From: Lunularia cruciata
Taxonomy: Eukaryota > Streptophyta > Marchantiopsida > Lunulariales > Lunulariaceae
Assembly: GCA_948567375.1 (NCBI GenBank)
Contig: OX419755.1
Span: 51,354,291-51,418,290, forward strand
DNA: 64,000 nt
Direction of reading: 5' to 3'
The position numbers and the translations under genes are program-made. Of the stretch, positions 1-64,000 are shown piece by piece (position 1 is the stretch's first letter; each line of letters opens with the position of its first letter). Below the pieces are notes generated by a model, which made no database searches, was not told the DNA's origin, and saw only the letters and a program-made list of their open reading frames with translations.

Positions 1-130
1 TAACGAGAAGGATGGAAAGACCCCAAAAAGCCGATCAAGGAAAGGACATGGTGCAAAATGGGGCTAAGCCCCAATAAAGCAGTTCAAGGAAAAGACATGG
101 CTTAAAATGGGGCCAAGCCCCAATAGTAAA
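1..130. repeat. Two 49-bp repeats with GGGGCTAAGCCCC-type palindromes
   Basis: Units starting tcaagg at 35 and 84 share the block aaggaaa-gacatgg followed by aaaatgggg and a 13-base palindrome, ggggctaagcccc (61-73 region) or ggggccaagcccc. The period is 49 bp. This is probably the edge of a repeat that continues left of the window. Confidence 0.6.
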
Positions 131-236
131 GGTAAATGGAATTTGCCTTCCAATACCTAAAGATAATTGAGCTATAACAGTCGCATGGTCTACTACAAGC
201 TATTGGAATATTCAAAGAAATATCACCTAGCAAGAC

Positions 237-368
237 TGTTCTCTTATTGATTGCATCACCCAATGTTATTGGTAGAGTAATAGACACACAATATCTTATG
301 AATGTTCTCTTATTGATTGCATCACCCAATGTTATTGGTAGAGTAATAGACACACAATATCTTATGAA
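237..368. repeat. 66-bp exact tandem duplication
   Basis: The unit starting tgttctcttattgattgc at 237 is repeated without visible change from 303 to 368. Identity of the copies suggests a recent event against an otherwise diverged background. The 145-codon minus-strand frame across it repeats a peptide only because of this duplication. Confidence 0.9.
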
Positions 369-1740
369 TGTTGGTAAACATGAGAATAAGACTAATAATT
401 TATAAAGTCTAAAATAATATGTCATTAACTGGAAATATGAGAAAAGAGTTATACTTTCTAAAGTATAAAAATAATATACCATTAAAAACTTTTTGAAAAA
501 TATATCAAACACTGTATTCATAGCTCCATATAACTCCAAGGCTAGAGAAACAAAGAAGTGAACTCGCTACATATCATTATACTTGGAGACCTTACCTATT
601 GTAGCTCTACTCATTACACATCCAGGAGGATGAGTGATCATTCCTTTTGAAATTGGGTCACTAGAGTGTCTATAACAACAATATATGTTGTTATCACCAG
701 ATCATCTCGAATCAAACTTAAGTCTGCACTCATTTGTGTCATCTGCAAAGCACACCAACGCTCCCTCCAAACAAGGTATACACTTTTTTGTGCCATGGAA
801 AAAACTATATCCTTGATAGCATCATGGGTAGCTATCCTCTATCCTCCAAAAGGACAACGTGTCATATGGACCATGGTTATATCTAATGTAGAACTACATT
901 CACAAGTGAATAATGAATTTACAAATGGATGAACCAACCCTAGGCTAAACCTCATCATTGTAGAGAAAAATATAATTGGTGCAAGTTGGAATGGTCTAAC
1001 ATATGGTCTAGCTAGGATCCAAGAGCCTGCACCCTTGCCTGACAAGAGAGAAGATGTGCTCTAATAATAAGAGGAATTGATGAGTTAACTAAGAGAGAAT
1101 GGAATGTATGCTAAAACTGTCAATATATCAAAGAAGACTACAAACCTCTAATCCAATATGAATGTAGAGAAGCAAATGATGGAAGGTCCTCTAGTGCCTA
1201 TGGAGATAGACCATCTCTCATTTGCCACCATAACACAAGGAGAGAAAAGGATCCCTATTCCACCATGGTCACACACATCTCCAAGATTGGCCTATTAGCA
1301 ACCATAAATTTGGAGAAAAATAGAGGTACCAAGAGAGCCTGATTATCCAAAAATGCTATAGGTGTCATCTACTCCATAGATAGTAGGTCTACCCCTCCAT
1401 ACAAGAACGGTAGAGATGTTTGTCTACATGCAAAATCCACTATCATATACTAAAATGTCATTGGTACAATAATGTCACCAAAGAGATCCATAATCCTTCT
1501 ATCAAAAGCTCTTAAAGTTGATAGGAAGGTAAAATAAGAAGGAACCATGCAAATAGGTAGTTCAGTCTACACGCAATACTAAAAAACTTTAAGAATACAC
1601 CGATGTGATACACTCCTATGGATGCTGGATTGATACTAAAATTTAGATATTTTGATTTTGAAATGGTTTTGAATTCTGGATAGATTGTATTTGTATATGG
1701 AAATTGCTATAGTTCAATGTTAAATGAAGTTAAGCCTAAT
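369..1740. other. AT-rich region, no gene seen
   Basis: No convincing coding homology in either strand. Short open frames have no recognisable domains and no splice signals around them. The texture resembles eroded transposon DNA, but no family could be assigned. Confidence 0.4.
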
Positions 1741-1741
1741 G

Positions 1742-1886
1742 CATTATTTGTTCATGTTATATGAGGCAAAGCTGATGCATTCTTCGTTTCCTCATGTCGC
1801 ATCCAAGTGTTAATACATTATTTGTTCATGTTATATGAGGCAAAGCTCAATGCATTCTTCGTTTCCTCATGTCGCATCCAAGTGTT
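1742..1886. repeat. Tandem duplication of about 74 bp
   Basis: The unit beginning cattatttgttcatgttat at 1742 recurs at 1816 with a one-base length change (gctgatgc against gctcaatgc). Both copies end gcatccaagtgtt. Confidence 0.85.
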
Positions 1887-4180
1887 TATCTGTATTCTTT
1901 TATGTATGTGTCCTTTATTATAATATTTTCTACCAACTATACCTTTTGAGTCTTTCAACGAGTTCTTGTTATGACCAAACCCTTTCTACCATTATGTCCA
2001 GCCCCTTTGTACTTGAGATAGCCGACATATTCAATGACAATACCATTCTGATTATGATCAGGGTTCATAATCAGAGGTCCCTAAGACCTCTTCTTATTGT
2101 GCGCAAGTGATAAGAAAAGGTGATTGAGCAAGAGGGGTCGCTGATTGCTTTTGTGTATGCGGGGATTACAATATATATTTTTCATATGGCATTAGAGCAT
2201 TAGTTCTTATATACACACACACACGAGGAAAGCATTGTGAGGATCGTCTGCATCCCGGGGTATTTATAAGCATTTGAAAGGATTTGAAAGATAGAAGATA
2301 GATAGAAGCACGATTCATCAATACATAAAGTTTTGGCATTTTTAGTAAAGAGAAATAAAATGTGTTACTGAATGTACACTCAAACGAGGTCTCATTTAGG
2401 CGTTAGGCGTTGACAGTTTAGGGATTTTCTACATGTCACTAACATTGTTATAAAATGTCATGAATCTCTGTCCCTACACCGAGAGTTTATGTGGGAATAT
2501 TATGTTTAGGGATCCCTAATCTACCTTATCTTTGTTGTAATGGGTTGTAACTTACCATGTACATTTGTAAAAGATTTTGCAGTTTTAATCAAGTGAGAAT
2601 AGTAAAGTTAGATAACCTGATTATAGTTAGCCTTTTCTTACTATAATACATTGCAGGGTAGTACTTCTTTTGCTCATTAAGTAATTGATCTACATACATT
2701 CAATCAAGTGCATTATTGTGGTTTAATAATCCATAATTGAAATTTTAAGGTTAAAAACTATTAACATGATTTTCTTAGATATTTTGAAATTATTTTACAT
2801 ATTTTGAAGTATTCTTTACTAATTTAAACTCTACTAATAGAATGGATGAACTATTTTTTCTAGATTTACATGGTTAGTATAAAACATTATTCTATATTTA
2901 GCATGATTAATGATATTGGAGAATGAGTATTCACTGAAAAGATTTAGATCAGTGTTTACACATTAATTAAGACTCAATCTTTTTAAATCAAAAATTTATG
3001 ATGCAAAAAACTAATACTCTCTATTTATAGATTGTTACATCAATTTATAAGGAAGGAACGAGAGTTCTATTCAGAAAGTGAGAGAGAGAGTATATTCAAC
3101 CTTTCAAGCTCTAAAAGAGTGAACTATATTTGTTCATGGCCAAGCAAATTTCATGTTCTTGATAACCTGCCATTTTTCTTACAACATTCCAATCAGATGC
3201 CGTGTTCTTGTTTCATAGACCCATTTTCACAAACTAATTTAGATGGATATGCTACACGTGAAGATATATATCAAGGAGTGATTTTGCTCCAACGCAACCA
3301 GCTGCTAACTTGCAATTTAGACCACGAGGAGAAGAAGACTGAAGTTTGATGGGCTAGTTTCATCTCTTTGCCACAACAATCTCCATAGAGTGAAAAATAG
3401 AAACATAATCAAGCTCACCGTGATTTCAAAGAAATGGCCCTAAAGTATCAAATCAGAAACACCACCATTGTAACCACTTGTAAGTTTCGAGATGTGAGGT
3501 GGCCTGCCAAAAGGGAATCAATTGGGAAAATCATGAATTTCTTGTCTGAGTGCTATTCTTCAATATGTGCATGAAATCATACCATTTCCACCCACAACCG
3601 ATCGCAGTCTAAAGGATTTATTGTCTTCAACTGATTATAAAACTCATTCGTAATCTCGTATTTCTGCAAACTCATTGGAAAATTGCAACAGCTTAGGATG
3701 TTACCTTGCTGGCCAGGTTACACATTTTCCCATACATCACATGTCTTTGCTAGGGGAAGTCCTTGGGGGGTCGTATGAAATGGTTCACGTAAAGACCTAT
3801 CATAATAATGGTCTACGGCGGGAGTTTACCCAATTGATCCGATTGGCAATTCTGTAGAATGTTTCAAATAATAACAAATAAAAATCGCTAACAAAATGTA
3901 AAGTATAGCTCACTGTGACTTTTCTACTGACGTACATATATTGTAAATCGAAGCAAACGAAATATAGTCTTAATGTAAAAGTTTTTGACCGTCACTTGCA
4001 AACATGGAAACAAAATGTTCGAATCAACTATTCGGAAACACATCTACTGGCGTCAACTTTTCTACACATTATTATCCCATATGAAATTCTATACATAGAC
4101 TGAAAACTGCTTAATATGAACCGGCTAAGATTTTCTATTTTCCTGACCTGCATTAACTCAAGGAGTTCTCGACACTACGA
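1887..4180. other. AT-rich region, no gene assigned
   Basis: The longest frame, 3032-3349 on the plus strand (105 codons), has no family resemblance and lacks splice or composition support. Nothing else is recognised. Confidence 0.35.
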
Positions 4181-4217
4181 GTTGGTTAGTTGGTTAGTTG
4201 GTTAGTTGGTTAGTTAG
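4181..4217. repeat. (GTTGGTTA)n microsatellite
   Basis: About four and a half copies of an 8-base unit gttggtta, ending at gttagttagcc. Confidence 0.9.
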
Positions 4218-4237
4218 CCTTACCAAGGAGTGTCTGG

Positions 4238-4768
4238 ATGTCAAAAGAGTTTTCCTTCATACCAAAAAACCCCTTGAAACATGGAAAAGGAATATATTTT
4301 AAAAGGGTTATTTATCTAGTACACACCAGTCGAAGAATAGCAAGGCTCAGATCCGTAAAGGTGACGACTGTATGTAATTCGATGGTTACCACCAAATTTC
4401 TGGAAACCGATGTACAAAAGTGCGTAGATATGATCCGATATGTTCTTCAGCAAATTCACACACGACACTGCTGCTTTCTTTCTCATGGAGAGAGGATGCG
4501 TAGATATGAAGCGATATGTTCTTCAGCAAATTCCCACACAACCCTGCATACTTTCTCCTCTGGAAAGAGAGAGCTATACATGTATGACATCCTAGCTCTC
4601 TTCTCGATTCTAGGCGAAGACTTGCTTTTGCTATATAGGACATCTGGACGATATCTACGAGATCTCTTTATTCGTTCTGAGCCAAGAATTATAATCCACA
4701 AAGGAAAATGCGCCGAAATAGCTTCCTTTTCCGTGAATGGTATGAAATTCCTGAGACCATACTCGTGA
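4238..4768 (+). other. Unsupported 176-codon frame containing a 76-bp tandem repeat
   Basis: ATG at 4238 to a TGA. The inside is built partly from a diverged 76-bp duplication (tgcgtagatatga at 4421 and again at 4497, followed in both by gatatgttcttcagcaaattc). The predicted protein is rich in Arg and Ser and has no recognised domain. I regard it as a chance frame lengthened by the repeat. Confidence 0.25.
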
Positions 4769-5031
4769 CGCTTTGTTGTACAAGTGTTAGAATATAGACC
4801 TGTTGAGCATTTGATCACAAGGTTCTAAGCTTGATAGAATTGATATCTTTGAAAATGAAACGTAAGTTGAGAAGATACCAGATTTTGAGGCCGAATCGGG
4901 ACATGTCGTTTTGGTGGCAGCTCCTCTTTTGAGATTGGCTTTCCCTACTCGCAACTTTCTCTTGCAGCATGGGCTTAATACGATGGATCTTCTAGAAGGT
5001 AAAAGAGAAAGTTTTATCTTATTTGTAGCTG

Positions 5032-5054
5032 CCTCTCTCTCTCTCTCTCTCTCT
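5032..5054. repeat. (CT)n microsatellite
   Basis: Twenty-three bases of perfect CT alternation at the point where composition changes from AT-rich repeats to the genic flank of the fusion gene. Confidence 0.95.
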
Positions 5055-5749
5055 GCCTATTGACCATAGAGTTTCGAGGTTTGTTGAATTATTCTTGGCT
5101 ACAATATCTTCCATTATACAATTTTCATGATCCGTAGTAGTCCCCCTCTCGTCCTTGATAGGACTTTTCCTCGTTATTGGAGGGTACCGTACAGTCGTGT
5201 CGTGTAGCCCCGCGGTACGTCCTTGTTGACCACGAAAAAGCGGCTGCACAGTACGAGGCGAATACCCGACGCAGCATGGTCGACCACGTTCGCATAACCT
5301 GGCTTTACTAGGAACTCAATCGCATCGCGGTTACAACGTGGACAACCAGGTAGCTGAGACAAGTGGACATGTACCACCCCAAGTCCACAGCATAGAGCAG
5401 GAGCGGAGCGAAGGAGCAGGGACAGTTGTAGCTGCCATGGCCGCACTCCGCTCCTTGTGATTGGCGGATGCGAGCGATTGTGCAATTTCGCGTGCTTACT
5501 GAACATGCACAAATCGGTTCCGCTTTAAGAGATGTAGAAATCTGTCATGAATGTTCGCTGCCGCTGCAGCAACTGCATCTGGGGATTCAATCACGACTTA
5601 AATATTCAAGAGATGTGGAGGGTAGAAATTTCACGATTATAAAATTCGAGAACGCGAGAGCTGACATGACGGGACGTTTCGTGGACTTTACCTTTTGAGC
5701 GACGGGTGAAGGAATCTGCGTCGCCTGTCTGCGGCATGTACAGTATCAG

Positions 5750-6537
5750 GTAAGGTTGTTAAAACATCGCTATCGTTCGATTACTGTAAGGTGGAGAGGA
5801 TGAACCTGGACAGAGAGGAGCAAGTTTCGTCTTTGTGCCTCTTTCCTTTTTGTGATCGTAGGGTATATCCGATATGGTTGGCTTCTTGTACTTGCGCAGT
5901 CTTTGTCTCGTTGCGGCTTACATATTTTCTCTATCCGCTTGAGCTTTCCATTAGTATTGCATGTTTTGGAAGTCTTGTAAAGTTGTTCTTGTCTAGAGGA
6001 ACCTCTGCCGGGGTTCGTGGCGAACGTAGAGTGTATCCGCTCCACGGAATGAGCACAGCATATGCTCGGTTGGATGTTCTCATTAGACGTTGGAAGACTC
6101 CGTAACTCCTTTTATAGTTAGCTTTCCTCTTCCTTATGAATGAATATCCGCGGGACCGCTTGATCGTCATTGTATGTTGTTCGGAGGTCTTATTTGTTGC
6201 CGTGGAGTTCAGGCAGCACCTGAGAGTCTTCTCTAACTGGATCTCGCAGTGCTGCACGGGATACATTCCGATCCGAGGCTCTTCGACTGGATACATCCGA
6301 ATTTGACTGTCGCATGAGCTCCACAGATGGTGCGTTCTTCACCGATTGTCGCATTTTTCAGATGCACCACGGATCGGGGAGTCTTTTTAAGTAGCCGAGC
6401 TATTGAATTCAGCTTGCCTTGACGAAGTTTCAGGACCAATATCTCTTTTGCTCGAAATACGTTGCGAACAATCGAAAAACTCCCGAATTTGAAAGTTTCA
6501 ACCAGTCCATTGTCAAGTGAGCTTGGCAGTTGAACAG
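5750..6537 (+). other. Possible 5'-leader intron of the isomerase-kinase gene
   Basis: A good donor (atcag|gtaagg) lies at 5749/5750. A usable acceptor (gaacag|gag) lies at 6537/6538, eight bases before the ATG. The stretch between holds no recognisable coding homology, so a non-coding first exon ending at 5749 is plausible. No transcript evidence is available, and the leader could equally be unspliced. Confidence 0.3.
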
Positions 6538-6545
6538 GAGGTGCC

Positions 6546-8978
6546 ATGGGGAAAGACAAATCCTTGGAGGCCATTCGTTACGAGCGCGGTAAGTTGGAGC
6601 TTTTGGACCAGAAGAAACTGCCTCAAGAATCTGTGTATGTAGATGTCCCTGACTCTGATGCAGCATGGCTTGCCATCAAGGACATGGTGGTGCGTGGAGC
6701 ACCAGCCATTGCTGTGACTGCAGGACTAGCTCTCGCTGTGGAGCTGTTCAACCTGCAGAGCTCCTACTATGGAAATGCTAAAGATGCTGCAACCTTTATC
6801 GAGAAGCGCTTGAAGTTTCTTGTATCCAGCCGACCAACTGCCGTTAACCTTGCAGATGCTTCTGAGAAGCTTCAGAAACTGACCTCACACGCTGCAAGTG
6901 AGGAAGGAGCGAGCGCGAAGACCGTATTCAGTTCCTTTATCGAAGCTGCCGAGGAAATGCTCATTGATGATGTTGTGTCAAACAAGGCAATTGGAGAGCA
7001 CGGTGCCAAGGCGATAATTTGTTCCGTGAGGATTCAAAAAAAACTGTGTATTTTGACACATTGTAACACAGGCAGTCTGGCGACGGCCGGATATGGAACA
7101 GCCTTGGGCGTCGTTAGGTCTCTCTTTTTTCAAGGGAAGATTGAGACGGCATATTGCACAGAAACACGCCCCTACAACCAGGGGTCCCGATTGACGGCAT
7201 ACGAGCTGGTTCACGATAAAATACCGTCTGTGCTCATTGCAGATTCCGCCGCTGCATATTTGATGGCTTCAGGACGTGTTGATGCTGTAGTAGTTGGAGC
7301 TGACCGCATCGCTGCGAACGGTGATACTGCGAACAAGATTGGTACATTCAGTCTTGCACTTGCTGCAACTCAATTAGGCATTCCTTTCTTTGTTGCTGCC
7401 CCCCTCACCACTGTAGACACCCAGATACGTTCAGGGGATGAAATTATCATAGAGGAACGATCCAAACTTGAGCTCACCCATGCCTTTGGGGGTGCCGGGC
7501 CTGAAATCGCGGCCCCAGGGATTGGCGTTTGGAATCCAGCTTTTGATGTCACTCCAGCTAAGTACATCACTGGCGTGATTACGGATAAGGGAGTCGTTTG
7601 GAAGGACGAGAAAACTCAGAGCTTGGATGTTGGCAAGTTCGTCACCGGAGTTGTCAAGCCATTCGCAGGAGAAGTGTCACAGATTGCCAATCGGAATAAT
7701 GGTAGCCAAGAACCCCAAGAAACAGGGAAAAAACGTGACTATCATCCACTGGATGAGGAGGCTGCGTCTGAATATCTGGCAAAGAATCCAGGATTGGCCG
7801 AGCGATTAGGAGGTTTGTCCCAGGATTGGATCATCAAGGAGGTCGGAGATGGGAACATGAACTACGTGTACATTGTGACGGGTCCAGGAGGGTCTTTAGT
7901 TTTGAAGCAGGCTCTGCCGTATGTCAGGTGCGTAGGAGAATCGTGGTCGATGACTTTGGAACGCGCTTATTTCGAGGTGCAAGCTTTGAAAAAGGAGTAT
8001 GAATTGGTCCCAGATTACGTCCCCGAAGTGTACCATTTTGATCACCCAATGGCAATTATCGCTATGCGCTACTTAGAGCCTCCACATATAATTTTGCGAA
8101 AGGGATTGATAAAGGGAATTGTCTATCCTTGTCTTGCAGAGCATATGTCGGAGTTCATAGCTAAAACCTTGTTCCATACATCTCTTCTTGCTCTTGATAC
8201 TCACAAGCATAAAGAGGCGTCGGCTCAATCCTACGCTAACGTAGAGATGTGCAGGCTCACAGAGCAGGTCATCTTTACCGAACCTTACATGGAAGCCCCG
8301 AATAACCGCTGGACTACTCCCCAGCTAGACGAAGATGCACGAGCCATTCGAGAGGATACCCCTCTGAAGCTTGAGGTTGCGGAGTTGAAGGCCAGGTTTT
8401 GTGAAAGAACACAGGCTTTGCTCCATGGGGATTTGCACACAGGTTCGATTATGGTCACAGAGACCTCAACAAAAGTCATTGATCCAGAATTTAGCTTCTA
8501 CGGTCCTATGGGCTTCGACATTGGTGCATTTATTGCAAACCTCATTCTGGCATACTACTCTCAGGATGGTCATTCTGCAATCAAGGGGGATCGCGACGAT
8601 TACAAGAACTGGATTTTGCAGACTTTATCAGAGACTTGGGTTCTGATTGAAGCAAAATTCAAAACTGAATGGGATAGATCCTGGGATGCTCCTGGAGATG
8701 CATATGTGCCAGCCGTGTACAATACTTCGGAAACGAGAGAGTCTGCACAAAAGAGATACTTTGAGGAACTCTTTTATGATTCTCTAGGCTTCGCCGCTGC
8801 TAAAATGATCAGACGAATTGTTGGTATCGCGCATGTCGAAGACATGGAGTCAATTGCAGATGCGGATTCAAGGGCAGCGTGTGAACGCAAAGCTCTTCAT
8901 TGTGCGAAAAAGCTCATGAAAGAAAGAAAAAAACTTTCGAGTATTGCGCAAGTAGTGGATCTCGTCTCCAGTCAATAG
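6546..8978 (+). CDS. MTI1-MTK: Fused methylthioribose-1-phosphate isomerase / methylthioribose kinase, 810 aa
   Basis: One uninterrupted frame encodes two methionine-salvage enzymes. Residues 1-375 are the eIF2B-like isomerase (MTNA): RGAPAI at 50-55, THCNTGS at 171-177 with catalytic Cys173, and [10 protein letters not shown] at 251-260 with catalytic Asp253. The 80-residue Cys-Asp spacing equals that of the known family members. After a polar linker (about 376-398), residues 399-810 are methylthioribose kinase (MTNK): the nucleotide loop GDGNMN at 434-439, Lys454 in LVLKQ, the catalytic loop HGDLHTGS at 627-634 with Asp629, and DPEF at 646-649. Both halves have full family length and keep their key residues, so the protein should phosphorylate methylthioribose and then isomerise the product, both in the cytosol. 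The start sits in a good context (gtgccATGG) and begins the isomerase homology. No intron interrupts the CDS. Angiosperm versions are separate genes. The domain calls are firm; true bifunctionality is inferred. Confidence 0.95.
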
Positions 8979-10892
8979 CAGGACTAGGGAACTCCAGATT
9001 CACTTTCGTACAGCTTCAACCCAGCTTTAGCTCACCAAACTACTTACACTGGCCCTCATGCACCTGTTCTGAGCATGAGTTTTAAAATTGGAAGGTTTAA
9101 ATTTTAAATTTGTTCTGGGTGTTATAGACTTATTTGTATTTTCTGCTAGCTTTCAACCTCTACTTAGGAAGTATACCACACCTTGAGTGGTTAATTTACT
9201 CATAGCTGTCTAACGACGTGCTCCCCACAGCTAGGTGTCTTTACAGGTACCTGAAAGTAAGATGACTGGTTGTTTTTTGTAGTTAGACCGGCGCTAACAC
9301 CCATCCTGACAAGCATGGGTCGAGACGGATTCGATATCAGGGAATGTACATTACAGACAGAGATGCCTATGTTAACACTGACCTCGAGTTTTAGAGTGAA
9401 GTACTTAAAATATGTACTGGTAGGCAAATGCTCTGCGAGGTACAGGTTCGTACGGTTGTAGTGATCTCCGATGTTGCTCTGTACTGCAGCACAGACTGTC
9501 TTTATGATTACGAGCCTGTCGTCTAAATGATCATGTGGAATTCCCTCTTTCGCGCGGCCCTTTCTCAATTACATGAATGCTTGATAGTTCCTATATCCCC
9601 CTTTGCTGGTACGTTTCTGCAGATGAGCATAGTGGAGTTTATGATTGATCGTCGCTTCAAAAGTCTCCTTCAATACACCACATTCTTCATCGGCTGTTGA
9701 TGAGTAGCCAAGTCCTGACGTGCTACGAGATGCCACGCTTACCTGCGTATTACGCCCACCACGACTTTTGAAACCTAGGCCCGCGAGGAGACCCCATCAC
9801 TATGAGTGTTCACTGCCAATATCAAAACTGATCACCATGGCGAATGCAGTGGATAAGGCGCATAAGTGTATTTCAACCGTGCCCTCGTATACCTGACAGT
9901 GAGGTCCCACTTCGGAGTTTATAAAACATTGTTCGAGTGACTCGATTCCGACACACGGTCCACGCATGGTAGTCACGACCAGCCATGCAGTATTAATTTC
10001 AATCCTGCGTCCGACCAGAGCAGAAAACGGAGTAGCTTATGCTAACTCCTATCTTGTTCGCACTGACCATCATTCTACCATTCTGTCACGCAGGGGCAGC
10101 GAGTAAGCATTTACAAGATACTGAGAATTTCGAGTAGTCCATCTCATCGATGGTTCCGCTAATGGAAGAGGAGAAGAATAGAAGAGCAAACCGCTTATGG
10201 AAGATGGCATATGCAGAAGGTAGCGAATGGACTCCTTTATCTGGTAAAAGTTGTATAATATGATGAACCGCAGAGGATTTATGATGTGGGTCAAACCTGG
10301 TCGAGTAGTTCCACAGATGTAAACAAATAGGATATTAAAAACTTGAGATTAACCGAAATTAGTAATTGCTACATTTCAACTTCTGACGGGACATTCGTCA
10401 ACGAACTTGACCAGTGCTGTTAAACAATTGCTTCGGATTCTGCAGAATTTCTGCTGCTGAAGCTGACGAGGGCTCGCTGTATTATGGCGTGCGTTCAGAA
10501 TGAACGGTATGGGGTAACAAACGAGGATTCCATGGGTTCTTTCTGCGGTGTCGTTCATACAGTGACGCTTGGAGCTCCGGAGTTTTATGGGGCTACAGTA
10601 ACACTAGCGCCAGTAGGAATTACCAGACCTTTCTCCAAACTTGGAGGTTTTCTGTTGTTCTGCTTACGCGGCCATTCTTATACCCTACTGTCCTTCTACA
10701 CACCCAATTTACAGACGTCGCCCTCAATCTGCATCTTCTGTTTAAAAGAACGGTTTGGGTGGGAGGAGAAGGGAGATACGGAAGAGAGCTTTGAAGGCCG
10801 GCTTCTCCTCTCTTGCTCGATTTGATGAGAGTATAGTTTGAAGATCGCTTTCGCCTTTATCGAAGTCTTGTGGTTTCTTTTCGCTGGATGCT
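8979..10892. other. Intergenic region between the fusion gene and PIGW
   Basis: About 1.9 kb of mid-GC DNA holding the 3' end of the fusion gene and the promoter and 5' leader of PIGW. The AT-rich stretch at 9080-9160 is a likely place for 3'-end formation. Frames of up to 122 codons occur, but none resembles a known protein and none has splice signals around it. Confidence 0.5.
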
Positions 10893-13800
10893 ATGGAGTC
10901 GGCGGACGTGGCAATGCGGAGTGCTACTTTGAAGCAGCTGAAAGAAGCGTGAGTTTACTGCTCGAAGTCATTTGTTGACACTTCCGCATTAGGGGTGATG
11001 TTGTGGGCAGGTGGTGACTTTAATTTTGAGAGCTAAACGGAGTTCTGAAGAGCTTGAACTGCTCGTGCAATACATGGCAGATCTCGATTACTTTCTGTTC
11101 TGCTTGTTTACACTCCATCTTATCAACACTAGGATCTGTTTTTGCTAATTTGCTATGCAATTTGTCATAGTAGTACCCACATCGCCTCGGATTTCAACTC
11201 ATACCATTGCCCCCTGAACTCACAGATTCGTGAGTAATCTGCATGGGTCCACAATGTTGGAGATTGCTGCCATGTCGGTAGTTGTACCTGTAAGTAATTT
11301 TGAGACCTCGTTATTGCGTCAAAACGTGGCCTCAGTGTTCGACTTGGTTCTTGCGGAAAAGTTTGAGGTCATATGTTGAACTACACATGTAGTAGATGAG
11401 GTAGTCGAAACAGAATCACTTGATTTCAATTTCTGGAGTTTTCTGATCCTCATTCTTTAGAGTTGTGCGACATGCAGGCGTTTATAATCCTGCGTCAACT
11501 TGTTGGACTTATGCTACAAGAAGGTAATGTAGAATGAAGATGCACCAAAATTGGATGCTCTGTTCTTAGTTTTCATTTTATATTGGGCAGCTCGTGTCAA
11601 TTGATGTTGGGAAAGGACCGGTTTGAATTTGCTTCGAATATTATTCTTATTCAGACAAGTTGGTACCCCTTCTTGTTGATTCTCGTCAGAAGCAGCGAAG
11701 AAGGCAGTCAACAGTAGCAGTCCACATGCGCGAGATGATGGAGCTTCAGCTGGTGCTGGCAAAAACTACGCATCTTCGTTGTTCAAAGATTTTCTCTTGG
11801 TGGTCGTACCGACACTGCTTTGCTTGACGGTATTTAAGAATGACCATTGGCTTAGATCTTTTGATTCTGAGTTGTTTGGTTTTCTTAGTGGCAAGTGCCT
11901 TCTGGCCTGCCTTGGAACATCATACTCCCTGGTCTTGCCTTTATTGTAATGATTTTTCTTGGTAGCTTGTAAATGTCAATCATCTGGGTACTATAGTTGA
12001 ACTATCCTTTGAGGTTGTCACTGGACCTCAGGTCCGTGACATATGGTTTGATATCACTTTCCATTGTCTTGTCACTATTGAACTCGCTGAGGATATGAGA
12101 ATCAAGCCATGAGTTACTTTGCCAAGTCACTCCTCACTCTGAATGTTCATTTCACATTTGTGCTTCTCTGTCGTTCTCACGTTTCCCCTAGTTCTTATTG
12201 TCTGCCATCTCTTACAACATTGAGATTGATGTTGCGGAGTCGATCAGTGTAGAGCAAGTGTAAAGCACACATGCAAGTAGCTGCTCCAGAGGTGCTAGGT
12301 TCCGGTCCAATCGAGTTGTCGGATAGATTTTTCATGTATGGTTTCAAATGGACTTGCATGTGCAGTTTCTTGTGGTTTTTGCAGGTTCTTGCCGACTGGT
12401 TGTACGTTATAACTGGAGTTTCATTCTTCCTTACATTAGTAGGAGTGGTCCTCTTCAATAGGTACTCAATTCTCTTAGCGTGTTCCCACTATTCAGTTCG
12501 ATGCGTGCTGAACACAGCACGACTCTCTGATTGTTGGATAAAACGACTTCTTGCACACCCAAATGTTTTGCCACGTTTGTTGCTGCGAGATAAAAAGAGA
12601 ATGTTGCAGTAAATTTAAATAACGATGACAAGTCTCAAACTTCTAGACAGGACAAAAGTCAGGAGTATATACAGTATAGTTCCTCACTTGTGTTGTAGGT
12701 CTCGGTATAAGTTGGCTAACGAAAAGCTGTAGATTCTGAAGTCGGAACCGACTGCGACTTTTCAATTCGTGCAGGCTGAAGTCAGAAGTAAATGTCGATA
12801 CTTCCTTCAAAGAGATATCGAGCGAAGGATCTACGCGTAAAACTGGCTTTCTGTCGTCGTTCAGATTTACCATGGTCGTTCACCTTACCTTCCAGTCGAA
12901 AATGTTATCTTAGTTCAGTGTATGCCGCATTTGTGGACTCCAGTGCAACCAGAATGGTTATTCATGTAACCTGATGCCTTGAGACGAGTTAGTATTGGAT
13001 TCATACGAGAATGAGAGTGATCGGCCGCCTAACTGTGCTTTATCGGAGTTGCCCACATGGTCATAGAATGAATCGTTAATATTCTTTGTATCCTCTCTAC
13101 AGATGTTGGTAACATGTGTTAGCATTCTTGCTGTGGACTTCAACGTCTTTCCAAGACGCTATGCAAAGACAGAGAGATATGGGACTGGACTGGTAAGTGA
13201 TAACTAACATGTTATATTTTGATCTTTTTCCCGAGTAGGTTCTCTTCATCTCAGATATTGATTTCTAGCATGACGTTGCTGACAGAGATGTCAAAACATT
13301 CATGTTACATCACCGAATTAATAGATTCTATCTCTGAAGAAACTGCTCAGTCTTCCCATCCATGTGGACTCCCTCTCCGGGAGATCAGGACTATTCTACA
13401 GAGTCCACTGGAACTGGGACATTTTCGGTATAGAGAGGTTAAGTTCTACTCAGCTGCATGGACCCATGTGTATCAATGATCCAATAGGATGCTATGTTCG
13501 GGTCGATTTGACCGTAATATTTTGAGAGCACCTTTTTGGATTAGATAAGCTAACTGTTAGTCATAGTCTCGGAGTACGGCTAGATTGTGTGAAAGTGGTC
13601 ATTTTAAATTGGTCACTGTCTTTTGAAATTGTACAGATGGATGTGGGAGTTGGATCTTTTGTTGTTGCAAATGGTCTGGTGTCAAGGCAGGCGCGCAACC
13701 TCTCACCCTCGTATGTTCCACTCTCTTTTGCACTGCTCGGTTTTACACTCTTTGGGGATATTCTGTTCTGCCTCTAGTTCCTTGACTTGTTTACATTGAA

Positions 13801-16179
13801 CGTCAAGCGTCGTCATAGCTTAAACCACGTTTATGGTGCTGATACAGAAAGTATGGTGGAGTTCTTCGTAGTACAAGCCCTCTCCTAGTGATTGGATTTG
13901 CCAGACTCATTCTGACGAAGGGTGTAGACTATCAGGTAAAATCAAACTACATTGCCTAGCAATCTCGTCTCTTCTCTTCTCTCTGCATACATTGGTTGGC
14001 AAGATAGTAGTTGCTTTGCAAATTATTTCCTCCCGCGAAGCTTTTCTCTCATCCTTCTGTGAGTACTAATAATCTTTGTCTCAAAACCAGGAGCATGTAG
14101 CGGAATACGGAGTGCACTGGAACTTTTTCTTCACGTTAGCTGCGGTAGCATTATTAACCTCTATAATTCACGTTCCTACCGCATATTGTGGAAGCTTGGC
14201 GGTTGTGATTCTCGGAGGTACACCTTTACTTTGTTCTCGAGCTAAACTTAAAGGAAGAAATCTATGCAGAGCTTTCTCGGCCGACAATGGTAGAAAGTGC
14301 TGCTCATGGGCTGTCAAGTAGATTGCATTATAATTCAAGACCATAAGAACAAGGATATTGCAATGCACGGGCCCTGCTCGTACCCTGGAGTTCTCCGTAC
14401 CATGTTTTACATTTTCTCTCTTCTCTTATGCCCAACAGGATATCAGGTAAGTCTATCCTCTGGTCTAAACAAGCACCTGTTGTCATCTGAGCGTGGCCCG
14501 GGACTCATAAGTCTCAACAAAGAAGGCTTCTACAGCATATTTGGTACCTTTCACTCCCAATCTACTTTGCAGTATTTAAGATGGGTTTTCTACAACGACA
14601 AGGCTCATTTTCTCTTTGTTTTGCTTCTCTTTGCTTCTCTTTGCTTCTCTTTGCTTCTCTTCTCTTTGCTTCTCTTTGCGATTTTCTCTTTGCTTCTTGG
14701 CAGGGTACTGGAGTTTGTATCTCATCAGCGTACGGTTGGGTAACTACCTTTGCTCTCTACCGGAAAGAGTTATTGGCCAAGGGACTAATGGTCCAACTAA
14801 CGGCAAGAAAGCTGATGTGACTAAATGGTGGATTGTGGTTGAGGTTTGGCTTCTTGACGCGATATTTTGGTAGGTTTCTTATATTGTGTTTCCCCAGGGC
14901 TTTCGTCAATAGCCTCTAGCATATCGATGGGTCTTCCCCTTCTGGATGAACGCAAACAGCAGTGTGATTTTGAGGCTTACTTATGTTCCTCATAGGACAA
15001 CAGGTCTTGTGGATATCATATATATGTTATTTTTCTTGCATGCAGGTTGCTTGCGATTTTTACGGACAAATTCATCGAAAGAGTTTCTCGTCGGATGGTA
15101 TGAGTTGTGTCTCCATCACGCGCTTTTGCTGTGTCCACGCTAGACAGAAAAAGTATCTGGAGATCATTACTTTTGATTTGCGGACATACTTGGAGATTGT
15201 TGGCGGTCGAAATCAAGGGATGAGTTGAAGTGATAGCTATATTCGTAGGGTTGGAGAGGTTCAAGCATATTCTTGATTTTGGGTAGACACTTGCATATTC
15301 ATTTTATTTTCAACATAAAATATTCTCTTTACTGGATTTTAATATTCACATCCTTGATTGGCAGTGTAATCCGGCCTACGTCTTCTTCGTGCTTGCCCAG
15401 AACCTTGAGGTATGTGCAGTTACAACTCCTTGTTGACATATGAGTTTTTGGGGAGTTTGATGTGAATATCGCCATTCTTCTATCTGCACGTGGATGAAAG
15501 ATCTGTCTCGCCGATGTAGAACTGGAAATGAAGGATGTACTCTGTACGCTGCAGGTAATAGCAACATTTCTCACAGTGGATTCAATACTACCGCTAAAGG
15601 TGATGCCTTTGCTTCGAATTTTCGATCGCAACATGCTGGCAACTTTTTTATGGGTAAGCCTTCGATCTTGCACATTACTCGATTTGTTTCCACGTTAAGA
15701 CATGAGAATATTATGTATTAGAAGCTTAGATCGCTAGCTTCCAAGAGCAAGACCTTGTTAGTAGCAAGGCATACGTTTATGGTTAAGCCTTAAACGTTTC
15801 ACACTATGTGCACGTCAATTTATGATAATACCACTCGGTAAAGCTTTAACACGCTATATTCCAGGAGCAAGATTGTTTCAGTAGTAGGCCAAACATTCGG
15901 CTCCATTCATTCTTTTCTTGAATATTGTAGAGGATGAATTTCCAAGAGAAGGGAGCTATGTAGTATTTGTGGCTTTCATCCACCTTGTTCAAGTATCAAT
16001 ACTCTCTGCAATGGTTGCTGGATCAGGCCAACATTTTGACAGGACTTGTAAACATGAGTATGCAAACGATTTTTGCGTCCACTTTCGTGTCGATGGGTGC
16101 CTTGGTAAGCTACCTAGCAATCCTCGTCGGTGGCATGAGCGTTGTGGATTCTTTAGGGTTGAAGATGAAGTTTTGGTGA
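10893..16179 (+). CDS. PIGW: PIGW/GWT1 GPI-anchor inositol acyltransferase, 16 exons, 493 aa
   Basis: ER multispanning enzyme that acylates the inositol of GlcN-PI during GPI-anchor synthesis. Exons by splice signal, phase and homology: 10893-10948, 11226-11289, 11478-11523, 11690-11829, 12385-12461, 12775-12874, 13103-13192, 13637-13710, 13848-13935, 14091-14217, 14439-14543, 14704-14869, 15046-15097, 15365-15409, 15555-15653, 16027-16179. They total 1482 nt, close to the ~500-aa family length. Family hallmarks appear in order: AFVSNLHGS (exon 2), ILAVDF and [14 protein letters not shown] (exon 7), MDVGVGSFV (exon 8), [10 protein letters not shown] (exon 10), [10 protein letters not shown] then YW (exons 11-12), ERVSRRM (exon 13), [10 protein letters not shown] and the C-terminal LGLKMKFW (exon 16). 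Hydrophobic stretches fill most exons. Weakest points: the exon 6 donor (ATG|gtcgtt) is non-consensus, and exon 6 could start at another nearby AG. The gene looks intact. Confidence 0.93.
14611..14703 (+). repeat. Pyrimidine minisatellite forming the end of PIGW intron 11
   Basis: Imperfect tandem copies of a roughly 10-bp ctttgcttct unit run straight into the acceptor (cttggcag) of exon 12. Pyrimidine-rich repeats of this kind supply a long polypyrimidine tract. The open frames through this repeat are by-products of the repeat and not proteins. Confidence 0.8.
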
Positions 16180-19100
16180 CTGTTTTAGAGGTGTTTAGCA
16201 GATTGTAGGTGCAGCTTGACTTTATCGGAGATTGTCATTACCACGCCAATGCCGCACATTAGAGTTCCGAGTTGAGGTGAAGTAGCTCGTCAATTTTGCG
16301 GTGGTAACTTCATGTGTCCGTCAACAAGTGGCACGACTATTCACACTGTAAATATATATTTTGGTGACCTCGCAAATGATTCACGATGCGTCCTTCTTCT
16401 AACTTGTGCTTGGAGTTCAAGATCGACCTAAGAGATTTCAGGGAACGAAAATATTTTAGGAAGTAAGATCCTGAAGCAGGTCTCAAAATCCGTAGGTTAG
16501 AATACGTCTTCTTCGTTAGCAAGAGCGCAACTGAAGAATGCAACTAGCAATACAATTTTGAGCAAATCCAAACCCTTCATCAGCAAGACCGTTGTCTGTT
16601 GTGTTGTTATGCGAGATTTTGTCTAACTGTATTTGCTGCAAAGCAAAGTTAGGATGAATTTTTCTTATTATATGTATCAAGCGTTTTCTTTCTCTTCCAG
16701 ATCAATTTTGAGTAGCCATTTTTTACTTGAGTACAAGCGAGACTCGCCGTTTACTTCAGACATCGTCACTTGTGAAATGCCCCTTCACTCATCTATTCAG
16801 TTATAGAAGGTCCGTTGGTCGGTTACTGTAAAGAAGTTACGTTTCCTACTGACATAAAGAAGAGCACAGTAAAGAGAAAATTGTGAGCGCCTCCTCCAGC
16901 ACACGGACAGTCCGTGATCTGAACAGTGACATTTTGCATTGTCAGTTTCCAGCGCTTCAAATACTGGAGAGGTACCGAAGCCTTACCGATGCAGGTATTT
17001 CAAATCTCGGCTGATTGGCTGTGCTGAGCTTGCCAGATCTAACAGGGCTGGACGCCAACAATGCAAGCCTCAGGTTGAACTTTGAGACTTTCTCTTTCTA
17101 AGAGGGACAACAGTGCAGTCCGTTCATAACGAGCCGAGGAGATCAACCAAGTCTAAGCTGTAACTCACAAAGTGCAACGCGTGTTATGGATGTTATCATC
17201 TAAGTTGCCTTTGTGAAGAGGACCCTATGGTTCTGCACATCTCAAAGATGATATAAATGTCCATACTAGGTACTAAGCCAACACATTTTCATGCGAACAT
17301 TGACAACTCAAACGATCAGAGTACATCGTAAGTCATACTAGCTGCAACTGGTTCTGTTTTGGAAGATTAATAAACTTGTTGATACTGAGATTCAAAGTGG
17401 GTGAGTCAACCTCTTCAGAATGGATAGAAATTATTAAACCTGCCTCAAGTTCCAGATATCTCACTTTGAAACGTGAACAGGCGATGTGGAGTTCATATCA
17501 CAGGGATGAACGCTCCCCCTCGGTACTGTTCAAGTTCAAAAGGAGAATTCATGAAGAAGAGAAGGTGAATTGAGAAAACTTGAAATGTAGTGAATAGAAT
17601 ATCGAGGAACTGAATACACAGGAAAATTTGTCGAAGCACACCGATATAGTTCTTATACTTTACTTTCTATCCTGGCCGTTCCTTTTGCTTAATATATTAA
17701 AGATGTTACTAGGGTATGCCCAGTGCACCATGCAAGGGTATAGAAGCTTTACATATATTAGGATATGTATATAATATAGAAATATATTCAACACTCATTA
17801 AACATCAATCTTGGAGAAGGGCCAACTTTCATAGAGGCGAGGAAGATAAATCTTAACTCTGGTTCATTGTTTAACTGTCTCTAATTTTTTTGGGCTTTAT
17901 CCCTTGCCTTTGCTTTTATGGTTTCGCAATGTTGGTACAAAAGGACACTCAATTTTAAGGACCACCGCATGCGTCTTTCGAATATGTAGATTCCCTCTCA
18001 GAATGTGAAATTCAACTCATTCATGGACATAGCTCCATGTGGAGGATGCACATTAGGGAGAAGGAAACAGTCGGGTGAGTTTAAATTTTCCCGGAGCAAT
18101 TAGATAAATGCACTTCCAACAACACATAAACATTTTGATATGAACTCCTGCACCACCCAAATTGGATGACTTCAGATGTTAAAGTATTGTACATGATGAG
18201 TGTTAAGAGCGACGAGAGTGCTTATTCAGTCAGTATTGTGTATCATGGAGAGTGGAGTTGGTAGGCAAAACAATCTACAGTGGTGATTGGATTGTATATT
18301 TAGTGATACTATGTCCGAAACTTTGCTATAGAGAGTACATATGGAGAAAGACTCCAACTTTGGTAAAAATGCACTTTATCCTTGTAAATGTAGATGGTTT
18401 CTTCAATATCTAGATGGTTGCTTCATATGAAGGCTTCTCAGTGGTCGATGCTCAAGCTCAAACCTGGTAATCCATGAAGTGCAAAGATTAAGAGAAATCT
18501 TCTTGATTTAAAGAGCTCTAAGAGCTAGAAAAAGGAGAAAATCAAGACCAATGTCATTATAACCTCATGTTCCTTGTGTACAATAGACAAACATCTTAAG
18601 AAATATTCAGACCATGTCAACCATCTTTGAATAATATTACTTATCTGTTGATAATGAAATAGATAATCATAAGAATAGCAACCAAACCCATTGGATTACG
18701 ATTTTCCTTTTACCTTGAAGGTGCACTATTCTGAATTGCACCATAGGCTGGGAAGACAATGGTCTACATGCCCAAAAGCTCTGTTGGGAGTGGAGAGCAG
18801 ATATACTTCGTGATATTTCTATCATGGGTACTAGAGCTCAAGTACATTAGTTCTTCTACAACATACTACAATCAAGTCAAGCTTAAATAAGCTCTCCTTT
18901 GATTCTACTAGCTAACCTACATAACTTAACCAAAAAAAAAAACATAATCATACAGATATTTTTGAGGTTCAACAATACAAACCTTCACCAATACCAATGT
19001 CTTCAATAATAAACTCCCCCTTCAAAATCAACTCTGGAGTCTAGTGTTTGGATAAATAAATACCACAATCATCAAGTGCTTTTGGATCTTTTATAATTAA

Positions 19101-21373
19101 CAATCCCATTATCAAATTTTTTACCTTCAAAGAAGTCACACTAATTGCTTGGAAAACCATAAATATTGCATATAACATGCAACCTCCTACTACACCAACA
19201 ACCACAATTGTAAATTGTGTACTGATGGATTTGTCTTAAACCACCCACTAGAGAATCACATAATCCATGAAAATTATAAGAGTTTGCAAGATCAATACTC
19301 AACTCCATGATGATACAATTTCAGTAATCCACAATGGCAACGCAAAATGGTTTCAACAACCACAACTATAACCTACCCATTCATGCACCTATCTTAAACA
19401 ACCAACTAGAGAATCACATAACCCATATGCAATATAAGAATATGCAAGGTAGACCTTCAAACATATTAAGGATTCTTCAGGCTATGCCACCTATCTTTGA
19501 ATCACATTACTTGTTCGTTGATAATGAAATAGATAATCATAGGAATAGCAAAAACATCCATTGGATTAGGATTTGCTTTTTTCTTTACCACCATTCTTGG
19601 AAAATCCATATGTATCCTAAAAAATCTTGATATAGGACTTGTGAATCCTAGATCAAGATACGGTGGCACTTCACATGTCATATTACTTGGTGGCTACATC
19701 CCACAAATTGGTCGTGTGTCCAACCAGCAACCAATGAATTAGGAAATTTTTAATTTTACCATTAAAAGGGCCTTCCTTGTAGTAAATTGATACATACCAT
19801 GGCTAAGATAAAATAGCAAAGGAATTTGTAGCAAAAGAGCTTGTCAACTAAGTGAGATGAAAAAGATGTTGTAACATAAACCATTAGTTCATTCCCATTG
19901 AACATTCTAACAATCTTGTTAAAGTTAATTGAATATTTATCCTTCATTTTCCACTTTGTAAAATTTTATTGGAACACTACGAGCACCAACACCAGAAAAC
20001 AAACTCAACTTCTTCTTAGTGGAAAGGTCAACTCTACAATACATTTGCACAAAATGTCTTCAATATTATATGCCCAAAACAACAAAAAAAACTTTTTGTG
20101 CCCAAAGTTGAAGAGAAATAATGATAAAGCTCTTCTATACAAGCTTGGTAGGCAAAAAGAAGCTACTACACTTACATATATTGATGATTGGTCTTGCTAT
20201 GTGCTCAACAATAGATTTTCATCTCTACCAAAACTTTAATTTACAAAAACAATAAAATAGAATGCTTTAGTTGTTTTTTCTTACCTTTTTTGTCACATCA
20301 ATACCAAGAGATCATTTGCGGGTATATAAGTCTTCAGGTCTAAATTTGACTTGGTAATGTAGGATGATTTTCTCACAAAAAATAGTATTAGTATTGATAG
20401 ATGACACCACGCATCTATCTGAGTAGATCATTTGCACTCATTGTCTTTAATGTTATATAAATGAAAGATCTGGTTTCATGCTCTAAAATAAGGGATTTGT
20501 AGAGTTGGCATACAATCAATTCATGCTCATTGGGGAAACTAAAAACATGTAAATCTCATGCTACAAAGTATTACAAATGTGCAATTCTATCAATTGAGTA
20601 CATCTAAAGTGTAGCCTTCTATTTACCTTCTTGACAGGTTTCTTTTTAAGAAGTTGCAAAAGAGGATTGAGAGTGGAGGTACTAGCGCAAACCAAGACAG
20701 AATTGTTGGCACACTATCATACTTCTTGAATAACAACCAACATAGAAAATATTATGGAAGGAAGAAATGCATATGAGATGCTAAATAAACATAAAAAGAC
20801 ACTCAAGAACACTTAATAGGTACAAATAACTAGACAAACTCGGCTAAGGAAACATACTCGGTGTGTAAGATTATGCTATCTAGGAGATTTAAAGACATTT
20901 TTTCATCACTACATCTTGTTGAAATTGCAACTTGATTGCTTGAGAAGTGTATATCAAAGATTTAGCCAACTCTATAGGAAGTCTACCAATCTGCACAAAT
21001 GAAGCCAAGTCAAGAGCCAAAGAGAAAGCAACAGCTCTACACAATATGTGGGTATACATTATGTGTATGAGTACAACATTTTAACATTGGGAACCACGGA
21101 GAGACACATATTAACCCTTATTTTAGCAAAGGAACAAATATAGCATGAAACTTGATGGTTCTATCCTAAACCTCCTTGGTAAAATAGTAAATATCAAAAT
21201 AGATAAAGAACTAAATCTTTAGGCTTCATGTTAGTTAAGAGGTACACTTAGTCTATGGCAAGAAAAACATGGACATTTTAGCAAACATAATAGCAAGGAA
21301 TACGTATGTAGCTATACATTATATATCATGCCCTAAAACTTGTACAAAGAAAAGTCCATGAGGTAAATTAAAG
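16180..21373. other. Intergenic AT-rich region with diverged direct repeats
   Basis: The first few hundred bases include the 3' end of PIGW. After about 17600 the DNA is AT-rich. A roughly 60-bp segment at 18621-18680 recurs at 19491-19550 (shared gttgataatgaaatagat), and another (agagaatcacataa) occurs near 19250 and again near 19409. The 98-codon frame at 19334 overlaps these repeats and is not recognised. No gene is called. Confidence 0.45.
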
Positions 21374-22071
21374 TTATAAAATCTCCTTATACACCATATT
21401 TTGCATGTATTTACTTGGCCCTTCTACACTTAAGATCTTGAATTTTGAACATCTAGTCACTCTTGAGACTGCCACATATAGTTGTACATGCAAGAAGACC
21501 AGGCTTGGTAGAGAAATATTGACATTATGCATTGTTTGTCCTTGGCTTTTATTGATTGTCATAGCATATGCCAACCGGATAGGAAATTGGCAATGGCACA
21601 AAGTAAAGTGCCAATCACTCCTAGTAGGTGATATAATAATATGGAAATAAAAGCATGGTTTCCTATCTTACTCCCTATAATAACTTTTGCCTCTATTACC
21701 TATTGTCCAAGAGGATGATGGAGATGTCAATCTTCAACTAAAGGTTGTGAATCTCCATTCCACTAAATGTCAAAGTATTTAGAAACTCCACATTATATAT
21801 TGATTCATGTGATATACGACTTGCTAGCATAGTTGTATTTTCTTCAATTGGTGCAATAGAATCAACACTATGATAAGTTTGCAATTCTATAAGTACCAAA
21901 CAAAGGATGAAGTTGTTTACAACATCAACATTTGCATTATTGGGTGCAAGTATAATACATTGCATAAAGTATTGTGTGCTTCTCATATGATTTGATAGTC
22001 TATATACATTTCATTAATAAGACCTTTCAAATTACACTCCTCTATTGGCAATTGCCAAGCCGGTGAAATAG
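21374..22071 (-). mobile_element. Helitron helicase C-terminal part, separated from its N-terminal part by an insertion
   Basis: Minus-strand frames match the end of the PIF1-type helicase of Helitron Rep/helicase proteins: LAPNNANVD around 21950, then LAYAMTINKSQGQT (motif V) and LYVAVSRVTRC (motif VI) near 21450-21570. The region just inside 22071 also matches the helicase. The frame is interrupted, so this is a dead copy. Its remainder lies beyond the LTR block, from 34500 upward. The Helitron 3' terminus (hairpin plus CTRR) was not recognised below 21374. Confidence 0.8.
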
Positions 22072-22616
22072 TGTAATACCATTAGGTAGACATATTATCT
22101 AGAGGTTGAAATTGGACTGGTCATATCTCAAAGGATATTATATATGATGGTCTAAGTAGACCAGATAAAGGTGTCACCAAAATAATACTTCCACTAATAG
22201 GGTAGAGGTTGAAAACACCATGAAAACTTTAGAGCCAAATTCAAGCGCCTAAATTGATGAATTAGACCTCAAAAAATGAAAAAATCCCTATCCTTTAGGG
22301 AAAAAGGTATTGTTTCTTCCTCCTTCCTCCCTTGTTTGTCTTTTTGAGAGCCTTCCAACTATACCTCACCCATGTTGTTTTGAGCTTCCTACATGAAGAT
22401 TTCCCTTGGTCAAACTTGTTTGACCATAGGATCACAAGGATCTACTAGTCACCAATCCATGTAACTGATCTAAGTGTGGAGCTCATTGTTATTTGATCCA
22501 AGGGTGGAGTTCCCTTTGAGTGGATACTCTTTGTTATATATTAAAGACAAGGTGCTTCTTTGAGGAATGAAGCTTTGTGTTTCTCTTGAGAGTCCTACTA
22601 TCCTCTGAATATTATA
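22072..22616 (+). repeat. LTR 1 (left outer) of the chromovirus block
   Basis: It starts TGTAATACCATTAGG directly after the AATAG target duplication and ends near ATTATA. About 545 bp, aligning along its length with the LTRs at 24888, 28030 and 33936. Shared landmarks include TTATCTAGAGG near the start and a run of short CT-rich words before the end. Confidence 0.85.
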
Positions 22617-24887
22617 ATGGGTGGGTGTTTTAATCTAAGAGAGTGGATCACACTCTTAGAGGAACACGGGCTATTGAGATTGAGTAATTTCAAGAGGAGA
22701 AAATGTAGTGCAATTGATAGATTGGAGGTGTTTTGGAGAGAAGATGGGATGGATGCTCCTAGAGGAAAATTTCTTGCACCCCACTTTTTGTTCTTGAATT
22801 TATTCCACATTAAGATTATGTACACCAAACATTAGCAAATGAGAGTAGATCTTGTTTACCATTTTGAAGTAGATTTCATGAACATAATGATGAATTTGCC
22901 AAACCAATGATTTTACCTGTGGTGATATACAATAGAGAGTGTGATTTGACAATCTACATTCTATTATTCTCTCTTGCAGCATTCAAGTAGAAATCCATTA
23001 TGTAATTAGAACAAAAGTGATGTTTTGTAGTCCATAATTTTGATGAGGAATATTATCAACGGGTGATAACCTCTGAGGTCCCAATGGTAGTCCTAATCGT
23101 CCATGCCCCTTCCTGAATGATCATATTAACTCTCTATTGAAATAGGAAGAAGCAACTAAGTGTTTGCTATGTGTATGAATCATGGAGTCACAATTGCAGG
23201 ATTTGATGCAAGGAATGTAGGAGATGTTGAATGAGTTTTGGGAGATCAAGATGACAATGGAGGTATTGCAAATTCAAGTATGTACATTCAAAAATGATTA
23301 GGTAATGCAAGAAGGGAAATCATCCCAAAACTCAATACTAGTGTTTGAAGTATCTAGAGAGTCATCCATGCCAATGACACCAACCCCAATCAACAATGAA
23401 GCCATATTGTTACAACGAATGAAGAAGACGTGTAACCTCAAGCCTTACAAGGGATAACATTCCATGGGAGTAATGGAAACTAGATTTCAAGAATGAATAA
23501 AATACTTTCAATTATTTATAATTGAGATCATCGATCATTGTGCAAGCATATTTACATCTGGGTACTTGACTATCAAGCACTCACATGGTACAATGCTTGG
23601 GAACAATTAGTGTTGGCAGAAGGAAGAAAGATTGCTTGGACAGCAATGCAAGGAGGATTGTTGAAGAATTTCCAATCCGTGGATTTCATATAGATGGTTC
23701 AAACTCAACTATGGGGGTTGAAGCAAAAGAACAATATACAAGAGTTAATGGAGGTATTTCTCAATCTATAGGTTATGATAACCAATATGAGTCCAGCAAA
23801 AGCTCTCAACAATTTCAAATGGAGTTAAAAGAGCAAATTTGCCAAGACATAATGGTACAAAATCCTTGCACTATTTTTAAAGCCATTGCATGTGCTTAGA
23901 GAATAGAAAGGGTGCTTGGAGGAAGTGAAGTAGTCCTGATTCAACACTATTAGGCTAAAATACCACACTTTGGTGTACCAATTCCTATGGAATTGTGCAA
24001 CATTTGGTTCTAAGATTGAGGAGCACGACTGCTCCAAAGAGAATAAGGAAAAGTCAAAGAAAGTAGAGATGGAGTCCCACAAGGAGAAAGGGCTTGAGCA
24101 AAACAACATTATTTTTACAGTTGTGGCCAAGTTAGGCATAAAGCCATCAATTGTTATGCTTGTCTTCTTAGAGGCCCTTGGCCTCCATACAAGTGACCTT
24201 TGAACAACATGGAGAGATAAATTGAAGAGGAAGATGTTGAAATCACATCAAAAAACAAAGATTGCTAGTAAATGTACATCATAGCCTTGTTAGCTCAATG
24301 GAAGAGAGTAAAACAAGGAAGAAGAAGAGAATAAGTATGCAAAGGTTGATGAAGACAAACACACAATTGATTGTTACAAATGGAGTATTAGAGTGCAATC
24401 AAATGAGAGTATTGATAGACCTTGGAGCAACAAAGAATTTCTTGTCTTGCTCTATTGCAATAAGGATGGGGATGGAACTAGAGAATGAAGAAATAGAGTT
24501 ACCTAATGGTCAGAGAGAATTGAAACGTTACCTAGAAAGATAGCACTCTCTATAGGAGAATATCATGAAAAAATTGAAAGGCAAGTGATATGGTTAGCTT
24601 GTTATGATGTGATCTTAGTCATTTTATGGATGGAGAATTATAACCCATGGTCAATTGAAGAAAGAAAATAGTGAGAATTAGCCAATGGAAGATCATCGGA
24701 GATAAAGAAAGATTGCAAAGTCTAGAATTGCCTCTCTATGTCATAGGGACAATAGCTATTAGTAAGAAAGATAGATGTTTCATGGGAATAATAAGAGGAG
24801 TTAGAGTGCATAACTCAAGGGGAAACTTAGGGTCCATTTTGAAAGATGTGGTTAATGAATTTCAAGATGTCTTTCTTGATGATTTCT
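22617..24887 (+). mobile_element. First interior: gag and protease region of a chromovirus fossil
   Basis: A gag-like stretch (about 23150-24200) is followed by a protease-like stretch (about 24260-24880) bearing the retropepsin-type signature DLGATKNF. It ends at the next LTR before any RT sequence, so this interior lacks nearly all of pol. Broken in several places. It closely resembles the interior at 25462-28029 and is evidently a second copy of the same family. Confidence 0.75.
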
Positions 24888-25461
24888 TATAATACCAATA
24901 GTTAGACATATTATCTAGAGGTGAAAATTGGATTGGTAACATCTAGAAGGATGTTATGTATGATGAGCTAGATAGATCATATAGAAATGTCACCAAAAGA
25001 GTACTTTAACTAATAAGGCAAGAGTTGAAAATAGCCTGAAAATTTCAAAGCCAATTTTGAAGGCTTAAACAGATGAATTAGGCCTAAAAAATGTGCAAAA
25101 GCATTTGAATGAAAAAAATTTAGCCTTCACTCCTCTTTTCTATCTCATCAAGAGCTTTCTAAGAGATTTTGATATTCCCACAATAAGATTCTCTAAAGAT
25201 TCCTTTTAGTCAAAGATTCTTTGACCAACCAAATAAGATCAGAACTGACATGTCACCCATGCATGTAACCAATCTAAGGGTAGAGCTCATTGGCATATCA
25301 CCTATCCATGTATCCGATCCAAAGGTGGAGTTTCCTTTGAGTGAATCCTCTTTGATATAGAATAAAGTCAAGGTGCTCCTTTGGGGCATTGTAGTATTGC
25401 GTGTGAAGTTTTGTGTTTTTTTTCTTGTGTTTCTTAAGGTCTCCTATCCTTGGAAGATAGT
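24888..25461 (+). repeat. LTR 2 (shared, internal) of the chromovirus block
   Basis: About 574 bp, starting TATAATACCAATAG and aligned with the other LTRs. It is followed at 25464 by TGGTATTAGAGC, one mismatch from the usual plant primer-binding site for initiator methionine tRNA (TGGTATCAGAGC). This fixes the LTR end and shows it acted as the 5' LTR of the interior to its right. Confidence 0.85.
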
Positions 25462-28029
25462 GATGGTATTAGAGCAGGTGTTTCAATCCAAGAGAGTGGA
25501 TCACCCCTCTCGGAGTAACATGTGCTATTGAGATTGAGTTATTTTGAAGAGAGAAACCATATTGCAATCAATAGATTAGGAGTGTGTTAGAGAGAGAGGA
25601 TGGGATGGAGGCTCTGAGATGATAATATTCCACACCTTGATTTTTTTTCTTGAATCCATTCCACATCAAGGTTATGTACATCCATTGTGAGCAAGTAAGA
25701 GTATATTTTGTTTTCCATTTTGAAGCAAAGTTCATATATATAGTGATGAATTCACCAAACCTAATCATTTTCCTTGTGGTGATCTATGATATAGAGTGGG
25801 ATTTGATCATCTACATTCTGTTATGATATATCTAAATATACAAAATCCTCTCCCTTTCAACACTCAAGTAGAAATCCGTTATGTGGTTAGATCAAAAGTA
25901 ATGTTTAAGGATTTTGTAGTCCGCAATTTTGGTGAGGAATATTATCAATAAGTGATAGCCTCTTAAGTCCTAATGGTAGTCCCAATAGTTCTTGCTCTCA
26001 CTCAAGTGATTATATTAACACTCTATTGAAGTAGGAAGTAGTGATTGAGCAATTGTTATGTGTAAGAATCAAGGATTCATAATTGCAAGAGTTGATGCAA
26101 GGAATGCAAGGGATGTTGAACAATTTTCTAGAGATCAAGATGACCATAGAGGTATTGCAAAGTCAAGTATGTACTTTCAGAAATGATTAGGCAATTCACA
26201 AAGTGGAGTCACCCTAAAATCAAACACCAGCGGCCAAAGTACATGGAGAGTCACTCATGCCAATGATATTGATCTTGGTCAAAAATGAGGCCACATTGTT
26301 ACTATGGATGAAGAAGACATGCAATATTGAGCCTTACAAGGGACAACAATCCACGGGAGTAGTGATGAATTGGATTTCAAGAATGAATTGATACTTTCAA
26401 TTATTTTCAATTGAAATCACCAATCATTTTGTTAGCGTATTCACATGTGGGTACTTGACCAATAAGGCCCTCACATGGTACAATGTTTGGGAATAGATCA
26501 ATGTTTACAAAGAAGAGAGATGTCACTTGGACAGCCATGCAAGAAGGGTTGCTAAAGAACTTCCAATCCATTGATTCTTTGCAAATAGCCCAAACATAAC
26601 TATGGGATTGAAGCAAAAGAACAATGTACAAGAGTATGTGGAGGCATTCCTCAATCTATAGGTTGCAATAATTGACATGAGTCCAGCAAAAGCTCTTGAT
26701 AATTTCAAACAAGGGTTAAAAGAGTAAATTTACCAAGAAGTAATGGTACAAAACCCTTGCACAGTTTTTGAAACCATTGCTTGTGCTCAAAGAATAGCAA
26801 GGGTGCTTGGAGGAGGTGAAGGAGTAATTCTGACTCAATATTATCGGGTTGAAACACATTACTTTGGTGGACCAGTCCCTATGGAATTAGGCAACATTTG
26901 GTTCCCAGAATGAAGAGCATGACCACTCCAAGGAGAATGAGGATGGATCAAAGAAAGGAGAGACGGGGTCCCACAAGGAGAAGAGACTTGGAAAAATAAT
27001 CTTGTTGTTAAAATTGTGGCCAAGTTGGGCACCTAGCCATCAATTGTCATACTTGTTTTCCTAGATGCCCTTGGTCTCTATATAGGTGATCTTTGAATAA
27101 CATGGAGAGACAAATTGAAGAGTAGAATATAGAATTCACATTAGAAAATAAAGATTGCTAGAAACTATATCTTGCGGCCTTATTGGCTCAATGGAGAAGC
27201 AAAAAAGCAAGGGAATGAAGAGGACAAGTACATAGAGGTTGAAGAAGAAAAACTCAATTGATTGCTATAAATGGAGTCCTAGAAGGTAATCATGTGAGAG
27301 TATTGATAGACCCTAGAGCAACAAAGAATTGATTGTCTTGCTTTGTTGCAATAAGGTTGGGGATGGATCTAGAGAATCATGAGGATGAAGAGGTAGAGTT
27401 ACCTAATGGGCAGATAGAGAGGATTGATTTGTTACCTAGAAAGGTAACACTTTCCATAAGAGAGTATCAAGAAGCAATTGAGTGGCAAGTGATATGATTA
27501 ACTCATTATGATGCAATCTTAGGTATGTTATGGATGGAGCACTACAACCTCACGGTTGATTGAAGGAAGAAAGTAGCAAGACCTCAACAATGGAAGATCA
27601 TTGGGGTTAAAGAAAGAGCATACATGCAAGAATTACCTCTCATATATATCATAGGGACAATAGATATCTATAGACCAATAGATGTTTCATGGGCTTAATA
27701 AGAGAAGTCTAGAGTGAACAACTTGATGGACAAGCTCTTAAGAAATTGAAAGATGTGGTCAATAAATTTCAAGATATCTTGGATGACCTACCCTCAGGAT
27801 TACTACCAGAAAGGAGAGTAGATCATAAAATTGAGATAATTCTTGGGAAGACACCTCCTTGTAAGGCCCCATATTGTCTATCACCTCATGAGTTGGAGTA
27901 GTGTAAGTTCAAACTGAGGATATGCTATATAAAGTGTTTATCCAACCTAGCATATCATAATATAGAACTCTTGCCTTGTGTGTGAAGAAGATAGACAATA
28001 TAATAATGCATGTGCATTGACTACTTGGG
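25462..28029 (+). mobile_element. Second interior: gag, protease and start of pol
   Basis: It begins with the methionine-tRNA primer site and continues with gag-like (about 26050-27080) and protease-like (about 27200-27700) stretches. The segment that precedes RT follows (about 27780-28029). The next LTR cuts it at the start of the RT domain, and RT resumes at 28739. Broken many times. Confidence 0.75.
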
Positions 28030-28738
28030 TGTAATACCAATAGCTAGACACATGATCTAGAGATGAAATTTGGTTTTGTAACATCTAGGAGGATGTTATA
28101 CATGATGGACTAAGTAGATCAGATATAGGTATCACTGAAAGAGTACTTCTACTTATAGGTCAGGAACCAAAACATGCTTGAAGACTTTAGAATCAATAGC
28201 TAGACATATGATCTGGAGGTGAAACTTGGGGTGGTGACATCTAGAAGGATGTTACACATAATAGAGATGTAGATCAGATAGAGGTACACCAAAAGATCAC
28301 TACTACTAATAGGGTGGAAGTCAAAAAGCCATTATCAAAGGCCTAAACAGATGAATTAGGCCTCAAGAATAGAAGGATTCCCCTTCCTCAAGGGGAAAAG
28401 GCTTGCTTTCTCCCCCCATGATTTGTCTCATCAAGAGCTTTCCAATGGTACCTTGCCCATGCAATTCTGAGCTTCCTACAAGAATATTCAGTAAAGATTC
28501 CCTTTGGTCAACTAGATATGACAAGGACTGACATGTCACCCATCCAAACAACTAATCCAAGGATGGAACTTGCTGACAGGCCACCAATTCATGTATCTGA
28601 TCCAAGGTTGGAGCTTACTTTGAGGGGATCTTCTTTGCTATATAATAGAGAGTAGGTGCTCCTTTGGGGCATCAAAGGATTGAGTGTGAAATCTGTGTTT
28701 TCTCTCTTGAAGAGCTCTCTTGTCCTCAAAATATTACA
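28030..28738 (+). repeat. LTR 3: solo LTR inserted in the RT region
   Basis: A 709-bp LTR starting TGTAATACC and ending ATTACA that lies inside RT sequence, with RT similarity ending at 28029 and resuming at 28739. The five bases on each side, TTGGG and CGGGG, look like a diverged target duplication. It is longer than its relatives because about 165 bp of its left end is duplicated in tandem (second copy from about 28192). Confidence 0.75.
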
Positions 28739-31270
28739 CGGGGCCTAAATCAACAAATGGTGAAGAAAAAATATCTATTACCTTGCATGGATGCATGTTT
28801 GATCAACTCAATGGGGCAAAACACTTCACCAAAATTTATCTACAGAGCAATTACAACCAAATCAAGATCTCAGAGGAAGACATACACAAAATTACCTTTC
28901 AAACAAGATATGGTCACTTTGAGTACCAAGTGATGCCACTTGGCCTCACCAACACACCAACCACTTTCATGAGTTTGACAAATGACATATTTTGTCCATA
29001 CTTGGATAAATCTATTATTATTTTCCTTGATGATATCTTTGTCTGTAATAAGACGATGAAGGAGCACAAGCAATATCTACAAAAAGGCCTTCAAATTCTA
29101 TGATAGAATCAATTGTATGCCAAAATCTCAAAGTGAGAGTTTGGAAAATCTGAAATAGACTACTTGGAGCATAGGGTAAGTGCAAAAGGTATGTGAGTGT
29201 TAATTTTTAAAATAGAGGTCATTCAAAAATAAGGTGCTTTGAAAGATAAGACTTCACTCAAGAGTTTCTTGGGATTGATGGGGTACTATTGTCAATTTTC
29301 CAAGGATTTCTCCAAGGTTCCATAACCTCTAACAACACTACTTGGCAAGAGGAAGAATTGGATGTAGAGAACCACACAAGAATTGGCTTTTTGGGAATTG
29401 AAAGATGCATTACTACATGCACCAATCTTAAAATGATATGACCTAAAACATCCATTCAAGATAGCTATAGATACATCAAGCATTGCAATAGGAGTAGTCT
29501 TACAATAAGAATAGAATGATGGATGGCATCTAGTTGCATATTTCTCTTGAAAGCTATTACCAATAGAATGCAATTATCACACTGCCAAACAAGAAGAGTT
29601 TATCATTATCCTTGCAACCAAGCCTTGGAAGCACCATCTTGGCAAGAAAGCATTGTAGTGGAGAAAAACCACAAACCTCTAGTCTACCTTGAGACACAAA
29701 AAGATCTAGCTTGTCAATAGATATTGTGAGCAAAGTGGAGACAACGGTCCAACATGGCAATCACATACATAGAAGGCAAGGAGAAACTTGTAGATGTATT
29801 CACCTGAATGTCTATGACAATAATTTGGTGGTAGAGGTCAAGATGAACCTAGAATTTTTGCCAAGGATTCTTATTGCTATGAAGATTGATCCATAGATTG
29901 TAGGAGCTCAATCATCCAAAGGTATAACCAATACCCAAGGACTCACCTTTTATGATGGCAAGTTATGGATCTTGGATGCTCCAAACCTAAGAACCACCAT
30001 CCTAGCAAAATGTTATAATTTTGTATTGTATGTCATGTTGGAGTAGACAAGACCTTAGATGTAGTCAAACACCATTGCTATTGGTCCAAGATGAGCAATG
30101 ATGGGATGGAGTATGTTCAAAATTGCCTAATATATCAACAAAATAAAGCCTCTAATTAGATTCCCACATGACTCCTTCAACACCTCCTTACTCTTACACA
30201 ATGTTGGAAATAGGTCAACATGGATCTAGTTTGTGATTTGCCCAAGATCACCATAGGGTTTGACCTCATTGTAGTCTTTGTAGATCAACTCAACAAAATA
30301 ATTCTTATGTGTCCTACAACCAAGGATGTGACTACTACACAATTAGCTAAATTTCACTTAGTTTTAGTCTTTTCTCACCATTGCTTGTCTCAAGTGCTCG
30401 TCATTGATCGGGATACTCAATTCACTAGTTTGTTTTAGAAAACATTCTTTGACATCTTCAAAACCAAACTAGCCATATCTATGGCATACCATCCACAAAC
30501 CAATGGAAAAATAGAGCAGGCTAGTTGCACTATTGAGTACATGCTTTGAAGCTCCACCTTAGAGGAGCAAGAAAGGTGAGACACCTTACTCTCACTTGTG
30601 GAATTTTCCTACAACAATTTAGTGAATGCATCTACACATGTCACACCATTCTTCTTCACGTATGGAGAGCACCTTTTCACACCTTCAAGCCTAGTAACAA
30701 TCTATCTAGTTGTTACAAAAGTTGATATTGTCAACATTTTGTTTCTAAAATCAAACAAGATGTGGAGAATGCCAAGCACAAGTTGCAGATTGCCCAAAAT
30801 CAACAAAATCAATACATAGATGCACATTACAGGCACATGCAGTTCAGCATTGGGGATCAAGTCCAACTATTCACAATCAACCTCAAGTTAGTTGGCCCTA
30901 GTAAGCTCAGACCTTGTTTTATTGGGCCTTTTCCCATCCTTCATCAAATTGGCATAGTGGCTTATCACCTAGTTACTGTCACACATGAAGGTCCATCTAG
31001 TGTTCCGTGTTTCCTTATTATGAAAATATGCACCCCAACCACCCCACTTTCCTTCCATACAAGAAGTTAGACCTTGTTCAACACTCATTGATAACATGGA
31101 GGAATATGAAGTCAAATGTATTTTTCTAAACACATTTGTGGTACACGCCATCCACATGTGGAATATCTCATACATTGGAAAGGGTACCCCATTGTATGAG
31201 GTAAAATGGGAGCCAACAAAAAACTTGACCCATGCACGAATGTTAGTGCAAACTTTTGAGCAATAGCTTT
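28739..31270 (+). mobile_element. RT, RNase H, integrase and chromodomain-like part of the chromovirus fossil
   Basis: RT similarity is clear at 28740-29100, including RYGHFEYQVMPLGLTN and the FLDDIF catalytic-site region. RNase H-like sequence follows at about 29380-29700, integrase at about 29950-30750 and its C-terminal part at about 30760-31000. A chromodomain-like segment (EVKWEP) is at about 31080-31270. The order RT, RNase H, integrase, chromodomain identifies a Ty3/gypsy chromovirus. Broken many times. Confidence 0.82.
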
Positions 31271-33935
31271 GCAACAAGGACGTTGTCTTGTTGTGGTTTG
31301 TGTAGCCCATGAAAAAGTAAATTAGCATGGTTTATCTCCATATTAGTGGAGTGGGTTGTACGACGGATCTCATGGGTGAGATGTTGCCATATGAGTAATC
31401 TATGTACATGTATGTGTTTAGCCACATCTGTTATGATCTTATCCTTTTCAAAGGCTTTGATGTATATATATGGTGGAGAGTTGAGACAAGGAGGGTGTTT
31501 TAGTTGGAGTAGTCTTGAGCGGGAGGAGGACATTGAGGGTGAGAGTTGTAGCAGAGCATGGTAACAGGGCATCATAGAGAGGAGTTGAGTAGCAAATGTT
31601 CCATGCTTCCAATCTACCAATCCCAAATCCTTTTCTCATCAAGCTTTAGATTCTACACAATGATGGCTTACGAGACTAAATGGTGGTACATTTTGGGGCG
31701 GCATTCATGGAATCGATGATGGGAAACCCGGATCCTATTGTCCTTTTGGTGCTTACTTATGAAGAAGTCTAGGATTTAACAATTTATCTGCTCTTATAGA
31801 TAGAGAAAATTTAAATTTTTCTCATGAGCTTCAAAGTGGGTTTGTGGGGTCCATTTGTTAAAAAGTGAAGAGACTAAATGACAAACTTGCAAGAGATTGT
31901 GTCCCAAGAGGAGAACTTGGGAGTTTTTTTAAGATCAAAGGAGTTTGGGGAGGATATTTGAGAAGAGAAGTCCATGGTTGGAGAGAAAAGCTAACAAGCT
32001 ACAATTTGAAGATAGAAAGCATATGATTTGAGCAGATTCTATGGGAGATATGATCTATTGAATCAAAGAGGATAGAATTCATACCCAAGAACACAAAATA
32101 GGAGATTTAGAGAGCTTCATGAGGCATTTTCATGATCTACCAGTAAGGTTGGAGAGAAGATAAAGTGCTTATAGTTCTAAGTGCAATAAATTCTAGTTTT
32201 GGGTTAATCTCAAATCAGATTTGGTTGATTGAAGTTAGTGCTTTTGGGATGTAAGGTGTTGGAGAAGAGTTGATGATCAGGTTTGGAGTTTTGGTCACTC
32301 TCCAAGTTGTGGTTTGAGTCACCTTATGAAGAATTCTAGTGTTTTTGGTGGTTATATTTTGCACCTCTATGTAAAGGTTTCATGTGAATTCCTCAAAAGA
32401 AGAATTTAGTATCTTGGATCAAGTATATTTGGGTCTATAGAGCTCACAAGTTAGCCCAATTCAAAAATTGATCCCTATCTAGGGATTGGGATTGGATTAG
32501 GCCATCAAACTCTATAGAGGGTTAAACAAGGGCAAAATAAGCTACTATAGAAAATTTGGTTGGCTTTGGGTCCATGGAGAGTGAGAGTTGATGCAACAAG
32601 TTCTACTAAAAATATTGTCAAAAGCTCGGAAGAGCAATTCAATCTTCAATCATGATTGAATTGCAATTATCCTATTTTTGTGATTTTGATTAAAGATTTT
32701 TAGTTTTCTACAAATTTTTTGAAGATCAAGTGTACTTTTGATTCAAAAATCTGGGGAAAAGTTGCCAAGAACCATGAGCAAACCCTAAATTAAGAATTTT
32801 GAAATTAGGGTGAAAATTACAAAAAATTAGCCGAGTTTGAGAGCTTGTCAAAGAAGTTATAGTGATCAAATTGTGACTTATTTCATATCATTGGATAGCT
32901 TATCTTACAGGCTTTCCATTAAATTCTATAACACTTGAATCCAAGTCATAAATTTTTTTTATGTATTAATGAGTTGCACAAAGTTTCTGCCATAAAAAAT
33001 ACATAGAAGTTCCACACTTAGATTAGAAGTTGGTTGAAATTTTAAGAAGAAGGAAGCTTGGAATACAGATTGAAATTAGCTTAATTGTAAAAGTCCAAGA
33101 CCGAGGAGAGAAATAGAAGAATGGAAGCTCACATTGGGATACTTGAATGAGGGAAAATTTTGAATGCTTAGCATGAGCTTCGGGCTCATGTATTTATATG
33201 GATCATACAAGGCTCTTGAGAAGCTTCTCAAGAAGCTTCCTTGAGCTGCTTTCTTGGAGTGCAAGCCAAGTTAATTGGGAAGCTTCTCAAGAAGCTTCCT
33301 TCTAGAAGTCACTTACTTGGCATGCAATCTAAGCTATTTGGAACCTTCTAGAAGCTACCTACTTGAGGTGCAAGCTAAGCTAGCCAAGAAGCTTCCCAAG
33401 AAGCATCCTAGATACTTTTAGAATATTCTAGGCTAATTTGTCTTATTTGCTACTTTGTTAGCCCTACTAATTTTGTTGCTAAATTCCATACTATTACATT
33501 CATAATAGAGCAAGAATGCTTTCAAGCTCTTTTTTGACAAAAAACACAAAGAGTTATTATCAAATTCTTGTGATCAGATCTTCTTTATGCTTGCATGCTT
33601 GTTTGTATGCCTAGTTGGCTTGGATTGGTATGCATTCCTTCCTTCTAGGTATGTTATGTTTTTCTTCTTGGTAATGTTAGAAGTGATGACCAACAAACCA
33701 GGAGTGTGTTATATGATGATAGGTTAGATTGCCCATCACTCTCCTACCCAATAAAAGAAATCTTAGAAACAAGAGAGGAAGGTTTTACTAGTTGGGTACC
33801 ACATGCACTCAAATTAGTAGTGAAAAGTCTATGCACGACCTTTGATCCATAAGCTCCACATCTAGATATACTATGTGTTCTCAAATAGAGAAAGGTAAAG
33901 TACAACAACGTTGTATCTTTAAAAGGAGTGAGGTT
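31271..33935 (+). mobile_element. Long 3' non-coding part of the chromovirus fossil
   Basis: About 2.7 kb between the chromodomain-like segment and the last LTR, with no recognised protein. It ends in a purine-rich stretch (33920-33935, aaaaggagtgagg) directly before LTR 4, as expected of a polypurine tract. The region may contain an older unrelated insertion. A cluster of short palindromes at 33218-33409 is listed separately. Confidence 0.55.
33218..33409. repeat. Clustered GAAGCTTC / TTCTAGAA palindromes
   Basis: Diverged repeats of about 60 bp each centre on inverted GAA/TTC pairs: GAAGCTTC at 33220-33227 and 33232-33239, the same pair again at 33279-33298, TTCTAGAA near 33300 and 33346, and a further GAAGCTTC near 33389. 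Arrays of nGAAnnTTCn are the consensus of heat-shock elements. Whether they ever bound heat-shock factor is unknown. Confidence 0.5.
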
Positions 33936-34499
33936 TGTAATACCATTAGCTAGAAATATTATCTAGATATGGAAATTGATTTGGTAATATCTGGAAGGAT
34001 ATTATATATGATAGTCTAAGTAGATAAGATATAAGTGTCACCAAAAGAGTAATTTCACTAATAAGATAGAAATCAAAAACACCCTAAAAACTTTAGAGCC
34101 AATTTCATAGGCCTAAATAAATAAATTAGGCCTTGTAAAATGGAAAATCTCTATTTCTTTTAGAGGAAAAGTCATTTCCTTCTCCTCCTTATTTTTCTCA
34201 TTGAGAGCTTTCTAACAATACCTCACACATGCTATTTTGAGCTTCCTATAGGTTCCCCAAAGATTCTCCTTGGTCAAACTTGTTTGACCACCCAAATAGG
34301 ACAAGGATCAACATGTCACCAATCCATACAACTAGTCTAAGAGTAGAGCTTGCTAATATATCATGAATCCATGTGTTTGATCTAAGTGTGTAGCTCTTTT
34401 TGAGTGGATCCTCTTTGTTATGTAATAAAGACAATATGCTACTTTGAGGAATGAAGTCTTGTGTTCCTCTTGTGTTTCTCTTGTCCTTGGAACATTACA
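33936..34499 (+). repeat. LTR 4 (right outer) of the chromovirus block
   Basis: About 564 bp, starting TGTAATACCATTAGC right after the purine tract and ending CATTACA, followed by AATAG, which matches the flank to the left of LTR 1. It has the conserved TTATCTAG and GATATTATATATGAT words of the family. Confidence 0.87.
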
Positions 34500-37400
34500 A
34501 ATAGCAAGCTTTTCTAGATTAGTACCACCCCAAGTAGCAATCATGATCAAAGTACCATTACCAATGTCAAGTATCCATTTTTCAAATGCTTTATCTTGCA
34601 TAGATGTAAGCAAAGATAGCCTCATGATGAGTTGCAAATGAAGAACAATGTACTGCCAAAGATGAGAGCATGATAATGATGCTCCTACAATGTCTAGTCA
34701 TCCTCCTTTCAAAATTACTTGGAGTATCTATCAAAAGTCTCCATTAAGAATAATGGTCTTACCTCCAAATGGTTTGGTTTTTGCTTAGGGATCTATAATT
34801 TTCATGAGATCTTGCAAAGTATGATCCACAACCTCAAATGCATGACAATGCATCATTGGTGCTTCATCCCAAATGTTCATGTTTGCTTGACATAGAAATT
34901 CATCAATGTTCATCCTTTGAGTGATATTACATGTGGACTCTTCATTCAACTCAATCAGAATCTTGAATCTCAAATGTGTTGTATGCCTTCACAAAAGCAA
35001 AAGTGTCACTGTCCCTAATGATACACTAGCAAGGACAATCTTACATTGCCCACATAGGGAAGACATCAATGTGTTCCAAATCAACATTGTCTTTCTTGTA
35101 CTTCCACTTCTAAAGACAAAAAAAGGCCTTCCCTTCTTTGTTGATGATGGTATTTTAAATGGTGTCATGCACCATATGCTGATCAATATTTAGCTTAGCC
35201 TTATGTTTTTGAGTTGTAGTTACAAGGAGTGTTGTCATATGCTAGCTCCTCTTGAGTCAATTTGTCTCTCATACATATAGAAGGTTTATATGTGGAAATA
35301 AGCATTGGAAGAAACTCTAAGAGATGTAGTCCACTCCAATTCAAAACACACTTAAGTGCAAGCAATGCCCTATTCTTCTAGGTATCTTCACAAAGTTCAA
35401 GTGACTGGTCTTTGCATTCCCTATAACTAATTTCTTGGATGTCATCACTAAGACTCTCCCAATGGCTATTCCACAATTGCTCAAGGTGTGTCACTTTACA
35501 AAACATCAACATGGAGGCAAACATATCCCTTATTTGTTTTCTATGGGCCCGAAGGCTGGCTTCTAGTAATGCTTGATGCCACTCATTGTCATCTTCAAGC
35601 AACCCAAACACTATGCATGCATCTTTAAAGGTAATATGTTCAATGCCATTGATAGTATGTAGATCAGAAAATGAAATTGCATCTTTGACATAGTTTAATA
35701 GCATATAGAGGTAGTAACATTTGCCACATATTGGATGTAGATCAGCAAAGTAGACATAACTAATAGCAAATCCTCATTTACATAGATCCCATTTCTTCTC
35801 CTTCTTTTTCCAAACCCATGATATGGGAGTTCACGTGCTATTACATATTTATAATTGGCTTCAAACTATTTTGACATAGTTTTCTCTAGTACTAATGCTT
35901 CAACAATTGCTTGTAAATTAAAATCTTCACTAAACACCACAAAAATTGATGTTCCAAGTGGCATTGCAGACATTCTATCAAGGGATAGTGATCTTGCATG
36001 TCAAACTTAAAGATGCACCTGATTCCTTGGATGTTAAGATTTAGTGAAAATCAAGATAATGTTGTATCTCATCAACTACTTGGTGATCATTATCATTTGT
36101 GGTAGTGTGCATAATATCTACTATATCTCAATCATGTCCCTTGTAGATATACTCAAAAGATACTTTATAGCTTGAATATTGTTACATACATCTACATTGA
36201 TATGAGCATTTTACTTGGTGGATATATATATAGATTATGGAGTATGATCCGTTGGTTTTCTAAAGCTACATTTTAACCATAATTATAATACTTGTATTCC
36301 TCCAATAGTATATAAGATACCCATTCCCATTTGTGGATGTCTTTGATTGAAACTTTTGGAGATAGTGCTTTTGGCATTTGCCATCTAGCATGGATGGTAC
36401 ATTGATTGAAGCTTTTGGAGATAGTGCTTTTGGCATTTTCCATCTAGCATGGATGTTGCATTAGGAAAGGCAATACTGCAAGACCTGTGCATCATGCACT
36501 TTGTGATAGTTTGATAAGCAAGCACATTCTTCTTTTTATTAAGAATCTAAGCACTAATGAGCTTGTCAATGTATCTTAGAGTGCTTGGTTTACAATCCTT
36601 GGCAAAGAAGATTAGCATGTGAGCATGGGGCAACCCATACTTTTGGAATTCAATTATATGAATGCTTGCAACTACAATTGTTTGTGTTAAAATGTATTTC
36701 TATGGATGTCATTGGGAGTTCTTTCAACTTCCTTTGGAACACATGTGATACCAAATGTGGATAATCTTGAGGATGTTGGGTAGCAATGCTGATTGATTTC
36801 TAGCCATTGAGGATTGCATGTGAAAGTGAAAAAGATATCAAGATAGCAAGCATATTAACAAATGGCCATAATATCTTGGTAGTTTTGCATAATCTGACAA
36901 AGATCCTGAATAAAGAAGAGGGAAAAGAGGATAGACCGGCCAACAATAGTTGCATTTGTATTGCCTAGTTGAGATGCCATCCATCTTTACCTTATGGAAA
37001 TAGGAGTGGATATTGGAGTGCCATATATGCTACATGGATCTCACAAGATGCACTTTAAAGATCCATCACATTGTTGCACAACAACATCACAATGGTCTAC
37101 ATCTTCAGAGCCATCTTTGACCATTAAATCTGCAGCTTCATTAGTTGTGGGTGTATTATACCAACTTGCATCATGACTTCTTAAGGATAATTAACACAAG
37201 GACAACGAGTGGTATTGATGCAATGCCAATAATGGCTATTGGAAATCTCTCTTAAAAATACTCAAAATGCATGCATATATTGGTTGACAATGTCTAATAT
37301 GGTTTGTAGTTGCTACAAAGTTAGCAAATGCAAGGAAGGCATTACTAGCTATCAATGTTAGTATTCATGGACAATGTCATGAATATACAATTGTGCAAAT

Positions 37401-37590
37401 TATGGAAGATGTCCTTCAATTTGTAGAAGTGAACCAATCTTATGGTAGACTTCACTATGAAATTGAAAGGAATATGGACCACTACAATGAGCAATTGTCT
37501 CATCAATGTTAGCACCCAAGGATATGAATGCACACATAGAGTTATACATACAAATTTGATCATGGAATTTTGTGGCAGATTGATCAATGG
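34500..37590 (-). mobile_element. Helitron Rep and helicase N-terminal part
   Basis: Reading the minus strand from high to low coordinates, an N-terminal Helitron segment occurs at about 37350-37590. The HUH Rep region follows, with EFQKYGLPHAHMLIFF near 36600-36660 (the HxH motif intact as HAH) and a match to the Rep part around 36750. The helicase follows: a degenerate Walker A (RSGSTRKT) near 35100, the DEAP-type motif II (IWDEAPMMHCHAFE) near 34860, and KWILDIGNG near 34580. Several frame breaks show that it is inactive. The helicase continues at 22071 on the far side of the LTR block. The 5' terminus lies somewhere above 37590 and was not fixed. Confidence 0.82.
36341..36460. repeat. 60-bp tandem duplication inside the Helitron Rep region
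   Basis: Two copies of a roughly 60-bp unit (core ttttggagatagtgctttt) lie head to tail with a few differences. They sit between the Rep and helicase matches of the Helitron relic and lengthen that region in this copy. Confidence 0.75.
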
Positions 37591-39910
37591 TAGAAAGGAG
37601 AGATCCTAATTCAAGGGAGGACTATAAGAAGCATGGTAGTGCAATTTTTCCATTTTCATAGCATAGTGAGAATTGCACTATTGCACAACATTGCTCTATA
37701 GGTGCACTCCAACATCCACATTCTGGATTTGCAATGTTAGCATAGTATATTCATTTTCCCACAATCCTATCATCCAAGAGCATGTGTATCATTGTCAATA
37801 AACATGACTAAAGCATTAGAAACATCTACCTCTTGTAAATGTGCATGTAGACTTTGATGTTGTATCTATTATTGCTCAATGCTAGTTGGATGCCCACTAG
37901 GATGTAAGCTACATTTTGAAAATGAAAGAGAAAAACTAATGAGGCATTGTATTACATGCTACTAATACCAAATATAGTAGGCAATGCATTATCAAACCCT
38001 CTAATAGAGCTTAGAAACAACATGCAAATGTAGATTGAGCACAAAAATCCATATGGTAAATATCCCTACATTCAAGCACATAGGGTGCTTGATAGCTCAA
38101 TAAGCATATGAGTTGTCAAGAGTAAACTCATTGTTGTTAAGTTAGAATCATCATACTACAACTTTGGAGGTTCGAATTGGGAAACTTGGAGTTTCAACTT
38201 ATATTCTATGCAAAGCTTGCATAGCAAATTTTCTTGTGAGCATAAATTTTGCACCCCTTCAGTTGTTAAAGTTGAAATTTTAAGCTCTTACAAAATTGAT
38301 TGAATCAAATGAGAGTGACAAACTCTCATAGAGGGATAGAAGAGAGGGAAGGACAGTTCTAAAGGATTCCAAGAATTTTCTATCTTTCACAAATGTCTGG
38401 TCTATTTATTGCATTGTTCGTTGCATAGTGGAAGAGATCACTACTTGACTGCAATGGAAAACATGACCAATTGTGGAAATTGCAACAATTGGTCATGTTA
38501 TATGACCCACTCTCCTTATCATCCTTCTTGAATTTCTGACCATAGAGACTTTTCACTATCTTATTTACATGCATATCCACATTGAATGCAATATGTATGA
38601 CTAATAATAACCATAGGAGTTAGTCATATCATCTGTCTTAGCAATTTGAGTGTGACATATTAATAATTTGAAGCTCACAATGCCAAAGGTATGCTATACC
38701 AAAATTCTTCCAATATAAACCCATTATGAATATTCTCCTTTTGTAATCTTAGCATGATAATGTACAAATAATGTTTCAACTACATTTTGAGCAAATGATG
38801 GAAGGTATTTTCAATCCATAAGAAGTAGAACAAAAAGGAAATTTCCTCTCTTATTAAACTATGAATTTCAATATAATCAAGGCAAAGTTTATAAATAGGT
38901 AACTTACCAATATGCATAATGAAAAATCTTGAGCTACAATTGCAAAAAACCTACTTCTATTTGTTGTATTTGACAAAATTCAACAAAACCATCCTCTTGA
39001 ATTAATTTAAATGACTATCAACTCAAAAATAGACTAAAATTGCATAAGAATTGGACATCAATAAATCACTACTCTAAATTGGATCCATAATCATGATTTA
39101 AATGCCAAAATTATTTCGACCTACTTGGCAACTCCTTATATAAAGACCCATAAGATGAAGACGGCTAGAGCTAAACTCTATAGTATTTGCAAGTTGAGAC
39201 TAATAATAACTTACAAATATTGTAACTTTGCAAGTCAAGACTATGTTGTTACACAACTAAGAAAGCAAAGCACTCAACAAGAAATTTTTGTTCAGGTTTT
39301 TTCTACTAAGTAAATTGTGACATGTTTCCTTTATGAGGAACCAAGAAAGAAAACATAGAAACAACAATGGACAACAAATACTTGAAAGCATTGGCCACCA
39401 ATTATTGTAAAGAGTGCAACTCTACAATTGCATCATACTCATACAATTACTTGCAGAATGAGAACAATCCAAGCAAACTATCTACATCAAACCTAAATGA
39501 TGAGCATTTTTTTCAATAATCAACAAGAATAAGAAAAAAATCAGAAATAGCCTCCTTGAGTTCTTTTGCTATGTTGCCCAACATTGGCCATAAAAAATGT
39601 CAACTAAGAAGCACATGTGTATTGAAGACAACCATATCTTGTATCTATACTAGAGGAGCACAAAATTGGACACACCAATATAGAGCCTTGTTATAGATAG
39701 AAATGCACAACAACAACATGAAACTAGTTTGAAAAAAAACCAGAATATGCATGAGAATCCCCAAAAAAACATAAACACCAATCTTGCTAGCCTACATGGC
39801 CGGAAGCAACTAGCAAAGTTAGATTCCCAAAAATCTGATTGCCAGATCTTATTCCCAGATTTATAGTATTTGCAAGTATTGCTCTTGAAGAGCACTCAAT
39901 AGCACCTTGA
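37591..39910. other. AT-rich region above the Helitron, no gene seen
   Basis: It may contain the 5' end of the Helitron. The only structured item is a perfect 15-base inverted repeat at 38460-38499. Short frames show no homology. Confidence 0.4.
38460..38499. repeat. Perfect 15-base inverted repeat (hairpin)
   Basis: The left arm aacatgaccaattgt (38460-38474) and the right arm acaattggtcatgtt (38485-38499) are exact reverse complements with a 10-base loop. It is not followed by the CTRR expected of a Helitron 3' end. Confidence 0.85.
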
Positions 39911-40162
39911 TGTAATATTCCAAGGACCAATGAACCGCCAAGAGAAACACAAGAGAAACACAAAGGCCTAATTCATAAGTTTAGGCCTTTGAAGTTTTTA
40001 GGATGTTTTTTGCCTCTATGTTATTAGTGGAAATACTCTTTAGGTGATATCTCTATCTGATCTACTTAGACCATCATATATAACAACCCTCCAGATATTA
40101 CCAAGTCAATTTCCACCTCTAGATAATATGTCTAGCTAACAATTGTCTATAACAATATTACA
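39911..40162 (-). repeat. Short solo LTR of the same family, reverse orientation
   Basis: The minus strand begins TGTAATATTG, contains the family words TTATCTAGAGG and ATATATGATGGTCTAAGTAG, and ends GGAATATTACA. At 252 bp it is less than half the length of its relatives and has lost the middle. No clear target duplication is seen (CTTGA against CTCGG). Confidence 0.8.
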
Positions 40163-41834
40163 CTCGGGGGTGACTGCGATGGAGGAGCAAGTGTACTCTC
40201 TAGTGTTCACTCAATGGATTTTCTCATCCTATCCTTGTCCCACTCTCATGCTATTTTTTTGTCTCAATGTAGTGATAGATCTTATTGTGTGCTCCATAGC
40301 AACTCAAAGATGACTCTACAACATTTGTGGGATGACTATGATTTGAGAGCAAGGGTATTCTCTAGAGTTCAGTCAATGTATTTTCATGTCCTTGTCTCAC
40401 TCTCATGGTAGTTTCATATTCCCAGCCCCATACTATCTAATAACATAGGTACTTACACTACTATAGTAGGCAACATTTTTGTTTTAAACGTAAGTAGCAT
40501 TCTTATTTAATATATTAAGAAGCTAAATCATAAACTAGATCTAACCATAACAAGGATGAAAATTATTAAAAAGTATAATTATCATTTAATATAATGGATG
40601 TAAACCTTCATAATAGTGTTCTAAACAGATTATGCTCTAAGTTAAAACAATTTTGGCATTGTTTAATTTCCTTCTATACTTGTATTTTACAATAGACCAA
40701 CATTCGTAGTGTTCCATTGGTAGCACTTTCTTTTATCAAATTGATATATATTGATATTAAATTTTTTATTTTTATATAAATTACATTCAAATATTAAGAA
40801 AAATATGTGAAATAATTCAATTCAATTTCTTAAAATTGTAATGATACATACTGATTTTGTATTAATAACAAGGATAAAACCTGTTAATTTTAAATAGTGG
40901 AATGGCAGTTAGAAAATTTAATTCAAAAGTATACTATTTTCTTATAAGTAATGATACCAAGAGATAATGAAATCAAAATACATATATTACATAGTATATC
41001 CACATAAATATATTAATTTAATTATACAATGTTGTATAATATTTGATGAAATGAAGTGTAAAAATGAAGGCTCTGTCCTTACACAACAATGCCTTGTCAA
41101 GGTATTTTGGTCATTTGACTTAGACCAATAGAACATTTGATTGATTTATTGGAGTCAAATTCTATGTTTGAAATAAGAGGATTGTCTAGGGAGGCCCAAT
41201 GTTTGTTTGTTGATGTCATATTTGTTTTGATAAAAAGTTTTACATAAGAAAGAACATGGTGAGAGTGGAAATAGATTACCATGATGTAAAAGCAAAAAAA
41301 AGAGGCTTGCAACCAAATGTAGAATATTGCTAATTTCTTTCTTTGCAAAGTTCACAATCTTATCTTTCTACATTGAGCTCACACAATATTCTATAATACA
41401 ATAGCAAACTTAAAGTCCTTTCACTATAAAAAATGCGTGAAAGGTGGTAAGTTTTGCACATTTGAGACATAGATGAATCCAAATGAGAACAAAGTATAAG
41501 AGACATGAATGTCAAAATTGGTATGCATTAGATGATTGAAAAATGTTTAACCTAGGATTTCTACTTACGACTTAAATTAACATATTTAGCATTTTGGGGT
41601 TTATTGGGACTAGTATACATATGGGTTTATATAAGACACACATGACATTCATATTTTACTTTATGCCATAGATAGAGAACACACTAGAGTTCATGATGTC
41701 ATATAGGAAATAATAGCTTGGATCTTATGGTACACATGTTCTTATATTAGATTGAGTGAGTGTTAGACCTACCAAGACCACCTGCTTGGAGAGTGAATGC
41801 AAACATAATCTCATTCATGGACAATTGATGGACC
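40163..41834. other. AT-rich region, no gene seen
   Basis: Very AT-rich between 40440 and 41060. No coding homology in either strand. Confidence 0.4.
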
Positions 41835-42050
41835 TTGTTTGATGTGGTGATCATGAATCTACTACAACCAAAGTTCTTGGCACAAGTAGGTGCAATAGCT
41901 ATTACTACCACCAAGGCAAAGGAGAACGATATGTACCATAACTTGTCTCCAATACCTTCATTCCATTTGTGGTGGACATTTCTGTCCATATATCATCAGT
42001 TTGATTATCTCCTTCATGATGCAACAGAAGGTTTCTTACAAAGGAAAAGA
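41835..42050 (+). mobile_element. Retroelement 3'-end fragment
   Basis: The frame contains FDVVIMN, then AQVGAIAITTTKAKE, then a segment ending YLLHDATEG. I recall this order (a DVVI start, then A-IA-KAKE, then a C-terminal FLHDCAN-like motif) from the segment downstream of RT in a widespread plant retroelement family. I cannot be certain of the class. No RT was seen upstream, so it is a short remnant. Confidence 0.4.
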
Positions 42051-44389
42051 GCTATAACTATCTTTCCATGCTCACCTTTCAGTTTTAATAGTAGGTATCC
42101 ATCACCTACAACAATCATAGGCATTTATCTAGAGTCTTCCCTCCTCATCTACCATATATACTATTGGAGAACATGCATTACATGGTTGAGAGGAAGATTA
42201 ATTTGTAGGTCACATTTGGGGGTTCAATTGGCAAGTTATAGATACTCATACAAGTTTTTACTAGTAATCCATAAATTGTTCCAAGTAACAACTCTTAGAG
42301 ACAACAAAATTTTTCATAATTAGAGGCACATAGCCATAAAATTTTATGGGAAGTTGAATCATGATCCAAATTTTTTTAGGGAAATTAAGAGATCTATAGG
42401 TGATCATAAAAATTCAAAATTTGAAAGAGTGATAATGATTTAAATGAATGCAATTCAAAAAGATGAAAAATTTTATGGTTAGAGTTTTGAGATTTGTTTG
42501 TCATGAACTTGAGCTAGTGTTTACTTGTGATTTGGATCACAATTGATATTTTAGGGGTCAAAGTTCTCAATTCACAAGTTGTATGAACTTATGTTATGTT
42601 TACAAGTCCTCAATTGTTGTTTTATCAAATGCTATTTTTTCAATGCAATTTTCACTTCTCTCTTAGGCCAACAGAGGATTGATTTGGAGTGATAGGATCT
42701 CTCAATCCTCCTAAAGCATCCCAATTATTCTTCTTTGGTTGTGTGTGTGCTGATCACAAGCTTCTAGGTGTTCAAGTCTTTGGAGGTTGTTTGCTCCTTA
42801 TTGGACTAAGTCTTGTGTATGTCTTGGGACTAGGTACAAGCAAAGCATGTAAATGTTTTGTGAAGTTGCTCTCTTCAGTAGAAGTACAAACAAATAGGGA
42901 GACAGCAAGGTGCATAAGCCTCAATGATAACCAATTAATATGTTCTTGCTCAACAATTCTCTACTATACAAGGTTGTTACAACAGATGGTCCTACTTTCA
43001 CCCACTTCCAAAAGCATCAATGGTTTGTTTTGGCCATTTTTTTTAGATATTACTCATAGCACTGTCACATTTATGTATGATTTATGATTTCATGATCAAA
43101 CTAAATAGGGGGTTTCAATTGAAAGATTTTGTATGTAGAGGCAGTCTACCCGTAATTACTTCTATGGGTACTAATTAGTTGAGATGTTTGTGATAGTTGG
43201 GCTTAATCTATGAGTGAAAAATTTTTGTATTGCAATGGAATTCATGTAGCACATGCATGATAACTTGACTTTTGTTAGACCTTCAATTAAATTGGTATAA
43301 GTCAAACTCTTGATGAGATCAAAAGTTTTGAAGGTAGTGGTTAATATTAACATAAAACACAAGAGCCTTGGAAATTGGAGGTCAGACTATTATGGTTTAT
43401 TTGCCCCATTTTGCCACACTTAATAAACTACTATCTATCAAGAAAATCTGCCAACATTTAGTATGTTACTCAATTCAAGTATCTAATTTTGGAAGCAACT
43501 TGTTCTTTTTTCACAAAGACTGTTAGAAAAACTCCACCTATTTTAAATGTTTTTCTTCTTCCTTTCCTTAGTCCAAATGCTTTATGTGCCATAAATTTCA
43601 TTTGGATGCTCTTTGTTAGCCATAGTGATAAAAAAGATGCAGTCTTGCTATTTATTTCAATAATTTTGAGTCAACACACATGGAAATGAAGAGGTGGCTC
43701 TAATCTATACCCTCATTGATCATACTAAACTGAATCTTGAACCAAAGCAATGAGGAAATAGCACGGCTGTTTATTAAAGTTTCCAACCTGCACAAAATGC
43801 ATACCATATTATGCAAAAATCCATTGCTAGTTGCACATACACAAGGAATAGCAAATAGCTATGTTTCTATTCCAAAGCTCTTGCAAAAAAAAAAGTCTAT
43901 CAACAAACTTCTCCCCAATATTCCTATAACATGATTGATAAAAAAAAGTTGATTCAATATGAAGGCAAATATCAAAGGTAGTAGAGCTTTTTGTGGCTGT
44001 CATTTCATGAGGCAAGATGAGAGGACAATCCTTCTTCAGATTATTTTCCTATTTTATTTATTTATTTATTATTTTGTTGTTATTTCTTAATGTATTGTGC
44101 GCTCTATGTAATCTTGGATGAGACATGCAATCTGTTATTCCAAATTTTGATATTCCAACCTTCTATTGAGTACCTTCACTTTGTTTCTAACTTGTATTGA
44201 TTCATTGCTTTTGGATTTTTGTAGAATGCACTCGCATTCAATGCACACACATTCATGTTGTCTTGGTCCATTTGCATGTAAGTGTAGTTGCAATATTCTC
44301 ATCTAAGTGTTTTTGTAGCTTTTGATATAAGGTGTTTAAGAGGTTTTTTTTTAACATCAAGATGCCTTGAAATAGTCATTGATAGCTCC
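42051..44389. other. AT-rich region, no gene seen
   Basis: A 132-codon frame at 42689-43087 has no recognised domain and ordinary background composition. A short tattta microsatellite occurs near 44053. The last part may belong to the Harbinger element. Confidence 0.4.
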
Positions 44390-45760
44390 TCATGAAGCAT
44401 ATTGAAAAATACATGAGGCAATATATAGGTCACACTATGGGGATTGCATTAGAGGTCAAAGGTAATGATTTTGCATTTGATCTTGAGATAGATTCTCAGG
44501 GTTTTGATATGGAAAATAGGACAGAATCATGAGATATAGATTATTTGACTGATGATGATACAAAAGAGTTTCTTTTAAGCCAGTGAGAATGAGCTTACCA
44601 AATAGATACCTCCAAGATTGGATTTATAGGCCTCAAAGTACTAAATTTTTGAATAAGTATTTTAGAGAGCTAGATCTTTGCTCCTTTAAACAACTAACAT
44701 GTATGGATATACATTCATTTCATGCATTAGTTGATCTCATTAAAGATTGTATTGTGTTCAAACAGAGAGAAACAAAGAGTGTTCAGTTCCCCATCTAGAA
44801 ACAAGTGGCAATAATGCTTGACAGATTTGGTCATCATGGAATTGGTGCAAGCTTGTCAAGGGTCTTAAACATATGGAATATAAGTATGGGATCTACATGT
44901 CATTTTACTGATTGAGTCATGAGTGCAATAATATCTATTATTGGGAAAGAAGTTCAATTTCCAAACCAAAATATAAACCTAGGATATCTTTAGTTTTTGC
45001 ATATAAAGGGTTTAGAATATGTGTGAGATTAGTTAGATGGGACACTTTTCCTCTAGCATAGAGACCAAAAATCAATGGAGAGACATAATTTAGCCAAAAG
45101 GGTTTACTCCATCAATGGATAAGTTATTTGTGATGATAAAATGAGAATTATACATTTGTTTGGAGGTAAGGGATTTTATAAATGTAAGTGTTTTTGGACA
45201 TTATGTGTCTAATTTTGCATTATAATGTTCAATGTCTCATGTTCAAGATTTTTGTATATATTAATTTGTTGAGTTATTGTGTGTCTTAGGGATGCAAGGA
45301 TCATATCACGACATGAACTGCTTGTAAAGATCTGCTCTTTGGCCTGAATTGAATCATAGAGGACAATGCCACTCTTTTCATGATTGTCATTATTTACTTG
45401 CTAATTCTGCCTACATTCCAATGGCTCATCTTGTTCCTTCTTTTTGTATAGCATTTGATGAAGAGAAACAACTATTCAACAACTGCATAACTAAAACCAG
45501 AATAGCAAATAAACACTATACAGGGATTCTGAAGGCAAGATGACATTCATTGTAGGAACTAAGGTCACAATTCAATAATAAATCTAGAAATTATCATGTG
45601 TTGAAGTGGATTAGTGTATGCATTATTTGGCATAATTTCATTGTCAATAAACAAGATATATAGGTACAAGAAGAGGAAGAAGGAGATGAGGAACCTTCAA
45701 CAGAGTTGGATGATTTTGAAAAAATCTACCATCCCTAAGGGACTAAGTTTAGAAGAGAGT
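44390..45760 (+). pseudogene. PIF/Harbinger transposase, decayed, with an apparent intron
   Basis: N-terminal part at about 44580-44800, followed by a match to the helix-turn-helix region (IMLDRFGHHGIGASLSRV) at 44810-44870. The DDE nuclease comes next: LDGT with the first Asp near 45033, and CDDKMRI near 45135. SYHD, with the second Asp, lies just after 45290, then LLANSAY near 45395 and TGILKAR near 45530. The third acidic residue expected in the last block appears replaced by Lys. A GT-AG intron at 45166-45289 (gtaagg...cttag) restores the family order between the first and second Asp blocks. Several in-frame stops show that it is dead. Terminal inverted repeats were not located. Confidence 0.8.
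45166..45289 (+). other. Apparent intron in the Harbinger transposase relic
   Basis: A donor (ggag|gtaagg) and an acceptor (tgtcttag|gg) flank 124 bp of AT-rich sequence with no family similarity. Removing it brings the FGG and GSYHD blocks of the nuclease domain to their usual spacing in the same frame. Confidence 0.6.
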
Positions 45761-48479
45761 TTTGAGAAATAGTGTACTAGGACAACGTCTTGCCTTCCAT
45801 TGTGAACATGGAGAATTCTTGTACAAAAGTAAAAGTGAATAAAATCTGAGTTTCTTTGGAAATGGAGTACCAAAATCTTGTATTCTTTTTATGGTTGATA
45901 TATTTTTATTTCATTTGTTATGAAGCTTTATATAGTAATATTTAGAAGCTTGTATTTGTTGTTTGTACTTGGACATGCTACTTAGTAGATGGATGGCTTG
46001 ATTTGGTTTTGATCATCTCATTGGATTCCATACAATCAAAGGAATTATTCATTCCATTCAATGGGAAGAGAATCACAAGAGCAATGATTTGTCATAGAGC
46101 TAGGATAATCTATATCCATTTCTTGCACTTGATGAAGGTATGCTGACTAAAAAGTGTACAAAAAATTACCATTTCACCTTCATAGTATATGAGGTAGGTA
46201 TTTCTTTGATTTCATGGTATGCCTTCCCCTTGATCACTAATGGTACAAGACCAAATAATTTACAAATACTTCCAAAGTTGATGTAATGGAGTAACTCAGA
46301 GTTGTTGACATTGGTTTGCTATAGCTTATTAGAGGATGACAAAGTTTAGATATTTTGGATTGCCTACTTTATAGACTTTCCTAAAATCTTGCCAAAATAG
46401 ACAAGTTTTGGACCAAGGTTTGAAGGTAGGTAAGTAGGGTAGATGTATAGTATAGTAGTAGTTGGAAGTGGCTTGATGGGCTCAAGCATTGTTGCTACCT
46501 TACTTCTATAGAATATTCTTGTGTTGCTAAAGGAGACTAATGCAAATGCTTTGAATAAGTGGATCAACCATATTAGAGGTGTATGTTCTATCCCAAAATT
46601 GATCTATCAAAAGCTCAATGATCACTACAAAATTTGGACCTAGTCACATCTTGTTCTTTGCTAATGGTAATCTGAATATAGAAAGATACTTGTTTCTTTT
46701 GTCACATAGAAAGATACCTATTTATTTTGCATTCCCTTATATATTTGTTCATGTAGTTGACTAAAGTTTTTCCAACAATATAATCAATCTTGAGAGGCAA
46801 GCAAAGAGGCAAACAATTATATTAGAGAAATTTTAGAATGCATTTGCTCTTCTGAAAGGCACACTAGAGTAGAAGGATTTATAGTAGGTTGACATTGTTA
46901 TATCAACGTTTTGTTTTCATATTCATTTGCTATTGCAATAGTTTTGAGAATTGTGTTGTGTTTAGACATGGTAACTTACATTTACCCATGAAGTAAGCTA
47001 AATTTTTGGAATCCTAGATTGCAATATGGAATCCAAAAATCTTCACTTTAGACATGATCAAGAGTTACATCCAATTACTGTTTGTTTCTTATGAGCGATG
47101 AGATGAATGATACTTCCTAAGAGGATGGTTACTTTCTAAGAGGTACCCCTACCTTTGATAATGTGTTTATTAGCCTATCAATTTCCTTTGGACCTTTTCC
47201 AGCCCAAACTACATCTATAGTCACAGAAAAGAGTTGTTTCACATTTCCTTTATGCATTTTGTATCTATACTTCTCTACCTTGGACTTACATTTCTTTGCT
47301 TTGACTCTTATCTTCTCTAGATTTGCTACCTTTTGAGGTTTGATCTCCATCTTACTATTTTTTGTTTTTTCTAGTTTTACCTTATCTCATGCAACAAGGA
47401 TTTCAACATCAATTTTGTATGACTAGCAAAATTTGGTGTAAATCTTGATACTAAAATAGTCGGTTTCAAGTACCCTTTGCAGTTTCTTTTTCTTTTCTTT
47501 GATTCACACTCAGACCCCACTTACTTGAAATTTTTTTTGCTACAATCTCATTGACTTTAAGAAAAGATCATCAAAGAATTCCGATCCTTCTAATCCTACT
47601 TTCTACAACTTCGACAGACTGAATATAGTTTCTTCTTGGAAAGCCCGGAGGTGAAAAATGTACTTCTTCAGTTTCTCACCTTTTAGTAAGATCAAGGAAT
47701 GCTTCACTCTCTTCGCATAGTGTATCAAACCCAATTGAAGCACGTCTCCTTGTCAAGTGGAGAAGGTAAAAAGTTTTATTGTGTCCTTTGTATAACTCTG
47801 GTTACTCCGTATACTTGAAACTCTTGTGTAACCTTGGTTATTCTTGATGCAATTTCCTTCTCTCGTTTCTCTTCTAAACTCCATGGATCACAAGGGTTAC
47901 TTAGATTTTCAATCCCCTTATTTAGAAGTGCCGAGGAGAAACATTTGCCCTGGTCCGAACATGCTATCCATTCTATGATAATGTGGACATCAATTATTCC
48001 ACTCATCATCTATATTTATTCATCTTTTTTTACTGTCTTTTTTATTAAAACCTTCTTTTAGAATTTGTCTCTCCATTTGCGAGTCGATTTATAGGATAAC
48101 AAGTATCTTGCACACTTCTTGTACAACTTCTTGCCATTCATGGTCTCAAATTTCACAAGATAAGTTGCCATGTATGGGAATAAAATGCTCTTTTGAATAG
48201 GCTTTATCGAAGAGCCACCATAAATCTAGTTGAAGTGTTCAGGATCCTTCAAGTCATCAAGATTTGTGCATATTGTGAGAGACCATTAGAAACTTGTCTT
48301 CATAAGCTTTTGATTTACTTATAACAGCATAGGGAATAGATTTTTTAAAAATGAGCAATAGACACCAATACACTCCCTTGAGAAAATGGCACGGTTGAAG
48401 CCATTGCTAATAGATCACAAAATCAGAAATCAATGATGAAATGAATTAAAACTGTAGTGAATGAACAGTTGTAAGTTGA
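45761..48479. other. AT-rich region, no gene assigned
   Basis: It probably includes the right part of the Harbinger element. Short minus-strand frames at 47129-47350 (Lys-rich) and 47776-48009 have some protein-like texture but no recognised family. They may be remains of an unknown repeat. Confidence 0.35.
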
Positions 48480-49060
48480 GACTATAGAAGAAGACTATAA
48501 ATCAAGACAAAGACCCTGCGCAATGAATGTAGAAGAGTATAAATTGAGACCCAACATACAAAGACTTTGAGCTATGATAAGCGTAGAAAACTGTAAATTG
48601 AGACAAAGGCTATGTGTAGAAAAATGGAAATTGGGACAGAGGCTATGTGCGATGAGCATGGAAAGTTGTAAATCAAACAAAAGCTCTATAGAAAATTGTA
48701 AATCAAGACAAAGAGAATTGTACATCAAAACAAAGGGTCTGTGCAATGAAAATAAAAAGTTGTAAATCCAATCAAAACAAAAGCGCTTTAGAAAATTATA
48801 AATTGAGACAAAGAAAACTGTAAACCAAAACAAAGGCTCCGTGCAATGAGTATAAAAGTTGTAAATCCAAACAAAGGCTCTGCGTGATGAGCATAGAAGC
48901 CTGTAAATCAAAACAAAGGAAAGTTTAAATCAAAACAAAGACTCCATGCAATGAATAAAAAAGATTGTAAATCCAAATCAAGGCTTTGAGCGATGAGTAT
49001 AGAAGACTATAAATCTGTAAATCGAGACGAAAGCTCAGTGCAATGAATGTAGACTCAGAG
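48480..49060. repeat. Degenerate minisatellite, about 50-60 bp units
   Basis: At least eight diverged copies of a unit containing gtaaatcaaaacaaag followed by a variant of gctctgtgcaatgagtataga. The long minus-strand frame over this stretch is a translation of the repeat (recurring LxFxT/SL-rich units) and not a gene. The copies vary in length, which suggests old, eroded tandem expansion. Confidence 0.75.
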
Positions 49061-52000
49061 TTCAAAGTGACTCCAGATACACAGCGATAGAAGCAACATC
49101 GAAGTAGAAATAGTCAAGCTCTTGAATGGATGAGTTGTCCATAATTGAAATCAGGATTTAAATTGCCATTCTCAACACATGCGATCATCCTCAACATGCG
49201 CAATCATCTTCTATGAAAATGAGCGGCTTCTTTGACATGTTTTGGCTATTTCTTACTCCTAACAATAGTCCCTCTAACCTTTTGTTAAATGAATGGTCCC
49301 GTAGTACACGCAAATATATTTACGGACGATTCAAAATCTAATTTGTTTTTGTTTATGGGTACCCGAAAAAATATTGAAGGGTAGACACACTCTACCCGTA
49401 AAATCCCATAAATTTCTCAATTGAAACCACTGCACTGTTGTTTAGAAACGGCAATGTTAGGCATGGCCGTTATTTCTCCTCTCCCTTTAGCTCCTTTTTG
49501 TTTTCAGCCTCGGGCTCGTTATTTCTCCTCGACTTTTTGCTTTTGTCTATTTTGGACCTCGGGCTCGTGTTCTCCATCTACACTCCTTTCTGCTTTTGTA
49601 TTATCTTTTGTGTTTCGTTCGGGGCATACTATTTGGCCCTTTCCTCGAATTGTGTTTGATTGATTATAAAACATGTGACATCGTTGTTTCTTCTCGTCTC
49701 CGCGAACTCCAAAAGTAACATCTATATCCAACAAGAAGTATCTCTGGTCATGACTTTACAATCCATTCTTATTAGCCATGTGGAATTGATTACATTGTTC
49801 ATTATCTGGTTTGGTGTTCTACTGTCTGGTGAATCCCTAAGCTCAACTATTCTGCCTTAAAACCCGATAAGTTTGCATCATTGCTTATGTACCATCAATC
49901 TCTTTTGATGATAAATGCTCAAAAAATATTTCTCTAAGTAAAATATAAACACGGATATGATATGAAAGTCTTGATTCTCGTTGTTAAATGATCCAGTTTA
50001 TACTGAACACTAACGATCCAAATTTTTAAGGTCGTTTATCGGTTCAACTGTAGTAATATTTAGTGAACTGGAAATGCATCATTTCCTGTCAACTCTTCTT
50101 GGCAACCTTTATTGTTTTATTCTTTTTACCGACCTTTTAAGAGCTCAGTAAATTCTTATTTGTTTTCCGTACTAGGCAAAGCTTAGCATCTCGCCGTATC
50201 AATCTCCTTACAAAGGAGGTTCTTTTGCGTGATTTTTTAACAAGTCCAATGAAAAGACGAATTACATCCCTTGGCTGCTTTAATATAATGACACTTTAAT
50301 TCAAAAGATATCTTTAAATCAAACGTATTAAATATATTTATTTTTTACTCGTAGATTTCAATCAAATCCGCTCTTAAACCAGTCACACCAAAAAGCGCAA
50401 TATGTTCTACTTTTTTGTATGAATTGAAAGTGTATATTTCCGCTCAATGGCAAGTTTCTTCTTGACAACCTTCTATGGCGTCTTCTTTCCAAATATCATA
50501 GATTCAAGACCTTATTTATGCTCTTCGCGTATTGGACAAAGTCTACCGCTTCTCGGATCAGTTTCTTTACAAGTGAAGTTCTCTTCCCCAACTTTTTCAC
50601 AAACACAAAATTCGAAATGCATCCTCATTTCAGGTTATATCCCTAAATGCGTTATGATGGCATTTTGAATCATAAAGTCATTTCAAATGAAATGTGGATG
50701 CGGTGATAGTTATCATTTTCTCTCGCATCCGCTCTCACACCTCTCACCCATAAAAGGTACAGTTATACACCCTTGGCAGAAAATATATATCTTTCTAGAA
50801 TGATATGATTTATATCCCGTTTGTAATCTTATTTCCCTTTATAGAATAGATCAATATTCTCAGTTGGAATATCTATTCTACTAAACACCTATTTGAATCA
50901 AATCACGTTCTACCTAAAATTGAGAAAATCTAAATTCAAAATTTGAATACTATAAAATTCCAAGGATGGAAAAGATGCATTGGTTTGAACTTGAAGACTG
51001 AAGTGTCCCTAAATATCTCAAGATTGCAAATCAAGCAATAAATGCTTTTAATGTGTTTTCAACGTGTTTCATACGGGATTTAGCTGTTCTAGTAGACTTG
51101 TAAACTGCAACTGCAAAACTACACAACTGTATGGGCTCCATCTCGTTATCCACCCGCGACTGCGACTGCAACCGCAACCGATACTGCGAAGTCCTGTTCC
51201 CTGGGCCGTTATTATTCTTAGTAGGATGCTTAATTGGTCTTCTTCAGCCGCTGAGGGAAAGGAGAGATGTGGATTCTGACGAGGTTGGTCGAAATGTCGA
51301 GCAGTCTGCAGAAGTGTCCCTTCCGCTCGTGGACCACGTACAAAACACGTTCGAAGAAGCAGAGACATGACCTCCACTTTGGCCAGGCAAATCTGGGGAC
51401 TGTACGAGCAAGGATTTTCTACTTCCCGCAAATCTATATGGTACTGAACTGAGGACCGTACGAGCAACGATTTTCTACTCCTCCGCAGAATAGAATTTCC
51501 GCTTTGGTCAGAGGAGATTCCTGCTAGAATTTTAACTGTGAGCAGAGGCTGCGCAAACAATCGTGTCGTAATCCGCAGCTCTCGCAACGATACAGAAGTT
51601 GAGTATTTCTCTATCTGCAATCGAGTTGCCACCGAAATAACGCGCTTAGCGCGTCAAAATTGCTTGAAATAATCCGCCCCGCTTAGCGATGCTGACAGGA
51701 ATTCATACTATCTGCTTCCGTGTTCGGAATGTGAGGTTGGGTGAACTCCGTCCAGTAGGTGAAGAATTTACTGCAGGTCCAAGGGGACAAGTACATTATT
51801 GTAAAGACGAAGCAGCGTCTCCACTGCCGTTAAAAGTGTCATATCCAGAACTCTTGTAGTCACTTCGCGTAGTCACTTTAGTCGTCAGTTCGCAGTCGGT
51901 CAGCTATCCACATCAGCACTCATGCCTGTTGGCTGTGCAACCCCTACCTGAAACTCCGGATGATCATTAGACGGGACGAGAATAGAAACGACCTCGTTGA

Positions 52001-53069
52001 AGGTAAAGATACCGGGAAACCTTCCTGCAGATTCTCGGAATGCGACCGGATATTCCATAATTTCAATCTCGGCGACAACCTTTCTCCAGTATCTGCCGTG
52101 CACCTTGGCTCTATTGCGTATTGGGCATATTCCCGATAGGGAGTGCGGGCGGGAGACTGGACTTCCCGCCCTCATTTGGCGCGAATTTGCCATTGCTCCT
52201 CTCCTTCTCACCCCCAAGAGTTTCAAACCTCGCCATCGTTGCCCGCGTAAGTCCGAGGACGTCGAGCACTCACGCGCGATATTGGAGCGTGGCGCTGCTG
52301 TGGATGGAAATCAGGAGGCCCAAGGCATTAACATTTTGTTTTGGTTTATTTGAATTTTGATACGAGGCGTTCCTCCTTTGTCCAGATAGCGTATTGGCAT
52401 TTTGAAGCGGGATTTGGCGTCCGATTTGCGGTTCTGTGCAACTTCTTGTGTGGAATGTATCTGTTTCAAAAATATCCCCGGATCATGTTGCGACCGTGAA
52501 AGGTCGAAGACAACAACGTGCGCAGGCATCAGTCGATCTCTTTTGTTGGGGGATTGTATTTTACATTCCAGAGCGGGCATAGGGATCCCAAGGGCGGTTA
52601 AGGGACTTTTGCTTTTGGTATGTGCCCGTGTCCAGCCTCGCAGGTTGATCTTTTGGAATAAGAATCAGGAACATCTGGTCATCATCAGACGCCAGTCCAT
52701 AACTGCATAGACTTGGAGGCAAGCCGAGCCGAGCTTAGCGGCATTTACGCTGCCGCCGCCAAGCACTTTGTCAGGAGCAGAGATGGAACATTTGGCGAAG
52801 AAACATAGACATTTGCCGCGAAACGCACATCAAACACTAACGAGAATGCATATGGTGGAGTAAATCGGCTTTCCCAACTATCGTTTAAAATCTGGATGCA
52901 GGTTCCGATAATATTCACCACGGAGGCTGCGAGGCGCAGGAGACACAACTAGTCTGAATGGCTATCAAATGAGCATCACATTCAGACGAGCTTTCCAGAG
53001 ACTCAGTTTCGGTCCATCGATTAGCTTCTGGGGATTTTTCGTCCTTTCGCTACTCGCTGTCATCCCAAG
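49061..53069. other. Transition from repeats to genic DNA, no gene assigned
   Basis: AT-rich until about 51000, then GC rises to genic levels. A diverged direct repeat of about 70 bp (gtacgagcaa-gattttctact) occurs at 51398-51490. The 187-codon minus-strand frame at 51069-51632 has no family resemblance. The last part (about 52900-53069) may be a non-coding first exon of the 1471-aa gene. Confidence 0.4.
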
Positions 53070-54441
53070 GTAACTTTTCTCTATCCACGTTTCCTGGTAA
53101 CTTAGTTTTTAGTGTTCTTCCGGAGCCTAATATCATGTTGACTCAATCAGGTGATTGATGTCTCTGTGGTACGGCAGAAAGCTTACCAGATTTATTCCCT
53201 GCTACTCACTGACTATTAACTGTGTATGCAGGTCTCACATTTTAATCAGAGTTTATAGTAATCCTTTTTATTTGGTAATGTCCTGTATTTGATTGTGAAA
53301 ATCGGTCCCAATGCCAATAAATGAGAGGGGTGATCACTCATGTTCAATTAGCTTTCTCTAAAGAAACCCTTTTATGGATGAACCGGTCATATGTCCCCCG
53401 AACGTTGTAACCCATAAATGCAAAAGCTTTCCGGATTTCTTGGTGTTGTGCCCACACTCACTAACTAGGCTTGTAATCTGGGGGATATCAAAGTGGCCTC
53501 CCACCTCTACGTACTCGGTATTGCTGCGTCTTCTCTTCTATCATCTTCGTGTTCCACTCTCAAGCACTCAAGGTTTCGGTTTGAGGCTGAGGTCATCATC
53601 AGAGTTAAGTTCCAGGACAACCTTCTGTCATACACTTGGGTGGTTATTACCCACTCTGTCGTTTGTTGTCAGGTCTTTGAACTCGGGTAATAGAGGATTT
53701 GTCTGTCGTCTCGCTCACAGGATTAATCTGAAACAAATCTAGTGAAGATTGCCAAAAGGATTACAGACCAGCAGTGAAATTAGTCCTTGTGCTGCTCCTA
53801 TCACCCGAATTTTGGTGGTCTCACAAGAAAGTCATCTTTTCTCGTTGAAGTCGTTTATGAGGGCTTTTCAGGGCTGTTGCGGAGTTTCCAGATGTTTGTT
53901 ACTGAATTGGACTTCTGCTCCGATGCATAAGAGAACTTGTTCAGGGCCTCTCCCTCACCATCCCAGGGGGTGTTTTTATTAACAAGGGCCCCCAAGAATC
54001 ATCACGGAGGAAATTACTCTACCAGGAACCCCCAAGATTTTCCTCACTGTTACTTTTGAAGCTTGTATTGGTAGTACTGAGACGATAATGTACACTCTTC
54101 GTCTCTGCGTCCTACGGTTGGGCAAACTGAAGCTTATTACTCAGGAGCTAAGGATTGGCAGGAAAAGTCGATAACCAGTTTGATGTTGCTGTACGATTTC
54201 CAAGTTGCTGATTGCCAGCCTGAATAGCATACCCGCTTCCAAACAGTGTTGTAGCCCTGTCATGTGGAGTGCAATTCGAGATACCTTCTACAAGATAATC
54301 CTTCGTGCGGTGAAGTGCCAGTACATGAGAACGTACTCGAGCAACGAAGGTAGCAATTACTGAACATCTCGGTTGTTAGTTGAGAAGAAAATATGACTTA
54401 CGTAATCGCAGTGTCTAAACGTGTTTCCGTGTGAACTTCAG
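53070..54441 (+). other. Possible 5'-leader intron of the 1471-aa gene
   Basis: A consensus donor (cccaag|gtaact) at 53069/53070 and an acceptor after a mixed pyrimidine stretch (aacttcag|gaac) at 54441/54442 would remove about 1.37 kb between a non-coding exon and the coding exon. The interval has genic composition but no convincing protein. Other donor and acceptor pairs in the interval are possible. Confidence 0.3.
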
Positions 54442-54463
54442 GAACCTTGTCATCATATCTTTC

Positions 54464-54502
54464 ATGAACCAGAGGCGAGTTCGACGGAGGACAGAACTCT
54501 GA
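54464..54502 (+). CDS. Short upstream ORF (12 aa) in the leader of the 1471-aa gene
   Basis: An ATG at 54464 opens an Arg-rich 12-codon frame ending with TGA at 54500-54502, 34 bases before the main ATG. It would lie in the mature leader if the intron acceptor at 54441 is used. Upstream frames like this often lower translation of the main frame. Nothing shows that it is translated. Confidence 0.35.
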   Translation: MNQRRVRRRTEL

Positions 54503-54536
54503 AAGAGCAGTTTCAGACTTCTATCCGCTTATCATC

Positions 54537-57500
54537 ATGAGACTCCGGAAGGGACGCAAAGAAGTGACATGTACAGAGGTGGTGGAAACGGAGACAGTGG
54601 CTACAACTTGGAAGGAAGACAGTTATGTAGATGACGACCTTACGACTCTCCAAGATTGTTTGGATCGGCACAAGAAGGTAACTAAGCGATCCAGAAGGGC
54701 TGCAGCGACACCGTTGGATGATGAAGACATTCCCAGTGGTCGCAAGTCTAGAAAGAAATGCAAGGGTTTAGACGAAGTTATGGCAGCTGACTCTGCTCGA
54801 TCTGGAGAGCCGCTCTGCAGTCAACCAGATGGTAAGCAGACTTCACCAAATGAAAGTGGCCCCTCAAATGGTGAGGACGTTCCCGAGGGAGGCAAAAGGC
54901 GTAGGGTTAAAAAGAAAAGACGACGGAGCTCACAAGTCTCAGAAGTCTGCACAGGTAGTGTCGGGACTCCTGTCGGAATAGATTCAACCAAGACTTCTGA
55001 ACATATGAAAGATGCAGTATTTGAACCTCAGATACTCGTTGCTAAGGTAGAAATGGCCGATGATCACTCTCTTGCAAACTTGGGTGTGGATCCTGGATGC
55101 ATCGTAGGTCCGGAAATTTCCTTATTCTCTGAGCAGAACATGGACCTATCTGAGGCTTTGGAAACATTTCTTCCTGTCGACGGTTATCACACTTGCGGGG
55201 ATGCACAGAATTGCCAAACTGCCTGTCTCGAGAAAGTACTTGAGTATTTGGATAAAATGCCAGAAGCACAGCTGAGGTTTTGGTACAAGACGATATTTGA
55301 GGAGGCGTTTGCAAGCAGAAGCGGAGAGAAGGTCAGGGGGAGGCTCAGGAGAATGATCAGGAGCAAAGTTAAGGAAGTCATAAAACTGCAAAGTACCAAA
55401 GAGGTCACCAGTGACTCTTTCAGTACACTTGAGAACCAGGCAGAGGGAGATATTTCTCCTCGAAAGCTTATGTGGGGTGTGAATTATGTGGAGGAGAGTC
55501 CCGGAAGTAAGCTGTCTACGTCCAATGCGGTAGCAGAAAGCGTGGAAGCAGACAACTCCCCTTGCTCGGTCGAATCTCTATTTACGGAGCCAGACTTACC
55601 CTGTTCTCCTTCAACTATCAGCAGGGGCTTTCAACTATCAGCAGGATTGGCTTTTGAGCTTTCGCCGAGGAGCATTTCAGCCAACGAAACGTCGACCAGC
55701 TTCACCATGGGAGACTCTGAGGCAGCTGTGCAGCCGGCTCACATCCCCAACAGTCCCCGACGTTCCAGACGTAAATCCAAAAGATTGGAGAAAGCGAGTC
55801 GGGCCGCACAGGAATGTGAATCACCTAAGGACAATGTTCCGGAATGTACTCCAGAGTTGCCTCATTCAACCATGGACCTGGAAGGTGTATGCAATTCTAC
55901 ACCTTCAGTTTCTGAGATAACGCATCTCATTCCACCTGTCTCTGAGTATCGTAAACCAGCAGATACCGAAGTCGAAAAGACGAAGGTGGACAGTACAGCC
56001 GATGCTCGCCCTTGTTCTGGTAAGATCGTTGCTGTTGATAATATCCAAGAAGAGATTTCATCCTCGACCTCGGCTCACTCCAGCAGACCACACCATGAAA
56101 AGTCTGCTAGAGCTGCTAGTTTGCCATCGCAACCTGCCCTACCCTTACGACGATCAGCTCGTATAGGGGAACGAAGTGGGCGCTCTTTGTCTGACATGGT
56201 TATGATACTTGAAAGCGACAATTCGGATCACTCGAGCCGTATTCAGGTTTATTCGTCAGACAGTCAATTGCAGTCAAAGGAAACCTGTTGCAAAGCTAAC
56301 ATCAAATCTGCCGAAGCTGCACCAGGCAGCATCGAGGATTATTTCCCGTGGACTCCAAAGAAAGCATCAACTCTTCAACTACTGAAGAACTCCATTTGTA
56401 GTGTCCCGGTGGGTAGCCCAACTATGTCAGCAGGTGGATGCTTGGGAGGTACAGGAGTTGAGGTGAACGAAAGGACCGTCAGTACTATGCTTCCTACGTC
56501 GGATCACTCTCATTCCGAGGAGTCCTTCCAACCAGGAACCGAGAGTGCATCAAGTTACGGGAAGCAGGACGAACAATGTGAGGAATCCCTGAAGACCAAT
56601 GCAAAAACACACGGCCATTCAAAGATGTTTAAGGAGGCTACAACCGACATGGAATGTTTAATGGCACTTGCCAGTTTGGAAGAGGAATCTCTTGACGTTA
56701 ACGAAGAAGCAAACTGTTCATCGGAACGTCCGTACGGTCACATTTCTTCTGAAACTCAAGAAGCTAGCCATCAAACTAGATCAAGCAAGGATACCAGGAT
56801 CTGTGATGTAAGTGTCAAAGTAACAGATAAAAACCGTGCAGGTGATGAACCATGTGGCCTATCAAAATCTGTAGTGGGTACCTGTCTTGAGCCCCTTCGT
56901 GCTCCAAGCACTTCGAGCGTGGAGACCACTTCTGGGTGCAAATTCATTACGGAATGTCTGGATCATCCGGTGGAAGACGTTAGCAATGTAATCAGTTGCA
57001 TTGATTCATTGGAACGTCCAGACATAGATTCTGAGGGGTCTTGTAAATTACCAGGATGTGGGTCTAGTGCTGCAGAAATCACCTCGTGTTTGCATGTTTT
57101 GGATTCTGTTCCATGTGAGGAAAGTGCAGAATGCCAGATTCCACCATCGATCCACGGTGAAGGACTTCTTGATCTTGCATATGAAGTTCAGAGATCCGTA
57201 GAAGTCGTCGCTGAATCTGAGAGCGAACGACTCTTTGCCATAGTATCTGCTGAGAAAGTTTCCAGCTTGTGGTCATCGGAACTCGGAACTGGGTGTTCAC
57301 CGCTGGTCCTAGATGTTATCGTTTCCAACGTGGGAGGCGAGAATGGAACAGTGAAAAGCTCCAGGAAATGGGGGTTGGAGAAGTGTGGGTCCGGGAAGTT
57401 GAATTCTCAAATGGGTGCTAGTTTGATGTGCGAAACTGCGTGCTTTCCAGACGTGTGGAGAGATGCTGGGAACTCCTTGGAGCAGCCGGACGACCTGTAC

Positions 57501-60500
57501 ATGTCGGTCGGCATTTCAGATAACTGCCCATCTGACACACCCAAGAAGAGAAAGTTTCCTGATACAGATGTCGATCCCGACACGATGAAGCGCTCTGGCA
57601 TCGACCATAATCTTCTCTGCCGAGTCTCCTCAAGAACTAGGCAACGTGTGGAGATCAGCTCCACATCAGACAATGTTGCAACTTGCCGAAAGATTGTACC
57701 TGGGATTGATGTCTGTGAAGTTGCTGAAACGGAATGTTGCAAGGATGTTGCTGTCGAGCAAGATGTAGAGGAAAGTATTGAGCCTTGTATGACGAAGCGT
57801 GATTCAAATGTCGAGGTTGAAGGGATTGGTGTTTCTGAGGAACTTCAGGACCCGGGTTGCTCACAGTATGAACAACGGCAATGGGAACTTGAAATCGCAG
57901 ACGGAGGATCATCTCGTGAGGATGGAACAACATCGCAGAATGATGTCTTCGTACTGGAAGAGTCTCACGAAACCAATTTTAGATGTTCATCTCCACCTCC
58001 TTGCACGTCTTACCTCGTCGAACCGCCTCTGTGTGATTCCCCCGGATGGCTATCACCACCGGATGAGGGAGCTAGTCCTGGATCTCTAGAGACGCCTGAT
58101 GCCTGCATCAATCTGCTAACGTGCGAGCAACTTTTAGACGAAGACGATTCAGAGTACTACGAGTCCTCTAAGCTTCCGGTACTGATCAAGGTACATTTTG
58201 ACGCGTAGATTTACAGCGGACTTTTACTTACATTATCTGGTCGATCCATAACCGACCAGATTTGCCTGGTCCAGGAATTCAACTCTCTAAGTTCGTGTGA
58301 GAATGATTGAACTGATCAAACATGACTTGGTTGCAAACCACTCGTGTGTCAGATGAAGTTGGGAGGAGCGAACTGTGACAAATGGCCACCTCCAAGTCTA
58401 CCTCCAATTCGCTTGAAGCTTCCCTCTGGTCGAGCAAGTAAATACCTGAAAACCCCTCTTCATGTTTTTGGTCTTATTTTGGATGAATTGTAACGTTTCT
58501 ATAATATGCCTGCTTTAGAAATCGGCTTACATCAAATTCAAGCACAGGGGTTCCTGGGGTTAGCCACTTCGAATGGACAGTGTAAAGAAAGCTGACTAGA
58601 AGGAAGTTTAGTGAAACGAACAAGGGAATTACCGCACCACACTGACTGCTTGTCAGACAATAATTACCAGATTATGTGGACTAAACCTATTGGTAATATG
58701 ACGGGATAGTACAGAATGTAAGCGATAACTTGTACTCGAGTTGTTTTGAGGACACTTCACTACTATTTCCACCATCTTCGCTGCTTCCTGGTATACACAC
58801 GTGCCTAGCGAGCAATGAAAGCCCATTAGTGGTATCACTCGGTTCATCTCACACGAAAATTGGGTGATCAGTTAGTGTCAATGCCAACTGCCCCTTCTAC
58901 TTGAACATCTGACAGTTGTTTTGACATATCAGGACACCAGGCCAACGGATTTACCCTGTTCAAGGACAAGTCGAGTCGAGACTGGAAATATTTGGATAAG
59001 AGGGATACGGAGCGGAAAGTAAGAGCCAGTACCGAGACCTCGTCTCCCAATTCTTCTGACGAAGACATAGGTGACAACATTCCGGACGGGGAACCTGTCA
59101 CTACAAATGGTCCGCGCGATGAGCGGTCTATGCAGAAACTGTCCTTGGTTCTATCACCAACATCACCTTCGCCCCCAACACCGGCAAGTAATAGTAACAC
59201 AATAGAGAATAGTGTGAGCCCAAAAGATATCGTGCTGACGTCAACATCAAGATTTTCCAAAGGTATTCTTAAGAACAGCAGCTCACAGCCTCCACAAGCA
59301 TCACCGAAGTGCAAAGAATGTATTGAGCTGCGCTTCCAAGCCAGAACTGCTTCCGATTTTGTTGCTAGTCAAATGAAAACTTTCGGGGAGGTTGCTGGAC
59401 GGTTGACCAAAGAGATCCAAGAACTTCGATCCATTTTAGAATGGCAAGGCTCGGATCGTGACGTGTCCCAAGATGAACGGATCACAAACAAGGTATTTCT
59501 GCCCTTTTCCGATAGAATACCATAATCATTTCTGCGCGTGGTGCATGTACCGGAAGTCCATATGATTCGCAATTAGTCTTTTCCATCCATACCATGCACG
59601 CCCCTCAGCTGCTTTTCTGCAAGGCTCCTAGTTTCAAGATTGTCCGAAGTGACAAGGCCCTAGCGACAGGATAAACTCAGAACAAAACTGCTGGATTTTG
59701 CTTGTTTGGTTCTTTTATTCTGTGTATCCCGTGAGTTATGACTATAACCCGTGAGCTAGAACATCTATAAAACAACTCCCACTTAGACATCTCCACCTCT
59801 CACGTATTTGGGAATCTTGACTGAAGAGTACTTAGGAGAAGTATGAAAATAACACGTCTAATAATATTTAGTGAGAACAACTGTAAATTCTCTCCGAGCC
59901 ATTTACTTCCAAATTTCGCCTGAAACGCACGAGCACTATCATGCTGGATGAAGCTTATGTAATAATCTAGATTGTAAGTATCATGGGGTCCGACGTTCTA
60001 TAGATATAACTAACCACGTGCATGTTGCATGTCGGGACTTAGCAGCCATCATTTTAACCACAGAAAAGCAGTGTATTTGATTCCGAAGACTCATGCCTGC
60101 AGGTCAAGGCCATTTCCCGGTCGAGAGACGTTGAGCAATCTGCTGAGAAGAATCTTACTATGTTGTTACGGGACTGCAAACGGTTCTGTAAACTCACTGT
60201 ACGTACTTGTTCATTGGTTACTTCCATAAAAGCCCGTGGTTTGTGCAATTGCGACCTTGTCTTTAGCATTCAAACTTGTGAACAAGTTGGCCTCGAAAGT
60301 TGCATTCGACAGATCTACGCTGATAGATTCATGTTGCGTGTTTGTGTGCGACGTTCAATGTCCCTGACTCATCTATCTTGTTACGTGTCATGATTAGGCA
60401 AAACGTCCACGCAGAATTGTTTTTGCTGACGAAGCTGGCAAGACGCTATGCCATGTGAAGACGTTCGAGAGTCCTCCCGCGCTGGCGAGGCCCCTTTGGG

Positions 60501-60511
60501 ATATTCTGTAG
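54537..60511 (+). CDS. Large probably nuclear plant protein with conserved C-terminal module, 4 exons, 1471 aa
   Basis: Exons 54537-58190, 58941-59492, 60103-60198 and 60398-60511, all phase 0 with GT-AG borders. The first exon carries 1218 acidic, Ser-rich codons with basic patches resembling nuclear signals (residues 120-130, and PKKRKF further on). It also has two Arg-rich motifs (RRSRRKSKRLE, LRRSARIGERSGR) and a helical segment around 226-288. The last three exons carry the recognisable part: KGILKN at about 1325-1330, a CxxC pair at 1342/1345, a helical stretch ending LRSILEW, then DCKRFCKL from the 96-nt exon 3, and RRIVFADEAGKTLCHVK from exon 4. I recall this series (GILK, Cys pair, helix, C-RFCK, FADEAG-LC-VK) from uncharacterised angiosperm proteins but cannot name the family. 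An in-frame TGA at 54465 precedes the ATG, supporting this start. No enzymatic function is claimed. Confidence 0.85.
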
Positions 60512-62104
60512 GGAAAAGAATGAGACTCCAGCATTGCTAGGAATTGCCTGTATACCTCTCTCCAGTTGAGACGTTCTTGGATACGTTACCCGTACACAAA
60601 GATTTCACGGATGAGGACATTACCCAATCTGTGACAGTTCTTGTATATCCAGTTGTAAGATTATGAAATACAATACTGGTGTCCATTGTCCTCGGACAGG
60701 ATAAGCCATCAACTTGTCACCAGTGCATGTTTCTCTTCCAATGACGTTCAAAGATTAAGAATATGTCGGGATGTTTGTACGTGACATTCTGGAAGTATTC
60801 GTTCCATGCAACCATTGTTCTCGCCAAGCGTTTGATATTTAACTTCTTATAGTTGTAGCCTATTGTCAGATGCATCCAGGTTGCGATTTAAAGTGAAATT
60901 GTTTCATTTGAAAACCCATATAACCAGCATTTTATGGTAGATTCGTAAAACAGCACGATTTTCATAATAGATGCAACTTTGACCTGCAATTGAATATTCA
61001 TTTAATTCTGTTTCACCATTGCAGTATTTTACTTTATTCACCTTCTGCTCAAACTAAACACTAAATACTTCAAATGTTTGTTCTAAGTAATCATTCCACT
61101 CAAAAGTTACAAAAACTACCAAAACTAACTAATTTTCACAATTGCTTCCACCAGATTCTCAAATACAAAGTAACTTTACTAAAAAAAACATTACTATGGG
61201 TCTGTAACTACTACTAACTCAGATCTGAGTGGTCCTACTTCACTAATTGGTACTATGGTACCCACATTTATTGTTTTTGATGCGTTTTAAAGGAGAACTG
61301 CATTGTTAAAGCCATTGCTAAATGTGGAAGAAATAAGAAGAATCTTGTGTTTGGCATAGACTCAAAGTTGACCTCGGATCAGAGTCCAAAGGACTCCGGT
61401 CAGATGAATGTAAGTAAGGATCCCAAGACAAGGACTTTGTATTGGGATGCACAACCTGATCCGAAGAACCTATAACAACTTTTCCTTGGGTCTAGCCAAT
61501 CAAGAAACTATGGGTAAAGAAAGCGACTACCTTGGGATCAAAATGACATTGAGAGTGATAGAAAACAAACATGCACAATTAACATGTCAATTGAAGATCA
61601 ACTAAAGAATGACTGATCAATGAAAGACTATATGATTGAGACTTCATTGAGGGAATTCTGAAATGTCACAACGATATTCCATGCCTCTCAATAGTTGTCT
61701 CGAAGGAGTTAGAATCTTAGTTTTTGGTGAGGGATTGATCTTTCAGAGATTGAGTGTAAGGAAGCATATGATGGCACCAAAGGGAAGTAAATAGAGTTTG
61801 GTGAGGTGTCTTGCAATTCATTGATTAGATTAGCAAGGATTGAAGTCTTGAACAGACTTTGCATCACCTTTTTGGCACAAAATTGGAATTTGAGCTTTCT
61901 AGGGTTCATGGTAGAAATTACTACCAACAATTGCTGAGACGGTCCCAAGAAAAAAGGGAAGAGGGGAAATTTGGCCAAATGAACTGAGTTGGATTGGAGA
62001 TTAGTCTTGGGGAGAGAAGCGGGAGAAGTAGGAGGATTCACCTTCTAGAGGAAGTATAATTCTTCAAAAGAAATTGCCAAGGTGAAGAATTCTTTCATTA
62101 GACC
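60512..62104. other. 3' flank of the 1471-aa gene, then AT-rich repeat DNA
   Basis: The first 300-400 bases are the likely 3' untranslated region and downstream flank. From about 60900 the sequence is AT-rich and, from about 61300, has the texture of the decayed repeat-borne ORF that follows. No gene is called. Confidence 0.4.
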
Positions 62105-62480
62105 TTGCACAAGAATGGGTACAAGGTGGATAGTTATAGAGACCCAATACAAAGGGAGATTGTTAGCGCAATGATGGCTGTGTTTAAGCTAAAGCAAACC
62201 ACCTATGTAACAATGCAACAGGCGGTGTTCTTTCACCAGATGTTAGCAAGAGAGGTGGTAGATTGGGCAAGGTGTTTGCACCAACGCATGGGTCAGATGA
62301 TTACCAATTGGAGCATGGATATGCTACTCCATTACTTTGTATCCTTTGCAGCCCACTTCTACTTTGGTTAAACTTACTCAGCTTGGAGGAGAAAGGAAGG
62401 ATAGTGTCCCACTTTCACCCCGATTTAAGAAGAGAAGCGGATAGAGATGAGCAGTATTACATCAAGAAAATTTGAGAAGG
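62105..62480 (+). other. Unidentified coding-like segment of a repeat-borne ORF
   Basis: A frame of 88 codons (first ATG 62174, YRDPIQRE just upstream) followed by an overlapping frame to 62475. It has the look of a real protein (REVVDWARCLHQRMGQM) but I do not recognise the family. AT-rich composition and the neighbouring broken frames point to a repeat rather than a host gene. Confidence 0.35.
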
Positions 62481-62517
62481 TGATGACCACAACCTCAAGA
62501 GCGGGAAAGAGAGAATA

Positions 62518-63030
62518 GTGTCAATGGACATCCCCATGCCAAGAAAGAGAAGTAGACCCAAAGGACAAATATTGCCAATACAGCCACAGAGGACTAGAAG
62601 GCTGAATCCAAAGCCAACGCTTGTAGTAGTGAAGGACCTATCTTCGGAGGAAGAATCAAAAGGAGAAACCAAGTTAAAGTGTGAAGACTTGAGAGTAGAA
62701 GAAGAGCTCACTCTACAAAGTGGGGATTCTAGCAGCAAGAGTGATGGAGAACCCAAAGTTCAGCAATTGGTGGAAGAGGTTGTTGGAGAAGAAGAAAGGG
62801 AGTTCCGCAAGGCAATTGACCGCATGGAGGGACGAGACAAGCCTTGTTTGGAGTTACTTGCAGTTGAGTTAGAAGACAAACAAGCAACAAAGGCTGCCTT
62901 GGTATTTCCAAGGGCAGCAAGATCAAAGAGAAGTGCACCAATTGTAGCTGCAAAGTCGAGCAAAGTTGAAGAAGAAGGAGAAAGCTCAGATGGAGTAATG
63001 TTGAAAGTACAAAGATTTCATCTTTGGTAA
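62518..63030 (+). other. Unidentified charged reading frame, about 168 aa
   Basis: First ATG at 62524. The frame is rich in Glu, Lys, Arg and Ser (PRKRSRPKGQ near the start, then long acidic stretches such as EEVVGEEEREF). It follows the 62105 segment on the same strand and precedes a coiled-coil stretch, and the three may be parts of one ancestral ORF. No known domain is visible and no function is proposed. Confidence 0.4.
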
Positions 63031-63129
63031 AGCACCAGCCAAAGAAGTGCCAACCCAAGAGGAAAACTGGAAGATGATGAAGGAAGATATGCCAAAGTCA
63101 AATATCTATCAAAGATCATTGGTCCTTTC

Positions 63130-63990
63130 TTGGTGCAGCTATAGAGAATGAAAGTGGAGTTGAAGAAGGATCATCTTGAGGTAAGGGATGAGTGGGAAGT
63201 AGTGAAGTACTTGAGTAAAGAAACCTTGCAGTTGAGAAGTAAGCTAACTTGAGGAGAGAAGGAAGTTGAAGAACTTTAGGTTGAGGCAGTTCTTCAAAAG
63301 AAGAGTTTTGATACCTTGCAGGAGAACTTCTTGAAGCACAGTGAAGAATTGAAGGAGTAGAAGGCATTTTTCAAGAAGATGAAGAGTGAAGCTGCTAGTG
63401 CAATGGTAAAAATCATACACTCAAAGGCAATTGCATCAATAATGGAGCAAGAGTTGGAGAGTCTTAGAAGGAGTGCAACAGAGAAGGATCAAGCCTGGCA
63501 ATGAGAGTTGACTGTTAGACATTGGGAGGAAGATAGATTGCGGGGTTTGATCGGAAGTATAGAAGTTGAACTAGTCCAAGACATGGAAGAGAAGGAAGCA
63601 TTGAAGGCAGAATTTGAGGAGGAGTTGATGATGTACTAGAATGAGTTGGAAGTAGAGAGAAGGAAGGAGAAGATAGTTACAAGTATGGAGTCAGATTCAA
63701 TAAGAGCAGTCATGGTGGAGTTGAAGGTGATGTTGAGTACTGATGCCAAGGTTAAGTTGGAAGAGGCAAGATTGCACAAATTGAAAGTGTTGGTGTAGGA
63801 GACAAGGAAGAGGAAGGCAAAGGATATTGACTTGAACAATCTTCTAATTTGCATGAGAGATTGTGTAGATAAGAAGATGTTGGAGGTAGGAGACAATGTA
63901 AGTCTCATACTAGATCTTGTAAGATCAAATTTGGATAAATTTTGTAGTGAGGTGAATAAGAAGTCCAAATTCATAGAAGTAGGAGTGTAA
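63130..63990 (+). other. Interrupted coiled-coil-like coding stretch to the window edge
   Basis: Plus-strand reading gives heptad-like Glu/Lys/Leu-rich sequence (for instance MEQELESLRRS near 63441, LKAEFEEELM near 63600, VKLEEARLHKLK near 63750) broken several times. It probably continues the charged frame to its left. It is a decayed remnant of an unrecognised protein; whether from a mobile element or a host gene family cannot be told here. Confidence 0.4.
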
Positions 63991-64000
63991 GTATCTTCAA

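What the first reader, a model, noticed from the sequence alone, without database searches (positions are those of the whole stretch)
6546..8978. Single-exon fusion of methylthioribose-1-phosphate isomerase and methylthioribose kinase
Two consecutive methionine-salvage enzymes, normally encoded by separate genes in angiosperms, lie in one unbroken 810-codon frame with a roughly 20-residue polar linker. All recognisable catalytic residues of both halves are kept (Cys173 and Asp253; Lys454, Asp629 and Asp646). The kinase product is the isomerase substrate, so the fusion could channel methylthioribose-1-phosphate. The order is reversed relative to the pathway (the isomerase is N-terminal). I recall, without being able to check, that an isomerase-kinase fusion has been described in a ciliate. 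A plant case would be an independent fusion, an old one later split, or a transfer. The absence of introns next to a 16-exon neighbour makes retroposition or transfer worth testing.
Basis: partly seen in the sequence, partly recalled or inferred. Interest (0 to 1): 0.85.

Follow-up and report, generated by a model that had tools for sequence, protein, structure and literature searches.

The report
Liverwort two-in-one methionine-recycling enzyme gene
A liverwort gene encodes two consecutive methionine-recycling enzymes as one protein; the same joined gene is already known from algae and a ciliate and turns up here in several groups of seedless land plants, while the conifers and flowering plants sampled carry two separate genes that look like a later split.

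Summary
Window 6546-8978 (+) is one open frame of 810 codons: methylthioribose-1-phosphate isomerase (MTI, MtnA) followed by methylthioribose kinase (MTK, MtnK), with all tested catalytic residues kept. It is not an oddity. All 120 listed relatives (of 3306 found) carry the same two domains in the same order, among them liverworts, a moss, lycophytes, ferns, a Ginkgo-type gene and green algae. The fusion was named mtnAK in Tetrahymena in 2009 and noted then in Ostreococcus, Micromonas and Phaeodactylum. The window's genome shows one copy and no separate kinase gene. Retroposition, recent transfer and assembly error find no support. Separate MTI and MTK of conifers and flowering plants nest inside the fused family, so within plants an old fusion was split later. 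The halves disagree about the Ginkgo-type gene: its isomerase groups with conifers, its kinase lies outside the sampled separate seed-plant kinases. That fits duplication followed by loss of kinase domains, but rests on one gene model and mixed statistics. Verdict: a real, intact member of a known kind; the seed-plant split is the part worth following. Channelling is untested.

The parts
6546..8978 (+). Single-exon coding sequence of the fused MTI-MTK (mtnAK) protein, 810 aa, stop included
   Evidence: one uninterrupted match in the own genome
6567..7598 (+). Methylthioribose-1-phosphate isomerase domain (residues 8-351)
   Evidence: TIGR00512 443.7 bits; PF01008; Foldseek 4ldq_A TMt 0.90
7062..7064 (+). 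Isomerase Cys173 codon (catalytic role recalled)
   Evidence: 121 of 121 fused proteins
7302..7304 (+). Isomerase Asp253 codon (catalytic role recalled)
   Evidence: 121 of 121
7656..7733 (+). Linker, residues 371-396, predicted disordered, polar
   Evidence: pLDDT under 50 for 371-396
7740..8966 (+). Methylthioribose kinase domain (residues 399-807)
   Evidence: TIGR01767 486.6 bits; Arabidopsis MTK 2pyw_A TMt 0.97, 60% identity
7905..7907 (+). Kinase Lys454 codon (ATP-site role recalled)
   Evidence: 121 of 121
8430..8432 (+). Kinase Asp629 codon, the D of the HGD catalytic loop
   Evidence: 121 of 121; motif described in PMC2194712
8481..8489 (+). Kinase Asp646-Pro-Glu648, the Mg-binding DXE motif
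   Evidence: D646 and E648 in 121 of 121; PMC2194712
8811..8816 (+). Kinase twin arginine Arg756-Arg757 (MTR-binding RR motif)
   Evidence: invariant in 65 of 65; PMC2194712

Best explanation
The gene encodes a bifunctional methionine-salvage (Yang cycle) enzyme of a liverwort. The C-terminal kinase domain phosphorylates methylthioribose with ATP to methylthioribose-1-phosphate. The N-terminal isomerase domain turns that into methylthioribulose-1-phosphate. The two folded domains are joined by a flexible linker of about 26 residues. Because this is the only kinase gene found in the genome, the fusion most likely supplies both steps at a fixed one-to-one ratio. It is the vertically inherited mtnAK fusion, most likely already present in the common ancestor of green plants, and split into separate MTI and MTK genes within seed plants. 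Shown here: architecture, residues, presence in the listed relatives, nesting in trees of hand-picked rows, a single kinase match in the genome. Inferred: enzymatic activity, one-to-one supply, flexible tethering, the date of the fusion. Channelling is a possibility I put at about 0.2.
For: Both equivalog models pass. Catalytic residues are invariant in 121 of 121. All 120 listed relatives, of 3306 found, are fused in the same order. Nearest rows in both half-trees are liverworts. Separate seed-plant kinases and isomerases fall inside the fused family with bacterial outgroups. One kinase-family match and one full-length match in 565.8 Mb. Model: two well-folded domains and a linker of pLDDT under 50, matching solved MTK and MTI. 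The fusion is published in Tetrahymena and some algae.
Against: No transcript or assay from this organism. Deep branches are unstable: in the bacteria-rooted kinase tree the root falls among open branches, with the algae in one subclade beside mosses and liverworts, and bryophyte and charophyte order differs between the half-trees. Only 120 of 3306 hits were listed, so fused relatives outside green plants and one haptophyte-named entry were not sampled and a single origin with ciliates and stramenopiles was not tested. The isomerase family model could not be run on the own genome; absence of a second isomerase rests alone.
Confidence: 0.9

Rival explanations
1. Independent, lineage-specific fusion in liverworts, or a recent transfer from an alga or ciliate.
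For: Angiosperms and conifers have separate genes.
Against: The 120 listed fused relatives include other liverworts, a moss, lycophytes, ferns, charophytes and chlorophytes; both halves place the window with Marchantia, Riccia and Calypogeia.
Confidence: 0.02
2. Artefact: two neighbouring genes joined by an assembly or frame error.
Against: Same architecture in 120 of 120 listed relatives from other data sets, some with names like de novo transcript assemblies (reading of the names is recalled); no in-frame ATG in codons 352-420.
Confidence: 0.01
3. Retrogene: an intron-bearing fused parent was reverse-transcribed and the parent lost.
For: No introns here; the name line of P0022 gives a locus of 5217 bases for 818 codons, which suggests introns (or long untranslated ends) in a relative.
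Against: No second copy, no A-rich tract within about 720 nt downstream, and none of the five short direct-repeat families found has a copy on each side of the gene. An old event would leave no such marks.
Confidence: 0.12
4. One half has a non-catalytic role (structural, or regulation like the eIF2B-related proteins the isomerase half resembles).
For: The isomerase half belongs to the eIF2B-related fold; eIF2B subunits are distant hits.
Against: It passes the cut-off of the general isomerase equivalog TIGR00512 and falls below those of the ribose-1,5-bisphosphate isomerase and eIF2B-subunit models; Cys173 and Asp253 invariant in 121 of 121.
Confidence: 0.04

Closest known systems
mtnAK of Tetrahymena thermophila (PMC2759508, Salim et al. 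2009; section 7, abstract and passages seen)
   Same: Isomerase N-terminal, kinase C-terminal; 779 aa against 810; the paper reports a cDNA clone whose two ends hit the two halves
   Different: Different eukaryotic group; whether both descend from one fusion event was not tested here
mtnAK noted in Ostreococcus tauri, two Micromonas genomes and Phaeodactylum tricornutum (same paper)
   Same: Same fusion; Ostreococcus and Micromonas are green algae, relatives of this plant (recalled)
   Different: Section 7 names no land plant and no later split
Arabidopsis MTK (2pyw; PMC2194712, abstract and passages seen)
   Same: Kinase half: 60% identity, TMt 0.97, same HGD, DXE and RR motifs
   Different: Separate single-domain gene
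MRDI/MTI (4ldq, human by recall) and B. subtilis MTI (2yvk)
   Same: Isomerase half fold, TMt 0.90 and 0.89
   Different: Not fused to a kinase in those entries
Bacterial mtnK-mtnA neighbours (Paenibacillaceae and others)
   Same: Same two enzymes side by side
   Different: Separate frames and reverse order, kinase first, in 22 of the 22 loci (of 80 fetched) in which both were found

Membership tests
mtnAK fusion (MTI-MTK) | One open frame with MtnA N-terminal and MtnK C-terminal | tested here: met
mtnAK fusion (MTI-MTK) | Expressed as one mRNA and protein | not testable with these tools
   No reads from this organism; some relatives have names like transcript assemblies
mtnAK fusion (MTI-MTK) | Common descent with the Tetrahymena and stramenopile fusions | not tested
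   No entry named as such was among the listed hits
S-methyl-5-thioribose-1-phosphate isomerase (TIGR00512) | Equivalog cut-off and conserved Cys and Asp | tested here: met
   443.7 against 279 bits; 121 of 121
S-methyl-5-thioribose kinase (TIGR01767) | Equivalog cut-off; GXGNXN loop, HGD, DXE and RR motifs | tested here: met
   486.6 against 275 bits; G434, G436, N437, N439, D629, D646, E648, R756, R757 invariant in 65 of 65; residue 628 is G in the window and in 112 of 121, A in 9
Bifunctional enzyme | Both activities measured | not testable with these tools
   Needs an assay
Retrogene | Intron-bearing parent copy, A-tract, target-site repeats | tested here: not met
   an old, decayed event is not excluded

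The most novel reading that the evidence does not exclude
The ancestral green-plant fusion was taken apart in seed plants by duplication and complementary loss, not by a single break. An early seed plant carried a full fused copy and a kinase-only copy. A Ginkgo-type lineage kept the fused copy, while conifers and flowering plants each lost the kinase domain of the fused copy and rely on the kinase-only copy, so the isomerase-only gene arose at least twice. Some gymnosperm-like isomerases still end in sequence resembling the old linker.
Probability: 0.55. Interest if true: 0.55.

Novelty: new member of a known kind. Interest (0 to 1): 0.38.

Why it matters
It extends a fusion described in a ciliate and some algae to land plants. 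It also suggests that the separate Yang-cycle genes MTI and MTK of Arabidopsis and other flowering plants are a derived state. A two-enzyme protein split within seed plants, with a possible intermediate in Ginkgo, would offer a natural test of what fusing consecutive enzymes is worth, in a pathway that recycles the by-product of ethylene and polyamine synthesis. For the window itself the gene is an ordinary, conserved enzyme.

Tried and rejected
Assembly error, independent fusion and recent transfer were rejected on distribution and trees. Operon read-through as the origin of the fusion was considered: the 22 loci (of 80 fetched) in which both genes were found all have the kinase first, the reverse of the fusion. 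Channelling was considered; the model (pTM 0.59) gives no fixed arrangement. I first thought the F-D-I..F motif after the isomerase was a relic of the linker. It overlaps a short modelled helix (362-369). It is in 108 of the 113 separate plant isomerases in which the tail pattern was found (120 searched), in 46 of 89 fused ones (121 searched), and in 1 of 72 prokaryote tails (80 searched). I therefore treat it as part of the plant isomerase, not as a scar. The residues beyond it in one group that falls with conifers in the tree resemble the Ginkgo-type linker more than shuffles do (118 and 101 of 20000 shuffles as good for two variants, 653 and 553 for two others). The four variants are near-copies and the stretch was picked by eye, so this is weak. 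Pfam on six other ORFs of the window gave nothing at E 0.01, nor did an upstream ORF at E 0.1. A paper search for the isomerase catalytic residue numbers found nothing relevant.

Full report
Observation. The frame at 6546-8978 (+) is real and complete: ATG to TAG, 810 aa. The stop-to-stop frame begins at 6534, so 6546 is its first ATG. NCBIfam equivalog models identify residues 8-351 as S-methyl-5-thioribose-1-phosphate isomerase and 399-807 as S-methyl-5-thioribose kinase, both well above cut-off. By sequence the best solved relatives are 2pyw (Arabidopsis MTK) for the kinase half and 4ldq (an MTI) for the isomerase half.

Residues. In an alignment of the window with the 120 listed relatives, Cys173, Asp253, Lys454, Asp629, Asp646, Glu648 and Arg757 are identical in 121 of 121; Gly628 of the HGD motif is alanine in 9. 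In a 65-sequence subset the GXGNXN loop (G434, G436, N437, N439) and both arginines of the RR motif (R756, R757) are invariant. The kinase motif roles come from the Arabidopsis MTK paper (PMC2194712, abstract and passages seen). The isomerase roles of Cys and Asp are recalled; a paper search for them found nothing relevant.

Structure. AlphaFold2 on 65 sequences gives mean pLDDT 89.9 and pTM 0.59; stretches under 50 are residues 1-4 and 371-396, the linker. Foldseek matches the kinase half to 2pyw_A (TMt 0.97, 60% identity) and the isomerase half to 4ldq_A (TMt 0.90). A low pTM with well-folded domains means that their relative placement is not predicted; whether product passes directly between sites is open. 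Arabidopsis MTK is described as a homodimer (PMC2194712). Assembly of the fused chain was not modelled.

Genome. The window lies in an unnamed assembly of 565,766,749 bases in 74 contigs, at C1:51354291-51418290. The whole protein has one full-length match, the gene itself, uninterrupted. The only other match is an 85-residue, 39%-identical stretch elsewhere on C1 covering query residues 202-286 (E 1.2e-6), probably an eIF2B-related exon (inference). The kinase family model has exactly one match. Such searches see a gene exon by exon, so a very diverged or finely split copy could be missed. Two pieces of an ARD (dioxygenase) gene are on C8, so a later pathway step is present. Searches for PF01048, PF00596 and the isomerase family model did not complete. 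Nearest listed proteins are liverworts: 80% to Marchantia paleacea, 75% and 74% to two Riccia species, 69% to Calypogeia fissa. The genome size resembles Lunularia cruciata, for which a paper gives about 580 Mb (PMC9985172, abstract and passages seen). That species name is a guess.

Distribution. The database search found 3306 proteins; the 120 listed all carry both Pfam domains, and in the alignment all keep isomerase-then-kinase order. Sources name Marchantia, Riccia, Calypogeia, Ceratodon, Selaginella, Diphasiastrum, Ceratopteris, Adiantum, Closterium, Chara, Volvox, Gonium, Chlorella, Trebouxia, Chloropicon, Bryopsis, Tetradesmus and Pavlova among others. P0021 (Gb_28479), P0022 (SM000001S04448) and P0028 (Chlat1) I read as Ginkgo, Spirogloea and Chlorokybus from their gene-name prefixes, which is recall; group names such as haptophyte for Pavlova are recall too. 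The other 3186 hits were not seen, and no hornwort was named. Searches with each half (120 of 7986 and 120 of 7999 hits listed) returned single-domain proteins of conifers (Wollemia kinase; Cryptomeria and Araucaria isomerase) and many angiosperms, plus unnamed entries. The only listed single-domain protein that I could name as non-seed-plant is a Selaginella entry marked partial (P0277); by eye it is nearly identical to the front of the fused Selaginella protein.

Trees. Rows were picked by hand. With 38 of 121 fused proteins and 16 of 120 separate kinases or 17 of 120 separate isomerases (midpoint root), the window sits with liverworts and the separate seed-plant genes sit among fused vascular-plant genes. 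I then rooted with bacterial sequences (kinase: 11 bacteria, 18 fused, 6 separate; isomerase: 23, 18, 6). Seed-plant separate genes again fall inside the fused family, next to or around the Ginkgo-type gene (fork uniting them 96/97 for the kinase half, 98/95 for the isomerase half). Direction is therefore fusion first, split later, within green plants. Cautions: deep branches of the rooted kinase tree are open, with the algae in one subclade beside mosses and liverworts instead of at the base; bryophyte and charophyte order differs between half-trees; and the split of bacteria from eukaryotes in the isomerase tree has only 86/91 support, where a Fluviispira protein lies near the eukaryotes.

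The Ginkgo conflict. In the isomerase trees the Ginkgo-type half groups with conifers (100/98; 100/96; 98/95). In the kinase trees it lies outside a clade of all sampled separate seed-plant kinases, conifers included (100/98; 99/95; 100/96). Holding the gymnosperm kinases together is rejected at p-AU 0.0154 (26 rows) and 0.0076 (16 rows, simpler model). Holding the separate isomerases together is not rejected in one test, p-AU 0.068 (25 rows), and rejected in another, 0.0039 (15 rows, simpler model). The groups were chosen after seeing the first trees, and unnamed rows were called gymnosperm from their place in those trees, so these p-values are optimistic. Raw identities agree. The Ginkgo isomerase half is 77-85% identical to four gymnosperm-type isomerases and 71-77% to eight angiosperm ones. 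Its kinase half is 67-69% identical to three conifer-type, 64-67% to four angiosperm and 67-68% to two lycophyte kinases, while Wollemia kinase is 68-71% identical to the four angiosperm kinases. The Ginkgo kinase half has a long end branch (0.29-0.36), so long-branch pull or relaxed evolution could contribute. The simplest reading is a duplication before seed plants diverged, followed by separate losses of the kinase domain from the fused copy. A wrong Ginkgo model or a sampling artefact remains possible, and a kinase-only Ginkgo gene was not found or specifically searched for.

Bacteria. Of the 80 loci kept by the one genome scan, 22 had a kinase frame beside the isomerase, always kinase first and as separate frames; none of the 80 showed a fusion.

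Origin of the intronless frame. No A-rich tract, no direct repeat with a copy on each side of the gene and no second copy were found. GC of the halves is 0.50 and 0.46 and GC3 0.474 and 0.472, so there is no sign of different recent sources. Whether other liverworts also lack introns could not be checked.

Literature. The fusion was described as mtnAK in Tetrahymena, with a cDNA clone reaching both halves, and noted in Ostreococcus tauri, two Micromonas genomes and Phaeodactylum (PMC2759508, section 7 and passages seen). Later papers mention it only for Tetrahymena in the passages I saw (PMC6302742; PMC3698126); the passages of PMC3143110 that I saw discuss the other Tetrahymena fusion. In my paper searches I saw no title or abstract start that reports the fusion in land plants or its split in seed plants. 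Several of those lists were cut (for example 20 of 384, 15 of 487, 20 of 682, 10 of 82), most bodies were not read, and the library lacks most subscription papers. So this is not proof that no report exists.

Verdict. Real, intact, conserved, and a member of a known fusion family. The window gene itself looks ordinary for a liverwort. The interesting part is the seed-plant split.

Noticed in passing
P0021, a gene outside the window: Ginkgo-type fused gene whose two halves have conflicting places in the trees, suggesting paralogous kinases in seed plants.
   Followed up: partly
L005 4001-5062: Fluviispira multicolorata (Bdellovibrionota) MtnA is 51% identical to the plant isomerase half and sits nearest the eukaryotes in the rooted tree; possible gene transfer with a eukaryote.
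   Followed up: no
window 54468-58208: An uninterrupted stop-to-stop frame of 1246 codons (+) with no Pfam match at E 0.01.
   Followed up: partly
L002 (own genome C1:66503391-66503636): A 39%-identical eIF2B-like stretch, probably one exon of an eIF2B subunit gene.
   Followed up: no
P0023, P0077: Two Closterium entries of 1020 and 1046 aa cover 50% and 54% of the query in one alignment; P0023 has a repeated linker stretch. Probably gene-model errors or expanded linkers.
   Followed up: no
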